A stretch of DNA of 64,000 bases from Rhizobacter sp. SG703 (GTDB lineage: Bacteria > Pseudomonadota > Gammaproteobacteria > Burkholderiales > Burkholderiaceae_C): assembly GCF_012275445.1 (NCBI RefSeq), contig NZ_JAAZQK010000002.1, positions 248,001 through 312,000 of the forward strand, given 5' to 3'. Each line of letters begins with the position of its first letter. Position 1 is the first letter of the stretch. Position numbers and translations under genes: made by a program. Below are positions 1 to 64,000 of this stretch, in pieces. The notes under the pieces are model-generated. The model searched no databases. It was not told the DNA's origin and saw only the letters and a program-made list of their open reading frames with translations.

Positions 1-1002
1 GGCGTCCCCAGCTACAGCGGCGCGGCACGGCGCGCGTCGCCGGCCGTCGTCAGCATCACCGCCAGCAAGGCGCCGGCGCGCAACCCGCACGGCGAGGACC
101 CGTGGTTCAAGTTCTTCTTCGGTGAGGGCGCACAGCAGCGCGAGCAGCCGCAAGTGGGCCTCGGCTCCGGCGTGATCGTGTCGCCCGAGGGCTACCTGCT
201 GACCAACAACCACGTCGTCGAAGGCGCCGACGACATCGAGGTGCAACTCGTCGACGCGCGCCGCGCGAAGGCCAAGGTGGTCGGCAGCGATCCCGACACC
301 GACGTCGCGGTGCTGAAGATCACGCTCGACAAGCTGCCGGTGATCGCGTTCGGCAGCGCCGAGACGCTGCAGGTCGGCGACGTGGTGCTGGCCATCGGCA
401 ACCCGTTCGGCGTCGGCCAGACGGTCACGTCGGGCATCGTCAGCGCGCTCGGCCGCAACCAGCTCGGCATCAACACCTTCGAGAACTTCATCCAGACCGA
501 TGCGGCGATCAACCCCGGCAACTCGGGCGGCGCGCTGGTCGACACCAACGGCAACCTGCTCGGCATCAACACCGCCATCTACTCGCGCAGCGGCGGCAGC
601 CTGGGCATCGGCTTCGCGATCCCCGAGACGACCGCGCGCCAGGTGATGGAAGGCCTGATCCGCGACGGCCAGGTCACCCGCGGCTGGATCGGCGTCGAGC
701 CGCGCGACCTGACGCCCGAGATCGCCGAAACCTTCAACCTGCCGATCAAGGAAGGCGTGCTGATCACCGGCGTGCTGCAGAACGGCCCGGCCGCGAGCGG
801 CGGCCTGCGCCCGGGCGACGTGGTCGTCAAGGTGGCCGAGACGCCGGTGAGCAACACGGTGCAGCTGCTGGCCGCGGTGGCCGCGCTGAAACCCAAGGAA
901 ACCGCGCAGATCGGCGTGCAGCGCGGCGACAAGGCGCTCGAGATCAGCGTGATGGTGGCGCAGCGGCCACGCGGCAAGGCACAGGTCAGGCGCGAAGAAT
1001 GA
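1..1002 (+). CDS. DegP/DegS-like periplasmic serine protease (5' end outside window)
   Basis: The frame is open from the first base, so the N-terminus (signal or anchor) is missing. The fragment encodes an S1C trypsin-like domain followed by one PDZ domain. The catalytic triad is visible, in fragment numbering: His71 in NNHVV, Asp101 in DTDVAVL and Ser175 in GNSGGAL. A single PDZ domain (about residues 225-315) fits the DegS/short HtrA type better than two-PDZ DegP. Such proteases act in the periplasm on misfolded proteins or on an anti-sigma factor. The product ends with a basic tail. Its last 17 bases overlap the stop end of the convergent gene at 986-1954. A gene of this type beside tatC is common in Burkholderiales. 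Family is certain; the DegP/DegS subtype is an inference. Confidence 0.93.
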   Translation, partial: GVPSYSGAARRASPAVVSITASKAPARNPHGEDPWFKFFFGEGAQQREQPQVGLGSGVIVSPEGYLLTNNHVVEGADDIEVQLVDARRAKAKVVGSDPDTDVAVLKITLDKLPVIAFGSAETLQVGDVVLAIGNPFGVGQTVTSGIVSALGRNQLGINTFENFIQTDAAINPGNSGGALVDTNGNLLGINTAIYSRSGGSLGIGFAIPETTARQVMEGLIRDGQVTRGWIGVEPRDLTPEIAETFNLPIKEGVLITGVLQNGPAASGGLRPGDVVVKVAETPVSNTVQLLAAVAALKPKETAQIGVQRGDKALEISVMVAQRPRGKAQVRREE

Positions 1003-1954
1003 TCGCGGTCCGGGGCTGATCGGCACCCGGTGACCAGTTGCTCCAGTCGGTCGGGTGGAACCCCGCGCCGAACGCCGGAAACTGCACACCGCGCCGGCGT
1101 TGCTCAACCCGGCGCCGCCCCGGCACCGGCACGATGGTCGGGATGGTCCTGCGCAGTGCCCAGTAGCTCTCCAACACGGTTTCGTCCTGTGTTTCGAGGT
1201 ACTGCGCCTTCAGCGAATCGCACCGATGCAAGTCAGCACGCTTCGACTCGTCAGCGTGGAACATGCCGTCCACCCGGTGCCCCTCGCTCAGGTCGATCGA
1301 CCCCACGCGGAACTCCGGCCGGTCCAGCAGCAGGCACACCAGGCGCTCCTGCAAGAAGATCTTCAGCGCGACCGGCCGCCCGCCCCTTGCCGGGTAGGTC
1401 GTCGCGGCGTTCAAGTCGACCGCGAGCGGATGGGAGTCGTCTTCGCAGCACGTCCACAGTTGCTGCGCAAGCTCCAGCCACCGGCGCCAGAACACGGGCT
1501 TCGCGATGAAGTAGTTCGAGAAAACCGTGTTGCGCGACGTGACGACCCATGTTCTCAGGTCGATGGCCAAGCCGATGCCGTCGACAAACCGTTGACTCGC
1601 GTCCAGCAGGCCCGCACAGGTCGCCTCGCCCTGCTCGAACGCGTTCAAAAAAAACGCGCCATGGTCCCAGAAAGGCGAAAGGAGCATGACGTCCTCGGCA
1701 TCGCCCACCATGTCGAGCAACTCGATGACCTGCTGGCCGTTGACGCCGGTCTTCTCGGCAAAACGTGGCGACAGGAATCCGTACCACGCACCTTCCTGCA
1801 GCGTGTTCGACTGAAGGAATTTGAGGATGGGCCAGAACTCCAGCCAATCCGGCCGCTCGCTCGCGGTGTTGTCGAGCGGGATGAACTCAGGCTCGACCCG
1901 ACGTCGGGAAGCCTCGTCGTAATGGATCTGGTAGACGAATGCAGTCCGGCTCAT
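986..1954 (-). CDS. Hypothetical protein, accessory gene beside tatC
   Basis: This 322-residue protein has no signal peptide or membrane segment and no motif I can assign. The N-terminal 40 residues are rich in aromatic and acidic residues (PDWLEFW, WYGFLSPRF); my vague impression is of proteins found in surface-polysaccharide loci, which is not enough to name it. ATG at 1954 is chosen over TTG at 1963. It begins 13 bases after the tatC stop, so it could be read through from tatC. Its GC content looks lower than its neighbours, and the last roughly 45 residues are Arg-rich and then low in homology-like character, running 17 bases into the protease gene. This suggests acquisition, or a frameshifted 3' end that now reads into the neighbour. 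Confidence 0.7.
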   Translation of the reverse strand: MSRTAFVYQIHYDEASRRRVEPEFIPLDNTASERPDWLEFWPILKFLQSNTLQEGAWYGFLSPRFAEKTGVNGQQVIELLDMVGDAEDVMLLSPFWDHGAFFLNAFEQGEATCAGLLDASQRFVDGIGLAIDLRTWVVTSRNTVFSNYFIAKPVFWRRWLELAQQLWTCCEDDSHPLAVDLNAATTYPARGGRPVALKIFLQERLVCLLLDRPEFRVGSIDLSEGHRVDGMFHADESKRADLHRCDSLKAQYLETQDETVLESYWALRRTIPTIVPVPGRRRVEQRRRGVQFPAFGAGFHPTDWSNWSPGADQPRTAIILRA

Positions 1955-1967
1955 CGACGTCAAGAAC

Positions 1968-2756
1968 CTAGGCCTTGGAGGTCGTCTTGTCCTCGGGCGC
2001 CTGCGTGTGCTTGATGAACAGCACCGAGGCCCAGATACCGACCTCGTACAGGATGCACATCGGAATCGCGAGCGCGAGCTGCGAGACGATGTCCGGCGGC
2101 GTCACGACGGCTGCGACGATGAAGGCCAGCACGATGAAGTAGGCACGGAAGGCCTTCAGCTTCTCGAGCGAGACGATGCCCATGCGGGCCAGCACGACGA
2201 CGACGATCGGCACCTCGAACGCGGCGCCGAACGCGACGAACATCGTCAGCACGAAACTCAGGTAGGCCTCGATGTCCGGTGCCGCGGTGATGCTCTTCGG
2301 CGCGAAGCTCTGGATGAACGCGAACACCTTGCCGAACACGAAGAAGTAGCAGAACGCGACGCCGAAGAAGAACAGCAGCGTGCTCGAGATCACCAGCGGC
2401 AGCACCAGCTTCTTCTCGTGCGTGTACAGCCCCGGCGCGACGAAGGCCCACACCTGGTACAGCACCACCGGCAGCGCCAGCAGGAAGGCGGCCATCAGCG
2501 TGATCTTCAGCGGCACCAGGAACGGCGAGATCACGTTGGTCGCGATCAGCTTGCCGCCGGCCGGCAGCGCCATCACCAGCGGATGCGCCAGCAGGTCGTA
2601 CAGCGCCGCCGGGCCGGGGTAGACCGCGAGGATCCCGAAGCACACGCCGATCGCGATCACCGCGCGGATCAGGCGGTCGCGCAGTTCGATCAGGTGCGTG
2701 ACGAAGGGCTGCTCGGTGCCTTCCAGCTCATCGCGGCCGTCGCTGTTCAACTTCAT
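1968..2756 (-). CDS. tatC: Twin-arginine translocase subunit TatC
   Basis: TatC is the six-helix membrane receptor that, with TatB, binds twin-arginine signal peptides of folded proteins for export across the inner membrane. The 262-residue product has the expected length, six hydrophobic segments and family landmarks near the N-terminus (FVTHLIELRDRLIRA at about 18-32). ATG at 2756 is the natural start. It lies 45 bases after tatB in the order tatA-tatB-tatC, the last member of a nine-gene minus-strand run. The C-terminal tail is short, polar and cytoplasmic. Confidence 0.97.
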   Translation of the reverse strand: MKLNSDGRDELEGTEQPFVTHLIELRDRLIRAVIAIGVCFGILAVYPGPAALYDLLAHPLVMALPAGGKLIATNVISPFLVPLKITLMAAFLLALPVVLYQVWAFVAPGLYTHEKKLVLPLVISSTLLFFFGVAFCYFFVFGKVFAFIQSFAPKSITAAPDIEAYLSFVLTMFVAFGAAFEVPIVVVVLARMGIVSLEKLKAFRAYFIVLAFIVAAVVTPPDIVSQLALAIPMCILYEVGIWASVLFIKHTQAPEDKTTSKA

Positions 2757-2801
2757 GGGAGGGGTTCAGGTTCGCGGGCCGAGGGATTCAGGCCGCAGGG
2801 T

Positions 2802-3290
2802 TCAGGCCGAAGAGCGCGGCGGGCGGAAGCGTGCGACGCGCGCCGCACCCGACTGCGCCTTGTTGCGCACGCCGGTGCGCTGCTTGTACCACTGCGGCGT
2901 CGCGCCGCGCTTCAGGCGCCAGTTCTTCTTCGGGTGCTTGTACTGCGGCGGCGGCGGTTCCCAGCCGAGGTGCTGACCGCTGTCGGGTGTGGAGGCGGCA
3001 TCGCCGGGGGCATCCCAGGCGCTGGCCATGTCGGCGCGCGTCTGGTGGATCTCGTTCGAGACCGTCTGCTCGACGTTGCGGGCGGCATCTTCGAACTCGC
3101 CCTTCATCTTCTTGAGCTCTTCGAGCTCGATCGAGCGGTTGACCTCGGCCTTGACGTCGGCCACGTAGCGCTGCGCCTTGCCGAGCAGGTGGCCGACGGT
3201 GCGGGCGACCTTCGGCAGCCGCTCGGGCCCGATGACGATCAGCGCCACGGCGCCGATCAGCGCGATCTTGTCGAAACCGAAATCGATCAT
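2802..3290 (-). CDS. tatB: Twin-arginine translocase subunit TatB
   Basis: TatB is the single-helix partner of TatC in signal-peptide recognition. The protein (162 residues) starts [20 protein letters not shown], with the N-terminal membrane helix followed by the hinge GPERLPK and an amphipathic helix. ATG 3290 is chosen because it places the helix at the very N-terminus; longer in-frame starts would add an Arg-rich stretch unlike TatB. The C-terminal third is Pro-rich and then basic ([13 protein letters not shown]), which is longer and more positively charged than in E. coli TatB. It lies 46 bases downstream of tatA. Confidence 0.96.
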
Positions 3291-3336
3291 GCGGTTGTCA
3301 TCCGACGGACCAGCCCGAGCCGGCCTCGGATGCTCA

Positions 3337-3579
3337 TCACGATTTGGTCTTCGCTTCGACGTCGACGGTGTTCGGATCGACGGCCTTCTGGCCGACCTGT
3401 TGCGACGGCGGCACGACCTCGCCATTGGCGCCGGTCGTCGAACCGTCCTTCATGCCGTCCTTGAAGCCCTTGACGGCGCCACCCAGGTCGCTGCCGATGT
3501 TCTTGAGCTTCTTGGTGCCGAACACCAGGACCACGATCACCAGCACGATGAGCCAGTGCCAGATGCTGAACGAACCCAT
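3337..3579 (-). CDS. tatA: Twin-arginine translocase subunit TatA
   Basis: TatA oligomers form the export-competent element of the Tat system. The 80-residue product begins [20 protein letters not shown], a one-helix anchor, followed by [13 protein letters not shown] (amphipathic helix) and a polar tail, the standard TatA plan. A strong ribosome-binding sequence (GGAGAAG) lies just upstream of ATG 3579. The gap to the upstream HIT gene (3580-3704) holds a copy of the dispersed GC-rich repeat described separately, the only sizeable break in the run. Confidence 0.97.
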
Positions 3580-3627
3580 GATTCTTCTCCTGCGGGAAAT
3601 AGCGGATTCTAGGGGGTCGGGGGATCA

Positions 3628-3700
3628 CCCTCCGCCGGGCCGCCCCAAGGAAGGTGACGGCCCCCGCGGGGGGCAGGAACGCAGTGACGTGGGGGCCGAC
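3628..3700 (+). repeat. Dispersed GC-rich intergenic repeat, copy 1
   Basis: This lies between the HIT gene and tatA. It shares with the copies at 14583-14724 and 58251-58315 a core reading GCCGGGCCG, then a GC-rich hairpin-prone middle, then GGGGCAGGARCGCAGYGAC followed by a G-run. All three are in the same orientation on the plus strand. It resembles the REP-type extragenic elements found in beta-proteobacterial genomes, but the family is not identified. Confidence 0.65.
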
Positions 3701-3704
3701 ATCA

Positions 3705-4055
3705 CTACCCCTTGGCCCAGGGTCTCGGCCCGCCGACGACATGCATGTGCAAATGTGGCACTTCCTGCCCGCCATCGACGCCGGTGTTGATCACGGTGCG
3801 AAAACCGTTGACGGCGCCCTGCTCGCGCGCGAGCCTCGGGGCCAGCGCGAGCATCTTGCCGAGCAGCGCCTGGTGCTGCTCGGGCACGGTGTCGTACAGC
3901 GATGCCAGGTGCGCCTTCGGCACGATCAGGAAGTGGACCGGCGCCCACGGCGCGATGTCGTGGAAGGCGATCAGTTCATCGTCTTCGAAGACCTTGCGGC
4001 TCGGGATCTGCCCGGCCGAGATCTTGCAGAAGATGCAGTTCGGGTCGTGGCTCAT
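3705..4055 (-). CDS. HIT family (histidine triad) nucleotide-binding protein
   Basis: HIT proteins hydrolyse nucleoside phosphoramidates and related adenylated compounds in the cytoplasm. The 116-residue protein shows the triad His101-x-His103-x-His105 (PHLHMHVVGG) at the C-terminal side and Cys7/Cys10 near the N-terminus, with the usual Hint length. ATG 4055 overlaps the stop of the upstream membrane-protein gene by 4 bases (ATGA), implying coupled translation. Its place between hisE and tatA is characteristic of Burkholderiales. The physiological substrate is not known. Confidence 0.93.
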   Translation of the reverse strand: MSHDPNCIFCKISAGQIPSRKVFEDDELIAFHDIAPWAPVHFLIVPKAHLASLYDTVPEQHQALLGKMLALAPRLAREQGAVNGFRTVINTGVDGGQEVPHLHMHVVGGPRPWAKG

Positions 4056-4441
4056 GGCGCGGGCACCGGCATCGGCGTGTTCGAGTTCAGGTTCACCCAG
4101 CCGCGCACGACGCGGTACAGGAACCAGATCGAGATGATGGCCCACGCGATCCATCCGGGGACCAGCAACAGGAACCACAGCGGCAGCGTCACGACGTACA
4201 GCACGGCGGCCCACAGCACCGAACGGATGCGCCACCGGAAGTGCGATTCCTGCCAGGTGCCGGCCGCCTCGTCCTTCTTCACCAGGTCGAGGATGAAGGC
4301 GACGATCAGCAGCACCGGCGTGACCTGCGCGCCGGGCAGCACGGCGGCCACCGCGACGATCGCATGCAGCGCGTAGCTGATGTGGCCGATGTTCTTCAGC
4401 GACTGCTCGCTGTCGGAAAGCTTGGTCACGACATCGTTCAT
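4052..4441 (-). CDS. Small membrane protein, DUF4870-like
   Basis: The 129-residue protein has about three hydrophobic segments: roughly 28-58, 78-98 and a longer one ending near 115, separated by short charged loops, with a Pro-rich C-terminus. The arrangement resembles the DUF4870/TIC20-like small membrane proteins, whose function is not established. ATG 4441 overlaps the hisE stop by 4 bases, and its own stop overlaps the HIT start by 4 bases. It is therefore part of the same translationally coupled string. Family assignment is moderate and function unknown. Confidence 0.75.
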
Positions 4442-4815
4442 GTTCCGTCCGCCTCTCGGGTTTGCAACTTGCGCGCGGCGAATTCCTCCAGGCCCGACAG
4501 GCCTTCGCGCCGCTCCAGCTCGGCCAGCACGTCGGCGGGCGTCAGCCCGAACGCGCTCAGCGCGAGCATCGAATGGAACCACAGGTCGGCGACCTCGTAG
4601 ACGATCTTCTGGCGGTCGCCGTCCTTGGCGGCCATCACCGTCTCGGTGGCTTCTTCGCCGATCTTCTTCAGGATCGCATCGGTGCCCTTGTGGAACAACC
4701 GGGCCACGTAGCTCTTGTCCGGGTCGCCTTGGCGGCGCGACTCGATCACCGCGGCCAGCCGTGCCAGCGTGTCGTTGCCGCCGAGGGCGCTCGTCCCGGT
4801 CTTCACGTCGGTCAT
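4438..4815 (-). CDS. hisE: Phosphoribosyl-ATP diphosphatase
   Basis: HisE removes pyrophosphate from phosphoribosyl-ATP, the second step of histidine synthesis. The 125-residue protein carries the all-alpha MazG-like signature with acidic metal-binding residues ([16 protein letters not shown] at about 52-67 and EVADLWFH at 74-81). Here hisE and hisI are separate genes, unlike the fused hisIE of enterics, and are joined by a 4-base ATGA overlap (4812-4815). The start at 4815 is set by this overlap and by family length. Confidence 0.96.
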
Positions 4816-5201
4816 TTGTAGATGGTCCCCGGGTCTTTCAAGACCGGCTCGACGGTCTGCCAGGCCCCGTCCTTGTAAAGCTGGAAGAAGCAGCTGTGGC
4901 GGCCGGTGTGGCAGGCAATGCCGGGCGTGTGGCCCTGCTGCGTCACTTTCAGCAGCAGCACGTCGTTGTCGCAATCGAGGCGCATCTCGTGCACCTGCTG
5001 CACGTGACCGCTTTCCTCGCCCTTGTGCCACAGCCGCTGGCGCGAGCGGCTGTAATAGACCGCCTCGCCGAGCTCGGCGGTGCGGGCCAGCGCCTCGCGG
5101 TTCATGAACGCGAACATCAGCACGTCGTTGCTGCCGACCTCCTGCGCGATCACCGGCAGCAGGCCCTGGGCATCCCACTTGATCTCGTCGAGCCAGCTCA
5201 T
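4812..5201 (-). CDS. hisI: Phosphoribosyl-AMP cyclohydrolase
   Basis: HisI opens the adenine ring of phosphoribosyl-AMP, the third step of histidine synthesis. The 129-residue protein has the expected length and landmarks: [12 protein letters not shown] (about 27-38), [14 protein letters not shown] (about 49-62) and the metal-binding cluster [13 protein letters not shown] with C-H-T-G-R-H-S-C-F (about 75-105). ATG 5201 overlaps the stop of the upstream Nudix gene by 4 bases. It is followed directly by hisE. Confidence 0.97.
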
Positions 5202-5647
5202 CGGGCGAGTGTATCTGTGGCACAAGTCGGGCCCGAGAAACCGCGTTCCTCGGCGAACCAGGCCAGCACCGGCACGGTGCCCGGCAGCACCGGCTGCACC
5301 TGCACCGGCAGGTCCTGCCAGGCCATCTGCTGGCGTTCGCGCATCTCGAACTCGCCGGTCCACGCGAAAACCTTGCAGAAGTGCAGCCGCACGCGTGCAT
5401 GCGGATAGTCCATCAGCTCGATCTTCCACGGCTGCACCGGCCCGATCGTGATGCCGATCTCTTCATGCAACTCGCGGCGCAGCGCCTGTTCGACGCTCTC
5501 GCCGGCTTCCAGCTTGCCGCCGGGAAATTCCCAGTAGCCCGCATACACCTTGCCCTCGGGCCGGCTGGTCAGCAGGAAGCGGCCGTCGGCATCGATCAGC
5601 ACGCCGACGGCGACGTCGACCGGCGTGCGCTCTGCAGCCGCGCTCAT
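5198..5647 (-). CDS. Nudix hydrolase (MutT-like)
   Basis: The 149-residue protein contains a complete Nudix box, [20 protein letters not shown] followed by EIG, at about residues 43-65, with all metal-ligating glutamates. The overall match is to the MutT/8-oxo-dGTP diphosphatase group, which cleanses the nucleotide pool. The C-terminus is extended by about 15 Cys/Thr-containing residues of no known role. Start ATG 5647 overlaps the upstream ATPase stop by 4 bases and its stop overlaps the hisI start. The substrate is not proven; MutT is the closest type. Confidence 0.9.
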
Positions 5648-6522
5648 GCCGCGTGCCGCCCGGCGTAATCCTTCGCGAACTGGAACGCGACGCGCCCGGA
5701 GCGCGACCCGCGCTCGAGCGCCCACACCAGCGAAGGCTGCCGTGCCGCGGCGATCTCGTCTTCGCCGACGCCGAAGCCGCGCAGCCACTGCGCGACGATC
5801 GCGAGGTATTCGTCCTGGCTGAACGGATAGAAGCTGACCCACAGCCCGAAGCGTTCGCTGAGCGAGATCTTCTCTTCGATCACCTCGCCGGGGTGCACCT
5901 CGCCGTCATCGGTGTGCTGGTACGTGAGGTTCTCCTTCATGTACTCGGGCAGCAGGTGGCGGCGGTTGCTGGTCGCGTAGATCAGCAGGTTGTCGGACGC
6001 CTGCGAGACCGAGCCGTCGAGGATGGACTTGAGCGCCTTGTAGCCGGGCTCGCCTTCGTCGAAACTGAGGTCGTCGCAGAACACGACGAAGCGCTCGGGC
6101 CGCTCGGCGACCAGGTCGACGATGTCGGGCAGGTCGACCAGGTCGGCCTTGTCGACCTCGATCAGGCGGAGTCCGCGATCGGAAAATTCGTTCAGGCAGG
6201 CCTTGATCAGCGAGCTCTTGCCGGTGCCGCGCGCGCCGGTCAGCAGCACGTTGTTGGCGGCATGCCCGGCCACGAACTGCGCGGTGTTGCGCAGCAGCCG
6301 CTCCTTCTGCGGTTCGACCTCGACCAGCTCCGACAAGCGCACCTGCGCCACATGCCGAACCGGCAGCAGCTGCCCGGAGGCGCCGCGCCGGCGGTAGCGG
6401 AACGCGATCGACGCCGACCAGTCGGGTGCGACCAGCGGCTGCGGCAGCACCGCTTCCAACCGGGTGAGCAACGCATCGGCGCGTTGAATCAATTGCAGCA
6501 ACGTGTCGGGAGCGAAAGACAT
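5644..6522 (-). CDS. DUF815-family AAA ATPase
   Basis: This cytoplasmic P-loop ATPase has 292 residues. Walker A is GARGTGKSS (about 96-104) and Walker B is FVVFCDD (about 145-151), followed by a sensor-like TSN (about 184). The family is widespread, its cellular role is undefined, and it looks like a regulatory AAA protein. It is the first gene of the tightly overlapping minus-strand run that leads to tatC. The 140-base gap upstream separates it from the GGDEF gene and presumably holds the promoter, but I see no clear -35/-10 pair. Confidence 0.9.
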   Translation of the reverse strand: MSFAPDTLLQLIQRADALLTRLEAVLPQPLVAPDWSASIAFRYRRRGASGQLLPVRHVAQVRLSELVEVEPQKERLLRNTAQFVAGHAANNVLLTGARGTGKSSLIKACLNEFSDRGLRLIEVDKADLVDLPDIVDLVAERPERFVVFCDDLSFDEGEPGYKALKSILDGSVSQASDNLLIYATSNRRHLLPEYMKENLTYQHTDDGEVHPGEVIEEKISLSERFGLWVSFYPFSQDEYLAIVAQWLRGFGVGEDEIAAARQPSLVWALERGSRSGRVAFQFAKDYAGRHAA

Positions 6523-6662
6523 GCAGGACCGCCGGATCTACCGGCACCAGGGCTGGGACGGGCGTCAGTGTAGCGGCGGCGATTCCGCGATTCTTTGCCC
6601 ACGCAGTCCGTCACTGCGTCGACAAGGCGCGCCACCGCCCGCACGACCAAGGATCCAGGGAT

Positions 6663-9527
6663 TCAAACCCGACCGGCAACAAGCGCAGAACGCGGCGCAC
6701 AGCGGTAGGTCCCGCGACCCGCTGCCTTGGCGTCATACAAGGCCTTGTCGGCCAGCGCCATCAGCGCCCCCTCGGTGCTGTCGTCGCCTTCGTAGAACGA
6801 GATGCCGATGCTCGTCGTGACGCTCAGCGAATGCCCCAGCACCTGCTGCTCCGCCGCGATCGCCGCGAGGATCTTGCGGGCCAGGAAGTGCGGCTCGTCC
6901 ACCGTGTTCAGCCCTTCGAGGATCACGACGAATTCGTCGCCGGCCAGCCGCGCCACCGTGTCGGTCTTGCGGACGCTGGCCAGCAGCCGCTGCCCGAACG
7001 TCTTCAGCACTTCGTCGCCGCCCGCATGGCCCAGCGTGTCGTTGATGCCCTTGAACTTGTCGATGTCCATGAACATCAGCGCCATCGGCCGACCGCTGCG
7101 GCGGCAGCGCGACATCGCCTCCGAGAAGCGTTCCTCGAACTGCCGCCGGTTGGCCAGCCCCGTCAGCGCATCGACGCGCGCCAGCGTCTGCAGCTTGCGC
7201 TCGAGTTCCTTCTGCGCCGACACGTCGTTCGTCAGGCTGTACACGCCGATCACCCGGCCCTGCTCGTCGCGATGCGGCAAATAGTTGACCTGGAAGTGCC
7301 GCGGCCCGTGCCCCAGAACCGCCACCGTCTCGAACTGCACCGTCTCGCCCCGCAGCGCACGTTCGATCTGGCGCTGCCGCAGGGCCATCACCTTCGGCGG
7401 CAGCACGTCCTGCATGCGCCGGCCCATCGCCGTGGCCACCGGGATGCCGGTCCAGGCCTCGAACACCGGGTTGCAGAACTGGAAACGCAGGTCGGTGTCG
7501 ACATACGTGATCAAGGCCGGCACGTTGTCGGTGATCGTGCGCAGCCGCGCCTCGCTCTCGGCCAGCTGCGCCAGCGCCCGGTGCCGCTCGGCGATGTCCA
7601 GCACCATGCCGTAGATGCCGACGACGCGGCCGTCCGGCCGCCGCTCCGGCACGTACTCGACCAGGTGGTGATGCTCGCGGCCGAACAGCTGGCCGTGGCG
7701 CTCGAAGCGCACGCGCTCGCCACGCAGCGCGGCCGCGATGTGCTCGGCAATGCCGCCGAAGGCTTCCGCGCCCAGCACGTCCTGCATGCGCTCGCCGAGC
7801 ATCGCCTTCGGGTCGAGGCCGGTCATCGACAGGTAGCGGGCGTTGGCAAACTGGTAGCGCAGCTCCGCGTCGACATGGAACACCAGCGCCGGCAGGTTGT
7901 CCGACACCATCTGCAACCGGCGCTCGCTGCGCGCCAGCCGCTGGGCCAGCGGCAACACGTGCGAGCGCAGCAGCCAGGCCCCCACCAGCACCAGCGCCGC
8001 CAGCAGACCCGTCAGCACGCGCAGCCGCGAGCGGATGTAGCCGAACAGCTCGCCGCTGTCGGTCTTGACCACCAGGCCCAGGTTCACGCCGCGCAGCGGC
8101 GCATAGCCGGCCTGCACCGGCACGCCGCGCAGGTCCTTCACCGACTCGGTGCCCGTCATGCCGAGCAACGCTTTCGAGATCGGCAGGAAAGGCTGGCCGT
8201 CCGGCTGGTACATCGCGATGTGCCGGCCCGCCTCGTAGAAGCGGCTCGGCAGGCAGACCGCGTCTTCATCGATGCGCGCGCACAGCAGCGCATCGGTCGA
8301 ATCGTCGCGGTGCTGCAGGTCGTACAGCAACCCGGTCAGCACGCCGAGCCGGCGCTCCAGCATCAGGCCGCCGACGCGATCTCCGTTGCGCTCGACCGGC
8401 AGCTCGCTGTGCAGCACCAGCCCGTCGTCCCACAGCAGCGTCGAATGGCCATCGCCGAGCGGCAGCGCCACCACCGCCGAGCGCAGCCGCGCGGAACCCG
8501 CCTCCAGCAGCGATTCGCCGCGCCCGTTCTCGACGCGCAACGCGCTGAAATCCTGGCCCAGCACGCTGGACGCCAGCTCGCGCAGGTCGTCGAACGCCTG
8601 GGCGTCGGTCGGCTTCACGCCCAGCTGCGCGAGCGAGCGCTGCAGCGCCAGCTGGCGCGACACGCTCTCGGCGATCTCCATCTCCTGCTTCAGGCTGTGC
8701 GCGAACGCACCGGCATGGCCGCGCGCCGCGGTCTCCAGGCCGTCGGCCACCGTCATCTTGTAGGCGCGCTGCATCAGCGCGAAGCCGGCCACGCCCGACA
8801 CCACCGCGACGATGCCGAGCACGCCGACCGCGGTGCGGGTGATGCGGTCTTCGGGCCGCTCGTCCACCGGGTCGGCGGCCTTGTCGTCGATCGCGTCGCC
8901 GACCAGCAGGTTCGACCACAGCGTCGTCCCCAGCACCACCAGCATCGCCATCACGGCCGCCGACATGCTGTTGAACGACAGCAGCCTGTACATCGCCTCC
9001 AGGTCGAGCACGTAGCCGGTCAGCGCCGACAGCCCGACCGCGAGCGTGCCGTACACGCTGCACGACACCAGCAGGCTGCGCCAGCGCAGTCCCGGCCGGT
9101 GTTGCAGCCACAGCGCCAGCCCGGCGAACAGGAAACCGAGGCAGGTGTTCGGCGCGAGGCGCCCGGGGTGAGGCGAGGTCGGCTGCATCGCGCGGTGCAG
9201 CGCCGGGATGTCGATGCCCAGGTCGACGCCGCCGAGGTGCTCGACCAGCACCAGCGCGGGCACCGAGATCAGCAGCGCGGCGCACCAGGCGAGCCGGCGC
9301 GACGGCATGCGCGGATCGCTCCACAGCGCCACCGCGGCCACGAGGCTGAGCAGGCCGGCATTCAGGCTGGCCGGCACCGCGTTGAGGAACAGCCGCGCCA
9401 GTTCGATCTGGCCGCCGAGCACGCCGGCCGCCACGCACAGGCCGCCCCCCGCCAGCCACAGGGCGGCGAGACGACGGAATGGCACACGGGGAAGAATAGG
9501 CATGGCAGCAGAAATGCCCCGCCACAT
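6663..9527 (-). CDS. Membrane diguanylate cyclase with two PAS domains
   Basis: This is a 954-residue inner-membrane sensor that makes cyclic di-GMP. Order: about seven hydrophobic segments (1-215); a helix at about 235-255; a periplasmic region up to about 495; another helix (about 500-515); PAS (about 530-645); PAS (about 655-775); GGDEF domain (about 785-945). The active-site signature is AGDEF (862-866), a functional variant of GGDEF. The RxxD inhibitory site (RKTD, 853-856) sits exactly five residues before it, predicting product feedback. ATG 9527 is preferred to ATG 9503 because AAGG lies at a suitable distance. The gene is downstream of pdeM on the same strand with a 27-base gap. The signal sensed cannot be told from sequence. 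Confidence 0.94.
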   Translation of the reverse strand: MWRGISAAMPILPRVPFRRLAALWLAGGGLCVAAGVLGGQIELARLFLNAVPASLNAGLLSLVAAVALWSDPRMPSRRLAWCAALLISVPALVLVEHLGGVDLGIDIPALHRAMQPTSPHPGRLAPNTCLGFLFAGLALWLQHRPGLRWRSLLVSCSVYGTLAVGLSALTGYVLDLEAMYRLLSFNSMSAAVMAMLVVLGTTLWSNLLVGDAIDDKAADPVDERPEDRITRTAVGVLGIVAVVSGVAGFALMQRAYKMTVADGLETAARGHAGAFAHSLKQEMEIAESVSRQLALQRSLAQLGVKPTDAQAFDDLRELASSVLGQDFSALRVENGRGESLLEAGSARLRSAVVALPLGDGHSTLLWDDGLVLHSELPVERNGDRVGGLMLERRLGVLTGLLYDLQHRDDSTDALLCARIDEDAVCLPSRFYEAGRHIAMYQPDGQPFLPISKALLGMTGTESVKDLRGVPVQAGYAPLRGVNLGLVVKTDSGELFGYIRSRLRVLTGLLAALVLVGAWLLRSHVLPLAQRLARSERRLQMVSDNLPALVFHVDAELRYQFANARYLSMTGLDPKAMLGERMQDVLGAEAFGGIAEHIAAALRGERVRFERHGQLFGREHHHLVEYVPERRPDGRVVGIYGMVLDIAERHRALAQLAESEARLRTITDNVPALITYVDTDLRFQFCNPVFEAWTGIPVATAMGRRMQDVLPPKVMALRQRQIERALRGETVQFETVAVLGHGPRHFQVNYLPHRDEQGRVIGVYSLTNDVSAQKELERKLQTLARVDALTGLANRRQFEERFSEAMSRCRRSGRPMALMFMDIDKFKGINDTLGHAGGDEVLKTFGQRLLASVRKTDTVARLAGDEFVVILEGLNTVDEPHFLARKILAAIAAEQQVLGHSLSVTTSIGISFYEGDDSTEGALMALADKALYDAKAAGRGTYRCAPRSALVAGRV

Positions 9528-9554
9528 GCGGAGCCTTGCCGGATATCGGCCGCG

Positions 9555-10232
9555 TCAGCCCACTTCTTGAGCAGCGGACGGCCGGGCCGGTACCGGCACC
9601 ACGGCGTGGTCGGCCACCGCGAAGACCCGCTCGCCAGACGCTGGCCGGATCGTCTTCAACCCGGTGAACGCACCGAAGGCCGGCAGCACGCCGACCCGCT
9701 CGCCGAACCAGAAGCACGGCAGCCGCACATGATCGTGAGGCCGTCCACCGAGCACGATGCCCGGGTGCAGGTGGCCGGCCAGCACGTAGTCGTCGTCGCG
9801 TGCAACGGGGTGGTGGCACAGTGCCAGTCCGCCGAGCCGCAGCGGTTCGTCGACGACGTCGATCCGGGCCCAGGCCGGCGGATCGCCGGCATGGGCATCG
9901 TGGTTGCCGCGCACCAGCGTCAGATGCAGATCCGCATGCCGCTCGCGCCAGCGCGCGAGCGCCTCCAGCGTCGAGGCCGCGTGCGCATGCACGGAGTGCA
10001 GGAAATCGCCGAGGAACACGATGCGCCGCGCGCCGTGCTGCTCGACCAGTCCGGTCAGCCGCGACAGCGTCTCGCCGGTCGTGGCCTCCGGCACCGGCAC
10101 GCCGAGCCGGCGAAACGAGACGGCCTTGCCCAGGTGGGCATCGGCCACCAGCAGCGCGTGCTGCGCCGGCCACCAGGCAGCCTTCTGCGGCAGCAATGCG
10201 AGGCGCTGGCCGCCGACATCGGTCGTGACCAT
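9555..10232 (-). CDS. pdeM: Ligase-associated metallophosphoesterase PdeM-like
   Basis: This 225-residue calcineurin-like phosphoesterase has all metal motifs: DAH (31-33), GDF (75-77), GNHD (109-112), CHHP (about 140) and GHLHPG (about 152-157). The PdeM group is usually found beside an ATP-dependent DNA ligase, a helicase and an exonuclease in a DNA-repair cassette. Here those partners are absent from the window and the gene stands between slmA and a GGDEF gene. Start ATG 10232 fits the family length. The substrate is unproven. Confidence 0.85.
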   Translation of the reverse strand: MVTTDVGGQRLALLPQKAAWWPAQHALLVADAHLGKAVSFRRLGVPVPEATTGETLSRLTGLVEQHGARRIVFLGDFLHSVHAHAASTLEALARWRERHADLHLTLVRGNHDAHAGDPPAWARIDVVDEPLRLGGLALCHHPVARDDDYVLAGHLHPGIVLGGRPHDHVRLPCFWFGERVGVLPAFGAFTGLKTIRPASGERVFAVADHAVVPVPARPSAAQEVG

Positions 10233-10266
10233 GGCGATCAGGGAAGAAAAGGAGAAAAGGCCGGCG

Positions 10267-10923
10267 TCAGCCGACCAGCAGGCGCAGCGCGGCGTCCAGG
10301 TGCTCGGTCGGCACGCGCTTGAAGCCGGAGCGCGCATAGCGCTGCAGGCGGCCGACCGCAAAGCCGGTCAGCACCGAGGACTGCGCATTCGCATCGACCG
10401 TCGGCGTCGACGAGCCGGCCGCTTCGGCGGCGCTGCGCAGGCTCTGGCGCAGCTGCGATTCGATGCGATCGAAGAACTGGTTCATGCGGGCGACCAGGCG
10501 CTCGTTCTCGAACACCAGTGCATCGCCGACCATCACGCGCGTCATGCCGGGGTTCTTCTCGCCGAACTGCAGCAGCACCGTGAGGATCTTCTGGGCCTGC
10601 ACCTGGCCGCTGGTCTCGCGCTCGGTGATCTGGTTGACCAGCGTGAACACGCTCTGCTCGATGAACTCGATCAGGCCTTCGAACATCTGCGCCTTGCTCG
10701 CGAAATGGCGGTACAGCGCCGCTTCGGAGACATCGAGCTTGCCGGCCAGCGCGGCCGTCGTGATGCGATCGGCGCCCGGCTGTTCGAGCATGTGGGCCAG
10801 CGTCTGCAGGATCTGCACGCGGCGCTCGCCGGGCTTCGGGCGCTTGCGGCCCGCCGGTTCGGCCACCGCGTCGGCTGCCACCTCGGGACTGGTGTCTTCG
10901 GGGATGGCAGGGGTGTCGGTCAT
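10267..10923 (-). CDS. slmA: Nucleoid occlusion factor SlmA (TetR fold)
   Basis: SlmA binds specific chromosomal sites and blocks FtsZ polymerisation over the nucleoid. The 218-residue product has a variable acidic N-terminus (about 1-30) and then the TetR-type helix-turn-helix (about 36-80) with ITTAALAGKLDVSEAALYRHF, very close to SlmA. A ligand-less C-terminal helical domain includes NPGMTRVMVGDAL. ATG 10923 is the start that gives family length. It follows the HAD nucleotidase by 17 bases, matching the argB-nucleotidase-slmA neighbourhood of related genomes. Confidence 0.93.
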   Translation of the reverse strand: MTDTPAIPEDTSPEVAADAVAEPAGRKRPKPGERRVQILQTLAHMLEQPGADRITTAALAGKLDVSEAALYRHFASKAQMFEGLIEFIEQSVFTLVNQITERETSGQVQAQKILTVLLQFGEKNPGMTRVMVGDALVFENERLVARMNQFFDRIESQLRQSLRSAAEAAGSSTPTVDANAQSSVLTGFAVGRLQRYARSGFKRVPTEHLDAALRLLVG

Positions 10924-10940
10924 CGCGGCGGTCGGAGTTG

Positions 10941-11642
10941 TCACAGGGAGAGGAGCTTGTTCAGCGATTGAATTCTTGCATACACATAGGGGGGCTTTCG
11001 GCAAGGGTGAACGCCAACTTCTGTGCTGTTGTTCGCAACTTTGGCCGTCTTCAGGTAGCGCTGCATCCAGACCGTGCGCATGCCGATGCGGTGCGCCGAC
11101 TTCTGGTGGGCCAGCGTGTCCTCGACCAGCACGCAGCGCCATGGCGCCACCTTCAGCCGCACCGCGACGCGCCGCAGCATGCGTGCATCCGGTTTCGGCC
11201 GCAGGTCGCCGAACATCGTCATCTCGTCGATGCTGATCAGGCCGTCGAAGCAGTCCGCGAGGCCAAGCGCCCGCAGCACGCGCAATGCGTAGGACCGCGG
11301 CGCGTTCGTCAGCAGGACCTTGCGGCCGCGCAGCCGGCGCAGCGCCGCGCGGTCGTGCGCATGGGTGCGCAGGCGGTCCTCGAGGCCGGGCAACCGGTGC
11401 GTCTCCTCGAGGAAATGGCTGGCATTCACGCCATGGTGGCGCACCAGGCCGAGCAGCGTCGCGCCGTAGCGGTCCCAGTACTGCTGGCGCAGCGCGGAGG
11501 CCTCGGCCGGCGCCAGCCCGAGCTGCGACACGATGTAGTCGTTCATCGCCTGGTTGGTCGGGCCGAACGCCGCATGCGATGCGTCATGCACTGTGTTGTC
11601 CAGATCGAACAGCCAAACCGTCGCGCGACGTTGTCCGCTCAT
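10941..11642 (-). CDS. HAD-family pyrimidine 5'-nucleotidase
   Basis: This haloacid-dehalogenase phosphatase of the Sdt1/YjjG type dephosphorylates pyrimidine nucleoside monophosphates. In 233 residues it shows the nucleophile motif DLDNT (13-17), the second motif LLTNAP (about 109-114), a Lys in LRPKPD (about 147-152) and the acidic motif VLVEDT (about 168-173). Start ATG 11642 overlaps the cueR stop by 4 bases, coupling it to the copper genes. In relatives this gene normally follows argB; here the copper module lies between. The C-terminal 25 residues are unusually basic and low in similarity to the fold. Confidence 0.9.
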   Translation of the reverse strand: MSGQRRATVWLFDLDNTVHDASHAAFGPTNQAMNDYIVSQLGLAPAEASALRQQYWDRYGATLLGLVRHHGVNASHFLEETHRLPGLEDRLRTHAHDRAALRRLRGRKVLLTNAPRSYALRVLRALGLADCFDGLISIDEMTMFGDLRPKPDARMLRRVAVRLKVAPWRCVLVEDTLAHQKSAHRIGMRTVWMQRYLKTAKVANNSTEVGVHPCRKPPYVYARIQSLNKLLSL

Positions 11643-12025
11643 TCGGCGAGCTCGTCGAGGATCGGGCAGTCGGGCCGCTGGTCGCCGTGGCAGCAGCTCG
11701 CCAAGCTCGACAGCGTGCGCTTCATCGCTTCCATCTCGGCGATGCGGCGGTCGAGGTCGGCCATGTGGTTCAGCGCGATGCGCTTCACGTCGCCGCTCGC
11801 GCGCCGCCGGTTCTGCCACAGCTTCAGCAGCTCGCCGATCTCGGCCATGCCGAAGCCGAGGTCGCGGGCGCGCCGAATGAAGCGCAGCGTGTGCACCTCC
11901 TTGTCGCCGTACTGCCGGTAGCCGGCGTCGGTGCGGCCGACCTGCGGCAACAGGCCCAGCGATTCGTAGTGCCGCACCATCTTCGCCGACACGCCCGAGC
12001 GTTGTGCCGCTTCACCGATGTTCAT
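11639..12025 (-). CDS. cueR: Copper-responsive MerR-type regulator CueR
   Basis: CueR is a dimeric activator that untwists promoters with 19-bp spacers when it binds Cu(I). The 128-residue protein starts [20 protein letters not shown] (winged HTH). Its dimerisation helix runs to about 108. It ends with the metal loop [10 protein letters not shown], in which Cys112 and Cys120 correspond to the two Cu(I) ligands. Overlap with copA (12022-12025) and with the HAD gene (11639-11642) is 4 bases on each side. It presumably acts on the two palindromic boxes between copA and the copZ-like gene. Confidence 0.95.
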
Positions 12026-14202
12026 CGTGCCACTCCCTTCCAGCGCCGCAACAGCAGCGCATTGCCGACCACGCTGACGCTGCTGAACGCCATCGCCGCA
12101 CCGGCGATCACCGGGTTCAGCAGCCCGAAGGCGGCCAGCGGGATGCCGACCACGTTGTAGATGAAGGCCCAGAACAGGTTCTGGCGGATCTTGCGTTGCG
12201 TCAGCCGCGCGATCTCGAGCGCATCGGCGACCAGGCGCGCATCGCCGCGCATCAGCGTGATGCCGGCCGCCTGCATCGCGACGTCGGTGCCGCTGCCCAT
12301 CGCGATGCCGACGTCGGCCGCCGCCAGCGCCGGCGCGTCGTTGATGCCGTCGCCGATCATCGCGACGCGCGCGCCGCCGCGGCGCAGCGCCTCGACCAGC
12401 GCGGCCTTGTCCTGCGGCAGCAGCGCGGCATGCACGTCGGCCGCGTCGACGCCGAGTTCGCGCGCCAGCTTCGCCGCCGCGCCGGCGCTGTCGCCGGTCA
12501 GCATCAGGCAGCGTACGCCCAGCGATTGCAGCCGGCGCACCGCCTCCGCCGCGCTCGGCTTCGCGGCATCGCCGAACGCCAGCAGGCCGCGCAGCCGCGG
12601 CACCGGCGCGGCCTCGGCCAGCCACGAGACAGTGCGGCCATCGAGCTGCAGCGCATCGGCCCGGGCCTGCAGCGGCGAGACGTCGATGCCGCGCTCGCCC
12701 ATGAAGCGGCTGCTGCCGAGCAGCAGCGTGCGCCCGCCGACCTCGCCCGACAGCCCGCGGCCGGCGACGCTGCGCACGCCGCTCGCCGGCGCGATGGCCA
12801 GCCCGTCGTGACGCGCTGCCGCGAGCACGGCCGCCGCCAGCGTGTGCTCGCTGCCAGCCTGCAGCGCCGCGCTGTCGGCGAGCAGTGCGCGCGCATCGCC
12901 ATCGGCCGGCTCGCAGGCCACCAGCGCCGGGCGGCCTTCGGTCAACGTGCCGGTCTTGTCGAACGCGACGATGTCGACCTGGCGCGCGCGCTCCAGCGCC
13001 TCGGCATCCTTGATCAGGATGCCGCGCCTTGCCGCGACGCCGGTGCCGGCCATCAACGCGGCCGGCGTCGCGAGGCCGAGCGCGCACGGGCAGGCGATCA
13101 CCAACACCGCGACGGCGTTCAGCACCGCCTGCTCCCACGCCCCGGTGGCCACGCCCCAGCCGAGCAGCGTGGCGGCCGCCAGCAGCAGCACCACCGGCAC
13201 GAACACCGCGCTGACGCGGTCGACCAGCTGCTGGATCGGCGCCTTCTTCGCCTGCGCCGATTCGACCAGGTGGACGATGCGCGACAACGCCGATTCGGCA
13301 CCGAGCGTGGTCGCCCGCAGCAGCAGCAGGCCTTCGCCGTTGACCGACCCGCCGATCACCCGGCCGCCCGGCTGGCGCAGCACCGGCAGGCCCTCGCCGG
13401 TGATCAGCGATTCGTCGACATGGCTCTCGCCTTCGAGCAGCTCGCCGTCGACCGGCAGGCGCTCGCCGGCCCGCACGACGACCAGGTCGCCGACCCGCAG
13501 CTGCGCGATCGGCAGGTCGCGTTCGATGCCATCGCGCCGCACCCGCGCCGTCTGCGGCCGCAGCGCGTTCAAGGCCTGGATCGCATCGGTGGCCTGCCGC
13601 TTGGCGCGCTGCTCCAGCCACTTGCCGAGCAGCACCAGCGTGACCACCACCGCCGACGCCTCGAAATACAAGTGCCCGTGGCCGCCATGGACCCACAGCT
13701 GCTGCACGCTGAGGCCGAACGCCGCCGAGGTGCCGAGCGCCACCAGCAGGTCCATGTTGCCGGTGCGCGCGCGCAGTGCCTTCCAGCCGGCGCGGTAGAA
13801 GCGCGCGCCGAGCACGAACTGCACCGGCGCGGCCAGCAGCAGCTGCAGCAGGCCGGGCAGCATCGCGTCGATGCCGGCGAGCGACAGCAGCATCGGGAGC
13901 ACCAGCGGCAGCGACAGCGCGGCCGCCGCGATGACCGGCCAGGCCGGCGCCGCCGCGGCCGGCGCTTCGTCTTCCTCGTGCACATGGGCCGCGTAGCCCG
14001 CCTTCTCGACCGCCGCCAGCAGCACCGCTGCATCGTCGACGCTGGTCTGCACCTCGGCGCGCTCGGTCGCCAGGTTGACGGTGGCCGACACGACGCCGGG
14101 CACGCGCTGCAGCGCCTTCTCGACACGCGCGACGCAGGACGCGCAGGTCATGCCGTCGATGCCGAGGGACAGGGAATGGGTGGCGATGCCGGTCGTGTTC
14201 AT
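12022..14202 (-). CDS. copA: Cu(I)-exporting P1B-type ATPase
   Basis: CopA pumps Cu(I) out of the cytoplasm. The 726-residue protein has one N-terminal HMA domain with CASC (20-23), a His/Glu-rich linker (about 73-80), eight membrane segments, the actuator TGE (268-270), the transport motif CPC (371-373), the phosphorylated DKTGT (Asp415) and a C-terminal GDGIND hinge. All residues needed for Cu(I) transport are present. ATG 14202 follows a MerR-type promoter (14215-14241). It is co-directional and overlapping with cueR and divergent from the HMA chaperone at 14340. Confidence 0.97.
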
Positions 14203-14214
14203 GACGCGACTGTC

Positions 14215-14241
14215 AACCTTACCATCATGGTAATGTCAAGG
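14215..14241 (-). promoter_or_regulatory. CueR operator/promoter for copA
   Basis: Read on the minus strand: TTGACA (-35), then a 19-base spacer containing the dyad TTACCATGATGGTAA. The long spacer with a central palindrome is the hallmark of MerR-family promoters. It faces copA and ends only 13 bases before its start, so the transcript leader would be very short. Confidence 0.8.
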
Positions 14242-14271
14242 CCTTGCCAGCCGTGGGGCTTCGCGGTGCGC

Positions 14272-14301
14272 CTTGACCTTGCCACGGTGGCAAGCTTCAG
14301 G
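14272..14301 (+). promoter_or_regulatory. CueR operator/promoter for the copZ-like gene
   Basis: Read on the plus strand: TTGACC (-35), a 19-base spacer with the dyad TTGCCACGGTGGCAA, then a weak -10 region. It mirrors the copA box across about 30 bases, so the same regulator can drive both divergent copper genes. Confidence 0.8.
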
Positions 14302-14339
14302 CTTGACAGTGAATCCATCGAACAACCACGGAGAACCCC

Positions 14340-14531
14340 ATGATCGAGTTCCAGGTCGACGGCATGAGTTGCGGCCATTGCATCAAGGCGGTGACGCAGG
14401 CGCTGAAGGACGCCGATCCCCACGCGCTGGTGGTGGTGAACCTCGCGGAGCACACCGTCGAGGTCGAATCGGCATCGGACCGGGCGCTGCTCGCGGCGGC
14501 GCTGACCGAGGCGGGCTACCCGCCGAAGTGA
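14340..14531 (+). CDS. Copper chaperone, single HMA domain (CopZ-like)
   Basis: This 63-residue cytosolic metallochaperone consists of one ferredoxin-like HMA domain with the Cu(I)-binding motif MSCGHC (about 9-14). It would hand Cu(I) to the N-terminal HMA domain of CopA. A good ribosome-binding site (GGAG) precedes ATG 14340. It is divergent from copA with a CueR-type box in front. The His between the two Cys residues (CGHC) is a less common variant than CAAC/CASC but occurs in beta-proteobacterial chaperones. Confidence 0.92.
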   Translation: MIEFQVDGMSCGHCIKAVTQALKDADPHALVVVNLAEHTVEVESASDRALLAAALTEAGYPPK

Positions 14532-14582
14532 CGCGCGGAGCGCCGGCGAAGCCAAGCGTCCCATCAAGCCACTCCCCAGGAT

Positions 14583-14724
14583 CCGGCTCCGCCGGGCCGA
14601 GGGGAGGCGCCCCTTGGGGGCCGAGCCCGGACATGAACAGTCCTGAGGACTGTTCGTGCCTGGCGAGGGGTCGGACCTCTGGCCCGGCGCGGCCTGCAAG
14701 GCAGGAGCGAAGCGACTGGGGGGC
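14583..14724 (+). repeat. Dispersed GC-rich intergenic repeat, copy 2 (long form)
   Basis: This fills the gap between the copZ-like gene and argB (14532-14726), both of which point toward it. The ends match copies 1 and 3 (GCCGGGCCG near 14590 and GCAGGAGCGAAGCGACTG at 14701-14718), but about 80 extra bases lie between them. The extra part contains a perfect hairpin, GAACAGTCC-TGA-GGACTGTTC (14635-14655), which may act as a bidirectional terminator even though no T-tract follows. Confidence 0.65.
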
Positions 14725-14726
14725 TC

Positions 14727-16158
<1,432 letters not shown>

Positions 16159-16164
16159 GGGGAC

Positions 16165-16195
16165 TTGACCTTGGAGGGACTCCAGGCTTTCGAAT
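16165..16195 (+). promoter_or_regulatory. MerR-type operator/promoter for the CDF exporter
   Basis: TTGACC (16165-16170), a 19-base spacer with the dyad CCTTGGAG-GGA-CTCCAGG, then TCGAAT (16190-16195) as -10. Transcription would start near 16202, which excludes coding starts upstream of that point and supports ATG 16232 for the exporter. Confidence 0.82.
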
Positions 16196-16231
16196 GTGCC
16201 ACAGCGCTTTCGCCTCGCCTCCTCCTTGCCC

Positions 16232-16930
16232 ATGTCACGACATTGCTGCGATCACGACCACGGTCATGCCCATGCCCCCTCCGACGGCGCGGGCCATGGC
16301 CATTCCCACGACCACCTGCCCACCGGCCCGGTGTCGGCCGCCTACCGCCGCGTGCTGTGGGTCGCGTTGGTGCTGAACGCCGGCATGGCGGTGCTGGAAA
16401 TCGGCGGCGGCGTGCATGCCGACTCGGCCTCTCTGCTGGCCGATGCGGCCGATTTCTTCGGCGATGCGGTCAACTACGGCCTGAGCCTGGTCGCGCTCGG
16501 CATGGCGGCCATCTGGCGGCCGCGCGTCGCCTGGTTCAAGGGCTCGACGATGGCGGTCTACGGCGCCGGCGTGCTGGGGCTGGCGTTGTGGCACGCGTGG
16601 CATGGCGCGTCGCCGGCGCCGGCCACGATGGGCTGGATCGGCGCGCTGGCGCTGGCGGTGAACCTCGGCGTCGCGCTGCTGCTCTACCGCTTCCGCGAGG
16701 GCGACGCCAACATGCGCTCGGTGTGGCTGTGCAGCCGCAACGATGCGATCGGCAATGCTGCGGTCCTGCTGGCGGCCGTCGGCGTGTTCGGCACCGGCAC
16801 GATGTGGCCCGATGTCGTGGTCGCGCTGCTGATGGCCGGCCTCGGCCTGCAAAGCGGCATCGCGGTGATGCGGCATGCCCGGGTCGAGCTGCGGCACGCC
16901 GACCGGGCGTTGCAGAAACAGGGCTTGTGA
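16232..16930 (+). CDS. CDF-family divalent metal exporter
   Basis: This 232-residue cation diffusion facilitator would export divalent metal ions (Zn/Cd type) by proton antiport. It begins with a His-rich stretch (HCCDHDHGHAHA, then HGHSHDH), followed by six hydrophobic segments. Metal-site motifs are visible: DAADFFGDAVNY in helix 2 and RNDAIGN in helix 5. There is no long C-terminal cytoplasmic domain, so it is a short CDF. ATG 16232 is chosen because the promoter places the transcript start near 16202; no clear Shine-Dalgarno is seen. It is divergent from the CadR-like gene. Confidence 0.92.
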   Translation: MSRHCCDHDHGHAHAPSDGAGHGHSHDHLPTGPVSAAYRRVLWVALVLNAGMAVLEIGGGVHADSASLLADAADFFGDAVNYGLSLVALGMAAIWRPRVAWFKGSTMAVYGAGVLGLALWHAWHGASPAPATMGWIGALALAVNLGVALLLYRFREGDANMRSVWLCSRNDAIGNAAVLLAAVGVFGTGTMWPDVVVALLMAGLGLQSGIAVMRHARVELRHADRALQKQGL

Positions 16931-17006
16931 CCCGCCGCATCGACCCCCACCTACTGGCCGCAAGCCTCCTTGCCGAGGTCCTCTTGAAAGTGAAAGGCAA
17001 ACGGAC

Positions 17007-17852
17007 ATGAAACGACTTCTTGCCATGCTGGCCCTCGTGGCCATGGGTCTGGCGTCGGCCGCGGCGTTCGCGCTGCCGTCCGTCACCGAGGTGCAGGCCG
17101 AGGTGCAGAAGGGCAACTACGCCCAGGCCGAGACGCTGATGCGCGACGTCGTGGCCGCCAAGCCCGGCAGCGCGAAGGCGCACTACGTCTACGCCGAGAT
17201 CCTCGCGCACAACAAGCGCTACGAGTTCGCGCTGCAGGAGGCGCGCCTCGCGCAGCAGCTCGACCCGGCGCTCGGCTTCACGCAGCCGGACAAGTTCAGG
17301 AGCTTCGAGCAGCTGCTGGAGCGCGAGCAGCGCGGCACCACCGCGGCCGGGGGCGGCAATTCACCCGGCACCGCGGTGCAGGCGCCACGCCAGGCGCCGG
17401 CCCCGCGCGCCGCCGAACGCAGCAGCGGCCTCCCCGGCTGGATCTGGGGTGCCGGCTTCGCGGTGATCGCGGTGCTGTTGTGGCGCATGTTCAGCGCCCG
17501 CCGCGCGCAGCCGATGTCGCCCGCGTACGCCGGCGGCATGCCGACCGGCGGCTACGGCCCGAACTACAGTCCGATGGGCGGCGGCACCGGCAGCGGCATG
17601 CTCGGCACCGGCCTGGCAGCGGCCGGCGGCTTCGCGGCCGGCATGCTGGCCGAGAAGATGCTCGACGGCCACCGCGACGGCGGCTCGTCGTCGTCGAACG
17701 CCGCGTCGGATGGCGGCCTGTCGCCGGGCTATTTCGACAACAGCGCGGCCGATGAACTGTCGAACCGCTCGGTCGACTTCGGCTCCGGTGGCGACTGGGA
17801 CAGCGGCGGCGGGGGCGGCGGATCCGACGGCGGCGGCAGCGACGGCTGGTGA
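17007..17852 (+). CDS. Exported TPR protein with transmembrane anchor and Gly-rich tail
   Basis: The 281-residue protein starts with a signal peptide (about 1-22, cleaved after AFA) and then a short TPR-like helical region (about 25-105) with KPGSAKAHYVYAEIL. A Pro/Ala/Gln linker follows, then a membrane helix (about 142-160), and a Gly/Ser/Asp-rich tail ending in runs of Gly and Ser. Function is unknown; the plan suggests an envelope-associated scaffold. A ribosome-binding AAAGG precedes ATG 17007. It follows the metal exporter by 76 bases and converges with the methyltransferase at 17872. Confidence 0.82.
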   Translation: MKRLLAMLALVAMGLASAAAFALPSVTEVQAEVQKGNYAQAETLMRDVVAAKPGSAKAHYVYAEILAHNKRYEFALQEARLAQQLDPALGFTQPDKFRSFEQLLEREQRGTTAAGGGNSPGTAVQAPRQAPAPRAAERSSGLPGWIWGAGFAVIAVLLWRMFSARRAQPMSPAYAGGMPTGGYGPNYSPMGGGTGSGMLGTGLAAAGGFAAGMLAEKMLDGHRDGGSSSSNAASDGGLSPGYFDNSAADELSNRSVDFGSGGDWDSGGGGGGSDGGGSDGW

Positions 17853-17871
17853 AGAGCCTCGGCCTTCCCCG

Positions 17872-18606
17872 TCAGTTGGAGGGCTTGACGAAGCGCAGCG
17901 CGAACCGGTCGGCCGACTGCTTCATGTCGAAGAAGGCCTGATCCCGCGGATCGGCCGGGTTGCGCAGGAAATCGCTGTCGGCTTCGAACACGAAGCCGGC
18001 CGCCTCGATCTCCTGCCGCACCAGCTGCTCGTCGATGCGGTGCAGGCGCTTCGCATCGGCCACGCCGGTGCCGGCCTTCGCCGCATGGTCGATCAACACC
18101 AGGTGGCCGCCCGGCTTCAGCGCGTCGAACATCGCGCGGTTCAGCTTCGGCCGGTCGACCGGCGAGTACGCGATGTCGTGGTACGACAACACCAGCGTCA
18201 CCAGGTCCACCCTTGGCGCATCGGCCGGGAACAGGTCTTCGAAGGGCCGCACCAGCACGCCGACCTGCGGCTGCGGATGCGCGGCCAGCCGCTTGTCGAG
18301 CACCGGCCGGGACTGCGTCACCTGGGACCAGACCTTGCCCTGCGGCCCGACCGCCAGCGCCATCAACTGCGTCGTGTAGCCGCCGCCGGCCGACACGTCC
18401 AGCACCGACATCCCGGGCTTCACCTGCGCGAAACGCAGCAGCCCGATCGGCTGGCGGCCGGCGTCCGACTTGCGGTCGTCGTCGGTGCGCAGCGGGCTGG
18501 CGAGAAGCGTCTGCAGGTCCGCGTCGGTCTGGGCCGAGGCCGGCCACGGAGAGAACAGCGCGAACGCCGTGGCCAGCACAACACCGCGAATCCAGTCGTG
18601 ACGCAT
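17872..18606 (-). CDS. Exported class I SAM-dependent methyltransferase-like protein
   Basis: The 244-residue protein has a clear Sec signal peptide (about 1-26, ending PASAQ) fused to a Rossmann methyltransferase fold: motif I LDVSAGGGY (about 69-77), an acidic residue in the next strand region, LVLSYHD (about 138-144) and KPGGHLVLIDH (about 163-173). This is a recognised group of periplasm-directed predicted methyltransferases. Because SAM is not known to be present in the periplasm, the real role is uncertain. It converges with the TPR gene, 19 bases apart. Confidence 0.87.
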   Translation of the reverse strand: MRHDWIRGVVLATAFALFSPWPASAQTDADLQTLLASPLRTDDDRKSDAGRQPIGLLRFAQVKPGMSVLDVSAGGGYTTQLMALAVGPQGKVWSQVTQSRPVLDKRLAAHPQPQVGVLVRPFEDLFPADAPRVDLVTLVLSYHDIAYSPVDRPKLNRAMFDALKPGGHLVLIDHAAKAGTGVADAKRLHRIDEQLVRQEIEAAGFVFEADSDFLRNPADPRDQAFFDMKQSADRFALRFVKPSN

Positions 18607-18691
18607 CAGGCGCTCCTTCGAATGAGGACTGCATTCTGGCGTCGCCGGCCGGCCCGCACCGGCGAGGGGGCATGCCTCGCGCGCGGCGGCG

Positions 18692-21280
18692 TCAGCCCGC
18701 CACCGGGTTCAGCACCGCATGCACGATGCCGCCCAGCTGCTCCAGCGTGTACTCCTTCTGCATCAGCCCCTTGATGCCGGCCTGCTGTGCCGCGCTGCGC
18801 ATCTCGTCGGAGATGAAGCCCGAGCTGATGACCACCGGCAGGTCGGCGCGGATGCGCCCGATCTCGGCCGCGAGCTCCATGCCGGTCAGCTCCGGCATGT
18901 TGTAGTCGGTCACCACCAGGTCGTAGGCGGCGGGATCGCGCTGCAGCAGCGCCGCCGCCTCGCGCGGTTGGTCGATGCCGGTCACGCGGTAGCCGGCCCG
19001 CTGCAGCAGGCTCTCGACCATCAGCAGCATCGCCGGGTCATCGTCGACCACCAGCACGTGCTGCCCTCGGCCGACCGGCACCGGCGCCGGCGCCGGCGCG
19101 CCGGTCGCATCGACCTGCTGCGGCCGGTGCGGCAGCAGCGGGAAGTAGAGGTGGAAGGTGCTGCCGCGCCCCGGCTCGCTGTCGACGTCGATCGCGCCGG
19201 CATGCGCCGTCATGATGCCGTGCACCACCGACAGCCCGAGGCCGGTGCCCTGCCCGACCCGCTTGGTGGTGAAGAACGGCTCGAACACCCGCGCCCGCGT
19301 GGCCTCGTCCATGCCGACGCCGTTGTCCGACACCCACAGGTGCGCACAAGGCCCCGGCGCCAGGTCGCCCAGGCGTTGCGCCTCGTCGGCATCGATGCGG
19401 CGTTCGTCCAGCCCGATCGTGATGCGCCCGCTGCTGCCCTGCAGCGCATGCCAGGCGTTGGTGCACAGGTTCAGCAGGATCTGCTGCACGTGCGTGGCGT
19501 CGGCGCTGACGGACAGCGGCCGGTCCTCCAGCGCGAGCACCAGCTCCACGGTGGCCGGCAGCGTCGAGCGCAGCAGCGCGATCGACTCCTCGATCATCGG
19601 CCGCATCGGCTGGCTGACCAGCTCGTGCGGCTGCATGCGGCTGAACGCCAGGATCTTCTGCACCAGGCTGCGCGCGCGCACGCCGGCCATCTCGATCTGC
19701 TTCAGCGGCGACGTCGCGCCGTGGGCGTCGTCGAGCCGGTCGCGCGCCAGCGACACGTTGCCGAGGATCGCCGCGAGGATGTTGTTGAAGTCGTGCGCGA
19801 TGCCGCCGGCCAGCGTGCCGATCGCCTCCATCTTCTGCGACTCGCGCAGCTGCGCCTCGAGCAGCACGCGCTTCGCCTCGGCCTGCTTGCGCTCGCTGAT
19901 GTCGGTCACCATGCCGAGCGAGCCGACATAGCGGTCGGCCTCGTCGAACACCGGCGTGATCGACATCGACACCCACAGCGGCTGCCCTTCGCTGCGGTGC
20001 ATGCGCAGCTCGACCGTCTCGACGGTGCCGGGCGGCCGGCTCGCCAGCGCCTCGGGCGCCAGCCGCACGGCCGGGTCGTCGACGAATTCGGCGAGCGGCC
20101 GCTCGAGCATGTCGGTGGCGCCTTGCCCGAGCAGGCGCAGCAGCTTCGGGTTGACGAAGGACAGGCGGCCCGGCGCATCGATGAGCCAGATGCCTTCGTT
20201 CGCCGTCTCGACGATGCGGCGGTAGCGCCGTTCGCTGTCGCGCAGTTCGCGCGTCATCACGCGGGCCACGCTGTAGGCGCGCATGCGCCCGGTGGTCAGC
20301 TGCCAGGTCAGCACGGCCAGCAGCAGGCTCAGCCCGATGCCGGCCACCGCGATGATGCGGGCCGACTCGCGGTGGTGGCGTGCCTCGAACTCCGGCGTGC
20401 TGCGCACCTGCACCGTCCAGCTCTGGCCGGCCACGCCGATGTACTCCTGCGCTTCGAAGCGCGCCGGCTGCCGGTCGGCCTCCGCGCCGACCGAGCGGTA
20501 CATCAGCGCATCGTCGCGCAGCTCGACGCCGTCGTAGACGCGCAGGTCCAGCCCCGGTGTCGACTCGCCGTACAGGCTGGACATCAGGTCGCCGATGCGA
20601 AAGCCCGCCCACACCCAGGCCACGACGCTGCGCCGCCGCGCGGCCACGCTGTCGGTAGGCTGCCCGGGCGCGTACAGCGGCAGCAGCATCAGGAAGCCGT
20701 ACTGCGGCGCGTGCTCGGGCTCGGTCACCAGCCGGATGCGGCCGGTGATCGCGACGCTGCCGGAATCGCGCGCCTTGTCGAGCGCGGCACGGCGCGACGG
20801 GTCGGTAGAGATGTCGTAGCCGAGCGCGGCCAGGCTGCGGCCGTCCGCCGGCGCGATGTACGTGACCGGCACGTAGCTCGCGCGCGGTCCGGGCGGGCGG
20901 ACCTGGTAGAACGGGATGCCGGACCGGCGCTGCGCCGTTTCGTGCGCCGCGAGGTCGGGGCCTTGCACCAGCGGCCCGTAGGCGATCGCCTGCAGGCCGT
21001 TGAAGTCGACGCCGACCAGCAGCGCGTCGACGTAGCGGTCGAAGTGCGCGCGGTCGACCGAACCGGTCGCGAGGAACAGGCCCTGCACGCCGCGCAGCAT
21101 CTGCTCGAAGGCGGCCATGCGCTGCTCGATGCGGCTGGTGGCCTGGCGCAAGCCGAAGTCGAAGCTCGCGCGCAATGCGGCGGCCTCGGACGCGCGCTCA
21201 TGGCGCCACGCCAGGCCGGTCACCGTCAGCGAGACGGCCGCGACCAGCAGCGACATCAGCAACGGAAAGGCTCGCTTCAC
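18692..21280 (-). CDS. Hybrid sensor histidine kinase with CHASE, PAS and receiver domains
   Basis: This is an 862-residue inner-membrane kinase. Order: TM helix (about 7-25), periplasmic CHASE domain (about 75-300, with SYVPVTYIAP), TM helix (about 309-328), PAS (about 350-465), HisKA with His496 in GGIAHDFNN, HATPase_c with N608, DNGVGM (652-657) and GTGLGL (678-683), and a C-terminal receiver with Asp792 as phosphoacceptor. The kinase core is of the NtrB-like group. It starts with GTG at 21280, 14 bases after a solute-binding protein gene, so that periplasmic protein may present its ligand. No output regulator is adjacent. Confidence 0.93.
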   Translation of the reverse strand: MKRAFPLLMSLLVAAVSLTVTGLAWRHERASEAAALRASFDFGLRQATSRIEQRMAAFEQMLRGVQGLFLATGSVDRAHFDRYVDALLVGVDFNGLQAIAYGPLVQGPDLAAHETAQRRSGIPFYQVRPPGPRASYVPVTYIAPADGRSLAALGYDISTDPSRRAALDKARDSGSVAITGRIRLVTEPEHAPQYGFLMLLPLYAPGQPTDSVAARRRSVVAWVWAGFRIGDLMSSLYGESTPGLDLRVYDGVELRDDALMYRSVGAEADRQPARFEAQEYIGVAGQSWTVQVRSTPEFEARHHRESARIIAVAGIGLSLLLAVLTWQLTTGRMRAYSVARVMTRELRDSERRYRRIVETANEGIWLIDAPGRLSFVNPKLLRLLGQGATDMLERPLAEFVDDPAVRLAPEALASRPPGTVETVELRMHRSEGQPLWVSMSITPVFDEADRYVGSLGMVTDISERKQAEAKRVLLEAQLRESQKMEAIGTLAGGIAHDFNNILAAILGNVSLARDRLDDAHGATSPLKQIEMAGVRARSLVQKILAFSRMQPHELVSQPMRPMIEESIALLRSTLPATVELVLALEDRPLSVSADATHVQQILLNLCTNAWHALQGSSGRITIGLDERRIDADEAQRLGDLAPGPCAHLWVSDNGVGMDEATRARVFEPFFTTKRVGQGTGLGLSVVHGIMTAHAGAIDVDSEPGRGSTFHLYFPLLPHRPQQVDATGAPAPAPVPVGRGQHVLVVDDDPAMLLMVESLLQRAGYRVTGIDQPREAAALLQRDPAAYDLVVTDYNMPELTGMELAAEIGRIRADLPVVISSGFISDEMRSAAQQAGIKGLMQKEYTLEQLGGIVHAVLNPVAG

Positions 21281-21293
21281 GCCGGCCCTGTGC

Positions 21294-22097
21294 TCAAAAG
21301 CGGGTCATCGTGCGCGCCAGCTCGGCCGAGAAGTACTTCTCGAAGATGCGCTGCATGCTGCCGTCGGCGCGCATCTCGTCGACCAGCGCGCGCCAGGCCT
21401 GCTGCTGCGCCGGCGACAGCGACCGCTTCGACATGATCAGCCCGTGCGGCACCGCCGGGTCGTCGAATTCGACGATGCGCGTCTGCGCGCGGATCGTGCC
21501 CTGCTGCACCGTCGGGTAGTCGAACGGTTCGATGATCATCGCCTGCACGCGGTTGTCGAGCAGCACCTGGTACAGCGGCTCGAGGCTGGACGCATGGTTC
21601 ACGCGGCCCTGCGCATCGAGCGCGTCGACCAGGCGGTTGGCGGTCGGGCTGTAGCGGAAGCTGCGGATCACGCCGAGCCTGAGCTTCGGGTCGCGCTCGA
21701 AATCGGCCAGCGCGGCGACGCTCGCATCGCGGCGCACCAGCAGGTAGTACTTGTTCGACACGTACCAGGCGAACGCGGCGAACTGCTCGCGCGCCGGGTT
21801 GGTGATGCCCGACAGGCTGAAGTCGAGCGCGCCGCCTTCGATCAGCTGCCAGATGCGGGCGCGCGGCAGCACCGAGACGATGAACTTGCAGCCGCTGCGG
21901 CGCGCCAGTTCGTCGGCGATGTCCTTGTCGATGCCCTCGCCGGTGACGCCCGAATAGAGCAGGCCGTGCTCGTGCAGCGCGAGGCTCATCGGGCGCAGGC
22001 ATTCGGGCTTGTCGGCGGCATTGGCCGGCAAGGCCGCCCCGATGGCGACCGCCAGGGTCAAGGCTTGCGCGCGCAGCCATGGCGACAACTTCAGCAT
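21294..22097 (-). CDS. Periplasmic solute-binding protein (amino-acid type, SBP family 3)
   Basis: The 267-residue protein has a signal peptide (about 1-28, cleaved after NAA) and the two-lobed SBP_bac_3 fold: GEGIDKDIADELARR (about 54-68), DFSLSGITNP (about 93-102) and a C-terminal helix DEMRADGSMQRIFEKYF. No ABC permease or ATPase is adjacent. The pairing with the downstream CHASE kinase suggests a sensing rather than a transport role. ATG 22097 is chosen because it places the signal peptide at the N-terminus. The ligand is unknown. Confidence 0.88.
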   Translation of the reverse strand: MLKLSPWLRAQALTLAVAIGAALPANAADKPECLRPMSLALHEHGLLYSGVTGEGIDKDIADELARRSGCKFIVSVLPRARIWQLIEGGALDFSLSGITNPAREQFAAFAWYVSNKYYLLVRRDASVAALADFERDPKLRLGVIRSFRYSPTANRLVDALDAQGRVNHASSLEPLYQVLLDNRVQAMIIEPFDYPTVQQGTIRAQTRIVEFDDPAVPHGLIMSKRSLSPAQQQAWRALVDEMRADGSMQRIFEKYFSAELARTMTRF

Positions 22098-22258
22098 GCG
22101 GTGAAACCCCCTGGGGGCGCAGCATAGCCCCGCATCGCGGTGCCCGGTCCGGGGAGTTGCCGCAAGGCCCGGGAAAATCCCACACTGGGGATGCCGTCGG
22201 CGCCGCCGCGGCGGCAGAATCGCCGGCGTCCGACGCACACGCCCCGCTCGCCTTCCGC

Positions 22259-23434
22259 ATGACCGCCACCGTTTCCACTTCGCCGCATCCGGCCCGCCAG
22301 CCCGGTCTCGACACGTTGCGGGCGCTGGCCATCCTGCTGGTCTTCGCGTACCACTACCGCGTGTTCGTCAGCGGGCATGACACCTTCGGCTGGGCGAGTG
22401 CGGTCGGCTGGACCGGCGTCGACCTGTTCTTCGTGCTCAGCGGCTACCTGATCGCCAACCAGCTGATGGGTGGCATGCTGCGCGGGCGAACGTTGTCGCT
22501 CGGCACGTTCTACCTGCGGCGCGCGCTGCGCACGCTGCCGGCTTTCTGGGTCGTGCTGGCGCTGTACTTCCTGTTCCCGGCCGTGATGGGCGGACGCGAG
22601 CCACCGCCGCTGTGGCGCTTCCTGACGTTCACGCAGAACATCGGCCTGCAGCCGGGCACCGCGTTCTCGCATGCGTGGTCGCTGTGCATCGAGGAGCAGT
22701 TCTACCTGGTGCTGCCGCTGGCGCTGCTCGGGCTGATGCGCTGGCGGCAGCGGCTGGCACTCAGCTGGGCGCTGCTGGCCTCGCTGGTCGTCGCGGCGAT
22801 CGCCTGGCGCAGCTTGCTGTGGCTGCAGTACGGGCGCGAGGCCGGCGGCGCGATCGAGGGCTACTACCCGAACGTCTACTACGCGACGCTGTGCCGCTTC
22901 GACGAATTCCTGCCGGGCGTCGCGCTGGCGCTGCTGAAGACCGGTCACCCGGCCACCTGGGCCAGGCTGATGCAGCACGGACGCGCGCTGTTCGCGGCGG
23001 GCGCCACGGCGACGCTGGCGATGCTGTGGGCGGTGCAGAACTTCTACGAGATGCCGGGCGGCTACGGCTACGTGATGAGCGGCTTCGGCTACTCGCTGGT
23101 GGCGATGGCGTTTGCGCTGCTGCTGCTTGGTACGCTGGCCGACGGCTCGCCGCTGCAGCGGCTGCGCATTCCCGGGGCGGCGCCGCTCGCGCTGTGGTCG
23201 TATGCGCTGTACCTGACGCACAAGCCGATCGCGGTGATCGTGAACCGGCTGATCAAGCCCTGGGGCCTGCCCGAGCCGCTGCACGTGGCGCTGATCGCAC
23301 TGGCCTGCCTGGCGGGCGGCTGGCTGCTGTACCGCGCGGTCGAAACCCCGTTCAGGCACTGGCGCGACCGGCGCTGGGCACGGCACTTCGATGTCGTGCC
23401 GCGCGCCACGGCGGCGCTGCCGAGCACGCCATGA
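22259..23434 (+). CDS. Acyltransferase 3 family membrane protein (OafA/YrhL type)
   Basis: This 391-residue inner-membrane protein with about ten hydrophobic segments transfers acyl groups to extracytoplasmic sugars or lipids. The family signature is at the N-terminus: GLDTLRALAILLVFAYHY with the catalytic His in AYHYR, then WTGVDLFFVLSGYLI and an RR-containing loop FYLRRALRTLP. A second marker, HAWSLCIEEQFYL, is present. ATG 22259 precedes the first helix by about 15 residues. Its stop overlaps the start of the di-haem peroxidase by 4 bases (ATGA), an unexpected pairing. The acceptor substrate is unknown. Confidence 0.92.
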   Translation: MTATVSTSPHPARQPGLDTLRALAILLVFAYHYRVFVSGHDTFGWASAVGWTGVDLFFVLSGYLIANQLMGGMLRGRTLSLGTFYLRRALRTLPAFWVVLALYFLFPAVMGGREPPPLWRFLTFTQNIGLQPGTAFSHAWSLCIEEQFYLVLPLALLGLMRWRQRLALSWALLASLVVAAIAWRSLLWLQYGREAGGAIEGYYPNVYYATLCRFDEFLPGVALALLKTGHPATWARLMQHGRALFAAGATATLAMLWAVQNFYEMPGGYGYVMSGFGYSLVAMAFALLLLGTLADGSPLQRLRIPGAAPLALWSYALYLTHKPIAVIVNRLIKPWGLPEPLHVALIALACLAGGWLLYRAVETPFRHWRDRRWARHFDVVPRATAALPSTP

Positions 23435-24654
23435 CACTGCAGCGCCTCGGCCTCGCGATGCTGCTGGCCGCCGCCGTGCCGCCCGGCCTGCCGCCGGCGC
23501 AAGCCGCCGAGGCCTACGCGATGCAGGCCGCGCGCCAGCCCGATTTCCGGCAGATGCAGCGGCTCGGCCGCACGATGTTCTTCGACCCGGCGTTGTCGGC
23601 GTCGGGCGAACAAAGCTGCGCGAGTTGCCACGACCCGGCCTCGGCCTACGGCCCGCCGGACGGCAAGCCGGTGCAGCCAGGCGGGCGCGACGGTCAGGCG
23701 CTGGGTTTTCGCGCGACGCCGTCGCTGCGCTACCTGCAGAACGTGCCGCCGTTCACCGAGCACCGCTTCGACGACGACGTCGACGAGAGCGTCGACCAGG
23801 GCCCGGCCGGCGGCCACGACTGGGACGGCCGCGCGGCCACGGTGCACGAGCAATCGGGCCTCGCGCTGCTGTCGCCGAACGAGATGGCGAACGCGAATGC
23901 GGACGAGGTGGTGGAGCGGCTGCGGCGCGCGCCGTATGCGGATGAGTTTCGCGCGACCTTCGGCGCCGATGCGCTCGACGCGGTGGCGCCGGCCTTTCAA
24001 TGGGCGCTGCTGGCGCTGGAGATGTTCCAGCAGGACGCGACGCAGTTCTACCCGTACAGCAGCAAGTACGACGCGGTGCTGCGCGGCCGCGCGAGCCTGA
24101 CGCCGCAGGAGGCGCGCGGCCTCGCGCTGTTCAACGACGAGGCCAAGGGCAACTGCGCGTCATGCCACCCGAGCGCCGTCAGCGCGACGACCGGCGCGTT
24201 CCCGGCCTTCACCGACCACGGCCACATCGTGGTCGGCGTGCCGCGCAACCGCGAGCTGCCGGCGAACCGCGACCCAGGCTTTTTCGACCTCGGGCTGTGC
24301 GGCCCCGAGCGCCGCGACCTGGTGAACCAGCGCGAGCACTGCGGCGCCTTCCGCACGCCGACGCTGCGCAACGTGGCGCTGCGGCAGGCCTTCTTCCACA
24401 ATGGCGTGCTGCACTCGCTGGACGAGGTGATGCGCTTCTACGCGACGCGCGACCTGGAACCGCAGCGCTGGTTCGGCCGCGGCGCGGATGGCAAGGTCGA
24501 GCTGTACGACGACCTGCCGGGCGTGCTGAAGGAGAACGTCAACCGCGATCCGCCGTTCGATCGCGTCGCCGGAGACAAGCCGGCACTCGATGCGCAGGAG
24601 ATCGCGGACGTGATCGCGTTCCTGAAGACGTTGACGGATGGATACACGCCCTGA
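23431..24654 (+). CDS. Di-haem cytochrome c peroxidase-like protein (MauG/CcpA family)
   Basis: The 407-residue protein has a signal peptide (about 1-26) and two c-type haem motifs, CASCH at 63-67 and CASCH at 242-246. This is the arrangement of bacterial cytochrome c peroxidases and MauG-like enzymes. Additional conserved stretches are RTPTLRNVALRQAFFHNG (around 310-328) and the C-terminal EIADVIAFLKTL. It would act in the periplasm, reducing peroxide or oxidising a protein partner. It is coupled to the acyltransferase by an ATGA overlap and ends 2 bases before the convergent phosphoesterase gene. Confidence 0.92.
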   Translation: MTLQRLGLAMLLAAAVPPGLPPAQAAEAYAMQAARQPDFRQMQRLGRTMFFDPALSASGEQSCASCHDPASAYGPPDGKPVQPGGRDGQALGFRATPSLRYLQNVPPFTEHRFDDDVDESVDQGPAGGHDWDGRAATVHEQSGLALLSPNEMANANADEVVERLRRAPYADEFRATFGADALDAVAPAFQWALLALEMFQQDATQFYPYSSKYDAVLRGRASLTPQEARGLALFNDEAKGNCASCHPSAVSATTGAFPAFTDHGHIVVGVPRNRELPANRDPGFFDLGLCGPERRDLVNQREHCGAFRTPTLRNVALRQAFFHNGVLHSLDEVMRFYATRDLEPQRWFGRGADGKVELYDDLPGVLKENVNRDPPFDRVAGDKPALDAQEIADVIAFLKTLTDGYTP

Positions 24655-24656
24655 CG

Positions 24657-26297
24657 TCACTCCAGCTTCAACGCCCCCGTCAGATCCCCCATCGCCGGCG
24701 ACCCGTTCTTCGCGAGCCCCTCGTCGCGCATCTTCAACCCCGGCAGCGTCTCCAGCTGCCAGCGCCGCGTGATGAAGCGCAGGATCGAGCCGGTGTCGTA
24801 CGGCGTGTGGTCGACGAAGCCCTTCTTCGCCCACGGCGACACGATGATCGCCGGGATGCGCGAGCCCGGGCCCCACAGGTCGCCCTTCGGCACCGGCGCG
24901 TGGTCCCAGAAGCCGCCGTTCTCGTCGTAGGTCACGACCACCAGCATGTGCTTCCACTGCGGGCTCTGCTGCAGCTGGCCGATCAGGTCGGCGATGTGCT
25001 GGTCGCCCGACGCCACGTCGGCATAACCGGCGTGCTGGTTCAGGTTGCCCTGCGGCTTGTAGAACGTCACCGGCGGCAGCGTGCCGGCCGCCGCGTCCTT
25101 CAGGAAGCTCTCGTCGAAATCCTTCAGGTGCGCGCGCCGGTAGGCGGCCTTCGCCGGGTCGGTCGGGTCGACCGTCGCGTAGTAGTTGAACGGCTGGTGG
25201 TGCGTCTGGAAGCCCACCGGCGGTGCATAGATGATCTTGCGCGCCACCGATGCCGGCTGCCGGCCTTCGTCGGTCGCCGCATTCCACGCGCCGCCGTACC
25301 AGGCCCAGTCGACGCCCTTGCGGTCGAGCATGTCGCCGATCGTCAACTGCGTCTGCGGCGGCAAGGTGTTGGCCTTGCCGGCATCGGCCAGCAGGTCGCT
25401 GCCGGTCGCGGCGGGCGGCACGCCGCTCGGCTGGTAGGCCGGCTGCATCGTGTTCACCGCGTAGTACCGGCCGTCGCCAGCGTAGTCGGCCGGCGTCAGG
25501 TTGCTGCTGTTGACGTACTTCGGCGGCCCGGCGATCGCCGACGACGGCGAATCGGGCCGCGTCGCCAGCTTCGCGCTCCAGCGGCCGTCGGGCAGCCGGT
25601 CGACCACCGAGATCGAGCCCTTCGCCGGCGACTGCTCGGCCCCCGGGTACACCGGCACGCAGGCGCACACCAGGTACTGGTGGTTCAGGAACGAGCCGCC
25701 GAACGCGCCCATGTAGAAGCGGTCGGCCAGCACGTACTGCTGCGCGATCTGCCACAGCCGCATGCGGCTGCCGTCGTAGTAGCCCATCGCGAGCCCGCCG
25801 CCATCGGCCCAGGCGGCGAACTTGTCGTTGCGCCCGCCGTTGATCTGCATCTGGTTCTCGAAGAAGCGGTGGTACAGGTCGCGCGTGATCACGTCCTGGC
25901 CAACCTTCACGCCGCTGCCCTGGTAGCCCGCTTCGGCATCGATCTGGAACGGCTTGTTGTCCTGGTTCGCGGTCGCGCCCTGCGCCAGCGTCACCGCCTG
26001 GCCGGCGGCGGTGACGCCGCCCCAGGTCTGCGGCAGCTTCGGCAGCGCCAGGTCGCTGTCGCGCTCGGTCTGCGGCTGCCAGGCGCTGCGCGACGACGGG
26101 TTGACGCCGGGGATGCCGTCGGCGCCGGGGTACAGGCCGTACAAGGTGTCGAACGCGCGGTTCTCCGCAAAGATCACGACCACCGTGCGGATGCTGTCCT
26201 GCAGCTTCGCTTCGGCGGCGGGGCTGCCCGCCGGGGGCTGGGTGCCGCAGGCGGCCAGCGATGCCGCCAGGGCGATGACGGTGGCTCGGATCTTCAT
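24657..26297 (-). CDS. AcpA-like acid phosphatase / phosphoesterase lipoprotein
   Basis: This 546-residue protein of the phosphoesterase family includes phosphatidylinositol-type phospholipase C and AcpA acid phosphatases. It has a lipoprotein signal ending LAAC (Cys17), then IRTVVVIFAENRAFDTLYG (about 36-54), in which the Glu/Asn pair begins the active site, and the metal-binding stretch VVTYDENGGFWDHAP (about 453-467). The substrate cannot be told; AcpA from Burkholderia and Francisella is the closest type. ATG 26297 is the start. It is convergent with the peroxidase gene. Confidence 0.9.
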   Translation of the reverse strand: MKIRATVIALAASLAACGTQPPAGSPAAEAKLQDSIRTVVVIFAENRAFDTLYGLYPGADGIPGVNPSSRSAWQPQTERDSDLALPKLPQTWGGVTAAGQAVTLAQGATANQDNKPFQIDAEAGYQGSGVKVGQDVITRDLYHRFFENQMQINGGRNDKFAAWADGGGLAMGYYDGSRMRLWQIAQQYVLADRFYMGAFGGSFLNHQYLVCACVPVYPGAEQSPAKGSISVVDRLPDGRWSAKLATRPDSPSSAIAGPPKYVNSSNLTPADYAGDGRYYAVNTMQPAYQPSGVPPAATGSDLLADAGKANTLPPQTQLTIGDMLDRKGVDWAWYGGAWNAATDEGRQPASVARKIIYAPPVGFQTHHQPFNYYATVDPTDPAKAAYRRAHLKDFDESFLKDAAAGTLPPVTFYKPQGNLNQHAGYADVASGDQHIADLIGQLQQSPQWKHMLVVVTYDENGGFWDHAPVPKGDLWGPGSRIPAIIVSPWAKKGFVDHTPYDTGSILRFITRRWQLETLPGLKMRDEGLAKNGSPAMGDLTGALKLE

Positions 26298-26353
26298 CGG
26301 TTGCGCTCCGGAGTCGTTCTTCGAGGGAGCCTATCTTCCGTCATTTTCTTCGG

Positions 26354-27748
26354 TCATTTTTCCAGCGGCTTCAGCTGCTGCAGCAAGGTCGGGATCAGCT
26401 CGCTGACGGTCGGGTGGATGTGCACCGCGCGCGCGATCACCGTGTACGGCGCATTGGCCGCCATCACGTCGAGCAGCGAATGCACGATCTCGTCGCCGTC
26501 GATGCACAGCAGCGACGCGCCGAGGATGCGTTCGGTCTGCGCATCCACCAGCACCTTCATGAAGCCTTGCGTCTCGCCGCGCTCCTTCGCACGGCCGACG
26601 CGCGTCATCGGCATCGTGCCGACCAGCGCCTCGCGGCCGCTCGCCCGCACCTCGGCTTCGGTCAGCCCGACCCGGCCGAGCGGCGGGTCGATGAACAGCG
26701 CATAGGCCGGGATGCGGTCGCTGACGCGGCGCGGATCGTCGTCCAGCAGGTTGGCGGCGACGATCTCGTGATCGTTGTACGAGGTGTGCGTGAACGCGCC
26801 GCGGCCGTTGCAGTCGCCCATCGCCCAGACCCCCGGCACGCTGGTGCGCAGCTGGTCGTCGACCTCGATGAAGCCGCGCGCATCGCAGGCCACGCCGGCC
26901 TGTTCGAGCCCGAGGTCGTCGGTGTTCGGCTTGCGGCCCACCGCCACCAGCAGGTGGCTGCCGTTCAGTTCGCGCGGACGGCCGTCCTGCGTGATGCCGA
27001 GCCGGATGCCGCCGTCGGCCGCGCGGGCCAGTGTGAAATCGCGCGCCATCGTCAGCACCTCGATGCCCTCGCGTTCGAGGATCGCGCGGATCTCGGCCGA
27101 CACCTCCGGATCTTCGCGCGACACCAGCCGCCCGCCGTGCTCCAGCACCGTGACGCGCGCGCCGAAGCGGCGGTGCATCTGCGCGAACTCCAGCCCGATG
27201 TAGCTGCCGCCGATCACCAGCAGGTGCTCCGGCACCACGTCGAGCGCCATCATCGAGGTGTTGGTCAGCACCGGCACCTCGTGGATGCCGGGCCAGTCGG
27301 GCAGCAGCGCGCGCCCGCCGGTGTTGATGAAGATCTTCGGCGCCTCGAGCAGCTCGTCGCCGACCTGCACGCGGTGCGGCCCGACGAAGCGCGCATGGCC
27401 CCACAGCAGCGTCAGGTTCTCCATGCCGCCGAGCCACGACGACAGCGACGCGACCGACTGCGCGACGATCGCGTCCTTGCGCGCCTTCACCGCCTTCATG
27501 TCGACGCGCACCGGGCCGTCGATCACGACGCCGTAGTCGGCCGCGCGCCGCGCGACATGGGCCGTGCGCGCGCTCGCCACCAGCGTCTTGGTCGGGATGC
27601 AGCCGTCGTTGACGCAGGTGCCGCCGAGGTGCTCGCGCTCGACCAGCGCGGTCTTCATGCCGGCGGCACACAGCTTCGCGGCGAGGAACGGGCCGGCCTG
27701 GCCGCTGCCGATCACGATGGCGTCGAACGGGCGTGTGGTGCGTGTCAT
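26354..27748 (-). CDS. Mercuric-reductase-like FAD-dependent disulfide oxidoreductase
   Basis: This 464-residue flavoprotein of class I pyridine-nucleotide disulfide oxidoreductases has FAD-binding GSGQAG (about 14-19), redox disulfide CVNDGC (Cys45-Cys50), NAD(P)-binding GGSYIG (about 179-184), the second FAD motif AMGDCNG and a C-terminal dimer domain with HIHPTVSELIP. It lacks the N-terminal HMA domain and the C-terminal vicinal Cys pair of true mercuric reductase, so Hg(II) reduction is unlikely. It may be a soluble transhydrogenase-like or related enzyme. It is transcribed away from the 28055 cluster; about 300 bases separate the two. Confidence 0.9.
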   Translation of the reverse strand: MTRTTRPFDAIVIGSGQAGPFLAAKLCAAGMKTALVEREHLGGTCVNDGCIPTKTLVASARTAHVARRAADYGVVIDGPVRVDMKAVKARKDAIVAQSVASLSSWLGGMENLTLLWGHARFVGPHRVQVGDELLEAPKIFINTGGRALLPDWPGIHEVPVLTNTSMMALDVVPEHLLVIGGSYIGLEFAQMHRRFGARVTVLEHGGRLVSREDPEVSAEIRAILEREGIEVLTMARDFTLARAADGGIRLGITQDGRPRELNGSHLLVAVGRKPNTDDLGLEQAGVACDARGFIEVDDQLRTSVPGVWAMGDCNGRGAFTHTSYNDHEIVAANLLDDDPRRVSDRIPAYALFIDPPLGRVGLTEAEVRASGREALVGTMPMTRVGRAKERGETQGFMKVLVDAQTERILGASLLCIDGDEIVHSLLDVMAANAPYTVIARAVHIHPTVSELIPTLLQQLKPLEK

Positions 27749-27866
27749 GGGGGTTCTCCGGAGTGGCGGGCATCGGCGTGCCGCGCATCATGCGCCGGCA
27801 TCGAAACAGCAGCGACTGAGTCGGGTTCGCGACAGCAAACTGACAGCCCTTTTCGCGGCAGGGCGC

Positions 27867-27895
27867 TTGACCCGTCACGGCCGGCTCCTTAGACT
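27867..27895 (+). promoter_or_regulatory. Promoter for the 28055-34582 cluster
   Basis: TTGACC (27867-27872), a 17-base spacer and TAGACT (27890-27895) form a good sigma-70-type promoter, better than anything else seen in this 306-base gap. A transcript would start near 27902 and leave a leader of about 150 bases before the GTG start at 28055. The rest of the gap shows no other gene. Confidence 0.6.
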
Positions 27896-27910
27896 TCGCG
27901 GCCCAGGGAC

Positions 27911-27926
27911 CGAAAGAATTCTTTCG
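27911..27926. promoter_or_regulatory. 16-bp perfect palindrome, probable operator
   Basis: CGAAAGAATTCTTTCG is a perfect 16-bp dyad, AT-rich within GC-rich surroundings. It is located about 10 bases after the predicted transcription start of the downstream cluster, a position where a bound repressor would block the polymerase. No dedicated regulator gene lies beside it. Confidence 0.5.
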
Positions 27927-28054
27927 ACCCGCGCCAGCCGGCCGCCTGTCTTGCGGCACACGACTCCCACTCGGAGACGCTTCCCCTCTCGCTCCCCTTC
28001 AACCGGGCCTCGGCTGCCCTTGCCGCCGAGGAACATTGCGTCTTCGAGGCCTGC

Positions 28055-29197
28055 GTGGACACGAGTCGTCATCGGCTGCTCGACAGCCAGTTCCAGCTTC
28101 ACAGCGCGTTCGGCGATGCGTGGTTCTTCGACCGCATCGCGCGCTCGTACGAACCCGCGCCGATCGAGCCCTGCGCCACGCCGTCGCTCGACATCCGCGT
28201 GCACCACGCGAGCGCGGCCGAACTGGTCGACGCGGCCGCCGACTGGCCGGCGCATGCGCGCTTCCACCGCTCGCTGAACTACCCGCACTGGAACCTCGAA
28301 GGCCCGGCCGATCCGGGGGACCCGAGCGGTGCGCGCGGCGGCACCGGCGCGATCCACCTGCCCGGCGAAGGCATGCTGTTCCGCCACGATGCGCAGCGCG
28401 CCTGCCTCGACGTGCACATCGATCCGATGCACGCCTTGCGCTCCAGCGAACTGATCTTCCATGCCGCGCGCAACCTGACGCTGTGGCGGCGCGGGCCGCG
28501 CTTCGCGCCGATGCTGCACGCGAGCGCGGTGGTGCTCGACGGCGCGGCCTGGCTGTTCCTCGGCGGCAAGGGGGCCGGCAAGTCGACGCTGTTCATCGAC
28601 ATGGTGCTGCGGCACGGCGCACGGCCGCTGGCGAACGACCGGGTGCTGCTCGACGCCGACGACGGCCGCAGCGTGTGGTCGTGGCCGAGCTACCTGTCGT
28701 ACTGCGAGGGCACCATCGTCGACTACCCCGAGCTGCGGCGCATCTTCGACGCCGGGCTGCGCGACCTGCAGCGCCGCCACCTCGACGCCGGCCAGACCTG
28801 CGACCGCGCGCTGTACCGGCGCAGCTACGAGCAGCAGCACAAGCGCATCGTCGCACCCTGCCTGCTGGCCGAGGTGCTGGGCACGCTCTACGTGCCGCGC
28901 GCCCCGCTGGCCGGCGTGGTGCGGGCCACGCTCGAACCCGGTCATGCCGCGGGCATCACGCTGCATTCGGCGGGCAGCACCGCCGGCCTGCAGCACGCCG
29001 ACATCGCCGATGCGCTGTTCCCGGCCGACGACCCCGATTTCCCGTGCTGGCACGGCGACACCCGCGGCCTCGCGCAGCGGCCCGAGCCGGCCGCCGCGGC
29101 GCTCGGCTGGCTGCGTGCCGCCGGCGTGCCCTGCCTCGAGATCACGCTCGACCCGGTCTGCGGCAAACCGGGGCTGCGACAACTCCTCGATCGCTGA
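28055..29197 (+). CDS. HprK-like P-loop kinase
   Basis: This 380-residue protein is related to the C-terminal half of HPr kinase/phosphorylase. Walker A is GGKGAGKST (170-178), preceded by MLHASAV (153-159), which matches the conserved HAS segment of HprK folds, and followed by LANDRVLL (192-199). The N-terminal 130 residues are specific. HprK-like kinases of this kind occur in peptide and small-molecule biosynthesis loci, where some phosphorylate the product. GTG 28055 is used; no better start was found. It is the first gene of a six-gene plus-strand cluster. Its stop lies inside a 15-bp tandem repeat (29188-29232). The target is unknown. Confidence 0.82.
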   Translation: MDTSRHRLLDSQFQLHSAFGDAWFFDRIARSYEPAPIEPCATPSLDIRVHHASAAELVDAAADWPAHARFHRSLNYPHWNLEGPADPGDPSGARGGTGAIHLPGEGMLFRHDAQRACLDVHIDPMHALRSSELIFHAARNLTLWRRGPRFAPMLHASAVVLDGAAWLFLGGKGAGKSTLFIDMVLRHGARPLANDRVLLDADDGRSVWSWPSYLSYCEGTIVDYPELRRIFDAGLRDLQRRHLDAGQTCDRALYRRSYEQQHKRIVAPCLLAEVLGTLYVPRAPLAGVVRATLEPGHAAGITLHSAGSTAGLQHADIADALFPADDPDFPCWHGDTRGLAQRPEPAAAALGWLRAAGVPCLEITLDPVCGKPGLRQLLDR

Positions 29198-29232
29198 ACG
29201 CTCGATTGCCGAACGCTCGATCACCGAACGCC
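29188..29232 (+). repeat. 15-bp tandem repeat, 3 copies
   Basis: Units CGATCGCTGAACGCT, CGATTGCCGAACGCT and CGATCACCGAACGCC are consecutive. The first unit holds the stop codon of the HprK-like gene (29195-29197). Copies differ at two or three positions. Confidence 0.85.
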
Positions 29233-29287
29233 TGCCCACCCAGCCGCCGCACCGCCCCCTCCGCCACGCCCCCAGGGAGAACACCCG

Positions 29288-30289
29288 ATGACCTGCAGAG
29301 AGCTGCCCGTGGATTTCAGCTTCACCGACACCGAGCGCAGCGCGCTGGTGCGGCGGCTCGAATCGATTCGCGTCAACCCGTACAAGGCCTACGAGGCCTT
29401 CCGCCACGAGATCTGCATGCTGGTCGCGAGCGACCCCCATGTCGCGCGCTTCCGCGATTTCATGGAGGCGCGTCGCCGCGTGTCGGCCTACGAGCGGCCG
29501 TTCGTGTTCGTCGAGAACTGTCCGATCGACAGCGTGCTGCCCGAGCTCGGCAACGTCGATCCGGTGGCCGACAAGCATGCGAAGAAGCGCAGCTTCGTCG
29601 CCGAAGGTTTCCTGCAGCTGCATGCCGACGTGGCCGGCGAGCACCCGATCTCGTACCTGAACGTCAACGACGGCGATGTCTTCCAGGACATCTTCCCGAA
29701 GGCGTCGCTGAGCGACTCGCAATCGCAGAAGGCGCTCGGCCCGATCCATTTCCACAAGGACCTGGCGAACCATTTCGTGCGCCCCGACCTGGTCAACATC
29801 CTGTCGCTTCGCAGCTGCGACGACAACGAGATCTGGACCACCTTCGTCGCCAACCGCGATGTCCTCGCCGCGCTCGACAGGAACACGCTCGCGGTGCTGC
29901 GCGAAGGCGCGTTCTACACGCCGTTCGACGACCTGTCGATGATGGGCGGCAACGTGGCGCTGGGCAGGGCCGCCGACCATGCGGTGCTGACGCGCGAGGT
30001 CGAGCTGCGCTTCTTCGAGAAGCGCACCGAAGGCCTGACCGATTCGGCGAGCCGCGCGGTGCAGCGGCTGACCGAGACGCTGCATGCCGTGAAGCGCCGC
30101 GTGCAGATGCGGCCCGGCGATTTCGTGTCGATCGCGAACAACCTGTCCCTGCACGGCAAGGAGATCGGTACCGTGCGCAACGAAGCCGCGCAACGCCAGC
30201 GCTGGAGCATCAAGACGGTCAACGTCCATGCCATCGCGCCGCACGTGCCCCACCTGGTCCCCGGCAGCTCGTACCTGATCAATGGATGA
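29288..30289 (+). CDS. Fe(II)/2-oxoglutarate-dependent oxygenase (TauD / clavaminate synthase-like)
   Basis: This 333-residue cytosolic oxygenase of the TauD superfamily has a facial triad visible as His156-x-Asp158 (FHKD) and distal His289 (LSLHGKE), with Arg305 in QRQRWSIK as the 2-oxoglutarate anchor. The closest type is the amino-acid hydroxylases related to clavaminate synthase (VioC/AsnO group), which hydroxylate free or carrier-bound amino acids. An excellent ribosome-binding sequence (GGGAG) precedes ATG 29288. It overlaps the following SDR by 8 bases. The substrate is unknown; hydroxylation of an amino-acid-like intermediate is the inference. Confidence 0.85.
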   Translation: MTCRELPVDFSFTDTERSALVRRLESIRVNPYKAYEAFRHEICMLVASDPHVARFRDFMEARRRVSAYERPFVFVENCPIDSVLPELGNVDPVADKHAKKRSFVAEGFLQLHADVAGEHPISYLNVNDGDVFQDIFPKASLSDSQSQKALGPIHFHKDLANHFVRPDLVNILSLRSCDDNEIWTTFVANRDVLAALDRNTLAVLREGAFYTPFDDLSMMGGNVALGRAADHAVLTREVELRFFEKRTEGLTDSASRAVQRLTETLHAVKRRVQMRPGDFVSIANNLSLHGKEIGTVRNEAAQRQRWSIKTVNVHAIAPHVPHLVPGSSYLING

Positions 30290-31082
30290 ACACCGCCCCC
30301 CGCGCTGGTGCGCCGTCACCGGCGCCAGCCGCGGCATCGGCCGCGCGGTCGCGCAGGGCCTGCTCGCGAGCGGGTTCAGCGTCATCGGCATCGCCCGCAA
30401 TGCCGCGCGGCTGGCCGAGATCGAGCGCGACTGGCCGCGGCGCTTCATCGCGCTGCCGCACGACGTCGCGCAGCCCGGCCTGCGCGCCGCCTTCGACCGG
30501 CTCGCCGCGAGCGAACGCCTGCGGCTGCACGACATCGAACTCGCGGTGCACTGTGCCGGCTGCGCGTTCCAGGGCGCACCGCTCACCGAGATGAGCGATG
30601 CCGACCTGCACGCCACCATCGACACCAACGTGCTCGGCACCACGCTGGTGGTGCGCGACATCGCGCGCCTGCTGCAGCAGCGAGGCGGCGGCACGCTGAT
30701 CGTGCTCGGCTCGATCGCCGGCCACGACGCCGCCCCGGCGATGGCCGCCTACGCCGCGAGCAAGGCCTACACGCAGCAGTTGCTGCGCTGCGTGCGCGCC
30801 GACCTGCACGGCTCGGGTGTGCGAGTGAGCTGCGTGCAGCCCGGCACCACCCGCACCGGCCTGCTCGACGGCCAACCCGGCCTCGACGCCGCCGAACGCT
30901 TCGAGGGCTTCGCGCCGCTCGAAGCGCAGGACCTCGCCCGCACCATCGAATGGATCCACCGGCAGCCTGCGCACGTCAACGTGCAGGAGATCAGCCTCTT
31001 TCCGGTCGCGCAAAGCCTGTATGTGCGCGGCATCCATCGGCAGTCGATCCCGGCCTGCGGCCGGGCGGCATCGCCGAGTTGA
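30282..31082 (+). CDS. Short-chain dehydrogenase/reductase
   Basis: This 266-residue SDR has the coenzyme motif TGASRGIG (about 13-20), the strand motif HCAGCAF in place of NNAG (about 90-96), the catalytic Ser in LGSIAGHD and YAASK (about 157-161). All catalytic residues are present; the first helix with R-rich flanks suggests NADP(H). Start ATG 30282 overlaps the oxygenase stop by 8 bases, so the two enzymes probably act consecutively (hydroxylation and then oxidation or reduction of the same molecule). The C-terminal region has the PGTTRTGL segment of classical SDRs. Confidence 0.92.
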   Translation: MDEHRPPRWCAVTGASRGIGRAVAQGLLASGFSVIGIARNAARLAEIERDWPRRFIALPHDVAQPGLRAAFDRLAASERLRLHDIELAVHCAGCAFQGAPLTEMSDADLHATIDTNVLGTTLVVRDIARLLQQRGGGTLIVLGSIAGHDAAPAMAAYAASKAYTQQLLRCVRADLHGSGVRVSCVQPGTTRTGLLDGQPGLDAAERFEGFAPLEAQDLARTIEWIHRQPAHVNVQEISLFPVAQSLYVRGIHRQSIPACGRAASPS

Positions 31083-31115
31083 CCCTGCCTCGCCCGCCAC
31101 CACCGGCACGCCACC

Positions 31116-32222
31116 ATGTCCTACCCTGCATCCACCTCCCTGGCCACCACCGCTCCCCTCAGCCTGCCCTGGTCGGCAGCACCGGCTGCACCCGCCGACA
31201 GCGCGGGCTTCGACAGCGAGATGATCCAGGTCGCCCGGCTGCTGTGGCCGGGCCCGCAGTCGATCGAGCCGGTCGCCGGCGGCCTGTTCAACCGGGTGTT
31301 GAAGGTCAGCTCGCCGGCCGGCACGCACTACCTGAAGCGCTTCACCGAAGTCGCGTTGTCGGGCGACTTCCCGCCGCTGCCGACCCGCGCCGCCCAGCGC
31401 TGCGTCGTCGCCTGCAGCTGGCACGACCTGGCGTCGCGCGCCTGCGTGATGCAGGCCACTCGGCAGGCCACTCGGCAGACCACCCGTCCGGCCACCGCGC
31501 AGCCGCTGAACGTGCCGGCGCTGGTCGCGATCCAGAGCGAGTACGACATCGTCGCAATGGACGCCGCGGCCGGCGCGCCGCTGCACGAGCGACTGAAGTC
31601 CGAGCCCGGCGACAAGGCGGCCGACGCGGCCGCCCTCGAGCTGCCGTTGCGCTCGATCGCACGCTGGCTGGGGCGGCTGCATGCCTTGCCGCTGCAGCCG
31701 CGCAACCCCCTGCTCGCCGCGAGCCGGCCGTTCAAGGCTTTCAAGATCGAGCTGCAATACATCCGGCTGCTCGATGAATTGCCGTCGCCGTTGCACCGTG
31801 CGGCGCGCGCCTTCATCGACGACTACCTGACGCTCGAAGCCGAGCCGGTGCACGGCGACCTGAACTCGCGCAACCTGCTGGTCGACGCCGACCACCGGGT
31901 GTCGGTGATCGACTTCGAGCAAGGCCACTTCGGCGAAGGCAGCTACGACCTGGCCTACCTGCTCAGCGAGTACGCGATCCGTGCACTGAACCACGACCGC
32001 GACCCGCTGCCGATCGTCGCCCGCGCCTGGGACCACTACGGCAGCGCCAGGCTGCCGGCCGACCCATTGGCCTGGCAGCGGCGCCTGCACCTGCACCTGG
32101 CCTTCCAGTGCCTGTACCGGCTGGTCGGGCCGACGCGCGCCGTCTGGACCGGCCACCTCGACGAGCCGGCCGGCCGGCGCGTGCGCGAATGGAGCCTCGG
32201 CATGCTGGAGCGGCTGCTGTGA
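31116..32222 (+). CDS. APH-fold small-molecule kinase
   Basis: This 368-residue phosphotransferase of the aminoglycoside/choline-kinase fold shows the P-loop Lys74 in HYLKRF, the catalytic loop HGDLNSRN (His246, Asp248, Asn253) and the metal Asp266 in VIDFEQG. The roughly 35-residue N-terminus is Ala/Pro/Ser-rich and the region 113-128 is built from QATR-type repeats (see the tandem repeat at 31452). It would phosphorylate a hydroxyl of a small molecule, perhaps one introduced by the neighbouring oxygenase. The following MFS gene starts at GTG 32219, overlapping its TGA. Confidence 0.88.
   Translation: MSYPASTSLATTAPLSLPWSAAPAAPADSAGFDSEMIQVARLLWPGPQSIEPVAGGLFNRVLKVSSPAGTHYLKRFTEVALSGDFPPLPTRAAQRCVVACSWHDLASRACVMQATRQATRQTTRPATAQPLNVPALVAIQSEYDIVAMDAAAGAPLHERLKSEPGDKAADAAALELPLRSIARWLGRLHALPLQPRNPLLAASRPFKAFKIELQYIRLLDELPSPLHRAARAFIDDYLTLEAEPVHGDLNSRNLLVDADHRVSVIDFEQGHFGEGSYDLAYLLSEYAIRALNHDRDPLPIVARAWDHYGSARLPADPLAWQRRLHLHLAFQCLYRLVGPTRAVWTGHLDEPAGRRVREWSLGMLERLL
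31452..31499 (+). repeat. 12-bp in-frame tandem repeat in the APH-fold kinase
   Basis: CAGGCCACTCGG occurs twice exactly, followed by CAGACCACCCGT and a degenerate fourth unit. It encodes QATRQATRQTTRPATA, a flexible basic insert before the predicted substrate lobe. Confidence 0.8.
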
Positions 32223-33589
32223 GCCGCGCCTGGAGGGCGTGGCAGGACGGGCTCAACTGGCGCCACTGGCGTCACTGGCGCCACTGGCAAGGCCTGCACC
32301 TGCCGCTCGCCTACGTCGGCTTCTTCCTGCCGACCGGCGTGCTGCTCGGTTACCTGCCGCCCTTCCTGCGCGACAAGGGGCTCGCACCCGACGAGGTGGC
32401 CTGGATCTTCAGCACGGTGTTCGGCGTCAAGCTGCTGACCGGGCCGCTGCTCGCGTGGTGGGCCGATGCATCGCGGCGCCAGTCGAACCTGCTGTGGGCG
32501 GCGGCCTGGGCCGGCTGCGCCGCGGTCTGGCTGCTCGACAGCTCGACGCATTTCGGCGGGCTGCTGGTCGGCGTGGTCGTCATCGCCGCGTGCCGCAACT
32601 ACTTCCAGAGCCTGCTGGAGGCGCTCGCGACCCGGCTCAAGGATGGCGACGGCTGCGCGCGCTATGGCTCGATGCGGGCGCTCGGCTCGGCTTCGGTGTG
32701 CGCCGGGGTGCTGCTGTTCGGCGGGCTGTGGTCGGCCGGGCCGGCGTGGCAGCAGGCCGCGTTGCCGATGCTGGTGCTGGTGTCGGCGCTGGTGCTGCTG
32801 GTCAGCCTGCATGCAATGCAATCGGCGGTGCAGGCGATGGTGCAGGCCGGACGATCGGGACGCACGGGACATACGGGACATACGGGACACATGGGAGGCA
32901 CGGGACGCACGGAAAAAACGGGACCAACGGGTCCGGCAGGGGCCGCGGTGCTCCCGCCCGGCGCCGAGCGCCATGCGGCGGCGATGACCCGGCGCACGCC
33001 GCCCTCGCTCGCGACCGGCAGCGGCCTGCTGCTGCTGGCAGGCGCCACGTTGCTGATCGGCGCCAACGGCGTGTTCTACAGCAGCGCGACGCTGCTGCTG
33101 CAACAGCGCGGTGTCGGCGGGCCGGCCATCGCCGCGCTGTGGTGCGCCGCCTTCGGCGTCGAGGCGCTCGGCTTCGCCGCGTTCGACCGCCTGCGCGCCC
33201 ACTGGGGCAACGCCCGGGTGTTCGGCGTGATCGTGATGCTGTCGCTGCTGCGCTGGTCGCTGCTCGCGGCCGATGGCGCCCTGCCCTGGCTGCTGCTCGG
33301 CTTCGTGCTGCACGTCGCGTCGTTCTCGTGGATGCATGCGCTGTGCGCGCTGTGGGTGCGCGACCTGAGTCCGAGCCGCTACGCGATCACCGGCCAGGCG
33401 GTCTACACGGCCTGTGGTCACGGCATCGGCCTGGCCGGCGCCGCCTGGTTTGCCAGCCGCGCGCTGCCGACCTGGGGCGCCGGCGTGTACGGGTTGGCGG
33501 CCACGATGACCGCCGCCGGCGCGCTGGCGATCGCGGCACGCGCGGCGCTGGCCGAACGGGCCCGGGTCGGCGCGGCGCTGCAGGCCTGA
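32219..33589 (+). CDS. MFS transporter (3-phenylpropionate-permease-like group)
   Basis: This 456-residue transporter has about twelve hydrophobic segments in two halves. Markers: FLPTGVLLGYLPPFLRDKGL in the first helix region and WIFSTVFGVKLLTGPLLAWWADA for helix 2 and the following loop, which resemble the PPP/nucleoside-type MFS group. GTG 32219 overlaps the stop of the kinase gene. Two 9-bp tandem arrays are read in frame: HWR units at the N-terminus and a Gly/Thr-rich stretch in the central cytoplasmic loop between helices 6 and 7. In context it probably imports the precursor or exports the product. Confidence 0.88.
   Translation: MSRAWRAWQDGLNWRHWRHWRHWQGLHLPLAYVGFFLPTGVLLGYLPPFLRDKGLAPDEVAWIFSTVFGVKLLTGPLLAWWADASRRQSNLLWAAAWAGCAAVWLLDSSTHFGGLLVGVVVIAACRNYFQSLLEALATRLKDGDGCARYGSMRALGSASVCAGVLLFGGLWSAGPAWQQAALPMLVLVSALVLLVSLHAMQSAVQAMVQAGRSGRTGHTGHTGHMGGTGRTEKTGPTGPAGAAVLPPGAERHAAAMTRRTPPSLATGSGLLLLAGATLLIGANGVFYSSATLLLQQRGVGGPAIAALWCAAFGVEALGFAAFDRLRAHWGNARVFGVIVMLSLLRWSLLAADGALPWLLLGFVLHVASFSWMHALCALWVRDLSPSRYAITGQAVYTACGHGIGLAGAAWFASRALPTWGAGVYGLAATMTAAGALAIAARAALAERARVGAALQA
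32256..32291 (+). repeat. 9-bp in-frame tandem repeat at the MFS N-terminus
   Basis: ACTGGCGCC, ACTGGCGTC, ACTGGCGCC and ACTGGCAAG are consecutive and encode HWR-type tripeptides just before the first membrane helix. Confidence 0.8.
32851..32931 (+). repeat. 9-bp in-frame tandem array in the central MFS loop
   Basis: There are nine consecutive 9-mers of the form AC(N4)GGG, including two exact ACATACGGG units, with decay at both ends. It encodes SGRTGHTGHTGHMGG followed by TGRTEKTG, a collagen-like Gly-x-Thr stretch in the loop between the two transporter halves. The AT content of the units is higher than the surroundings, suggesting recent expansion. Confidence 0.85.
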
Positions 33590-33652
33590 CCGGCCCCCCC
33601 GCGTCCGTCCAATGCAGCAGCCCCACGCGTCCACTCCGACGAGAAAGCCCCC

Positions 33653-34582
33653 ATGAGAGATTGCTCGCAACTCGCCGCACGGCTGTCGCAGGCCACGCTC
33701 CAGCACTGTCCGCATGCGCTGGCGGTCGCGCTCGGTGGCTCGCAGGCCAGCGGCCGGCACGACGACCAGTCCGACCTCGACCTCGTCGTGCTGCTCGCCG
33801 AGGGGCCCCTGATCGACGGCGCCCGGCAGGTCGCCGCCGTGCTGCTGCCGCTGGTCACCGAGCCGGTGCAACTGGTCGGCGGCCCGACCTGGAAAGAAGG
33901 CTTCGGCTGCCGCAGCTCGGTGCTGTACGCCGACGGCTTCAAGCTCGAGCTGTTCGTCGTGACGCCCGACACGCTGCCGGTCGTCGAGCGCGTGCTGCGC
34001 TGGCAGCCGCTGTGGGGATCCCGCCACCTGATGCCGCTGCAGGCCGCGGTGGCCCGCCAGCTGACCAACGACCGCATCGCGGCACGCGCCCAGTTCGACG
34101 TCGGCTATGCGCACATGTCGATCTGCCGCCACCTGTCGCGCGGCGAGCTGTTCGCGGCGCGCCACGTGCTGTGCAGCTTGGTCGCGATCGCGCTCGCGCT
34201 GCGCCTGTTCCAGCTGGGCCGCGCCTACGACCCGGTCGCGAGCGTCAAGCGCATCGTGCGCGAGGGCCTCGACAGCGACCGCGTGGTGCGCGAGATCGAG
34301 GCCGCGTCGACCCTGCTCGGCGGCAACGACCTGCAACTGGCCGCGGCACTGCACGCGCTGCGGCGCGTCTGCTGGGCGATCCTGCGCGACCTGCCCGAAC
34401 GCAGCAAGGGCGTGTGCACCGCGCAGCAGCACCTGGAGGAGATTGCCGCAGCACCCGAGCGCTGGATCGAAGCCAGCGCCGGCCAGGTCGCGGCGCGCGA
34501 GTACCCGTCGCCCTCGCACCCCGGCGCCGTGTCAGAAGTGAATGCCCCGCATCATCTGCTGCAAGGCCATCGCCTCGGGTGA
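33653..34582 (+). CDS. Nucleotidyltransferase (MNT/KNTase-like)
   Basis: This 309-residue protein of the polymerase-beta nucleotidyltransferase superfamily has the motif GGS (28-30) and the metal pair Asp41-x-Asp43 in SDLDLVV, the standard pattern for enzymes that add a nucleotide to a hydroxyl or small molecule. A third acidic residue follows in KLELFVV. The C-terminal half is helical, as in aminoglycoside nucleotidyltransferases. It is the last gene of the cluster, 63 bases after the transporter. Its final roughly 50 bases overlap the convergent acyl-CoA reductase gene. The substrate is unknown; self-protection or product nucleotidylation are both possible. Confidence 0.85.
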   Translation: MRDCSQLAARLSQATLQHCPHALAVALGGSQASGRHDDQSDLDLVVLLAEGPLIDGARQVAAVLLPLVTEPVQLVGGPTWKEGFGCRSSVLYADGFKLELFVVTPDTLPVVERVLRWQPLWGSRHLMPLQAAVARQLTNDRIAARAQFDVGYAHMSICRHLSRGELFAARHVLCSLVAIALALRLFQLGRAYDPVASVKRIVREGLDSDRVVREIEAASTLLGGNDLQLAAALHALRRVCWAILRDLPERSKGVCTAQQHLEEIAAAPERWIEASAGQVAAREYPSPSHPGAVSEVNAPHHLLQGHRLG

Positions 34583-36538
34583 CAGCGTCGCCTTGCCCGG
34601 CTGGCCCGCCTTGTCGCCCTTGGCCGCCGAACTGTCCGGGAACATCCGGAAACTGGTGTTCATCACGATCTGCGCAATGCGCGGCACCAGCGCATGCAGC
34701 ACCTCGCCGGCAATGCCCAGCCGCGTCGCGATGCGCACCGGCTTGTAGACGCAGGCCTGCGCGATCATGTCGGCCGCCTCCTCGGGCGCGAGCGTCGGCA
34801 CGTTGTTGTAGATCTTGGTCGGCGCGATCATCGGCGTGCGCACCAGCGGCATGTTGATGGTCGTGAAGGTGATGCCGGTGTCGGCGTACTCGCTCGACGC
34901 GCAGCGCGTCCAGGCATCGAGGGCCGCCTTGCTGGCGACGTAGGCCGAGAAGCGCGGCGCATTCGTCAGCACGCCGATCGAGCTGATGTTGACGATGTGG
35001 CCCTTCTTCTTCGCGACCATGCCGGGCAGCAGCCCCATCGTCACCCGCAGGCAGCCGAAGTAGTTCAGCTGCATCGTGCGCTCGAAGTCGTGGAAGCGGT
35101 CGTAGCTGCTCTCGATCGCGCGGCGGATCGAGCGGCCGGCGTTGTTCACCAGGAAGTCGACGCCGCCGAAGTTCGCGTTGATCCAGTCGATCAGGTCGCG
35201 GCAGCTCGCTTCGTCGGCGATGTCGGACGAGAAGGTCTCCACGCGCGCGTCCTTGCCGGCGGCCAGCAGGATTTCCTTGCGGGCCTCGGCCAGCTTGGCT
35301 TCGTCGCGTGCGCAGATCAGCGTGATCGCGCCGGCCTCGGCGAACTTGATCGCGGCCGCCAGGCCGATGCCCGAGGAGCCGCCGGTCACCAGCACCACCT
35401 TGCCGCCCACCGTGCCGCGCAGCGAGCGGTCGATCAGCAGCGCCGGGTCGAGGTGGCGCTCCCAGTAGTCCCACAGCCGCCAGGCGTAGTCGCGCAGGTC
35501 CGGGCACGCGATGCCCGAGCCCTTCAGAGCGGCCAGCGTGTCGCGGCAGTCGAAGCGCGTCGGGTAGTTGATGAAGGTGAAGATGTCTTCCGGCAGGCCG
35601 AGGTCCTTCATCACCGCGGCACGCACGCGACGCACCGGCGCGAGCGCCATCAGGCCCTTCTTGACGCTGCGCGGAATGAAGCCGAGCAGCGCGGCGTTGA
35701 TGAACAGGTTCATCTTCGGCGCATGCGCGGCCTTGCTGAAGATGTCGAGCACGTCGCCGACGCGGTAGCCCTGAGGGTCGACGAGGTGGAAGCACTTCCC
35801 GCCGAGCTCGGCCTTCGCGTGGCTGATGTGGTCGAGCGCCGCGACGACGAAGTCGACCGGCACGATGTTGACCCGCCCGCCCTCGAGGCCGACGCTCGGC
35901 ATCCACGGCGGCAGGATCTGCCGCATGCGCTGGATCAGCTTGAAGAAGTAGTACGGGCCGTCGATCTTGTCCATCTCGCCGGTCTGCGAATCGCCGGCCA
36001 CCATCGCCGGGCGGTAGACCGTCCACGGGACCTTGCACTCCTTGCGCACGATCTTCTCGCTCTCGTGCTTGGTCATGAAGTAAGGGTGGTCGAGGCCTTC
36101 GGCCTCGTCGAACATGTCCTCGCGGAACACGCCCTCGTACAGACCGGCCGCCGCGATCGAGCTGACGTGGTGCAGGTGGCCGGCCTCGACGGCGCGGACG
36201 AACTCGACGACGTTGCGCGTGCCTTCGACGTTCACCCGCACCTGGCTTTCTTCGTCGGCCGCGAGGTCGTAGACCGCGGCCAGGTGGTAGGCGTGGTCGA
36301 TCCTGCCCTTGAGCGCCTTCAGCGCATCGGCCGCGACGCCGAGCTTCTTCGCGGTGAGGTCGCCGTAGACCGGAATGGCGCGCGCCTTGGTCACGCCCCA
36401 GTACTGCAGCAGTTCGTCGACCTTGCCTTCGCTCTCCGGCCGCAGCAGGAAGTGCACCGTCGCGCCGCGGCGCTGCAGCAGGGTCTTGACGAGGCGCTTG
36501 CCGATGAAGCCGGTGGCGCCGGTGACGAAATACTGCAT
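34532..36538 (-). CDS. Alcohol-forming fatty acyl-CoA reductase (two-domain)
   Basis: This 668-residue enzyme reduces long-chain acyl-CoA to fatty alcohol through the aldehyde. The N-terminal extended-SDR reductase domain begins with TGATGFIG (about 6-13). The C-terminal classical SDR domain has TGGSSGIG and YVASK and a conserved run of about 25 residues from NNAGRSIRR onward. Domain order, length and sequence match the Marinobacter FAR enzymes closely from what I remember of them. A strong ribosome-binding site (AGGAGG) precedes ATG 36538. With the adjacent phasin it points to storage lipid (wax ester or PHA) metabolism. Confidence 0.93.
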   Translation of the reverse strand: MQYFVTGATGFIGKRLVKTLLQRRGATVHFLLRPESEGKVDELLQYWGVTKARAIPVYGDLTAKKLGVAADALKALKGRIDHAYHLAAVYDLAADEESQVRVNVEGTRNVVEFVRAVEAGHLHHVSSIAAAGLYEGVFREDMFDEAEGLDHPYFMTKHESEKIVRKECKVPWTVYRPAMVAGDSQTGEMDKIDGPYYFFKLIQRMRQILPPWMPSVGLEGGRVNIVPVDFVVAALDHISHAKAELGGKCFHLVDPQGYRVGDVLDIFSKAAHAPKMNLFINAALLGFIPRSVKKGLMALAPVRRVRAAVMKDLGLPEDIFTFINYPTRFDCRDTLAALKGSGIACPDLRDYAWRLWDYWERHLDPALLIDRSLRGTVGGKVVLVTGGSSGIGLAAAIKFAEAGAITLICARDEAKLAEARKEILLAAGKDARVETFSSDIADEASCRDLIDWINANFGGVDFLVNNAGRSIRRAIESSYDRFHDFERTMQLNYFGCLRVTMGLLPGMVAKKKGHIVNISSIGVLTNAPRFSAYVASKAALDAWTRCASSEYADTGITFTTINMPLVRTPMIAPTKIYNNVPTLAPEEAADMIAQACVYKPVRIATRLGIAGEVLHALVPRIAQIVMNTSFRMFPDSSAAKGDKAGQPGKATLSPEAMALQQMMRGIHF

Positions 36539-36749
36539 GCAATCCTCCTGGGTCGATCGGGTTTGACTATCGGTTCGAGTTTCGTTCGATTCTTGACCAA
36601 ACCTGCGCGCACGCTGCTGCGCGATTACCCGAGCCCGCCGCTGGCGGCACCGCCGCGCATAGAGGCCACGCCCTAGAGAAACCGGATGCCGCGCGCGAGG
36701 GGCGCTCCTATAGTCGCGCGGCGACGTTCAACAACCGACAGAGGAAGAC

Positions 36750-37286
36750 ATGGTCAAGAAACTCCAGAAGATGGCCGAGAAGAAGAGCGCCTCGGCGGCC
36801 GGGCTGCTCGACAGCGCGTTCGCCGGCACGGTGAAGGATTCGGCGCAGCAGATCTGGCTGGCCGGCCTGGGGGCCTTCTCGAAGGCCCAGGAAGAAGGCA
36901 GCAAGGTGTTCGACGCGCTGGTCAAGGAAGGCGTGAGCCTGCAGCGCAAGACCCAGGCGGTGGCCGAGGAGAAGATCGGCGAGGTCACCAACCGGATGAG
37001 CGGCATGGCCGGCGACGTGAGCGCCAAGGCCGGCCAGCACTGGGACAAGCTGGAAACGATCTTCGAGGAACGCACCGCGAAGGCACTGGCCAAGCTGGGC
37101 GTGCCGAGCGCGAAGGACGTGGCCGCGCTGTCGAAGCGCATCGACGAATTGAACGCGAAGGTCGCCGGCCTGAACGGCGCGGCTGCGGCCAAGGCGGCAC
37201 GCAAGGCTGCCGCCAAGACCACCACGGCACCTGCGAAAACAAGCACGAAGGCGCCCGCCAAACGGGCCGCCCGCAAGGCCGCCTGA
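36750..37286 (+). CDS. Polyhydroxyalkanoate granule-associated phasin (PhaF/PhaI family)
   Basis: The 178-residue protein has a phasin core (about 15-130) forming an amphipathic helix that coats PHA granules: SAQQIWLAGLGAFSKAQEEG is typical. A Leu-heptad stretch (about 123-140) is for oligomerisation. The Lys/Ala/Pro-rich, histone-H1-like tail (about 143-178) in PhaF binds DNA and helps share granules between daughter cells. GAGGAAG precedes ATG 36750. It is divergent from the acyl-CoA reductase and convergent with the repeat-rich gene at 37337. Confidence 0.93.
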   Translation: MVKKLQKMAEKKSASAAGLLDSAFAGTVKDSAQQIWLAGLGAFSKAQEEGSKVFDALVKEGVSLQRKTQAVAEEKIGEVTNRMSGMAGDVSAKAGQHWDKLETIFEERTAKALAKLGVPSAKDVAALSKRIDELNAKVAGLNGAAAAKAARKAAAKTTTAPAKTSTKAPAKRAARKAA

Positions 37287-37292
37287 CCGGGC

Positions 37293-37310
37293 GCGGCCCT
37301 GCGGGGCCGC
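37293..37310. terminator. Hairpin between convergent genes
   Basis: GCGGCCC-TGCG-GGGCCGC is a perfect 7-bp stem with a four-base loop, placed 6 bases after the phasin stop and before the end of the convergent gene. No T-tract follows on either side, so termination by this hairpin alone is only plausible. Confidence 0.5.
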
Positions 37311-37336
37311 TCGTCAGCGTGCTGCGGCGCAGGCGC

Positions 37337-38206
37337 TCAGGGCCGTTCGGGCGTGAAGGCGGCCTTCTTCGGGAGAGCCGCCGAGGGCTTGCCGGTCACC
37401 GAGCGCTCTTCCCACTCCTGCTCGGCCTCCATGAAGGTCGTGACGCTCGCTTCGCGCACCTGCACATGCGTGGTGTCGCCGAAGTCGGCTTGGCGCGTGC
37501 CGGCGGTGATGCGGGTGCGCGCCAGCGTGCCCGAGGCGCGTGCGCGCAGCAGCGTCAGGCCGCGCGCCGACCAGTCCATCACCAGCGTGTCGAGCTGGGC
37601 CATCGCCTTGCGCAGCAGCTCGGCCGGCAGGTCCTCGAAGGCCTTCATGCCCTTGGTCTTCAGCGCGCGCTCCAGCATGTTGAGGTGCACCAGCACGCTG
37701 CGCGAGCGCGGATCGCGGTCCAGCACCGCGGCCAGTTCGAGGCGCATCGCCTGCACGTCGGCGGTGTCCGACGGCGTCATCTTCAGGCCGTCCATCGTCG
37801 TGTCGCCGAAGCGGGTCGCCGGGTCATCGAGCACCAGCTTGAAATCCAGGCCCTGGCGCTTCAGGCGGACCGGCCGGCGGAACAATCGCTTCAGCCAGCG
37901 CACCGGGTTCTTCAGGAAGGCGTTCGGATCGGCGGCCGGCTTCGTCGCCTTGATGGCCTTGGCTCCTTTGGATGCCTTGGCGGTCGGCATCGCAGCCGCG
38001 GCAGCGGCCTTCATCGGCTGAGCCGGTGCAGCTGGTTTTCCGCCGGGGCCGGCACCGCTCTTCGGTGCGCTGTTCGCCGCGCTCTTCGGTGCGCTGTTCG
38101 CCGCGCTCTTCGATGCGCTCTTCGGCGCGCTTTGGGGCGCGCTCTTCACCGCCCCCTTCGCGGAGGCAGGCTTGGTCTCGGGCTTGGATTGGGTCGGAAA
38201 CTTCAT
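37337..38206 (-). CDS. Hypothetical protein with Ala/Lys/Pro-rich repeat N-terminus
   Basis: The 289-residue protein has a low-complexity, basic N-terminus (about 1-95) built from SAPKSAAN-like octapeptides encoded by a 24-bp tandem repeat. A folded region (about 96-289) follows, containing PVRWLKRLFRRPVRLKRQGLDF and many acidic and basic pairs. No signal peptide or membrane helix is seen and I do not recognise the folded part. The basic repeats are reminiscent of the DNA-binding tail of the neighbouring phasin, which may hint at a nucleoid or granule association. ATG 38206 is the start. Confidence 0.75.
   Translation of the reverse strand: MKFPTQSKPETKPASAKGAVKSAPQSAPKSASKSAANSAPKSAANSAPKSGAGPGGKPAAPAQPMKAAAAAAMPTAKASKGAKAIKATKPAADPNAFLKNPVRWLKRLFRRPVRLKRQGLDFKLVLDDPATRFGDTTMDGLKMTPSDTADVQAMRLELAAVLDRDPRSRSVLVHLNMLERALKTKGMKAFEDLPAELLRKAMAQLDTLVMDWSARGLTLLRARASGTLARTRITAGTRQADFGDTTHVQVREASVTTFMEAEQEWEERSVTGKPSAALPKKAAFTPERP
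38057..38128 (-). repeat. 24-bp tandem repeat in the 37337 gene
   Basis: Three consecutive 24-bp units, the first two identical, give the SAANSAPK octapeptide series. The period is a multiple of three, so copy-number change would keep the frame. Confidence 0.8.
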
Positions 38207-38352
38207 GGATGCCTTGTCAGCCCGCCGGGCGCAACGAGGATCGTGCCACGAGGGGCGATGGCGCCGTCATCGCAATTCGCCGTCAATTGCTGCCAGCAGG
38301 CAATCCATCACGCTTTGATTGCGCACCGATGCGGTGCCCGGTGGACCGGCCA

Positions 38353-38835
38353 TCATCCGGCAAACCACCCTGGAAACAACCACAGCGCGCCCGCCGTCAT
38401 CACCAGGTAGCGTGCGAACTTGCCGATCGCCATGAATCCGACGCAGGGCCAGAACGGCAGTTTCAGCCAACCGGCCACCGCGCACAGCGGATCGCCGACG
38501 ATCGGCAGCCACGACAGCAGGCAGGCCTTCGCGCCGAAACGTTGCAGCCAGCGCAGCACGCGCACCTCGTGCGGCTTGTGCTTCACATGCTCGTAGGCCT
38601 TCTCGGCGCCGTAGCCCATCCACCAGGTGATCGCGCCGCCCAGCGTGTTGCCGGCGGTCGCGACCAGCACCGCGGGCCAGAACATCGCGGCGTTCAGCTT
38701 GACGATGCCCAGCACCATCGGCTCGGAACCCATCGGCAGCAGCGTGGCGGAGATCAGCGCGACGACGAAGACGGAGGAGAGTCCGAATTTCGGCAGCGCC
38801 AGCAGCGCGATCAGCGGGTCGATCCATGCATCCAT
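38353..38835 (-). CDS. YqaA-like VTT/SNARE-associated membrane protein
   Basis: This 160-residue inner-membrane protein of the DedA-related YqaA group has an N-terminal helix, the loop ATLLPMGSEPMVLG (about 31-44), then VATAGNTLGGAITWWMGYGAE (about 58-78) and C-terminal helices with PIVGDPLCAVAGWLKLP. The conserved Gly/Pro pattern fits VTT-domain proteins implicated in lipid or proton homeostasis. It is divergent from dusB with the starts only 66 bases apart. Function in this group is not established. Confidence 0.86.
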   Translation of the reverse strand: MDAWIDPLIALLALPKFGLSSVFVVALISATLLPMGSEPMVLGIVKLNAAMFWPAVLVATAGNTLGGAITWWMGYGAEKAYEHVKHKPHEVRVLRWLQRFGAKACLLSWLPIVGDPLCAVAGWLKLPFWPCVGFMAIGKFARYLVMTAGALWLFPGWFAG

Positions 38836-38865
38836 CCGGCGGCATTATGCGCAGACCCCAAGGGC

Positions 38866-38871
38866 TATACT
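38866..38871 (+). promoter_or_regulatory. Probable -10 element for dusB-fis
   Basis: TATACT, 30 bases before the dusB start, is a good -10 match. The -35 region 17 bases upstream is poor (CATTAT), so an activator or an extended contact may be needed. Confidence 0.4.
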
Positions 38872-38900
38872 CTGCCTCCTTTTTTGGCACTCCCCCCACC

Positions 38901-39974
38901 ATGCCCACCGGCCCCGTCATCGGCAACATCGTGCTGCCGAACCGCTTGTTCGCCGCGCCGATGGCAGGGGTCACCGACCGGCCGTTCCGCCAGCTGTGCA
39001 AGCGGCTGGGCGCGGGCTACGCGGTGAGCGAGATGGTGACCTCGCGGCGCGAGCTGTGGAACAGCCTGAAGACCTCGCGGCGCGCCAACCACGACGGCGA
39101 GGCCGCGCCGATCGCGGTGCAGATCGCCGGCACCGAGCCAGGGATGATGGCCGAGGCCGCCGCCTACAACATCGACCGCGGCGCGCAGGTCATCGACATC
39201 AACATGGGCTGCCCGGCCAAGAAGGTCTGCACCAAGTGGGCCGGCTCGGCGCTGATGCAGGACGAGCCGCTCGCGCTCGCCATCATCGAGGCGGTGGTCG
39301 CCGCCTGCGCGCCGCGCCACGTACCGGTGACGCTGAAGATGCGCACCGGCTGGTGCCAGGCCGAGCGCAATGCACTCGCGATCGCGCGCGCCGCCGAATC
39401 GGCCGGCATCGCGATGGTGACGGTGCACGGCCGCACCCGCGAGCAGGGCTACGGCGGCCACGCCGAGTACGACACCATCGCCGCGGTGAAGGCCGCGCTG
39501 CGCATCCCGGTGGTGGCCAACGGCGACATCGACTCGCCCGAGAAGGCATGCGAGGTGCTGGCCGCGACCGGTGCCGACGCGCTGATGATCGGCCGCGCGG
39601 CGCAGGGCCGGCCGTGGATCTTCCGCGAGATCGCGCACTTCCTCGAGACCGGCGAGCACCTGCCGGCGCCCGAGGTGCTGCAGGCCAAAGGCTGGCTGCT
39701 GGAGCACCTGCACGAACACTACGGCCTCTATGGCGACTACGCCGGCGTGCGCACCGCGCGCAAGCACATCGGCTGGGCGGTGCGCGCACTGCCCGGCGGC
39801 GAGGGCTTTCGCGCCCGCATGAACACGCTGGACACCTGCGAGGAGCAGGTCCGCGCCGTGACGGACTGGTTCGATCAACTGGCCGACACGCACCATCGGC
39901 TGCCCGCGGCCCACCCCGGCGGCGCAGCCAACCACGATCAAGGGCCTGTCAACACGACGGGAAGGCTCGCGTGA
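38901..39974 (+). CDS. dusB: tRNA dihydrouridine synthase B
   Basis: DusB is a flavoenzyme that reduces specific uridines in tRNA to dihydrouridine. The 357-residue product starts at ATG 38901 (MPTGPVIGNIVLPNRLFAAP). It has the FMN-binding TIM barrel with INMGCPAKK, whose Cys is the catalytic acid, then KMRTGW, VHGRTREQGY, NGDI and GRAAQGRPW. The last ten or so residues (GPVNTTGRLA) are encoded by the left arm of a 30-bp inverted repeat. The gene's 3' end has therefore been remodelled by that element. It is upstream of fis, as in many proteobacteria. Confidence 0.95.
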   Translation: MPTGPVIGNIVLPNRLFAAPMAGVTDRPFRQLCKRLGAGYAVSEMVTSRRELWNSLKTSRRANHDGEAAPIAVQIAGTEPGMMAEAAAYNIDRGAQVIDINMGCPAKKVCTKWAGSALMQDEPLALAIIEAVVAACAPRHVPVTLKMRTGWCQAERNALAIARAAESAGIAMVTVHGRTREQGYGGHAEYDTIAAVKAALRIPVVANGDIDSPEKACEVLAATGADALMIGRAAQGRPWIFREIAHFLETGEHLPAPEVLQAKGWLLEHLHEHYGLYGDYAGVRTARKHIGWAVRALPGGEGFRARMNTLDTCEEQVRAVTDWFDQLADTHHRLPAAHPGGAANHDQGPVNTTGRLA

Positions 39975-40207
39975 CTCATCAAAAGGGCACCCGCAAGGCG
40001 CACGGCGCAGCCCAGGCTTGTTGCCTGGGCAAGCCGTGCAACGCCGCGGGTGCCCTTTTGATGAGATCACCCTTCGGGCCGGTGCCTGCCAAGGCGCTGG
40101 GCCGCGTTGCGATGCTTGCCCGGGCAGCAAGCCCGGGCCGCGCATCGCGCCTTGCCCAGCGCCTTGGCAGGCACCGGCGCGAGCCTTCCCGTCGTGTTGA
40201 CAGGCCC
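39942..40207. repeat. Nested palindromic element able to fold as a three-way junction
   Basis: Outer arms 39942-39971 and 40178-40207 are perfect 30-bp inverted repeats. They enclose two long hairpins. Hairpin 1 (39971-40070) has the arm CTCATCAAAAGGGCACCCGC and its complement near 40046-40065, with an inner stem GCCCAGGC/GCCTGGGC. Hairpin 2 (40078-40178) has a perfect 25-bp outer stem, an inner GCGATGC/GCATCGC stem and a GCCCGGGC tip around AGCAA. The element covers the dusB stop and ends 17 bases before fis. No open reading frame of note is inside and no target duplication is evident. Confidence 0.9.
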
Positions 40208-40224
40208 CTAATCGAACAACAAGC

Positions 40225-40461
40225 ATGAGCAAGAAGCACATCGAAGAATGCATCCGTGACAGCCTCGAGACCTATTTCAAGGACCTGCGCGGCGTCGAGC
40301 CGAACGCCATGTACGACATGATCCTGAAGGTCGTCGAGAAGCCGCTGCTCGACGTCGTGATGAAGCATGCCGACGGCAACCAGAGCCGGGCCGCCGAATG
40401 GCTGGGCATCAACCGCAACACGCTGCGGCGCAAGCTGCTCGACCACAAGCTCACCAAGTAA
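40225..40461 (+). CDS. fis: DNA-binding protein Fis
   Basis: Fis is a nucleoid protein that bends DNA and regulates growth-phase genes. The 78-residue product is the short beta-proteobacterial form. The C-terminal HTH (about 50-78) reads [21 protein letters not shown], and the N-terminal part with its dimer helices is slightly shortened compared with the 98-residue E. coli protein. ATG 40225 lies 17 bases after the palindromic element, so fis translation could depend on how that element folds in the dusB-fis transcript. purH follows 22 bases downstream. Confidence 0.95.
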
Positions 40462-40483
40462 TCGAGACCCTCCGGGACCCCTT

Positions 40484-42067
40484 ATGCAAGCCCTGCTTTC
40501 CGTTTCCGACAAGACCGGCGTGCTCGCCCTCGCACGCGATCTGCACGCCCTCGGCTGCAAGCTGCTGTCCACCGGCGGCACCGCGAAGCTGCTCGCCGAC
40601 GCCGGCCTGCCGGTGACCGAGGTCGCCGACCACACCGGCTTCCCCGAGATGCTCGACGGCCGCGTGAAGACGCTGCACCCCACGGTGCACGGCGGCCTGC
40701 TGGCCCGGCGCGACCTGCCCGAGCACATGGCGGCACTGAAGGAACACGGCATCTCGACGATCGACCTGCTGGTCGTCAACCTGTATCCGTTCGAGGCCAC
40801 GGTGGCCAGGCCCGGCTGCACGCTGGAAGACGCGATCGAGAACATCGACATCGGCGGGCCGGCGATGGTGCGCTCGGCCGCGAAGAACTGGAAGGACGTC
40901 GCGGTGCTGACCGACGCGTCGCAGTACGCCGGCGTGATCGCCGAGCTGAAGGCGAGCGGCAGCGTCAGCCGCGAGACGAAGTTCAGGCTGTCGGTGGCGG
41001 CGTTCAACCGCATCGCCGACTACGACGGCGCGATCAGCGACTACCTGTCGTCGCTGCAGGCCGACGGCAGCCGCAGCGCCTTCCCGGCGCAGAGCAACGG
41101 CCGCTTCGTGAAGCTGCAGGACCTGCGCTACGGCGAGAACCCGCACCAGGCCGCCGCGTACTACCGCGACCTGGACCCGGCGCCCGGCTCGCTGGTGACC
41201 GGCCAGCAGCTGCAGGGCAAGGAGCTGTCGTACAACAACATCGCCGATGCCGATGCGGCCTGGGAATGCGTCAAGTCGTTCGGCCCCGCCGACGCGCCGG
41301 CCGCCTGCGTGATCGTCAAGCATGCGAACCCGTGCGGGGTCGCGATCGGCGCCGATGCCGCGCAGGCCTACAGCAAGGCGCTGCACACCGATCCGAGCTC
41401 GGCCTTTGGCGGCATCATCGCGTTCAACGTCGAGCTCGACGGCGCGGCGGCGGCGCTGGTCGTCAAGCAGTTCTCCGAAGTGGTGATCGCGCCGTCGTTC
41501 AGCGCCGACGCGCTGGCGGCCTTCAAGGGCAAGCCGAACGTGCGGCTGCTGCAGATCGCGCTGCCGCCGGGCGGCGCCACGCCGTGGCTGCAGGGCCGCA
41601 ATGCCCAGGATGTGAAGCGCGTCGGCTCGGGCCTGCTGATCCAGACCGCCGACCTGCATGAGCTGGCGCTCGCCGACCTGAAGGTCGTCACCGTCAAGCA
41701 GCCGACGCAGCAGCAGATGCTCGACCTGCTGTTCGCCTGGAAGGTCGCGAAGTACGTCAAGAGCAATGCGATCGTGTTCTGCGCGAACGGCATGACGCTC
41801 GGCGTCGGTGCCGGGCAGATGAGCCGCGTCGATTCGTCGCGCATCGCGAGCATCAAGGCCGAGAACGCCAAGCTGTCGCTGAAGGATTCGGCGGTCGCGA
41901 GCGATGCGTTCTTCCCGTTCCGCGACGGGCTCGACGTGGTGGTCGATGCCGGCGCGAGCTGCGTGATCCACCCCGGCGGCAGCATGCGCGACGACGAGGT
42001 GATCGCCGCCGCGAACGAGCGCGGCATCGCGATGGTGCTGACGGGCATCCGCCACTTCCGGCATTGA
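40484..42067 (+). CDS. purH: Bifunctional AICAR formyltransferase / IMP cyclohydrolase
   Basis: PurH carries out the last two steps of IMP synthesis. The 527-residue protein has the N-terminal cyclohydrolase domain ([20 protein letters not shown], then GGTAKLL and [13 protein letters not shown] at about 60-72). The C-terminal transformylase domain carries the catalytic region [11 protein letters not shown], where the Lys-His pair is visible, and [10 protein letters not shown]. Length and motifs are complete. ATG 40484 follows fis by 22 bases, so fis and purH are likely cotranscribed, an arrangement seen in related genomes. Confidence 0.97.
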
Positions 42068-42089
42068 GGCCGGCGGCTACCATCCCGGC

Positions 42090-42710
42090 ATGACCCGCCC
42101 CGAGTTCGTCGGATTATTGCTGTCGTCGATCGCCCGCCTGATCACCGGTGCCCAGGGGCACTGGTACGGCAGCCCGCCGAAGGCCGAGCAGCGAATCTAC
42201 TTCGCCAACCACCAGAGCCACTTCGACTGGGTGCTGATCTGGGCGTCGCTGCCGCACGACCTGCGGGCGCAGACGCGGCCGATCGCCGCGCGCGACTACT
42301 GGACCTCGTCGCCGCTGAAGCACTGGATCACGCGCGAGGTGTTCAACGCGGTCTACGTGAGCCGCGTCCGCACCGAAGACGAAGACCCGCTGGAGCCGCT
42401 GGTCGACGCGCTGCGCAACGGCGACTCGCTGGTGATCTTTCCCGAAGGCACGCGCGGCAACAAGGGCGAGCCGCAGGCCTTCAAGGCGGGCCTGTACCAC
42501 CTGGCCGAGCAGTTCCCCGACGTGCACCTGATCCCCACCTGGATCGACAACGTGCAGCGCGTGATGCCCAAGGGCGAGGTGGTGCCGGTGCCGATCCTGT
42601 GCTCGGTGACCTTCGGCGCGCCGATGACGCTGGCGGCCGGTGAAGACAAGCGCGTCTTCCTCGACCGCGCGCGCTCGGCGGTGCTGGCGCTCAGCAAGGT
42701 GGCCGCCTGA
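42090..42710 (+). CDS. 1-acyl-sn-glycerol-3-phosphate acyltransferase-like protein
   Basis: This 206-residue PlsC-family acyltransferase has NHQSHFD (catalytic His41, Asp46) and FPEGTR (117-122), the acceptor phosphate-binding motif. A hydrophobic N-terminus anchors it to the membrane. It is translationally coupled to the CdsA-like gene (TGATG overlap at 42708-42712). The pair therefore gives consecutive steps: acylation to phosphatidate and activation with CTP. The enzyme is shorter than E. coli PlsC, so substrate preference is uncertain. Confidence 0.9.
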   Translation: MTRPEFVGLLLSSIARLITGAQGHWYGSPPKAEQRIYFANHQSHFDWVLIWASLPHDLRAQTRPIAARDYWTSSPLKHWITREVFNAVYVSRVRTEDEDPLEPLVDALRNGDSLVIFPEGTRGNKGEPQAFKAGLYHLAEQFPDVHLIPTWIDNVQRVMPKGEVVPVPILCSVTFGAPMTLAAGEDKRVFLDRARSAVLALSKVAA

Positions 42711-43678
42711 TGGGTGCGCTGCGTCAACTGACGGTGACCCAGCAGGTCGGCCTGTTGTTCGTGATCATCTTCGGGCTGCTGGCCATCGTGACCGGCCTCG
42801 CGTTCGCGCGCTCGCTGCGCGAGCTGTCGCCCGAGGTGGCCGAGCTGACCGAGCGCTTCCGCCGCGAGCTGCGCGCGGTGTGGATCGGCACGGTGCTGTT
42901 CTGGGTGGCCTGGGCGTCGGGCGCGTTCATCGCGACGCTGCTGTTCGCGCTGATGAGCTTCCTCGCGCTGCGCGAGTTCATCACGCTGACGCACACCCGG
43001 CGCGGCGACCACCGCGCGCTGCTGGCGGCCTTCTTCGTCGTGCTGCCGGCGCAGTATGTCCTCGCGGGCACGCGGCACTTCGACCTGTTCACGGTGTTCA
43101 TCCCGGTCTATGCGTTCGCGGCGCTGCCGATCCTCGCGGCGCTCGGCAACGACGCGACGCGCTTCCTCGAGCGCACCGCGAAGATCCAGTGGGGCACGAT
43201 GGTCTGCATCTACGGCATGAGCCACGCACCGGCGTTGCTGCTGCTCGACTTCGAGGGCTACCAGGAGCGCGGCGCCTTCCTGGTGCTGTACCTGGTGCTG
43301 GTGGTGGCCTGCGCGCAGGGCGTGCAGGCGCTGGCAAGCCGGCACGTGCGCGCGCGGCCGGTGGCCCGGCACATCGATCGCCAGTTCTCGTGGCGCGCGT
43401 TCATCATCGGCGCGCTCGGCGGCGGCCTGGTCGGCGGGCTGCTGTACTGGATCACGCCGTTCAAGCCGGCGCAGGCGCTGCTGATCGGCTTCATCGCGTC
43501 GGGCTGCGGCACGCTGGGCTCGCTGGTGATGCAGGCGCTGAAGCGCGATGCCGGCGTGCGGCGCTGGGGCAACCGGGCGTCGGTGACCGGGGCGGTCGGG
43601 CTGCTCGACCGCGTCGCGCCGCTCGCGTTCGCCGCGCCGGTGTTCTTCCATTCGGTGCGCTGGTATTTCGACGCATGA
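42710..43678 (+). CDS. CdsA-like phosphatidate cytidylyltransferase family protein
   Basis: This 322-residue inner-membrane protein has about eight hydrophobic segments. The family region near the C-terminus reads NRASVTGAVGLLDRVAPLAF, a divergent form of the CdsA signature, with the Asp pair partly conserved. It belongs to the CDP-archaeol/CdsA superfamily and would make CDP-diacylglycerol or a related activated lipid. Coupling to the upstream acyltransferase supports a phospholipid role. The stop codon lies in the first of four 13-bp tandem repeats (43669-43720). Confidence 0.85.
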   Translation: MGALRQLTVTQQVGLLFVIIFGLLAIVTGLAFARSLRELSPEVAELTERFRRELRAVWIGTVLFWVAWASGAFIATLLFALMSFLALREFITLTHTRRGDHRALLAAFFVVLPAQYVLAGTRHFDLFTVFIPVYAFAALPILAALGNDATRFLERTAKIQWGTMVCIYGMSHAPALLLLDFEGYQERGAFLVLYLVLVVACAQGVQALASRHVRARPVARHIDRQFSWRAFIIGALGGGLVGGLLYWITPFKPAQALLIGFIASGCGTLGSLVMQALKRDAGVRRWGNRASVTGAVGLLDRVAPLAFAAPVFFHSVRWYFDA

Positions 43679-43720
43679 GAGCGACGCATGAGAGCGACGC
43701 ATGAGAGCCGACGCATGAGA
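43669..43720 (+). repeat. 13-bp tandem repeat, four copies, over a stop codon
   Basis: CGACGCATGAGAG occurs three times exactly and then once more after an extra C. Every unit carries the string GCATGAGA, that is, an overlapping ATG and TGA. The first copy supplies the stop of the CdsA-like gene; the last ends 10 bases before the ruvC start. Confidence 0.88.
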
Positions 43721-43730
43721 AACGCCTGAC

Positions 43731-44279
43731 ATGCGCATCCTCGGCATCGACCCCGGATTGCGGACCACCGGCTTCGGCGTCGTCGACGTCGACGGGCAGC
43801 ACCTGCACTACGTCGCGAGCGGCACCATCAAGACCGATGCCGCCGACATCGGCCACCTGCCGGCGCGGCTGAAGATCATCTTCGACGGCGTGCGCGAGGT
43901 CGCGGCCCGCTACGAGCCGCATTGCGCGTCGGTCGAGATCGTCTTCGTCAACGTCAACCCGCAGAGCACGCTGCTGCTCGGCCAGGCGCGCGGCGCGGCG
44001 CTGACGGCGCTGGTGTCGGGCAACCTCGACGTCGCCGAATACACCGCGCTGCAGATGAAGAAGGCCATCGTCGGCCACGGCCAGGCGCGCAAGGAGCAGG
44101 TGCAGGAGATGATCATGCGGCTGCTGAAGCTGCCCGGCCTGCCGGGCAAGGACGCGGCCGATGCGCTCGGCCTGGCGGTGTGCCATGCGCACGCCGCGAA
44201 GTCGTTCGCCGCGATCGAGCGGGCGACGCAACGCACGCGCACGACGCGGGCGCAGTTCAAGGCGGGGCGCACCTACTGA
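43731..44279 (+). CDS. ruvC: Holliday junction resolvase RuvC
   Basis: RuvC is the endonuclease that cleaves Holliday junctions with RuvAB. The 182-residue product starts [19 protein letters not shown] (catalytic Asp7). It has [20 protein letters not shown] (acidic residue near 70) and the C-terminal [16 protein letters not shown] with the last catalytic acids. All four acidic residues appear present. ruvA/ruvB are not adjacent. Its stop overlaps the start of the next hydrolase gene (TGATG). Confidence 0.96.
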
Positions 44280-45517
44280 TGACCGGCACGATGTGGCAAG
44301 CCGCACGGCGGTGCCTGGCGACCGGGGTCCTGTTCGCGGCCGCGGCCGGCTCGCTCCACGCCCAGGAGACGGCCTCGTTCCCGCCGCTGGAAGCGGCCGG
44401 CGCTGCGCCCTACGCGATCGGCACCGAGGCCGACCTGGCCGCGTCGCCCAGCTGGACCGACCTCGAAGCCCTCGCGCTGAAAGAGGCCACGCTGACGCGC
44501 GGCTCGTTCAGCGGCGTCGACGGCGTCAAGATCCACTACCGGCTGTACCAGCACCGTGCCGAGACGCGTGGCGGCGTCGTGATCTCCACCGGCCGCACCG
44601 AAGGGCTGGCGCTGTACCAGGAGACGGTGCGCGACCTGGTGCGCAGCGGCTACTCGGTCTACATCCACGACCACCGCGGCCAGGGCTTCTCGCAGCGGCT
44701 GCTGCCGCAGGACGATTCGATCGGCCATGTCGAGAACTTCGACGATTACGTGAACGACCTGGCCAGCTTCGTCGACGGCCCGGTGCGCGCCGCGCGCGTC
44801 GGCCGGCCGCGGCCGCTGTTCCTGCTGGCGCATTCGATGGGCGGCGCCGCGGCGGCCTTGTTCCTCGAGGCTTCGCCGTCGGCGCGCATCGCGGCGCTGG
44901 CCCTCGTCACGCCGATGATGGCACCGTGGGCCACCGGCGCCAGCAACGCCGGCGTGACGGCGCAGCTGGCCGACTACCTGTGCGACGGCGGCACGATGCA
45001 GCTGTCGGGCATCGCGTGGCTGATGCCGAAGAGCTATGCCGAGGGCACGCCGTTCGACCCGGCCTACGAGCTGATCCGCCAGCGCGCGCCGGATGCGCCG
45101 AACGCGCTGACCCACAGCGCCGCGCGCTTCAGGCGCCACTGGGACATGCGCGCACAAGCGCGCTGCGACGGACCGGACTGCGGCTCGCCGCATGCCAAGG
45201 TGGGCGGCGTGTCGTACCGCTGGTTCCAGCAATCCTGCGGCGCGGCCGAGCGGGTGCGCGGCGACGCGGCCGGGCGCATCCGCCAGCCGGTGCTGCTGCT
45301 GCAGGGCGAACAGGACGTGGTCGTGAAGCCGTCGGCGCAGAAGACCTTCTGCGACAACCTGAACGCGGCGCATGGCGCCGGCTACTGCATCGGCCGCACG
45401 GTGGTGCAGGGCAAGCACTCGCTGCTGATCGAGTCCGATGCATACCGCATCCCGGTGCTGCACCGGGTGCTCGGCTTCTTCGACTGCGTGGCCGGCGGCG
45501 CGGCGCGCTGCGAGTGA
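44279..45517 (+). CDS. Exported alpha/beta hydrolase, lysophospholipase-like
   Basis: The 412-residue protein has a signal peptide (about 1-28, cleaved after HAQ). The alpha/beta-hydrolase core is of the PldB/monoglyceride-lipase type: HDHRGQGFS (about 130-138), the nucleophile elbow HSMGG (Ser186), an acid in LLLQGEQDVVV and the catalytic His in GKHSLL. Several Cys residues in the second half could form periplasmic disulfides. ATG 44279 overlaps the ruvC stop. Substrate is likely a lysophospholipid or monoacylglycerol in the envelope. Confidence 0.88.
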   Translation: MTGTMWQAARRCLATGVLFAAAAGSLHAQETASFPPLEAAGAAPYAIGTEADLAASPSWTDLEALALKEATLTRGSFSGVDGVKIHYRLYQHRAETRGGVVISTGRTEGLALYQETVRDLVRSGYSVYIHDHRGQGFSQRLLPQDDSIGHVENFDDYVNDLASFVDGPVRAARVGRPRPLFLLAHSMGGAAAALFLEASPSARIAALALVTPMMAPWATGASNAGVTAQLADYLCDGGTMQLSGIAWLMPKSYAEGTPFDPAYELIRQRAPDAPNALTHSAARFRRHWDMRAQARCDGPDCGSPHAKVGGVSYRWFQQSCGAAERVRGDAAGRIRQPVLLLQGEQDVVVKPSAQKTFCDNLNAAHGAGYCIGRTVVQGKHSLLIESDAYRIPVLHRVLGFFDCVAGGAARCE

Positions 45518-45534
45518 ACCGCCTGCAGCCCTTC

Positions 45535-45540
45535 TAGAAT
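45535..45540 (+). promoter_or_regulatory. Candidate -10 element before the FMN riboswitch
   Basis: TAGAAT lies 18 bases after the upstream stop codon and about 30 bases before the riboswitch. No convincing -35 is present at 16-18 bases. Assignment rests on position and the -10 match only. Confidence 0.35.
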
Positions 45541-45567
45541 CGCCGCGTCCGCCTTGATCGGCGGACA

Positions 45568-45733
45568 GCGTTCTCAGGGCGGGGCGGAATTCCCCACCGG
45601 CGGTATCCGTGAGCGATCACGGGAGCCCGCGAGCGCCCGTTCATGCAGTGGCCAACACCGGTGCGTGAACGGGGTCAGCAGACCTGGTGCGATGCCAGGG
45701 CCGACGGTCACAGTCCGGATGAAAGAGAAACGC
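45568..45733 (+). promoter_or_regulatory. FMN riboswitch (RFN element)
   Basis: The conserved RFN blocks are present in order: TTCTCAGGGCGGGGC with AATTCCCCACCGGCGGTAT, then AGCCCGCGAGCG, GGTCAGCAGACCTGGTG, GCCAGGGCCGACGGTCAC and AGTCCGGATGAAAGAGAA. The aptamer binds flavin mononucleotide and lowers expression of the riboflavin gene downstream. It controls the ribH gene starting at 45816. Confidence 0.96.
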
Positions 45734-45742
45734 GAGTACCAC

Positions 45743-45770
45743 GGGCGCAGCAGCTTCGGCTGCAGCGCCC
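45743..45770 (+). terminator. Expression-platform hairpin of the FMN riboswitch
   Basis: GGGCGC-A-GCAGC-TTCG-GCTGC-A-GCGCCC folds into an 11-bp stem with one A-A mismatch and a UUCG tetraloop, immediately after the aptamer. Only a weak T content follows (GTTGT). The ribosome-binding site (GAGGA, about 45807) is 36 bases further on and not in this stem. It is therefore either a Rho-assisted terminator or part of a longer switch. Confidence 0.55.
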
Positions 45771-45815
45771 GCGTTGTCGCGCGCCCTGATTCTGGCCATC
45801 CAACTCGAGGAACCC

Positions 45816-46295
45816 ATGAATCAGACCCCCACCACTCCCTCCCCTGCCGACTCGCCGCGCATCGCGGTCGTCTGCGCCTCGTGGCACCGCGAGATCGTCG
45901 AACAGGCCCGCCGCGGGCTGCTCGACGAGTTCGAACGACGACGGGTCTCGACGCACGGCATCGATGCGTTCGACGTTCCCGGCGCATTCGAGATCCCGCT
46001 GCATGCGCAGAAGCTCGCGCGCAGCGGCCGCTACGACGCGATCGTCGGTTGCGCACTCGTCGTCGACGGCGGCATCTACCGCCATGAGTTCGTCAGTGCG
46101 GCGGTGATCGACGGCTTGATGCGCGTGCAGCTGGACACCGGCGTGCCGGTGTTCTCGGCCGTGCTGACGCCGCGGCACTTCCATGAGCATGCGGAGCACC
46201 GGCAGTTCTTCAGCGAGCACTTCGTCAAGAAGGGCGCCGAAGTCGCCGGCGCCTGCCTGGCGACACTGGAAGCGCTCAGGGCGCTGCCGGCATGA
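45816..46295 (+). CDS. ribH: 6,7-dimethyl-8-ribityllumazine synthase, type II (RibH2-like)
   Basis: This enzyme joins the pyrimidine and dihydroxybutanone phosphate to form lumazine, the penultimate step of riboflavin synthesis. The 159-residue protein has FDVPGAFEIPLHAQKLARSG and the stretch YRHEFVSAAVIDGLMRVQLD, a pattern of the type II (decameric) enzymes of alpha- and beta-proteobacteria rather than icosahedral RibH1. GAGGA precedes ATG 45816. It stands alone behind the FMN riboswitch with no other rib gene in the window, consistent with a second, flavin-repressed paralogue. Confidence 0.93.
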   Translation: MNQTPTTPSPADSPRIAVVCASWHREIVEQARRGLLDEFERRRVSTHGIDAFDVPGAFEIPLHAQKLARSGRYDAIVGCALVVDGGIYRHEFVSAAVIDGLMRVQLDTGVPVFSAVLTPRHFHEHAEHRQFFSEHFVKKGAEVAGACLATLEALRALPA

Positions 46296-46357
46296 CGCCG
46301 CTCAGCGGTACGTGATGTCGCACCCGCGGCGTGGCGCCGAGTTGCGCCGTCGCCGCC

Positions 46358-46876
46358 TCAGTGCTTGCGGCGGTCGAGGCTCGAATGGCCCTCGATCGCC
46401 GGAGACGGGCGCAGGCGTTGCGGCGACAGCTCGTCGCGCGCCCGCTGCTCGAACGACATCAGCCGGCCGAACTCGAACAGCACCAGCCCGACCAGCCCGA
46501 TGCCGCCGGCCATCGCCAGCACCTGCGCCGCCAGCAGCGCATCGGCCGCATGCAGCCATGGGCCCGCCACCAGGCTGGCCAGCCCGACGACCGCGCCGGC
46601 ATGCAGGCCGGCCGAACCGACGCGCTGCAGTGCATCGGCCAGGCCGACGGCCGGCCAGGCGTCCAGCGTGCCGGGCGTGCGCACGACGAGGCCGATGCGG
46701 TACAGGCCTGCGAGCATCAGCACCAGCGCAATCAACCCGGAGAACAGCGCGGCGGCGGCCGTGGTGGCATCCCCGAAGAGCGGCAGGCTGCCGAGCCGCG
46801 CCAGCGCGAGCGGCACCAACAGCCCGAACAGGTTCAGGCAGTAACAAAGCTTGAGCAGGAACGTGGCCCGTTTCAT
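46358..46876 (-). CDS. Small four-helix membrane protein of unknown function
   Basis: The 172-residue protein has hydrophobic segments at about 5-27, 40-62, 90-105 and 112-138 and a polar, Arg-rich C-terminal tail. The first helix contains LLKLCYCLNLFGLL. No family was recognised. It is divergent from the DHA2 pump at 47108, and the 231-base gap between them contains no evident gene. ATG 46876 gives the first helix at the N-terminus. Confidence 0.75.
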   Translation of the reverse strand: MKRATFLLKLCYCLNLFGLLVPLALARLGSLPLFGDATTAAAALFSGLIALVLMLAGLYRIGLVVRTPGTLDAWPAVGLADALQRVGSAGLHAGAVVGLASLVAGPWLHAADALLAAQVLAMAGGIGLVGLVLFEFGRLMSFEQRARDELSPQRLRPSPAIEGHSSLDRRKH

Positions 46877-47107
46877 GTGGTCTGAGTCTTCTGAAGTGAA
46901 ACGCCTCCCCGGCGCATGAACGGCGCAGTCTAGCGAGCAGGCGCGCCGTCGTCGCGCACGGTGCGCCCCCTCTGTTGGGGGGTCTGTCGGCCGGCGGCGA
47001 CAACAGGTGTGAGCAGCGGTGTCGCCAGCGCCCTGTCGCGGCCGGGCTGGACGGCGTGCCGAGGCCATGGAGAATGGCGCCTTTTGCCGCCGCCGGAGGA
47101 TTTCCCG

Positions 47108-48550
47108 ATGCCCCACCGCCACCTCGACACCCGCAAGCGCTGGCTCGCGCTGGCCGTGCTGTGCCTGGGCGTGCTGATGATCGTGCTCGACACGACCATC
47201 GTGAACGTCGCGCTGCCGTCGATCCGCAGCGACCTCGGTTTCTCGGAGACCTCGCTGGTGTGGGTGGTCAACGCCTACATGCTGACCTTCGGCGGCTTCC
47301 TGCTGCTGGGCGGGCGGCTCGGCGACCTGTACGGCCAGCGGCGGCTGTTCCTGCTCGGCATCGCCGGCTTCACGCTCGCGTCGCTCGGCTGCGGGCTGGC
47401 GCAGTCGCAGGGGCTGCTGATCGTCGCGCGCGCGGTGCAGGGGCTGGCCGGCGCGGTGGTGTCGGCGATCTCGCTGTCGCTGATCATGAACCTCTTCACC
47501 GAGCCGGCCGAGCGCGCAAAGGCGATGGGCGTCTACGGATTCGTCTGCGCCGGCGGCGGCAGCATCGGCGTGCTGCTGGGCGGGCTGCTGACCGGCGCGC
47601 TGAGCTGGCACTGGATCTTCCTGGTCAACCTGCCGATCGGCATCGCGGTGGCGGCGCTGTGCCTGGTGCTGCTGCCGGCGACACCGACGGTGGCCGGCGG
47701 CACGCGGCTCGACGTGGCCGGCGCGGCCACCGTCACCGGCGCGCTGATGCTGGCGGTCTACGCGATCGTCAACGGCAACGAGGCCGGCTGGCTGTCGTTG
47801 CAGACGCTCGGGCTGCTCGGTGCCGCCATCGTGCTGATGGGCGCCTTCCTCGCAATCGAGGCGCGCGTGGCGTCGCCGCTGGTGCCGCTGTCGCTGTTCC
47901 GGCTGCGCAACCTGTCGACGGCCAACATCGTCGGCGTGCTGTGGGCGGCCGGCATGTTCGCGTGGTTCTTCATCTCGGCGCTGTACCTGCAGCTGGTGCT
48001 GGGCTACACGCCGATGCAGGTCGGGCTCGCGTTCCTGCCGTCCAACCTGATCATGGCGGCCTTCTCGCTCGGGCTGTCGGCCAAGCTGGTGATGCGCTTC
48101 GGGCTGAAGAAGCCGCTGGCCGGCGGGCTGCTGGTGGCCGCGCTCGGGCTGGCGCTGCTCGCGCGCGCACCGGTCGACGGCAACTTCTGGATCGACGTGC
48201 TGCCGAGCATGCTGCTGCTCGGCGTGGGCGCCGGCGTCGCGTTCAACCCGCTGCTGCTGGCCGCGATGAGCGAAGTGCAGCCGCAGGATTCAGGGCTGGC
48301 CTCGGGCATCGTCAACACCGCGTTCATGATGGGCGGCGCGTTGGGGCTGGCGGTGCTGGCCAGCCTGGCGGCGGCGCGCACCGGCGGGCTGGTCGACACC
48401 GGCGTGGACGCGAAGCAAGCGCTGGCCGCGGGCTACCACCTCGCGTTCCTGATCGGCAGCGTGTTCGCCGCGGCCGGTGGGCTGCTCGGGGCGGCGCGCT
48501 TCACCGCGGTGGCCGCGCCGGCCGAGGGGACCACGGCGCCTGCGGCGTGA
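47108..48550 (+). CDS. DHA2-family MFS multidrug efflux transporter (EmrB/QacA type)
   Basis: This 480-residue protein has about fourteen hydrophobic segments. Family motifs are present: LDTTIVNVALPSI in helix 1 (motif D1), LGGRLGDLYGQRR between helices 2 and 3 (motif A) and the helix 5 motif C region FVCAGGGSIGVLLGGLLTG. Such pumps expel lipophilic drugs by proton antiport. There is no adjacent membrane-fusion (EmrA) gene or regulator. A ribosome-binding GGAGGA precedes ATG 47108. The substrate is not predictable. Confidence 0.93.
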   Translation: MPHRHLDTRKRWLALAVLCLGVLMIVLDTTIVNVALPSIRSDLGFSETSLVWVVNAYMLTFGGFLLLGGRLGDLYGQRRLFLLGIAGFTLASLGCGLAQSQGLLIVARAVQGLAGAVVSAISLSLIMNLFTEPAERAKAMGVYGFVCAGGGSIGVLLGGLLTGALSWHWIFLVNLPIGIAVAALCLVLLPATPTVAGGTRLDVAGAATVTGALMLAVYAIVNGNEAGWLSLQTLGLLGAAIVLMGAFLAIEARVASPLVPLSLFRLRNLSTANIVGVLWAAGMFAWFFISALYLQLVLGYTPMQVGLAFLPSNLIMAAFSLGLSAKLVMRFGLKKPLAGGLLVAALGLALLARAPVDGNFWIDVLPSMLLLGVGAGVAFNPLLLAAMSEVQPQDSGLASGIVNTAFMMGGALGLAVLASLAAARTGGLVDTGVDAKQALAAGYHLAFLIGSVFAAAGGLLGAARFTAVAAPAEGTTAPAA

Positions 48551-48588
48551 GTCGCAGGCCGCGGTCGCGGATCGGCATCCGGACTGCG

Positions 48589-49035
48589 TCAACTGCACTC
48601 GAGCTGCAGCGACTGGATCGAGCCGCCGACGCCGAGCTTCGTGATCAGCCCGCCTTCGCGGCTGTTCGGGCCGAAGGCGATGGAGCGGTCCTTGAACATC
48701 GCGTGTTCGTAGACGCGCAGCGTGGCCTTGGAGCCGGTCACCAGGCTGTCGATGTTCTTCTTCAGCTGCCTGCCGTTCATCTTGTCGGCGCTGTCGAGCG
48801 AGACCGGCCCGACCAGCGTCGCGACCTCGCCCTTGAAGTTGCGGTCGCTGTAGAACTGGACCCAGCAGCCGGATTCCAGCTGCGGCGCCGTCAGTTCGAC
48901 GGGCACCTGCACGATGACCGGCTGCGGGCGCGTGTCGCCGGTGTCCGTCTGCAGGTTGCTGGGGGTGGAGCTGCAACCGGCGGCGAGCAATGCGGCGAGT
49001 GCGGCCAGCGACAAGGACGTGGTGGTGCTTTTCAT
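48589..49035 (-). CDS. Lipoprotein with beta/gamma-crystallin-like fold
   Basis: The 148-residue protein has a lipobox ending LAAGC (Cys21) and a Thr/Pro-rich linker. It then has two Greek-key-like repeats: CWVQFYSDRNFKGEVATLVG (about 57-76) and LRVYEHAMFKDRSIAFG (about 106-122), in which the aromatic-x6-Gly spacing is typical of beta/gamma-crystallins. The Ca-binding signature is not complete. It is probably outer-membrane anchored and stabilising rather than enzymatic. It lies between the MFS pump and argG with its own gaps. Confidence 0.8.
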   Translation of the reverse strand: MKSTTTSLSLAALAALLAAGCSSTPSNLQTDTGDTRPQPVIVQVPVELTAPQLESGCWVQFYSDRNFKGEVATLVGPVSLDSADKMNGRQLKKNIDSLVTGSKATLRVYEHAMFKDRSIAFGPNSREGGLITKLGVGGSIQSLQLECS

Positions 49036-49161
49036 TCGACTCCTCGTGAAGTTGGAGCGGCCTCCGAGGCGGTGGCCGGTCTTCGACGATGGTCGATGCG
49101 GCGCGTCGGGCCGTCGATCAGACGGCGGCCTTTCGCGATGTAGGCGGGCATCACCTTGCGA

Positions 49162-49192
49162 GGCCGACCCGGAGGGGCATCCGGGTCCGGCC
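49162..49192. terminator. Hairpin just after argG
   Basis: On the minus strand, GGCC-G-GACCCGGA pairs with TCCGGGTC-GGCC around a TGCCCC loop, a 12-bp stem with one bulge beginning 3 bases after the argG stop. No T-run follows. Position and strength favour a transcription end or 3' RNA-stabilising structure. Confidence 0.5.
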
Positions 49193-49194
49193 CT

Positions 49195-50937
<1,743 letters not shown>

Positions 50938-50960
<23 letters not shown>

Positions 50961-51918
50961 TGATGAGCTTCCATGCCTTCTTGGCCGAATTGTCACCAGC
51001 CTTGGCCTGATCGAGTATCTCCTTCAGTGTGCGGTTCCTGAACTGCCCTGGGAACTCTCGATTGATGGATCCCTGGCAATTCTTTCCGATCCAGTCGCCG
51101 GCCCGGGACGAGAATTTTTCGATCGCACTCCTGGCAAGGGTCTGCTCTTGTGGAGCAAGCGCCTCCATCAAGGTTTCCAGCTGCCGCACGTCACCCCGCG
51201 CAATCGCCGAGTTCAACGTTGCATTCGGACCGTCCAGACTCTGAAGACCCCACGGATCCACGTACGCCAAAGGGTTGCCGTGCACATAGGGATAGGTCGA
51301 CAAGCTGCCGGCCGCGAGCCCGATGGGGTCTGACTGCGTGTATCGCCCATCCTCCGAGCTGTAGTAGCGAAAGTAGTTGTAGAACAGCCCCGATTCCTGG
51401 TCTGCGTACTGCCCAGGGAAACGCAGGTTGAAGGTGAAATGCCCCAGCCCGCTCGGGTTGGTTTCTGGTGCGGCCGTCCCGAACGGCTCCGAAATCCATC
51501 GCCAGCGGACGACGTTGCTCTTGTCGACGATCACGCGCGGCGTGTTCAAGTGATCGGCGTGGATCCTGTACACGAGCGGGTCACCGCTTGGGTTCGCCGG
51601 GTCAGGCGTGAAGACGGCAACCGGGATGTCGTCCAACCACACGTACTCGCGCAGCGCCGCTCCGTTCTTGTCGTACTCGCCCAAGAGATGCCCCGCCGTG
51701 TCGTAGGCGAAGTTCACGGTGCTCTGCGGCCCCGTGCTGCTGACCTTGCGCACCCGCCGTCCATCCGCGTCGTACGTGTAGGTCGTCGTGACGCCCGCCT
51801 TCGTGAGCGTGGCCATCCGGCCCTGCAGGTTGTAGGTCGCCGAGTAGCTGGCGGCGACGGCGGCCTGAGATACCGCCAGCATCGCCATCGCAATGAGTTT
51901 CTTGAGATTGAGGGGCAT
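50938..51918 (-). CDS. Miniature RHS-repeat protein with own signal peptide and variable C-terminal domain
   Basis: This 326-residue protein starts with a Sec signal peptide (about 1-23, ending AVAA). It then has one YD-type repeat (TYTYDADGRRVRKV) and the complete RHS-associated core (about 118-225): YRIHADHLNTPR, FPGQYADQESGLFYNYFRYY, GRYTQSDPIGLAAG and the terminal DPWGL (221-225). Typical RHS proteins are over 1000 residues and form a shell; here nearly all repeats are missing. Residues 226-326 form a separate charged domain ending KKAWKLINDNRFKK, a probable toxin of unassigned type. GC content is low compared with neighbours. It overlaps the DUF4288 gene. Confidence 0.88.
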
Positions 51919-52060
51919 GGTCCTTCCTGTTCCATCGAGTTCTGATGGCGGAAAGCCTCGGCCCGCATTTTGAAGAAACTTTGCACAAGACCCCGCCGGC
52001 AGCGGGCGCCGGCCAGTGAAAACGAAGTCTCGGTCGATCGGCTACCCACCGCTGCGCCCC

Positions 52061-52129
52061 CCTCGCCAACGCCGCCCCTCGCCCAGTGCCTTCAGCTTCG
52101 CCTCGGCCATCGCCCGGCTCTTCGCGCGA
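52061..52129 (-). pseudogene. Remnant of a core-MetE 3' end
   Basis: About 69 bases match the 3' end of the intact core-MetE gene (54213-54283) at roughly 88% with two single-base gaps, so the reading frame is lost. On the minus strand it would have read SRAMAEAKLKALGEG, as in the intact SRAVAEAKLKALGEG. It lies in the 279-base gap between the mini-RHS gene and the SDR. Nothing else is recognisable in that gap. Confidence 0.7.
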
Positions 52130-52197
52130 CTCAGCTTTGCAAGCCTCTTTGGAAGATGGAAGGCGCGGCCGCGCTGCAGTTCGTTTGTCGCCGCGCC

Positions 52198-52953
52198 TCA
52201 GGCCGGGTTCATGGCAGCGAAGGTGGCCTCGTAGCGACCATCGCGCTCAGCCCAGCGCCTGGCGAAATCCCGCTCGAGCAGAACCTCGCCACGCGGTATA
52301 TCGCCGGCATCCAGGATCCGGAGCACCTCGGCCACGTAGTCGTCCAGCGGCATCGCGCGCGGGTCGCGGGCCTGCTGTGCGCCGGTGAGCTCGGTCTGCA
52401 CATAGGGTGGAGAGAGCTCCAGCACTTCCACCGGGATGGGCCGCAGCTGGTGCCGCATCGACTGCAGCCACGAATGCAGGAAGGCCTTGCTGGCGCAGTA
52501 GGTCGGGAAGTCAGCGCGCGGGACGAACGCCAGCGCGGAACTGGTGGCAAGAAAGGCCGCGTGCGGCTTGTCCTTGATCAGTGGAAGGAAGGCTGCCGCC
52601 GTGCGCATCACGCCCAGAATGTTCGTCCGCACGATCGCTTCGGCGTCATCGGCCCGCCATGCATCGGAGGCCATGTCTTCAGTGCGCGAAATGCCGGCGT
52701 TGGCGAGCAGCACGTTCAATTCAGGAAAGCGCTCGCGCAGCTCGATGGACAGCCGCGACAACGACGCAGCGTCGTCGACATCGAGCTGCAGGCCCACAAG
52801 GCCGGGCCTGGCGCCGGTGATGTCGTCGAGCAGGGCCTGGCGGCGCCCTGTGATGACGACGCGGTTGCCGCGGTCGTGCAGGGCCTCGGCCAGTGCGCGG
52901 CCGATTCCGCTGGTGCCGCCCGTCACGAGGATGGTGTTGCCGGTGAGTTTCAT
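52198..52953 (-). CDS. DltE-like short-chain dehydrogenase
   Basis: This 251-residue classical SDR has TGGTSGIG (about 11-18), LANAGISR (about 82-89), the catalytic Ser in LATSSALAF and YCASK (about 154-158). Ending and length match the DltE/YciK-type oxidoreductases of unknown substrate. ATG 52953 overlaps by 4 bases the stop of a 67-codon frame (52950-53153) and lies about 290 bases downstream of a strong promoter (53247-53274). The gene upstream on the same strand is a diiron hydrolase. Confidence 0.9.
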   Translation of the reverse strand: MKLTGNTILVTGGTSGIGRALAEALHDRGNRVVITGRRQALLDDITGARPGLVGLQLDVDDAASLSRLSIELRERFPELNVLLANAGISRTEDMASDAWRADDAEAIVRTNILGVMRTAAAFLPLIKDKPHAAFLATSSALAFVPRADFPTYCASKAFLHSWLQSMRHQLRPIPVEVLELSPPYVQTELTGAQQARDPRAMPLDDYVAEVLRILDAGDIPRGEVLLERDFARRWAERDGRYEATFAAMNPA

Positions 52954-53153
52954 GGGTGTTGCTTCAGGGTAGGTGGTTTGGGTTGCTGCGAAGCCGCAAC
53001 ACGGATCAACACGTTCTCCCTGCCCCCGGCAGCCATGCAAGCACCGGCCTGGAACACCAGGCGGACGAGCAGCGTTGGAAGGTGGGACATGCCGGGCAGA
53101 TTCAATCCCGGCAAGACAGAACATGTGGTCATCGAAACGGCGTCGCAAATCAT
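52950..53153 (-). CDS. Possible small protein ahead of the SDR
   Basis: This 67-codon frame from ATG 53153 has a TGA that overlaps the SDR start by 4 bases (ATGA), the coupling style used throughout this window. It lies wholly inside the leader made by the promoter at 53247-53274. Codon composition is mixed and not strongly coding-like, and the product resembles nothing known to me. It is either a leader peptide controlling the SDR or chance. The rest of the 346-base gap (52954-53299) shows only the promoter. Confidence 0.3.
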   Translation of the reverse strand: MICDAVSMTTCSVLPGLNLPGMSHLPTLLVRLVFQAGACMAAGGRENVLIRVAASQQPKPPTLKQHP

Positions 53154-53246
53154 CGAGAACTGCCCTGCTGGGCTCCTCTCGACAAAGGACGCGTTGGATG
53201 ACGGTAACGCCTACGGCAGTCGCCTGGCGGCGACTGCGGGCGAGAG

Positions 53247-53274
53247 TTTATAGGCCGATCGAGGACGGGGTCAA
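53247..53274 (-). promoter_or_regulatory. Strong promoter facing the SDR gene
   Basis: On the minus strand: TTGACC (53269-53274), a 16-base spacer and TATAAA (53247-53252), one of the best sigma-70-like promoters in the window. Transcription would begin near 53240, leaving a leader of about 290 bases before the SDR at 52953. Confidence 0.65.
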
Positions 53275-53299
53275 GGCTGTGGCTCCCGGACCCTGGCGT

Positions 53300-54115
53300 C
53301 TAGCGGACATGCCGGGCCGATTGCGTGAAGTGCGCCGACAGGGCCTCGAGACTCGCCGGAATCCGGTACGCATGCGGGGTGTACCACGGCATCATCGAGC
53401 GCACCCGCATGCCCGTGGTGACGGCGCGCGACACCAGGCGGTGCTTGAGCCGGACGCGGCACCGATCGCCGTGTCGCGGAATGTCGGCGGCGCACATGAT
53501 CTTCTCGCAGTCACTGAAGAACCTGAACATGTGGCGCTGCGCAAACCAGCACATGCGGACGCGGTGCAGGTAGTCGCCGTAGAGATGCTGGTACACGTCG
53601 AAGGCGACGTTGCGATGCTCGACCTCCTCGAGCATGTGCCACTTGAAGAGAGTGCCGAACGCGGGGTTCGTGCGCTTGTGGTCGTACAGGCCGCTGCCCA
53701 GCAGGTTCAGGCCGAGTTGCGTGGTGAACGACTCGAACCCTTCGATGTAGCCGATGCGGAACCGGTCGCTCCGCCCGGACAAGTAGCCGTCGAAGTCACG
53801 CTTCAGCTGGTCGACGCGCTCCTGCAGGCCGGGGTAGCCATGCGCCAGCACGACCTTGTTGAAGTCTGAGTGCTGCTGGTAGTGCTGGGCTTCCTGCCGG
53901 CAGAAGCGGTCGGCATCTTCACGCAGTTTCTCGTCGCGGATGCGATCGATCACCCTCCGCAACGACTTGACGAAAAACGGCTCCAGGTGAGCCACGTAAA
54001 GCCCGATGGCGCTGTGCTGGTAGGACAGCTGGGCATTGCCGGCGATGTACAGCGGATGGAATTCGTCGCCGGCCGGGACAGCGAACTTCATCGTCCGCAC
54101 GGGAATGGAATGCAC
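53300..54115 (-). CDS. Metal-dependent hydrolase, PF10118-type (ferritin-like diiron)
   Basis: The 271-residue helical protein of the predicted metal-dependent hydrolase group has metal-ligand patterns EAQHYQQH (about 75-82), FESFTT (about 130) and EEVEHRNVAFD (about 162-172), typical of the E-x-x-H diiron arrangement. Conserved aromatic residues (YQHSAIGLYVAHLEPFF) lie near the N-terminus. The reaction catalysed in this family is not established. ATG 54115 is used; ATG 54091 is an alternative. It precedes the DltE-like SDR, a pairing that suggests lipid or steroid-like substrates, with low certainty. Confidence 0.85.
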   Translation of the reverse strand: MHSIPVRTMKFAVPAGDEFHPLYIAGNAQLSYQHSAIGLYVAHLEPFFVKSLRRVIDRIRDEKLREDADRFCRQEAQHYQQHSDFNKVVLAHGYPGLQERVDQLKRDFDGYLSGRSDRFRIGYIEGFESFTTQLGLNLLGSGLYDHKRTNPAFGTLFKWHMLEEVEHRNVAFDVYQHLYGDYLHRVRMCWFAQRHMFRFFSDCEKIMCAADIPRHGDRCRVRLKHRLVSRAVTTGMRVRSMMPWYTPHAYRIPASLEALSAHFTQSARHVR

Positions 54116-54194
54116 TCGAGCCTCTGTCGAACGGGCCCGAGCCGCCGCGGCGGGACGGCTCTACAAGCCGGCGGCGAATATACCGGAGTCGCCG

Positions 54195-55217
54195 TCAAGT
54201 CTTCATCCGCCTCCTCGCCAGCGCCGCCCCCTCCCCCAGCGCCTTCAGCTTCGCCTCCGCCACCGCCCGGCTCATCGGCGCGAGGCCGCAATTCGTGCAC
54301 GGGATCAGCCGCTCCTTCGGCACGAACTGCAGCGCGCGGCCGATGGTGTCGGCCACTTCCTCGGGCGTCTCGATGGTGTCGCTCGCGACGTCGATCACGC
54401 CGACCATCACGTCCTTGCCGGCCAGCAGCGCCATCAGGTCAGGCGGCACGTGCGAATGGATGCACTCCAGGCTCACCTGGTCGATGCGGCTCGCGGCCAG
54501 CGCCGGGAACACCTTCTCGTATTGCCGCCACTCGTCGCCCAGCGTCTTCTTCCAGTCGACATTCGCCTGGATGCCGTAGCCATAGCAGATGTGCACCGCG
54601 GTCGTGCAGCGCAGCCCCTCGGCCGCGCGCTCCAGCGCCTTCACGCCCCACTCGGCTGCCTCTTCCATGTAGACGTTGAAGGCCGGCTCGTCGAACTGCA
54701 CGATGTCGACGCCGTCGGCCTCGAGCGCCCGCGCCTCCTGGTTCAGCAGCTCGGCGAACGCGAAGGCCATCTTCACGCGGTCGCCGTAGAAGCGGTCGGC
54801 GACGGTGTCGACGATCGTCATCGGGCCGGGCAGCGTGAACTTGATCTTGCGCTGCGTGTGCGCGCGCAGGAAGCGCGCCTCGGTCTCGTGCACACGGCCG
54901 GTCAGGCTCAGCTTGCCGACCACCTGCGGCACCATCGCCTTGTAGCGGTCGCGCCGGATGCCCATCTCGACCTTGTGCTCGAAGTCGATGCCCGCCACGC
55001 GCTCCAGGAAACCGTGCACGAAGTGCTGGCGCGACTGCTCGCCGTCACCGATCACCGACAGGCCCGCATCCTCCTGCGCCTTGATCCACAGCAGCGTCGC
55101 ATCGAGCTTGGCCTGCGCCAGCGCATCGCCCTCGGCCTTCCACGTGGGCCACAGCTTGCCGGTCTCGGCGAGCCAGGCGGGTTTCGGCAGGCTGCCGGCG
55201 AGGGTGGCTTCGAACAT
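54195..55217 (-). CDS. Cobalamin-independent methionine synthase, short (core-MetE) form
   Basis: This 340-residue protein corresponds to the C-terminal catalytic half of MetE only. Zinc ligands are visible: His209 and Cys211 in HICYG, Glu177 in FDEP and Cys307/Cys310 in CTNCG. Core-MetE proteins lack the N-terminal folate-binding half, and some (MesD type) need a partner protein and a different methyl donor. No such partner is adjacent. ATG 55217 is divergent from the PQQ dehydrogenase across 147 bases. A decayed copy of its 3' end lies at 52061-52129. Confidence 0.9.
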   Translation of the reverse strand: MFEATLAGSLPKPAWLAETGKLWPTWKAEGDALAQAKLDATLLWIKAQEDAGLSVIGDGEQSRQHFVHGFLERVAGIDFEHKVEMGIRRDRYKAMVPQVVGKLSLTGRVHETEARFLRAHTQRKIKFTLPGPMTIVDTVADRFYGDRVKMAFAFAELLNQEARALEADGVDIVQFDEPAFNVYMEEAAEWGVKALERAAEGLRCTTAVHICYGYGIQANVDWKKTLGDEWRQYEKVFPALAASRIDQVSLECIHSHVPPDLMALLAGKDVMVGVIDVASDTIETPEEVADTIGRALQFVPKERLIPCTNCGLAPMSRAVAEAKLKALGEGAALARRRMKT

Positions 55218-55364
55218 TCGGACATCTCCTGTCATCGGGTGCAACGAGGGGTGCGCAAGGCGTCGCGTCCTACGACGCTGCGCGCGGACGGCCGACAGGC
55301 TGGCGCGCATCGGCCCGCTACCTTGGGCGGCTCGGCGATTGTCCGCCGCCTTCGGAGATTCCCC

Positions 55365-57857
55365 TTGCCGACTTCCCCTACCCCTCGCGCCGCCGGGTCC
55401 ACCCCGCCCCGTTCCACGCTGGCCTCGGTGCTCGCGGTCCTGCTGATGCTGTCCGGGCTGGCGCTCGCGGGCGGCGGGGCCTGGTTGATCGCACTGGGCG
55501 GCAGCCCGTACTACGTCGCGGCCGGCATCGCCGCCCTCGCCTGCGGCGTGCTGCTGTGGCGCCAGCACGCCGCGGCGCTGTGGGTGTTCAGCAGCCTGCT
55601 GCTCGCCACGCTCGGCTGGGCACTGTGGGAATCGGGTCTCGACTGGTGGCCGCTCGCGGCCCGCCTCGATGTGCTGTTCGTGCTCGGGCTGCTGCTGGTG
55701 CTGCCGCCGGTCGCGCAGTCGCTGCGGCTGCCGGGCTGGCGCGGCGCGCGCGGCGTGCTGGCGCTGCTGTTGCTGGCATCGGCCGGCGTGGCGGTCGCCT
55801 CGTGGACGGTCGACCGCCACGACCTCGCCGGCAGCCTGCCGCCGGCCACCGCGCAGGCGGCGTCCGATGCCGCCTCGGGCGTGCCGATCGGCGAATGGCA
55901 TGCCTACGGCCGAAGCGGCCTCGGCCAGCGCTGGTCGCCGCTGTCGCAGATCACGCCGGACAACGTCGGCTCGCTGCAACTGGCCTGGCAGTTCCGCACC
56001 GGCGATGTGCGCGGACGCCCCGGCGATCCGGTGGAGACCACCTTCGAAGTGACGCCGCTGAAGATCGGCAACCGGCTCTACCTGTGCACGCCGCACCAGT
56101 CGGTGATCGCGCTCGATGCCACCACCGGCGCACAGGTCTGGCGCTACGACCCGCAGATCCAGGGCGAGCTCGCGCTGCAGCACCTGACCTGCCGCGGCCT
56201 GTCGTACCAGCCGCCGCGCGCTGCGGCGGCGGCGGCCGCGGCGTCGTCCGCGGCACCGTCGACCGCCACCGACGTCTCGCCGCTGCGTGCCGGCGAGCTC
56301 GTCGCCGCCACCGCCGCCGGCGCGAAGGCCGTCGACGCCTGCCCCGCCAAGCTCTTCATGCCGACCGCCGACGGCCGGCTGATCGCGCTCGACCCCGAGA
56401 CCGGCGCGGTCTGCCGCAGCTTCGGCGGCGGGCGCGGCCAGATCGACCTGTGGGCCCACATGCCGAACCTGAAGCCGGGCTCGTACTACGCCACATCGCC
56501 GCCGGTGGTCACGCAGAAGCTGGTGATCGTCGGCGGCACGGTGCTCGACAACTTCTCGACCCAGGAGCAGTCGGGCGTGATCCGCGCGTTCGACATCGAC
56601 ACCGGCGCGCTGGTCTGGAACTGGGATTCGGGCAAGCCCGAAGCCACCGCGCCGCTCGCGGCCGGCCAGAACTACACGCCGAACTCGCCGAACAGCTGGT
56701 CGATCTCGAGCGTCGACGAAGCCCTCGGCATGGTGTACGTGCCGATGGGCAACCAGCCGCCCGACCAGTGGGGCGGCCGGCGCAGCCCGGCGGTGGAGCA
56801 GTACTCGTCGTCGGTGGTCGCGCTCGACCTGGCCACCGGCCGCGCGCGCTGGGTGTTCCAGACGGTGCACCACGACCTGTGGGACTACGACGTGCCGGCG
56901 CAGCCCAGCCTGGTCGACCTGACGGTCAACGGCGCGACGGTGCCGGCGCTGGTGCAGCCGACCAAGCAGGGCGAGCTCTTCGTGCTCGACCGCCGCAGCG
57001 GCCAGCCGATCCTGCCGGTCACCGAAGTGCCGTCGCCGCAGGGCGCGGCCACCGGCGACCACACCGCGCCGACGCAGCCGCGCTCGGCGCTGTCGTTCGA
57101 GCCGAAGCCGTTGACCGGCGGCCAGATGTGGGGCGCGACGCTGTTCGACCAGCTCGCGTGCCGCATCGCCTTCCACCGGCTGCGTTACGAAGGCCGCTTC
57201 ACGCCGCCGTCCGAAGGCGGCTCGCTGGTCTACCCCGGCAACTTCGGCGTCTTCAACTGGGGCAGCATCGCGGTCGACCCGGTGCGCCAGATCGCGTTCA
57301 CGACGCCGACCTACCTCGCCTTCGTGTCGAAGCTGGTGCCGCGGCCGGACGACCGCGCGCTGATGGTGCAGGGCGAGGGCGAACCGAAGGGACCGCTGCC
57401 GGCGCTGAACGAGAACTTCGGCGCGCCGTTCGCCGCGAAGATGAGCGCGTTCACGTCGCCGCTGGGCATCCCGTGCCAGCAGCCGCCGTGGGGCTTCGTG
57501 GCCGGCGCCGACCTGCGCACCGGGCAGGTCGCATGGAAGCACCGCAACGGCACGGTGCGCGACCTGTCGCCGCTGCCGCTGCCGTTCCGCATGGGCGTGC
57601 CCAACATCGGCGGGCCGATGCTGACGGCCGGCGGCGTCGCCTTCCTGTCGGGCACGCTGGACGACTACGTGCGCGGCTACGACGCGACCACCGGCCGCGA
57701 GCTGTGGAAGCAGCGCCTGCCGGCCGGCGGCCAGGCGACGCCGATGACCTATGCGGGCGCCGACGGGCGGCAAGTGCTGCTGGTGATCGCGGGCGGGCAC
57801 GGCTCGACCGGCACGCGGCCCGGGGATTACGTCCTCGCCTACACTCTGCCGCGGTGA
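55365..57857 (+). CDS. Membrane-bound PQQ-dependent dehydrogenase, glucose/quinate/shikimate type
   Basis: This 830-residue quinoprotein has about five N-terminal membrane helices (about 18-150) followed by an eight-bladed beta-propeller in the periplasm. It would oxidise a sugar or a cyclitol acid and pass electrons to ubiquinone. Propeller markers: GEWHAYGRSGLGQRWSPLSQ, WRYDP, TVHHDLWDYDVPAQP with the active-site Asp, and GYDATTGRELWKQRLPAGG. An Ala/Ser-rich insert of about 20 residues lies near 285-305. TTG 55365 is chosen because GGAG sits 10 bases before it and all helices are retained. Glucose versus quinate cannot be decided. An FKBP gene follows. Confidence 0.88.
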   Translation: MPTSPTPRAAGSTPPRSTLASVLAVLLMLSGLALAGGGAWLIALGGSPYYVAAGIAALACGVLLWRQHAAALWVFSSLLLATLGWALWESGLDWWPLAARLDVLFVLGLLLVLPPVAQSLRLPGWRGARGVLALLLLASAGVAVASWTVDRHDLAGSLPPATAQAASDAASGVPIGEWHAYGRSGLGQRWSPLSQITPDNVGSLQLAWQFRTGDVRGRPGDPVETTFEVTPLKIGNRLYLCTPHQSVIALDATTGAQVWRYDPQIQGELALQHLTCRGLSYQPPRAAAAAAAASSAAPSTATDVSPLRAGELVAATAAGAKAVDACPAKLFMPTADGRLIALDPETGAVCRSFGGGRGQIDLWAHMPNLKPGSYYATSPPVVTQKLVIVGGTVLDNFSTQEQSGVIRAFDIDTGALVWNWDSGKPEATAPLAAGQNYTPNSPNSWSISSVDEALGMVYVPMGNQPPDQWGGRRSPAVEQYSSSVVALDLATGRARWVFQTVHHDLWDYDVPAQPSLVDLTVNGATVPALVQPTKQGELFVLDRRSGQPILPVTEVPSPQGAATGDHTAPTQPRSALSFEPKPLTGGQMWGATLFDQLACRIAFHRLRYEGRFTPPSEGGSLVYPGNFGVFNWGSIAVDPVRQIAFTTPTYLAFVSKLVPRPDDRALMVQGEGEPKGPLPALNENFGAPFAAKMSAFTSPLGIPCQQPPWGFVAGADLRTGQVAWKHRNGTVRDLSPLPLPFRMGVPNIGGPMLTAGGVAFLSGTLDDYVRGYDATTGRELWKQRLPAGGQATPMTYAGADGRQVLLVIAGGHGSTGTRPGDYVLAYTLPR

Positions 57858-57886
57858 TCGACACCAGGACTCCCCAGGACATTCCC

Positions 57887-58234
57887 ATGCAAACCACCGC
57901 CTCCGGCCTCCAATACGAAGACACCGTTCCCGGCACCGGCGCCGAAGCGCAAGCCGGCCAGCACGTCAGCGTGCATTACACCGGCTGGCTCTACAACAAC
58001 GGCGTCAAGGGCGCCAAGTTCGACAGCAGCAAGGACCGCAACGACCCGTTCGAGTTCGGCCTCGGCGCCGGCATGGTGATCAAGGGCTGGGACGAAGGCG
58101 TACAAGGCATGAAGGTCGGCGGCACGCGCGTGCTGGTGATCCCGCCGCAGCTCGGCTACGGTGCCCGCGGCGCCGGCGGCGTGATCCCGCCGAACGCGAC
58201 CTTGATGTTCGAAGTGGAACTGCTGGGCGTTTGA
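57887..58234 (+). CDS. FKBP-type peptidyl-prolyl isomerase
   Basis: This 115-residue single-domain FKBP has no signal peptide, so it is cytoplasmic. Active-site residues are conserved: HYTGWL with the Tyr, KFDSS, F in FEFGLG, VIKGWDEGV (Trp) and IPPQLGYG. The C-terminal IPPNATLMFEVELL is typical. ATG 57887 starts 29 bases after the dehydrogenase stop, so the two are probably cotranscribed, though a functional link is not evident. It is followed by a copy of the dispersed repeat. Confidence 0.95.
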   Translation: MQTTASGLQYEDTVPGTGAEAQAGQHVSVHYTGWLYNNGVKGAKFDSSKDRNDPFEFGLGAGMVIKGWDEGVQGMKVGGTRVLVIPPQLGYGARGAGGVIPPNATLMFEVELLGV

Positions 58235-58250
58235 TCAAGCAACACCCGCG

Positions 58251-58315
58251 GAACCGGCTTTGCCGGGCCGCCGGGTGGCGCCCCTTGGGGGCAGGAGCGC
58301 AGCGACTGGGGGGCC
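58251..58315 (+). repeat. Dispersed GC-rich intergenic repeat, copy 3
   Basis: CCGGCTTTGCCGGGCCG, then the C4-TT-G5 palindromic centre, then GGGGCAGGAGCGCAGCGACT and a G-run, in the same orientation as copies 1 and 2. The transglutaminase gene begins at TTG 58320, 4 bases after it, so the repeat's G-run supplies the only possible ribosome-binding sequence. Confidence 0.7.
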
Positions 58316-58319
58316 CACA

Positions 58320-59231
58320 TTGATCCGCTACGACATCACGCACACCACGACGTACCGCTATTCGAAGCCGGTGCGCTTCGGCGAGCACCGCGTGATGTTC
58401 CGCCCGCGGGACAGCCATGACCTGCGCGTGCTGGCGACCGACCTTCAGGTCAGCCCCGATGCCAGCGTGCGGATGATCCAGGACCCGTACTCGAACTCGA
58501 TCGCGCTGGTGCAGCCGCTGGTCGAGGCCGCCGAGTTGAGCTTCGTCTGCTCGTTCACGATCGAGCATGCGAGCAGCCACAACCTCGAACTGCCGCTGTC
58601 GCCGTCCGCCGAATTCTTTCCGTTCTCGTACTCGGTCGACGAGCGCTTCGACCTCGAGCACTACCTGCGCCCGCACCACGACGACCCGCACGGCCGGCTC
58701 ACCGCATGGGCCCGCCAGTTCATCCGCACCGACGGCCCGACCGGCACCCGCGACATGCTGGTGCGCATGAACCAGCACATCCGCGACCATTTCACGTATG
58801 CCGATCGCGACGAGGAAGGCACGCAGGACCCGCTGAAGACGCTGACGCTGAACAGCGGCAGCTGCCGCGACTTCGCGCTGCTGATGATGGAGGCGGTGCG
58901 GCGGCTCGGTGTCGCGGCCCGTTTCGTGTCGGGCTACCTCTACGACCCGGCGCTCGACCCGGCCGGGGCGCCACGCGATGGCGCCGACGGCAACGACACG
59001 GTCCCCACCACCGGTGCCGGCGCCACGCACGCCTGGCTGCAGGTCTACCTGCCCGGTGCCGGCTGGCTGCCGTTCGACCCGACCAACAACCTGCTCGGCG
59101 GCTCGCAGCTGGTGCGCGTCGGCGTCGCGCGCGATCCGAAGCAGGCCGCGCCGATCTCGGGCAGCTGGTTCGGCGATGCCGATGCGTACATCGGCCTGCA
59201 GGTCGACGTGAAGGTCACGCGGACCGGCTGA
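58320..59231 (+). CDS. Transglutaminase-like cysteine protease family protein
   Basis: This 303-residue protein has an N-terminal beta domain (about 1-120, with YDITHTTTYRYSKPV at the start as in many bacterial members) and a transglutaminase core. Its catalytic triad is Cys182 (SGSCRDF), His237 (THAWLQV) and Asp253 (FDPTNN). No signal peptide is present, so it acts in the cytoplasm, probably as a peptidase or amidase rather than a cross-linker. The start at TTG 58320 directly follows a repeat element. It is convergent with the hemerythrin gene. Confidence 0.88.
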   Translation: MIRYDITHTTTYRYSKPVRFGEHRVMFRPRDSHDLRVLATDLQVSPDASVRMIQDPYSNSIALVQPLVEAAELSFVCSFTIEHASSHNLELPLSPSAEFFPFSYSVDERFDLEHYLRPHHDDPHGRLTAWARQFIRTDGPTGTRDMLVRMNQHIRDHFTYADRDEEGTQDPLKTLTLNSGSCRDFALLMMEAVRRLGVAARFVSGYLYDPALDPAGAPRDGADGNDTVPTTGAGATHAWLQVYLPGAGWLPFDPTNNLLGGSQLVRVGVARDPKQAAPISGSWFGDADAYIGLQVDVKVTRTG

Positions 59232-59263
59232 TTCCGCTCGACGGCGGTCTCAGGCCTGCCGTC

Positions 59264-59848
59264 TCAGGCCCTGGACACGGGCCGGTGCCCGTGCTCGAAC
59301 GGCGGACGGCCGACCGGGTCGTCGTTCTCGTTCTCGTGCGGCTCGCCGCCGCTGGCCATCGCGTGGTACTCCTCCATCAGCTTGGCCTTGCGCGACGCGA
59401 GCCGCGTGCCCACCGACTTCAGGTCGACCTTGGCCTTCTTCGCCTTCGGGAAGATCTTGCCGTGCTCTTCCTCGACGTGCGCATCGATGTGCTTGCCGAG
59501 CACGATGACCTTGGCGTCGAACTGGTCGTCGGCCGGCGTCATCGCCGAGATCTCGGCGATCAGCTCGCGCGCGCTCGCATGCTCGACCTCGGCCTGGTCG
59601 ACCAGCGCGTCGTCGCCGATCGCGGCGCGCACCGCCGGGTAGAAGATCTCTTCCTCGATCTGGCCGTGCACCGTCAGCTCGGTGCAGATGCGCTCGGCCA
59701 CCGCGCGGCGTTCGCCTTCGGTGTTGCTGCGGTCGCTCAGCTGGTGGAACGCGATGAACAGCTTCTTGATCGCGATGTGGTCGGCCTTCAGCATCTCGAT
59801 GGCGTCGAAGCGCGAGGGCTTGGCTCGGGGGCGAGGAGCGGCTGGCAT
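59264..59848 (-). CDS. Hemerythrin/HHE-domain protein
   Basis: This 194-residue cytosolic protein has a diiron hemerythrin-type four-helix bundle (about 12-135). Ligand pattern: LKADHIAIKKLF (His near 24), HGQIEEEIFYP (His and Glu near 61-65), EVEHASARE (His near 89) and HIDAHVEEEHGKIFP (His residues near 120-129). The basic C-terminal third is disordered. Such proteins sense or store O2, NO or iron. A strong AAAGGAG precedes ATG 59848. It sits downstream of the giant glucan synthase-like gene on the same strand with a 44-base gap. Confidence 0.92.
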   Translation of the reverse strand: MPAAPRPRAKPSRFDAIEMLKADHIAIKKLFIAFHQLSDRSNTEGERRAVAERICTELTVHGQIEEEIFYPAVRAAIGDDALVDQAEVEHASARELIAEISAMTPADDQFDAKVIVLGKHIDAHVEEEHGKIFPKAKKAKVDLKSVGTRLASRKAKLMEEYHAMASGGEPHENENDDPVGRPPFEHGHRPVSRA

Positions 59849-59892
59849 GGGGATCTCCTTTCAATGCGACTTCAACGTTGGATTGACTGCAT

Positions 59893-62800
59893 TCAGGCGA
59901 GCGTGGCCACAACCCGGTGCCGTGCACCGTCATCGACAAATGGCACGCCGCCCTCGGGGGGAACGGGGTTCCCGTCGTGCTGCAGCGACCAGGTGCCCTG
60001 GCCCTGCTCGCGCTTCGACGGGTTGTTGACTTCGACCTCGTAGACGGTCTTGCCGCGCCGCAGCGTGACGCTGAAGCCCGGCCAGGCGGCCGGCACCACC
60101 GGCGCGACGTGCAGCACGCCGCCGCGCACGCGCACGCCCAGCAGCTCTTCGATGCCGATGCGCCAGTACCAGCCGGCCGCGCCCGTGTACCAGGTCCAGC
60201 CGCCCTTGCCGGTGTGCGGCGATTCGCCGTAGATGTCGGCCGGCATCACGTAAGGCTCGACGCGGTAGCGCTGCACCGCAAGCCGCGAATCGCTCTTGCC
60301 GATCGGGTTCAGCATCGCGTACAGCGGGTACGCGCGCCGGGCATCGCCGAGCCGCGCAAAAGCCATCGCGGTCCACACCGCGGCGTGCGTGTACTGCCCG
60401 CCGTTCTCGCGGATGCCGGGCACGTAGCCCTTGATGTAGCCGGGGTCGTGCGCGGTCTTGTCGAAGCTCGGCGTGAACAGCCGGATCAACTGCGACTCGC
60501 GGTCGACCAGCATCTCGTCGACCTTCTCCATCGCGTCGCGCGCGCGCTGCGGGTCGGCACCGCCGGCGATCACCGCCCAGCTCTGCGACAGCGAATCGAT
60601 GCGGCATTCGTCGTTCGACGCCGAGCCGAGCGGCGTGCCGTCGTCGAAGTAGGCGCGCCGGTACCACTGGCCGTCCCAGGCGTTGGCGTCGACCGCCGTC
60701 ATCAGCTCCTGCGACAGCAGCGTCCATTCGGAGACCAGGTCGGCGCGCTCGCGGCGCATCGCGATCGGCATGAATTCGTCGAGCACCGACTTCAGGAACC
60801 AGGCCATCCAGACGCTCTCGCCCTGGCCCTTCCAGCCGACCCGGTTCATGCCGTCGTTCCAGTCGCCGCAGCCCATCAGCGGCAGCCCGTGCACGCCGCG
60901 ACCGCGGCTCACCTGGATCGCCCGCACGCAGTGCTCGAACAGGCTCGCGCTCTCGTGCGAGACCGTCGGCTCGAAGTACTGGCTCTCCTCGTGCGGCGGC
61001 AGCTGCGGGCCTTCGAGGAAGGAGACCGTCTGGTCGAGCACCGCCTCGTCGCCGGTCACCGACACGTAGTACGCCACCGCATACGGCAGCCACAGCCGGT
61101 CGTCCGAGAAGGTGGTGCGCACGCCCTTGCCGCTCGGCGGGTGCCACCAGTGCTGCGCGTCGCCCTCGACGAACTGCTGGGCCGCCGCGCGCAGCAGGTG
61201 GTCGCGCGCGAAGCCGGGCCACGCATGCACCAGTGCCATCACGTCCTGCAGCTGGTCGCGGAAGCCGTAGGCGCCGCCCGCCTGGTAGAAGCCGCAGCGG
61301 CCCATGCAGCGGCTGCTCAGCACCTGGTACAGCAGCCAGCGGTTCAGCATCAGGTCGAGCGAACGGTCGGGCGTGTGCACCTCGACCGCGCCGAGCAGTT
61401 CGTCCCACTGCGCCTTCACATGCGCCAGCGCCTGGTCGGCGTCGCGCGTGGTCATGCGCACCAGCTCGTCGGCGCCGGCGAGGCTGGCGGCCTGGCCGAA
61501 CGCGAACACCACCGTGTCGGACTCGCCCGGCTCCAGCTTCAGCTCGACCTGCATCACCCAGCACGGGTCGGGGCCGACACCGGCGGCCTGGCGCAGCGTG
61601 CGCTGCGACTCCAGCGCCTGCGGCGCGCCGAGCCCCTGGCCGATGCCGATGAATTCGGCGCGGTCGCAGGTCCAGCCGCTGACCGGGTGCGAGCTGCCGA
61701 GCCACGCGATGTCGCGCCCGAAGTCGGCGTTCATCGGGTTGCGCGCATACAGCGTGGTCGACGCATTGCGGCCGGCCCAGGTCGACAGCAGGTCGACCTT
61801 GCCGCTGCGGTTGTCGCCCAGGCACAGGTTGACGTAGAGCGTCAGCGTCAGCGTGCGGCGGCGCGCGCTGCGGTTGGCCACCCGCAGGCGCATCAGCTTG
61901 GCCGGCCGGTCCCACGCGACGAAGTGCGTCAGCTCCGACTCGATGCCCTCGGCCTGCGTCGTGTAGCGGCTGTAGCCGGCGCCGTGCGCGCATTCGTGCG
62001 TCGCGCCGGGTGCGCTGCGCGGCTGCGCGGTCGGCGTCCAGTACGCGCCGGTCGCGCGGTCCTGCAGGTACAGGATCTCGGACGACGGATCGACGAGCGC
62101 ATCGTTCGACCACGGCGTCAGCTGGTTCTCGCGCGCATTGATGCGCCAGGTGAAGGCCGAACCGCTCTCAGACACCAGCGTGCCGATCTGCGGGCTCGCC
62201 ATCACGTTGACCCAGGGCGCCGGCGTGGTGCGGCCCGGCGGCAGCACGATGCGGTACTCCTTGCCGTCGGGCGTGAAGCCGCCGGTGCCGTTGAAGAACT
62301 GCAGCTCCGCGGTGGCGGTCGGCTCGGACGGCGCACCGCCCTGCGCCAACGGCGCGCGCAGCGGCATCGTCTGCGGCAGCGGCGGCACCTCGCGCGGCGC
62401 GCGCCGGCGCAGCTGGTCGCCCAGCAGGCCCTGGCCGCCGCGCAGCAGCACGCGGCACAGCGTCATCAGCAGGCGGCGCTCGTCGTCGGGCAGGCGGTCG
62501 CCGCGCAGCACGTAGATGCGGCCGCCGGCGGCCGGCGCGTCCGGGCCGGCGCCGGCCTGGCGCACCATGTTCTCGATCGCATGCTGCATGTCGTCGGAGT
62601 ACGAGGTGGCGCGGTCGTTCAGCACCACGATGTCGACCTCGAACGACCGCGCCTTCCAGAAGTGGTGGCCGCGCACCATCTGCTGCACCAGCGGCAGGTC
62701 GTCGTTCGAATCGATGGTGACGAGCAGGATCGGCCGGTCGCCCGAGATGCCGTAGCGCCACAGCGCCCGCTGCGACAGCTGGTTGCCGCGCATGAACTCG

Positions 62801-64000
62801 GTGCCGGGGCGGAACGTGGTGTCGGAGAACATCAGGTAGGCCGACAGCGCCTGGAAGTGCGTCGCCTCCTCGCTGCCGACGCCCAGCTGGTGCAGCTTGG
62901 CCTGCGCATACACCCACGAGCGCGAGATCTCGCGCTGCAGCGCGCTGAACGAGCCGAGCCGCTGCCAGGTGCGGCTCGCGCTCTCGCGGTCGGCGCCGAA
63001 GGCCAGCACGAACGCGACGCGGGCCGACTGGCCCGGCTTCAGCTCGAGGGTCTGGCGCAGGCACAGCACCGGGTCGAGCACCGCGCCGGTCGTCATCGCG
63101 AGGCCGCCCTGCTCGGTCATCGCGATCGGCTCGCGCTTGCTGCGACCGCGGCCGATCACCGTGCGGCGGTCGGTGTCGTACGACAGCGGCCCGGCCTGCG
63201 TGCCCTCGACCACCGCGCCGAGGATCGCGGTCGGTGCCGACTCGTGCGACGCGCGCGGGCGCCGCGTGGCCAGCAGCGCGCCGCGCGCCGCGTCGTACTC
63301 GGTGGTGATGAACAGGTTCGAGAAGGCCGGGTGCGCCATGTCGGCATTGCGCTGGTTCAGCACCACCTCGCCGAGCGCGCTGACCTCGACGCGGCGCACG
63401 CCATGGCCTTCGTTGGTCAGCTTCAGCGTGCGGATCTCGGCGTCTTCCTGCTGCGCGACCACCACCTCCAGGCTGCTGCGGATGCCGTGCTGGCGCAGGT
63501 CGAACTGCGCGCGTGCCTCGGCGAACTCGACCGACTGGTGATCCGGCTCGCTGAAGGTCGGCGCGAGCGTGGCCGACCACAGCACGCCCGAATCGGCATC
63601 GCGCAGGTAGATGAAGAGGCCGCAGTCGTCGAGCACGCGGTCTTCGCGCCAGCGCGTGATGTCGAGGTCGGCGCATTCGCTGTAGCCGGAGCCGCTGGCG
63701 GTCAGCGCGGTCGCGTAGCGTCCGTTCGACATCAGGTGCACCGCCGGGCGGCGCAGGTCGCTGGCCTGCACCCGGCGCACGCGCTGCGTCGAATGGCGGG
63801 CCAGCTTGTCGTGGCGCTCCGGCGCCGCGGTGCTGTCGCGCGCGATCACCACCGAACCGGCCACCTGCTCCTGCAGCAACAGGTCGAAGGCGTTCATCTC
63901 GGGCTCGCGGTGGAAGCGGTCGGCCAGGCTGTCCGGCGTCAGCAGCGCGGTCAGCGCGAGCAGGCTCATCGCCTGGTGGTGCGCCATGTGGCTCTTGACG
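59893..64000 (-). CDS. Cyclic beta-1,2-glucan synthase-like protein, C-terminal part (runs off window)
   Basis: This is the last 1368 residues or more of a giant protein related to NdvB/Cgs. The frame stays open to base 64000, so the N-terminal membrane and glycosyltransferase region lies outside the window. Seen here are a short transition with MAHHQAMSLLALTAL, two glycoamylase/carbohydrate-binding blocks (about 70-480 and 530-900 of this part), and a GH94-type phosphorylase domain (about 930-1330). The last carries the catalytic GCGDWNDGMN and GYVPGIRENGGQYTHAAVW. Complete enzymes make osmoregulated periplasmic cyclic glucans. Alternatively it is a glucan-trimming relative. Confidence 0.9.
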   Translation of the reverse strand, partial: VKSHMAHHQAMSLLALTALLTPDSLADRFHREPEMNAFDLLLQEQVAGSVVIARDSTAAPERHDKLARHSTQRVRRVQASDLRRPAVHLMSNGRYATALTASGSGYSECADLDITRWREDRVLDDCGLFIYLRDADSGVLWSATLAPTFSEPDHQSVEFAEARAQFDLRQHGIRSSLEVVVAQQEDAEIRTLKLTNEGHGVRRVEVSALGEVVLNQRNADMAHPAFSNLFITTEYDAARGALLATRRPRASHESAPTAILGAVVEGTQAGPLSYDTDRRTVIGRGRSKREPIAMTEQGGLAMTTGAVLDPVLCLRQTLELKPGQSARVAFVLAFGADRESASRTWQRLGSFSALQREISRSWVYAQAKLHQLGVGSEEATHFQALSAYLMFSDTTFRPGTEFMRGNQLSQRALWRYGISGDRPILLVTIDSNDDLPLVQQMVRGHHFWKARSFEVDIVVLNDRATSYSDDMQHAIENMVRQAGAGPDAPAAGGRIYVLRGDRLPDDERRLLMTLCRVLLRGGQGLLGDQLRRRAPREVPPLPQTMPLRAPLAQGGAPSEPTATAELQFFNGTGGFTPDGKEYRIVLPPGRTTPAPWVNVMASPQIGTLVSESGSAFTWRINARENQLTPWSNDALVDPSSEILYLQDRATGAYWTPTAQPRSAPGATHECAHGAGYSRYTTQAEGIESELTHFVAWDRPAKLMRLRVANRSARRRTLTLTLYVNLCLGDNRSGKVDLLSTWAGRNASTTLYARNPMNADFGRDIAWLGSSHPVSGWTCDRAEFIGIGQGLGAPQALESQRTLRQAAGVGPDPCWVMQVELKLEPGESDTVVFAFGQAASLAGADELVRMTTRDADQALAHVKAQWDELLGAVEVHTPDRSLDLMLNRWLLYQVLSSRCMGRCGFYQAGGAYGFRDQLQDVMALVHAWPGFARDHLLRAAAQQFVEGDAQHWWHPPSGKGVRTTFSDDRLWLPYAVAYYVSVTGDEAVLDQTVSFLEGPQLPPHEESQYFEPTVSHESASLFEHCVRAIQVSRGRGVHGLPLMGCGDWNDGMNRVGWKGQGESVWMAWFLKSVLDEFMPIAMRRERADLVSEWTLLSQELMTAVDANAWDGQWYRRAYFDDGTPLGSASNDECRIDSLSQSWAVIAGGADPQRARDAMEKVDEMLVDRESQLIRLFTPSFDKTAHDPGYIKGYVPGIRENGGQYTHAAVWTAMAFARLGDARRAYPLYAMLNPIGKSDSRLAVQRYRVEPYVMPADIYGESPHTGKGGWTWYTGAAGWYWRIGIEELLGVRVRGGVLHVAPVVPAAWPGFSVTLRRGKTVYEVEVNNPSKREQGQGTWSLQHDGNPVPPEGGVPFVDDGARHRVVATLA

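Follow-up and report, generated by a model that had tools for sequence, protein, structure and literature searches.

The DNA analysed here, hereafter the window, is a stretch of 64,000 nucleotides from Rhizobacter sp. SG703 (G000). At 39942-40207, between dusB and fis, the original prediction had placed a nested 266-bp palindrome, which is borne out, with both of its hairpins, by the features of the locus:

38826..39974, forward strand: dusB frame, listed as an open reading frame from 38826; its start codon is not settled and its final codons come from the element
39939..39941, forward strand: target flank on the left, CAA, a degenerate form where YTA is usual
39942..40207, forward strand: the whole 266-bp element, apparently a non-autonomous mobile palindrome, judged from its arms, fold and further copies
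39942..39971, forward strand: left terminal inverted repeat, perfect over 30 bp, its first ~15 bp resembling the conserved end GGGCCTGTTMACACT
39972..40069, forward strand: hairpin 1, from the fold, with a perfect 20-bp stem
39988..40052, forward strand: sense copy of the core module, which the module model scores at 68.1 bits; the model's training set includes this copy
40070..40078, no strand: central CCCNNNGGG, with a tiny third stem-loop CCCTTCGGG near the centre, from fold and alignment
40079..40177, forward strand: hairpin 2, from the fold and its stem
40096..40160, reverse strand: core module, inverted copy (65.2 bits, likewise within the training set)
40178..40207, reverse strand: right terminal inverted repeat, perfect over 30 bp, complementary to the left arm
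40208..40211, forward strand: right target flank CTAA (usually TAR)
40225..40461, forward strand: fis

The arms at 39942-39971 and 40178-40207 are complementary at 30 of 30 bp. In a random 64-kb sequence of equal GC content the expected number of perfect 30-bp arms within 300 bp is about 1e-9. The stem of hairpin 1 pairs perfectly over 20 bp (39975-39994 with 40046-40065) and is lengthened by a brief TGA/TCA pairing past a single bulged A, while hairpin 2 holds the perfect 25-bp stem described earlier (40078-40102 with 40154-40178). The two long hairpins of the proposed three-way junction therefore stand, but the small stem-loop CCCTTCGGG near the centre makes the predicted fold strictly a four-way junction. 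The exceptional stability foreseen for a transcript is also found in the predicted fold: the minimum free energy of the 266-bp element as RNA is -244.6 kcal/mol, against -128.07 +/- 5.05 kcal/mol for 200 dinucleotide shuffles (z -23.08), none of which (0/200) folds as low. The open reading frames of the window include no transposase frame in the element. Against Rfam 15 the element has only sub-threshold, miRNA-like hairpin matches and no family over its gathering threshold. The one family over threshold in the window lies elsewhere, an FMN riboswitch at 45566-45735 (RF00050, 98 bits).

Between the element and the fis start codon (ATG, 40225) lie 17 nt, as had been stated, and the dusB frame enters the left arm and stops at 39972-39974, now 250 nt before fis. 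Spacing was compared across the genus: the element is absent from dusB-fis in 10/10 same-genus relatives, so that the site is occupied in one of 11 genus genomes. In seven of the ten relatives dusB and fis share an ATGA, whose TGA is the dusB stop and whose ATG starts fis; in the remaining three the dusB stop lies 31, 43 and 106 nt upstream of fis. At the fis loci of G001 (L261), G010 (L267) and G006 (L268), dusB and fis do not overlap and the gap is filled with other sequence, the element being absent. The two nearest relatives read ...GAT CTC ATC GAA..., where the window reads GAT CAA [element] CTA ATC GAA. The DusB tail QGPVNTTGRLA, the last 11 residues before the stop, is made up of the insertion point and the element and stands where these two relatives have LIEQQA or LIEQEA, which agrees with the earlier suggestion that the left arm encodes the DusB C-terminus after insertion into the gene end. 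Since dusB-fis is empty in the nearest relatives, the element arrived after the lineage split from them. From the sequences compared, the insertion evidently replaced the DusB C-terminus and destroyed the overlap of the dusB stop with the fis start. A change of CTC to CTA would be silent and would create the target; because the flanks of the window copy, CAA and CTAA, form no clean duplication, this step we infer only. An altered Fis level is a plausible result of the insertion.

The search for further copies yielded four in the Rhizobacter sp. SG703 genome itself. Besides the window copy there is one of 264 bp, and the other two, of 189 and about 100 bp, have internal deletions. By BLAST, some match to the element occurs in 6/10 same-genus relatives and in 22/60 relatives, and the full copies in relatives sit at other places, with unrelated neighbouring genes. 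The original reading as a non-autonomous mobile palindrome thus gains support from these copies and the ten empty dusB-fis sites, and also from the TA flanks at CTAG-like targets and the IS5-family ends described below. Of 250 family genomes 95 contain the end motif, as do 71 of 141 genera. Genome contigs scanned for both ends, TA and a spacing of 251-281 bp gave at least 120 stretches from records titled as Beta-, Gamma-, Alpha- and Zetaproteobacteria, Acidobacteria and one Rhodothermales; many of these records are MAGs, so isolated distant ones may be contamination. Among the matches listed (at least 120), every element differs in sequence. Lengths were counted first on 81 elements and then on all of the at least 120: among the matches listed, 114/120 measure 262-268 bp despite the allowed 251-281 bp, 86/120 are 265 or 266 bp, and CCCNNNGGG falls within the central 40 nt in 112/120. 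The element thus appears to be a member of a widespread group in which size and folded shape are nearly constant, while the letters and even the ends vary.

Departures from the common length were also seen. At L137 (G237:C277:12483-12533) lies a 47-bp remnant that has TA on each side and retains scarcely anything but the two terminal repeats. Elements of 296 and 323 bp at L053 and L054 (G015:C3 and C22) have an additional stretch within hairpin 1, with a similar GCAGGCGTAGCCTGCGCTCC sequence in both. A plasmid or phage origin was considered and set aside, as the 266-bp window element gave no blastn match there at E 1e-5.

Copies lie mostly between TA duplications at CTAG-like targets. Those found by BLAST, where TA was not required, mostly have YTA as their left flank and TAR as their right one; among the matches listed from the scan, where TA was imposed, Y stands at -3 in 117/120 and R at +3 in 115/120. 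A filled site in G002 compared with the empty site in G008 has two extra bases, TA, and two more comparisons with empty sites gave no clean two-base gain. The left TA is missing in three of the four Rhizobacter sp. SG703 copies. The conserved end GGGCCTGTTMACACT, from which the window copy deviates at two positions, is common to the element and to IS5-family insertion sequences (ISs). Such ISs, 823-827 bp long, with GGGC[C/G]TGTTAACAC ends and TA flanks, were found in G014, G116, G148 and G216, and G025 has a further paired IS with matching ends. They carry two frames that meet at a run of A and match Pfam DUF4096 and DDE_Tnp_1 as well as the NCBIfam IS5-family model; with that model's cut-off at 110 bits, the second frame piece passes at 133.1 and the first falls short at 103.7. 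The ISs and the element have the ends alone in common, the core being absent from the ISs. In G014, nine transposase matches occur together with one 264-bp element; in the same genome, an 824-bp IS copy at L119 (G014:C1:941380-943530) is split by a ~1.3-kb insertion with a long transposase-like frame on the opposite strand. The comparison indicates that the element has the ends of IS5-family insertion sequences that carry two transposase frames. The assignment to the IS427 group would follow from anatomy, namely the length, the duplication of 2 bp and the presence of two frames; NCBIfam gives just the IS5 family. A single-protein query for the IS5-type transposase, which would miss divergent transposases, had no match in the Rhizobacter sp. 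SG703 genome, none in 51/60 relatives (9/60 had matches, some weak) and none in 11 of 12 core-rich genomes.

For the analysis of the fold, 116 copies of eligible length were taken, of which 103 could be oriented and 13 were omitted; the G005 copy and every copy at least 85% identical to a retained copy were then dropped, leaving 55 copies with a mean identity of 53%. RNAalifold predicts 71 pairs from these. Standard pairs fill 93.2% of cells, against 66.3% in shuffled alignments and 36.0-42.6% when partners are slid, where the consensus structure, taken from the same alignment, has an advantage over the slid control. Two-sided compensatory changes occur at 56/71 pairs, with a covariation score of 0.651; shuffling gives 47.6 pairs and 0.160. 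Mean conservation is equal in paired and unpaired columns (0.60 and 0.62), and the six C/G positions of the central CCCNNNGGG are invariant in 55/55 aligned copies. Across the aligned copies the pairing of the core is seen to be maintained while the paired letters vary. Part of this compensatory pattern could come from homogenisation of the arms by template switching.

Hairpins 1 and 2 repeat a single ~65-nt module in inverted orientation to each other; it reads about CAAGGCGC...stem-loop...GCAACGC. The module model R1 was built from 89 of 110 modules, the other 21, including one reversed module in L178, having been omitted by hand as odd or redundant. As R1 was built from these modules, its matches in the window, with high scores at the two module sites alone, arise by construction. 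R2 gave weak matches in the window at 13065, 50419 and 43227 (18-23 bits), where the letters hold no clear module. With E <= 1e-4 as the limit, R1 has matches in 39 of 114 class-wide genomes and as many as 45 within one genome; these counts were made with the stricter filters that apply to more than 40 genomes. Among the matches listed, AAGGCGC with at most one mismatch stands 53-55 nt from the element end in 151/168 recognised ends, and it went unrecognised in 72/240 ends.

In core-rich genomes the modules occur in pairs ~102-107 nt apart (one 119), inside elements with different terminal repeats, namely GTGTCCTGTCTCCGAAG (G306), GTGTACTGCGCCGC (G365), GAACCTATCTCAGAAT (G295), GAGCCTGTCTRTGAATAAAT (G302) and GTGCTCTTTCAAGG (G345); more alternative ends come from a single locus each in G372, G374, G338, G360 and G353. 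Some of the alternative ends are faintly alike (GRRCCTRTYT), so they are not all unrelated. For the five checked end types, from G306, G365, G295, G302 and G345, full copies measure 262-266 bp, CCCNNNGGG is nearly always at the centre, and the module lies 53-55 nt from the end (62 nt at one G295 end); two G365 copies measure 190 bp. In 13 copies with alternative ends, TA occupies 21 of the 26 flanks and other letters the remaining five. Single-module forms of ~157-173 bp occur in G358, G356, G333, G380 and G289. Since the same module, CCCNNNGGG and a length of ~265 bp recur under different terminal repeats, it is the folded core and not the ends that defines the group, and the core would seem to be the constant part, with exchangeable ends.

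We regard it as quite probable that the element is a non-autonomous transposable element which inserted at dusB-fis after the split from the nearest relatives, is mobilised in trans by IS5-family transposases and has a folded core under selection. Judged from the sites and copies, it is apparently mobile and MITE-like rather than a conserved fis leader. As the ends and the target suggest, an IS5-family transposase acting in trans would recognise both ends, cut there and insert the element at C-TA-G, duplicating TA. Selection would then act on the folded core: folded or extruded DNA most likely joins in transposition, holding both ends together as a substrate of fixed size, and a compact transcript may also render insertions beside gene ends tolerable. 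At dusB-fis, the insertion would have supplied the new DusB C-terminal tail and uncoupled the stop/start overlap.

The foremost alternative is selection of the fold as RNA. However the element moves, a compact double-hairpin transcript would then stabilise, terminate or undergo ribonuclease processing at gene ends, and insertions would therefore persist chiefly downstream of genes. The very stable predicted RNA fold accords with this, and so do the neighbouring genes: the left gene points toward the element in 74 of 108 scored copies, co-directional arrangements outnumber opposite ones by 38 to 19 (p 0.016, with copies that are non-independent), and convergent ones outnumber divergent ones by 36 to 15. 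However, these counts rest on crude ORF calls for 108 of 140 copies, 32 being unscored (22 with short flanks, 10 not oriented). Mismatches of the G-T type exceed those of the A-C type overall (127 to 79 in 55 sequences) and in hairpin 1 (12 to 3 in 11 diverse representatives), which speaks for RNA, but neither type prevails in the outer stem (7 to 10) or in hairpin 2 (6 to 6). For ERIC and Correia elements, effects on mRNA stability or RNase cleavage are reported in the available excerpts of PMC2229807 and PMC10969869. On the other hand, a strand-specific RNA has no need of inverted module copies, and RNA stability alone would not lead one to expect a constant ~54-nt module-to-end distance and total size. 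The fixed size, the fixed module-to-end distance and the inverted modules, together with a balance of G-T and A-C outside hairpin 1, in the outer stem and in hairpin 2, favour a role for the fold as DNA in transposition, and we hold the selection as RNA to be possible but doubtful.

The pairing could also be kept by mutation, with template switching between the arms (quasipalindrome correction) copying arm onto arm, so that the matched arms require no function of the fold. The perfect 30-, 25- and 20-bp arms are what this process would leave, and it is, in the excerpted sources, a known mechanism of arm homogenisation. Correction should, however, erase the unpaired AA of CAAC and A's of AAGG, which are kept in 89-96% of the 55 copies; element length and module position are likewise constant. 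As the sole cause we find it unlikely; it may be a third contributor beside the DNA and RNA roles. Domestication as a regulatory element of fis or dusB in Rhizobacter sp. SG703 is suggested by the position 17 nt before fis and the loss of an overlap found in 7/10 relatives, but with the site filled in one of the 11 genus genomes and the other copies at unrelated genes we give it very little weight. Least credible, with nothing found in its favour and to our minds next to impossible, is that the structure is a conserved leader RNA, a chance palindrome or an assembly artefact. A leader, or an attenuator of fis, fails as the origin because the site is empty in relatives; chance is ruled out by the expectation of ~1e-9; and an artefact, which had been named as a possible refutation, is unlikely because full copies of near-equal length recur in many independent genomes, at least 120 of them in other records.

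The preferred reading, a trans-mobilised element with a selected folded core, places it among the miniature inverted-repeat transposable elements (MITEs). It is short (266 bp), has 30-bp repeats and no transposase gene, and is dispersed (four copies in its own genome) with a polymorphic dusB-fis site, empty in 10/10 relatives; most copies have a TA duplication, which is unclean in the window copy and in three of the four copies of its genome. The element fits the MITE definition, and what is new is the constant folded core with exchangeable ends. Bacterial MITEs are commonly viewed as decayed insertion sequences with an interior that is mere filler. In this group it is the interior that varies least in size and fold, a constancy that spans classes and, going by the record titles, phyla as well. 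REP and REPIN elements, 20-40 bp palindromes tagged GTAG or CGTC and associated with a RAYT transposase, differ from it in size. The likeness to the IS427 group of the IS5 family lies in the end sequence, the same as in the autonomous 823-827 bp elements of four genomes, and in TA at CTAG-like targets; the ISs are ~824-bp autonomous copies without the double hairpin, whereas the element has no transposase and shares only the ends. A cognate transposase in the same genome was found, with the single-protein query, in one of 12 core-rich genomes. In the accessible part of PMC3281130, IS427-group ISs are ~832-865 bp long, duplicate 2 bp (4 in one case) and have two frames that overlap, with a motif for frameshifting.

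Several described repeats share single traits with the element. According to the excerpted text of PMC2229807, RUP is mobilised in trans by a transposase that makes TA duplications, and RUP, Correia/NEMIS and other bacterial MITEs are short, with terminal inverted repeats, trans-mobilisation and stable stem-loops; they are set apart by their described ends and sizes. The CIR of Caulobacter and Brucella, described there as a pair of long inverted repeats that make up two arms with a linker between them, is alike in this two-arm layout, but by that description has a GANTC motif in the loop and no terminal pairing. BRE likewise recurs between genes in Betaproteobacteria, Polaromonas and Acidovorax among them, but measures 75-91 bp and is often tandem (PMC3110155, in the part available). 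RU-2/YPAL was rejected as a candidate, as its printed 168-bp sequence and its description, with internal repeats and variable duplications, are unlike the element. In the available portions of PMC2229807, PMC2759123, PMC10969869 and PMC3110155, none of the descriptions of ERIC, RU-2/YPAL, RUP, Correia, CIR and BRE has the size, core and ends of the element, and searches of the open-licence PMC literature showed no description of such an element.

A further comparison is with ERIC. It too is a small intergenic palindrome with a TA duplication (PMC2759123, as excerpted), and it may share the core arms, several ERIC copies having AAGGC in one arm and AACGC in the opposite one. However, at 127 bp it is about half the size and has other ends and a single hairpin with a longer tip, where our element has 266 bp and GGGCCTGT ends. 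R1 had no match in five ERIC loci; R2 had sub-threshold matches at all five (E 0.62-4.8), the best match elsewhere being at E 0.035. The similarity of the ERIC arms is weak and post hoc, with both-arm p of 0.0005-0.029 from mononucleotide shuffles, and ERIC as a possible relative is only a lead. The single-module element at L351 (G333:C88) has ends, TATACCCGT, that resemble those of ERIC, and may be a bridge between both groups.

More tentatively, and with rather less than even confidence, we propose a hitherto undescribed superfamily of mobile DNA, defined by a folded core whose geometry is fixed: in ~265 bp it has a CCCNNNGGG centre and, ~54 nt from each end, one of two ~65-nt modules inverted relative to each other, and forms of ~160 bp have a single module. 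This core, joined to at least ten terminal sequences, would be able to switch the transposase that it parasitises and would act as folded or cruciform DNA, with ERIC as a reduced cousin. If the constancy of the interior holds, such parasites own a structured core that outlasts changes of transposase, and the retention of the fold in ERIC-like elements becomes testable through mutation of the core. Locally, the lesson is that an insertion can rewrite a gene end and uncouple dusB from fis. The module model also provides a search tool for the annotation of unexplained intergenic repeats in Pseudomonadota. Finally, at L367 (G348:C76) two module pairs in opposite orientation, at 984-1204 and 6023-6243, lie ~4.8 kb apart on one contig and resemble a composite transposon bounded by two elements.
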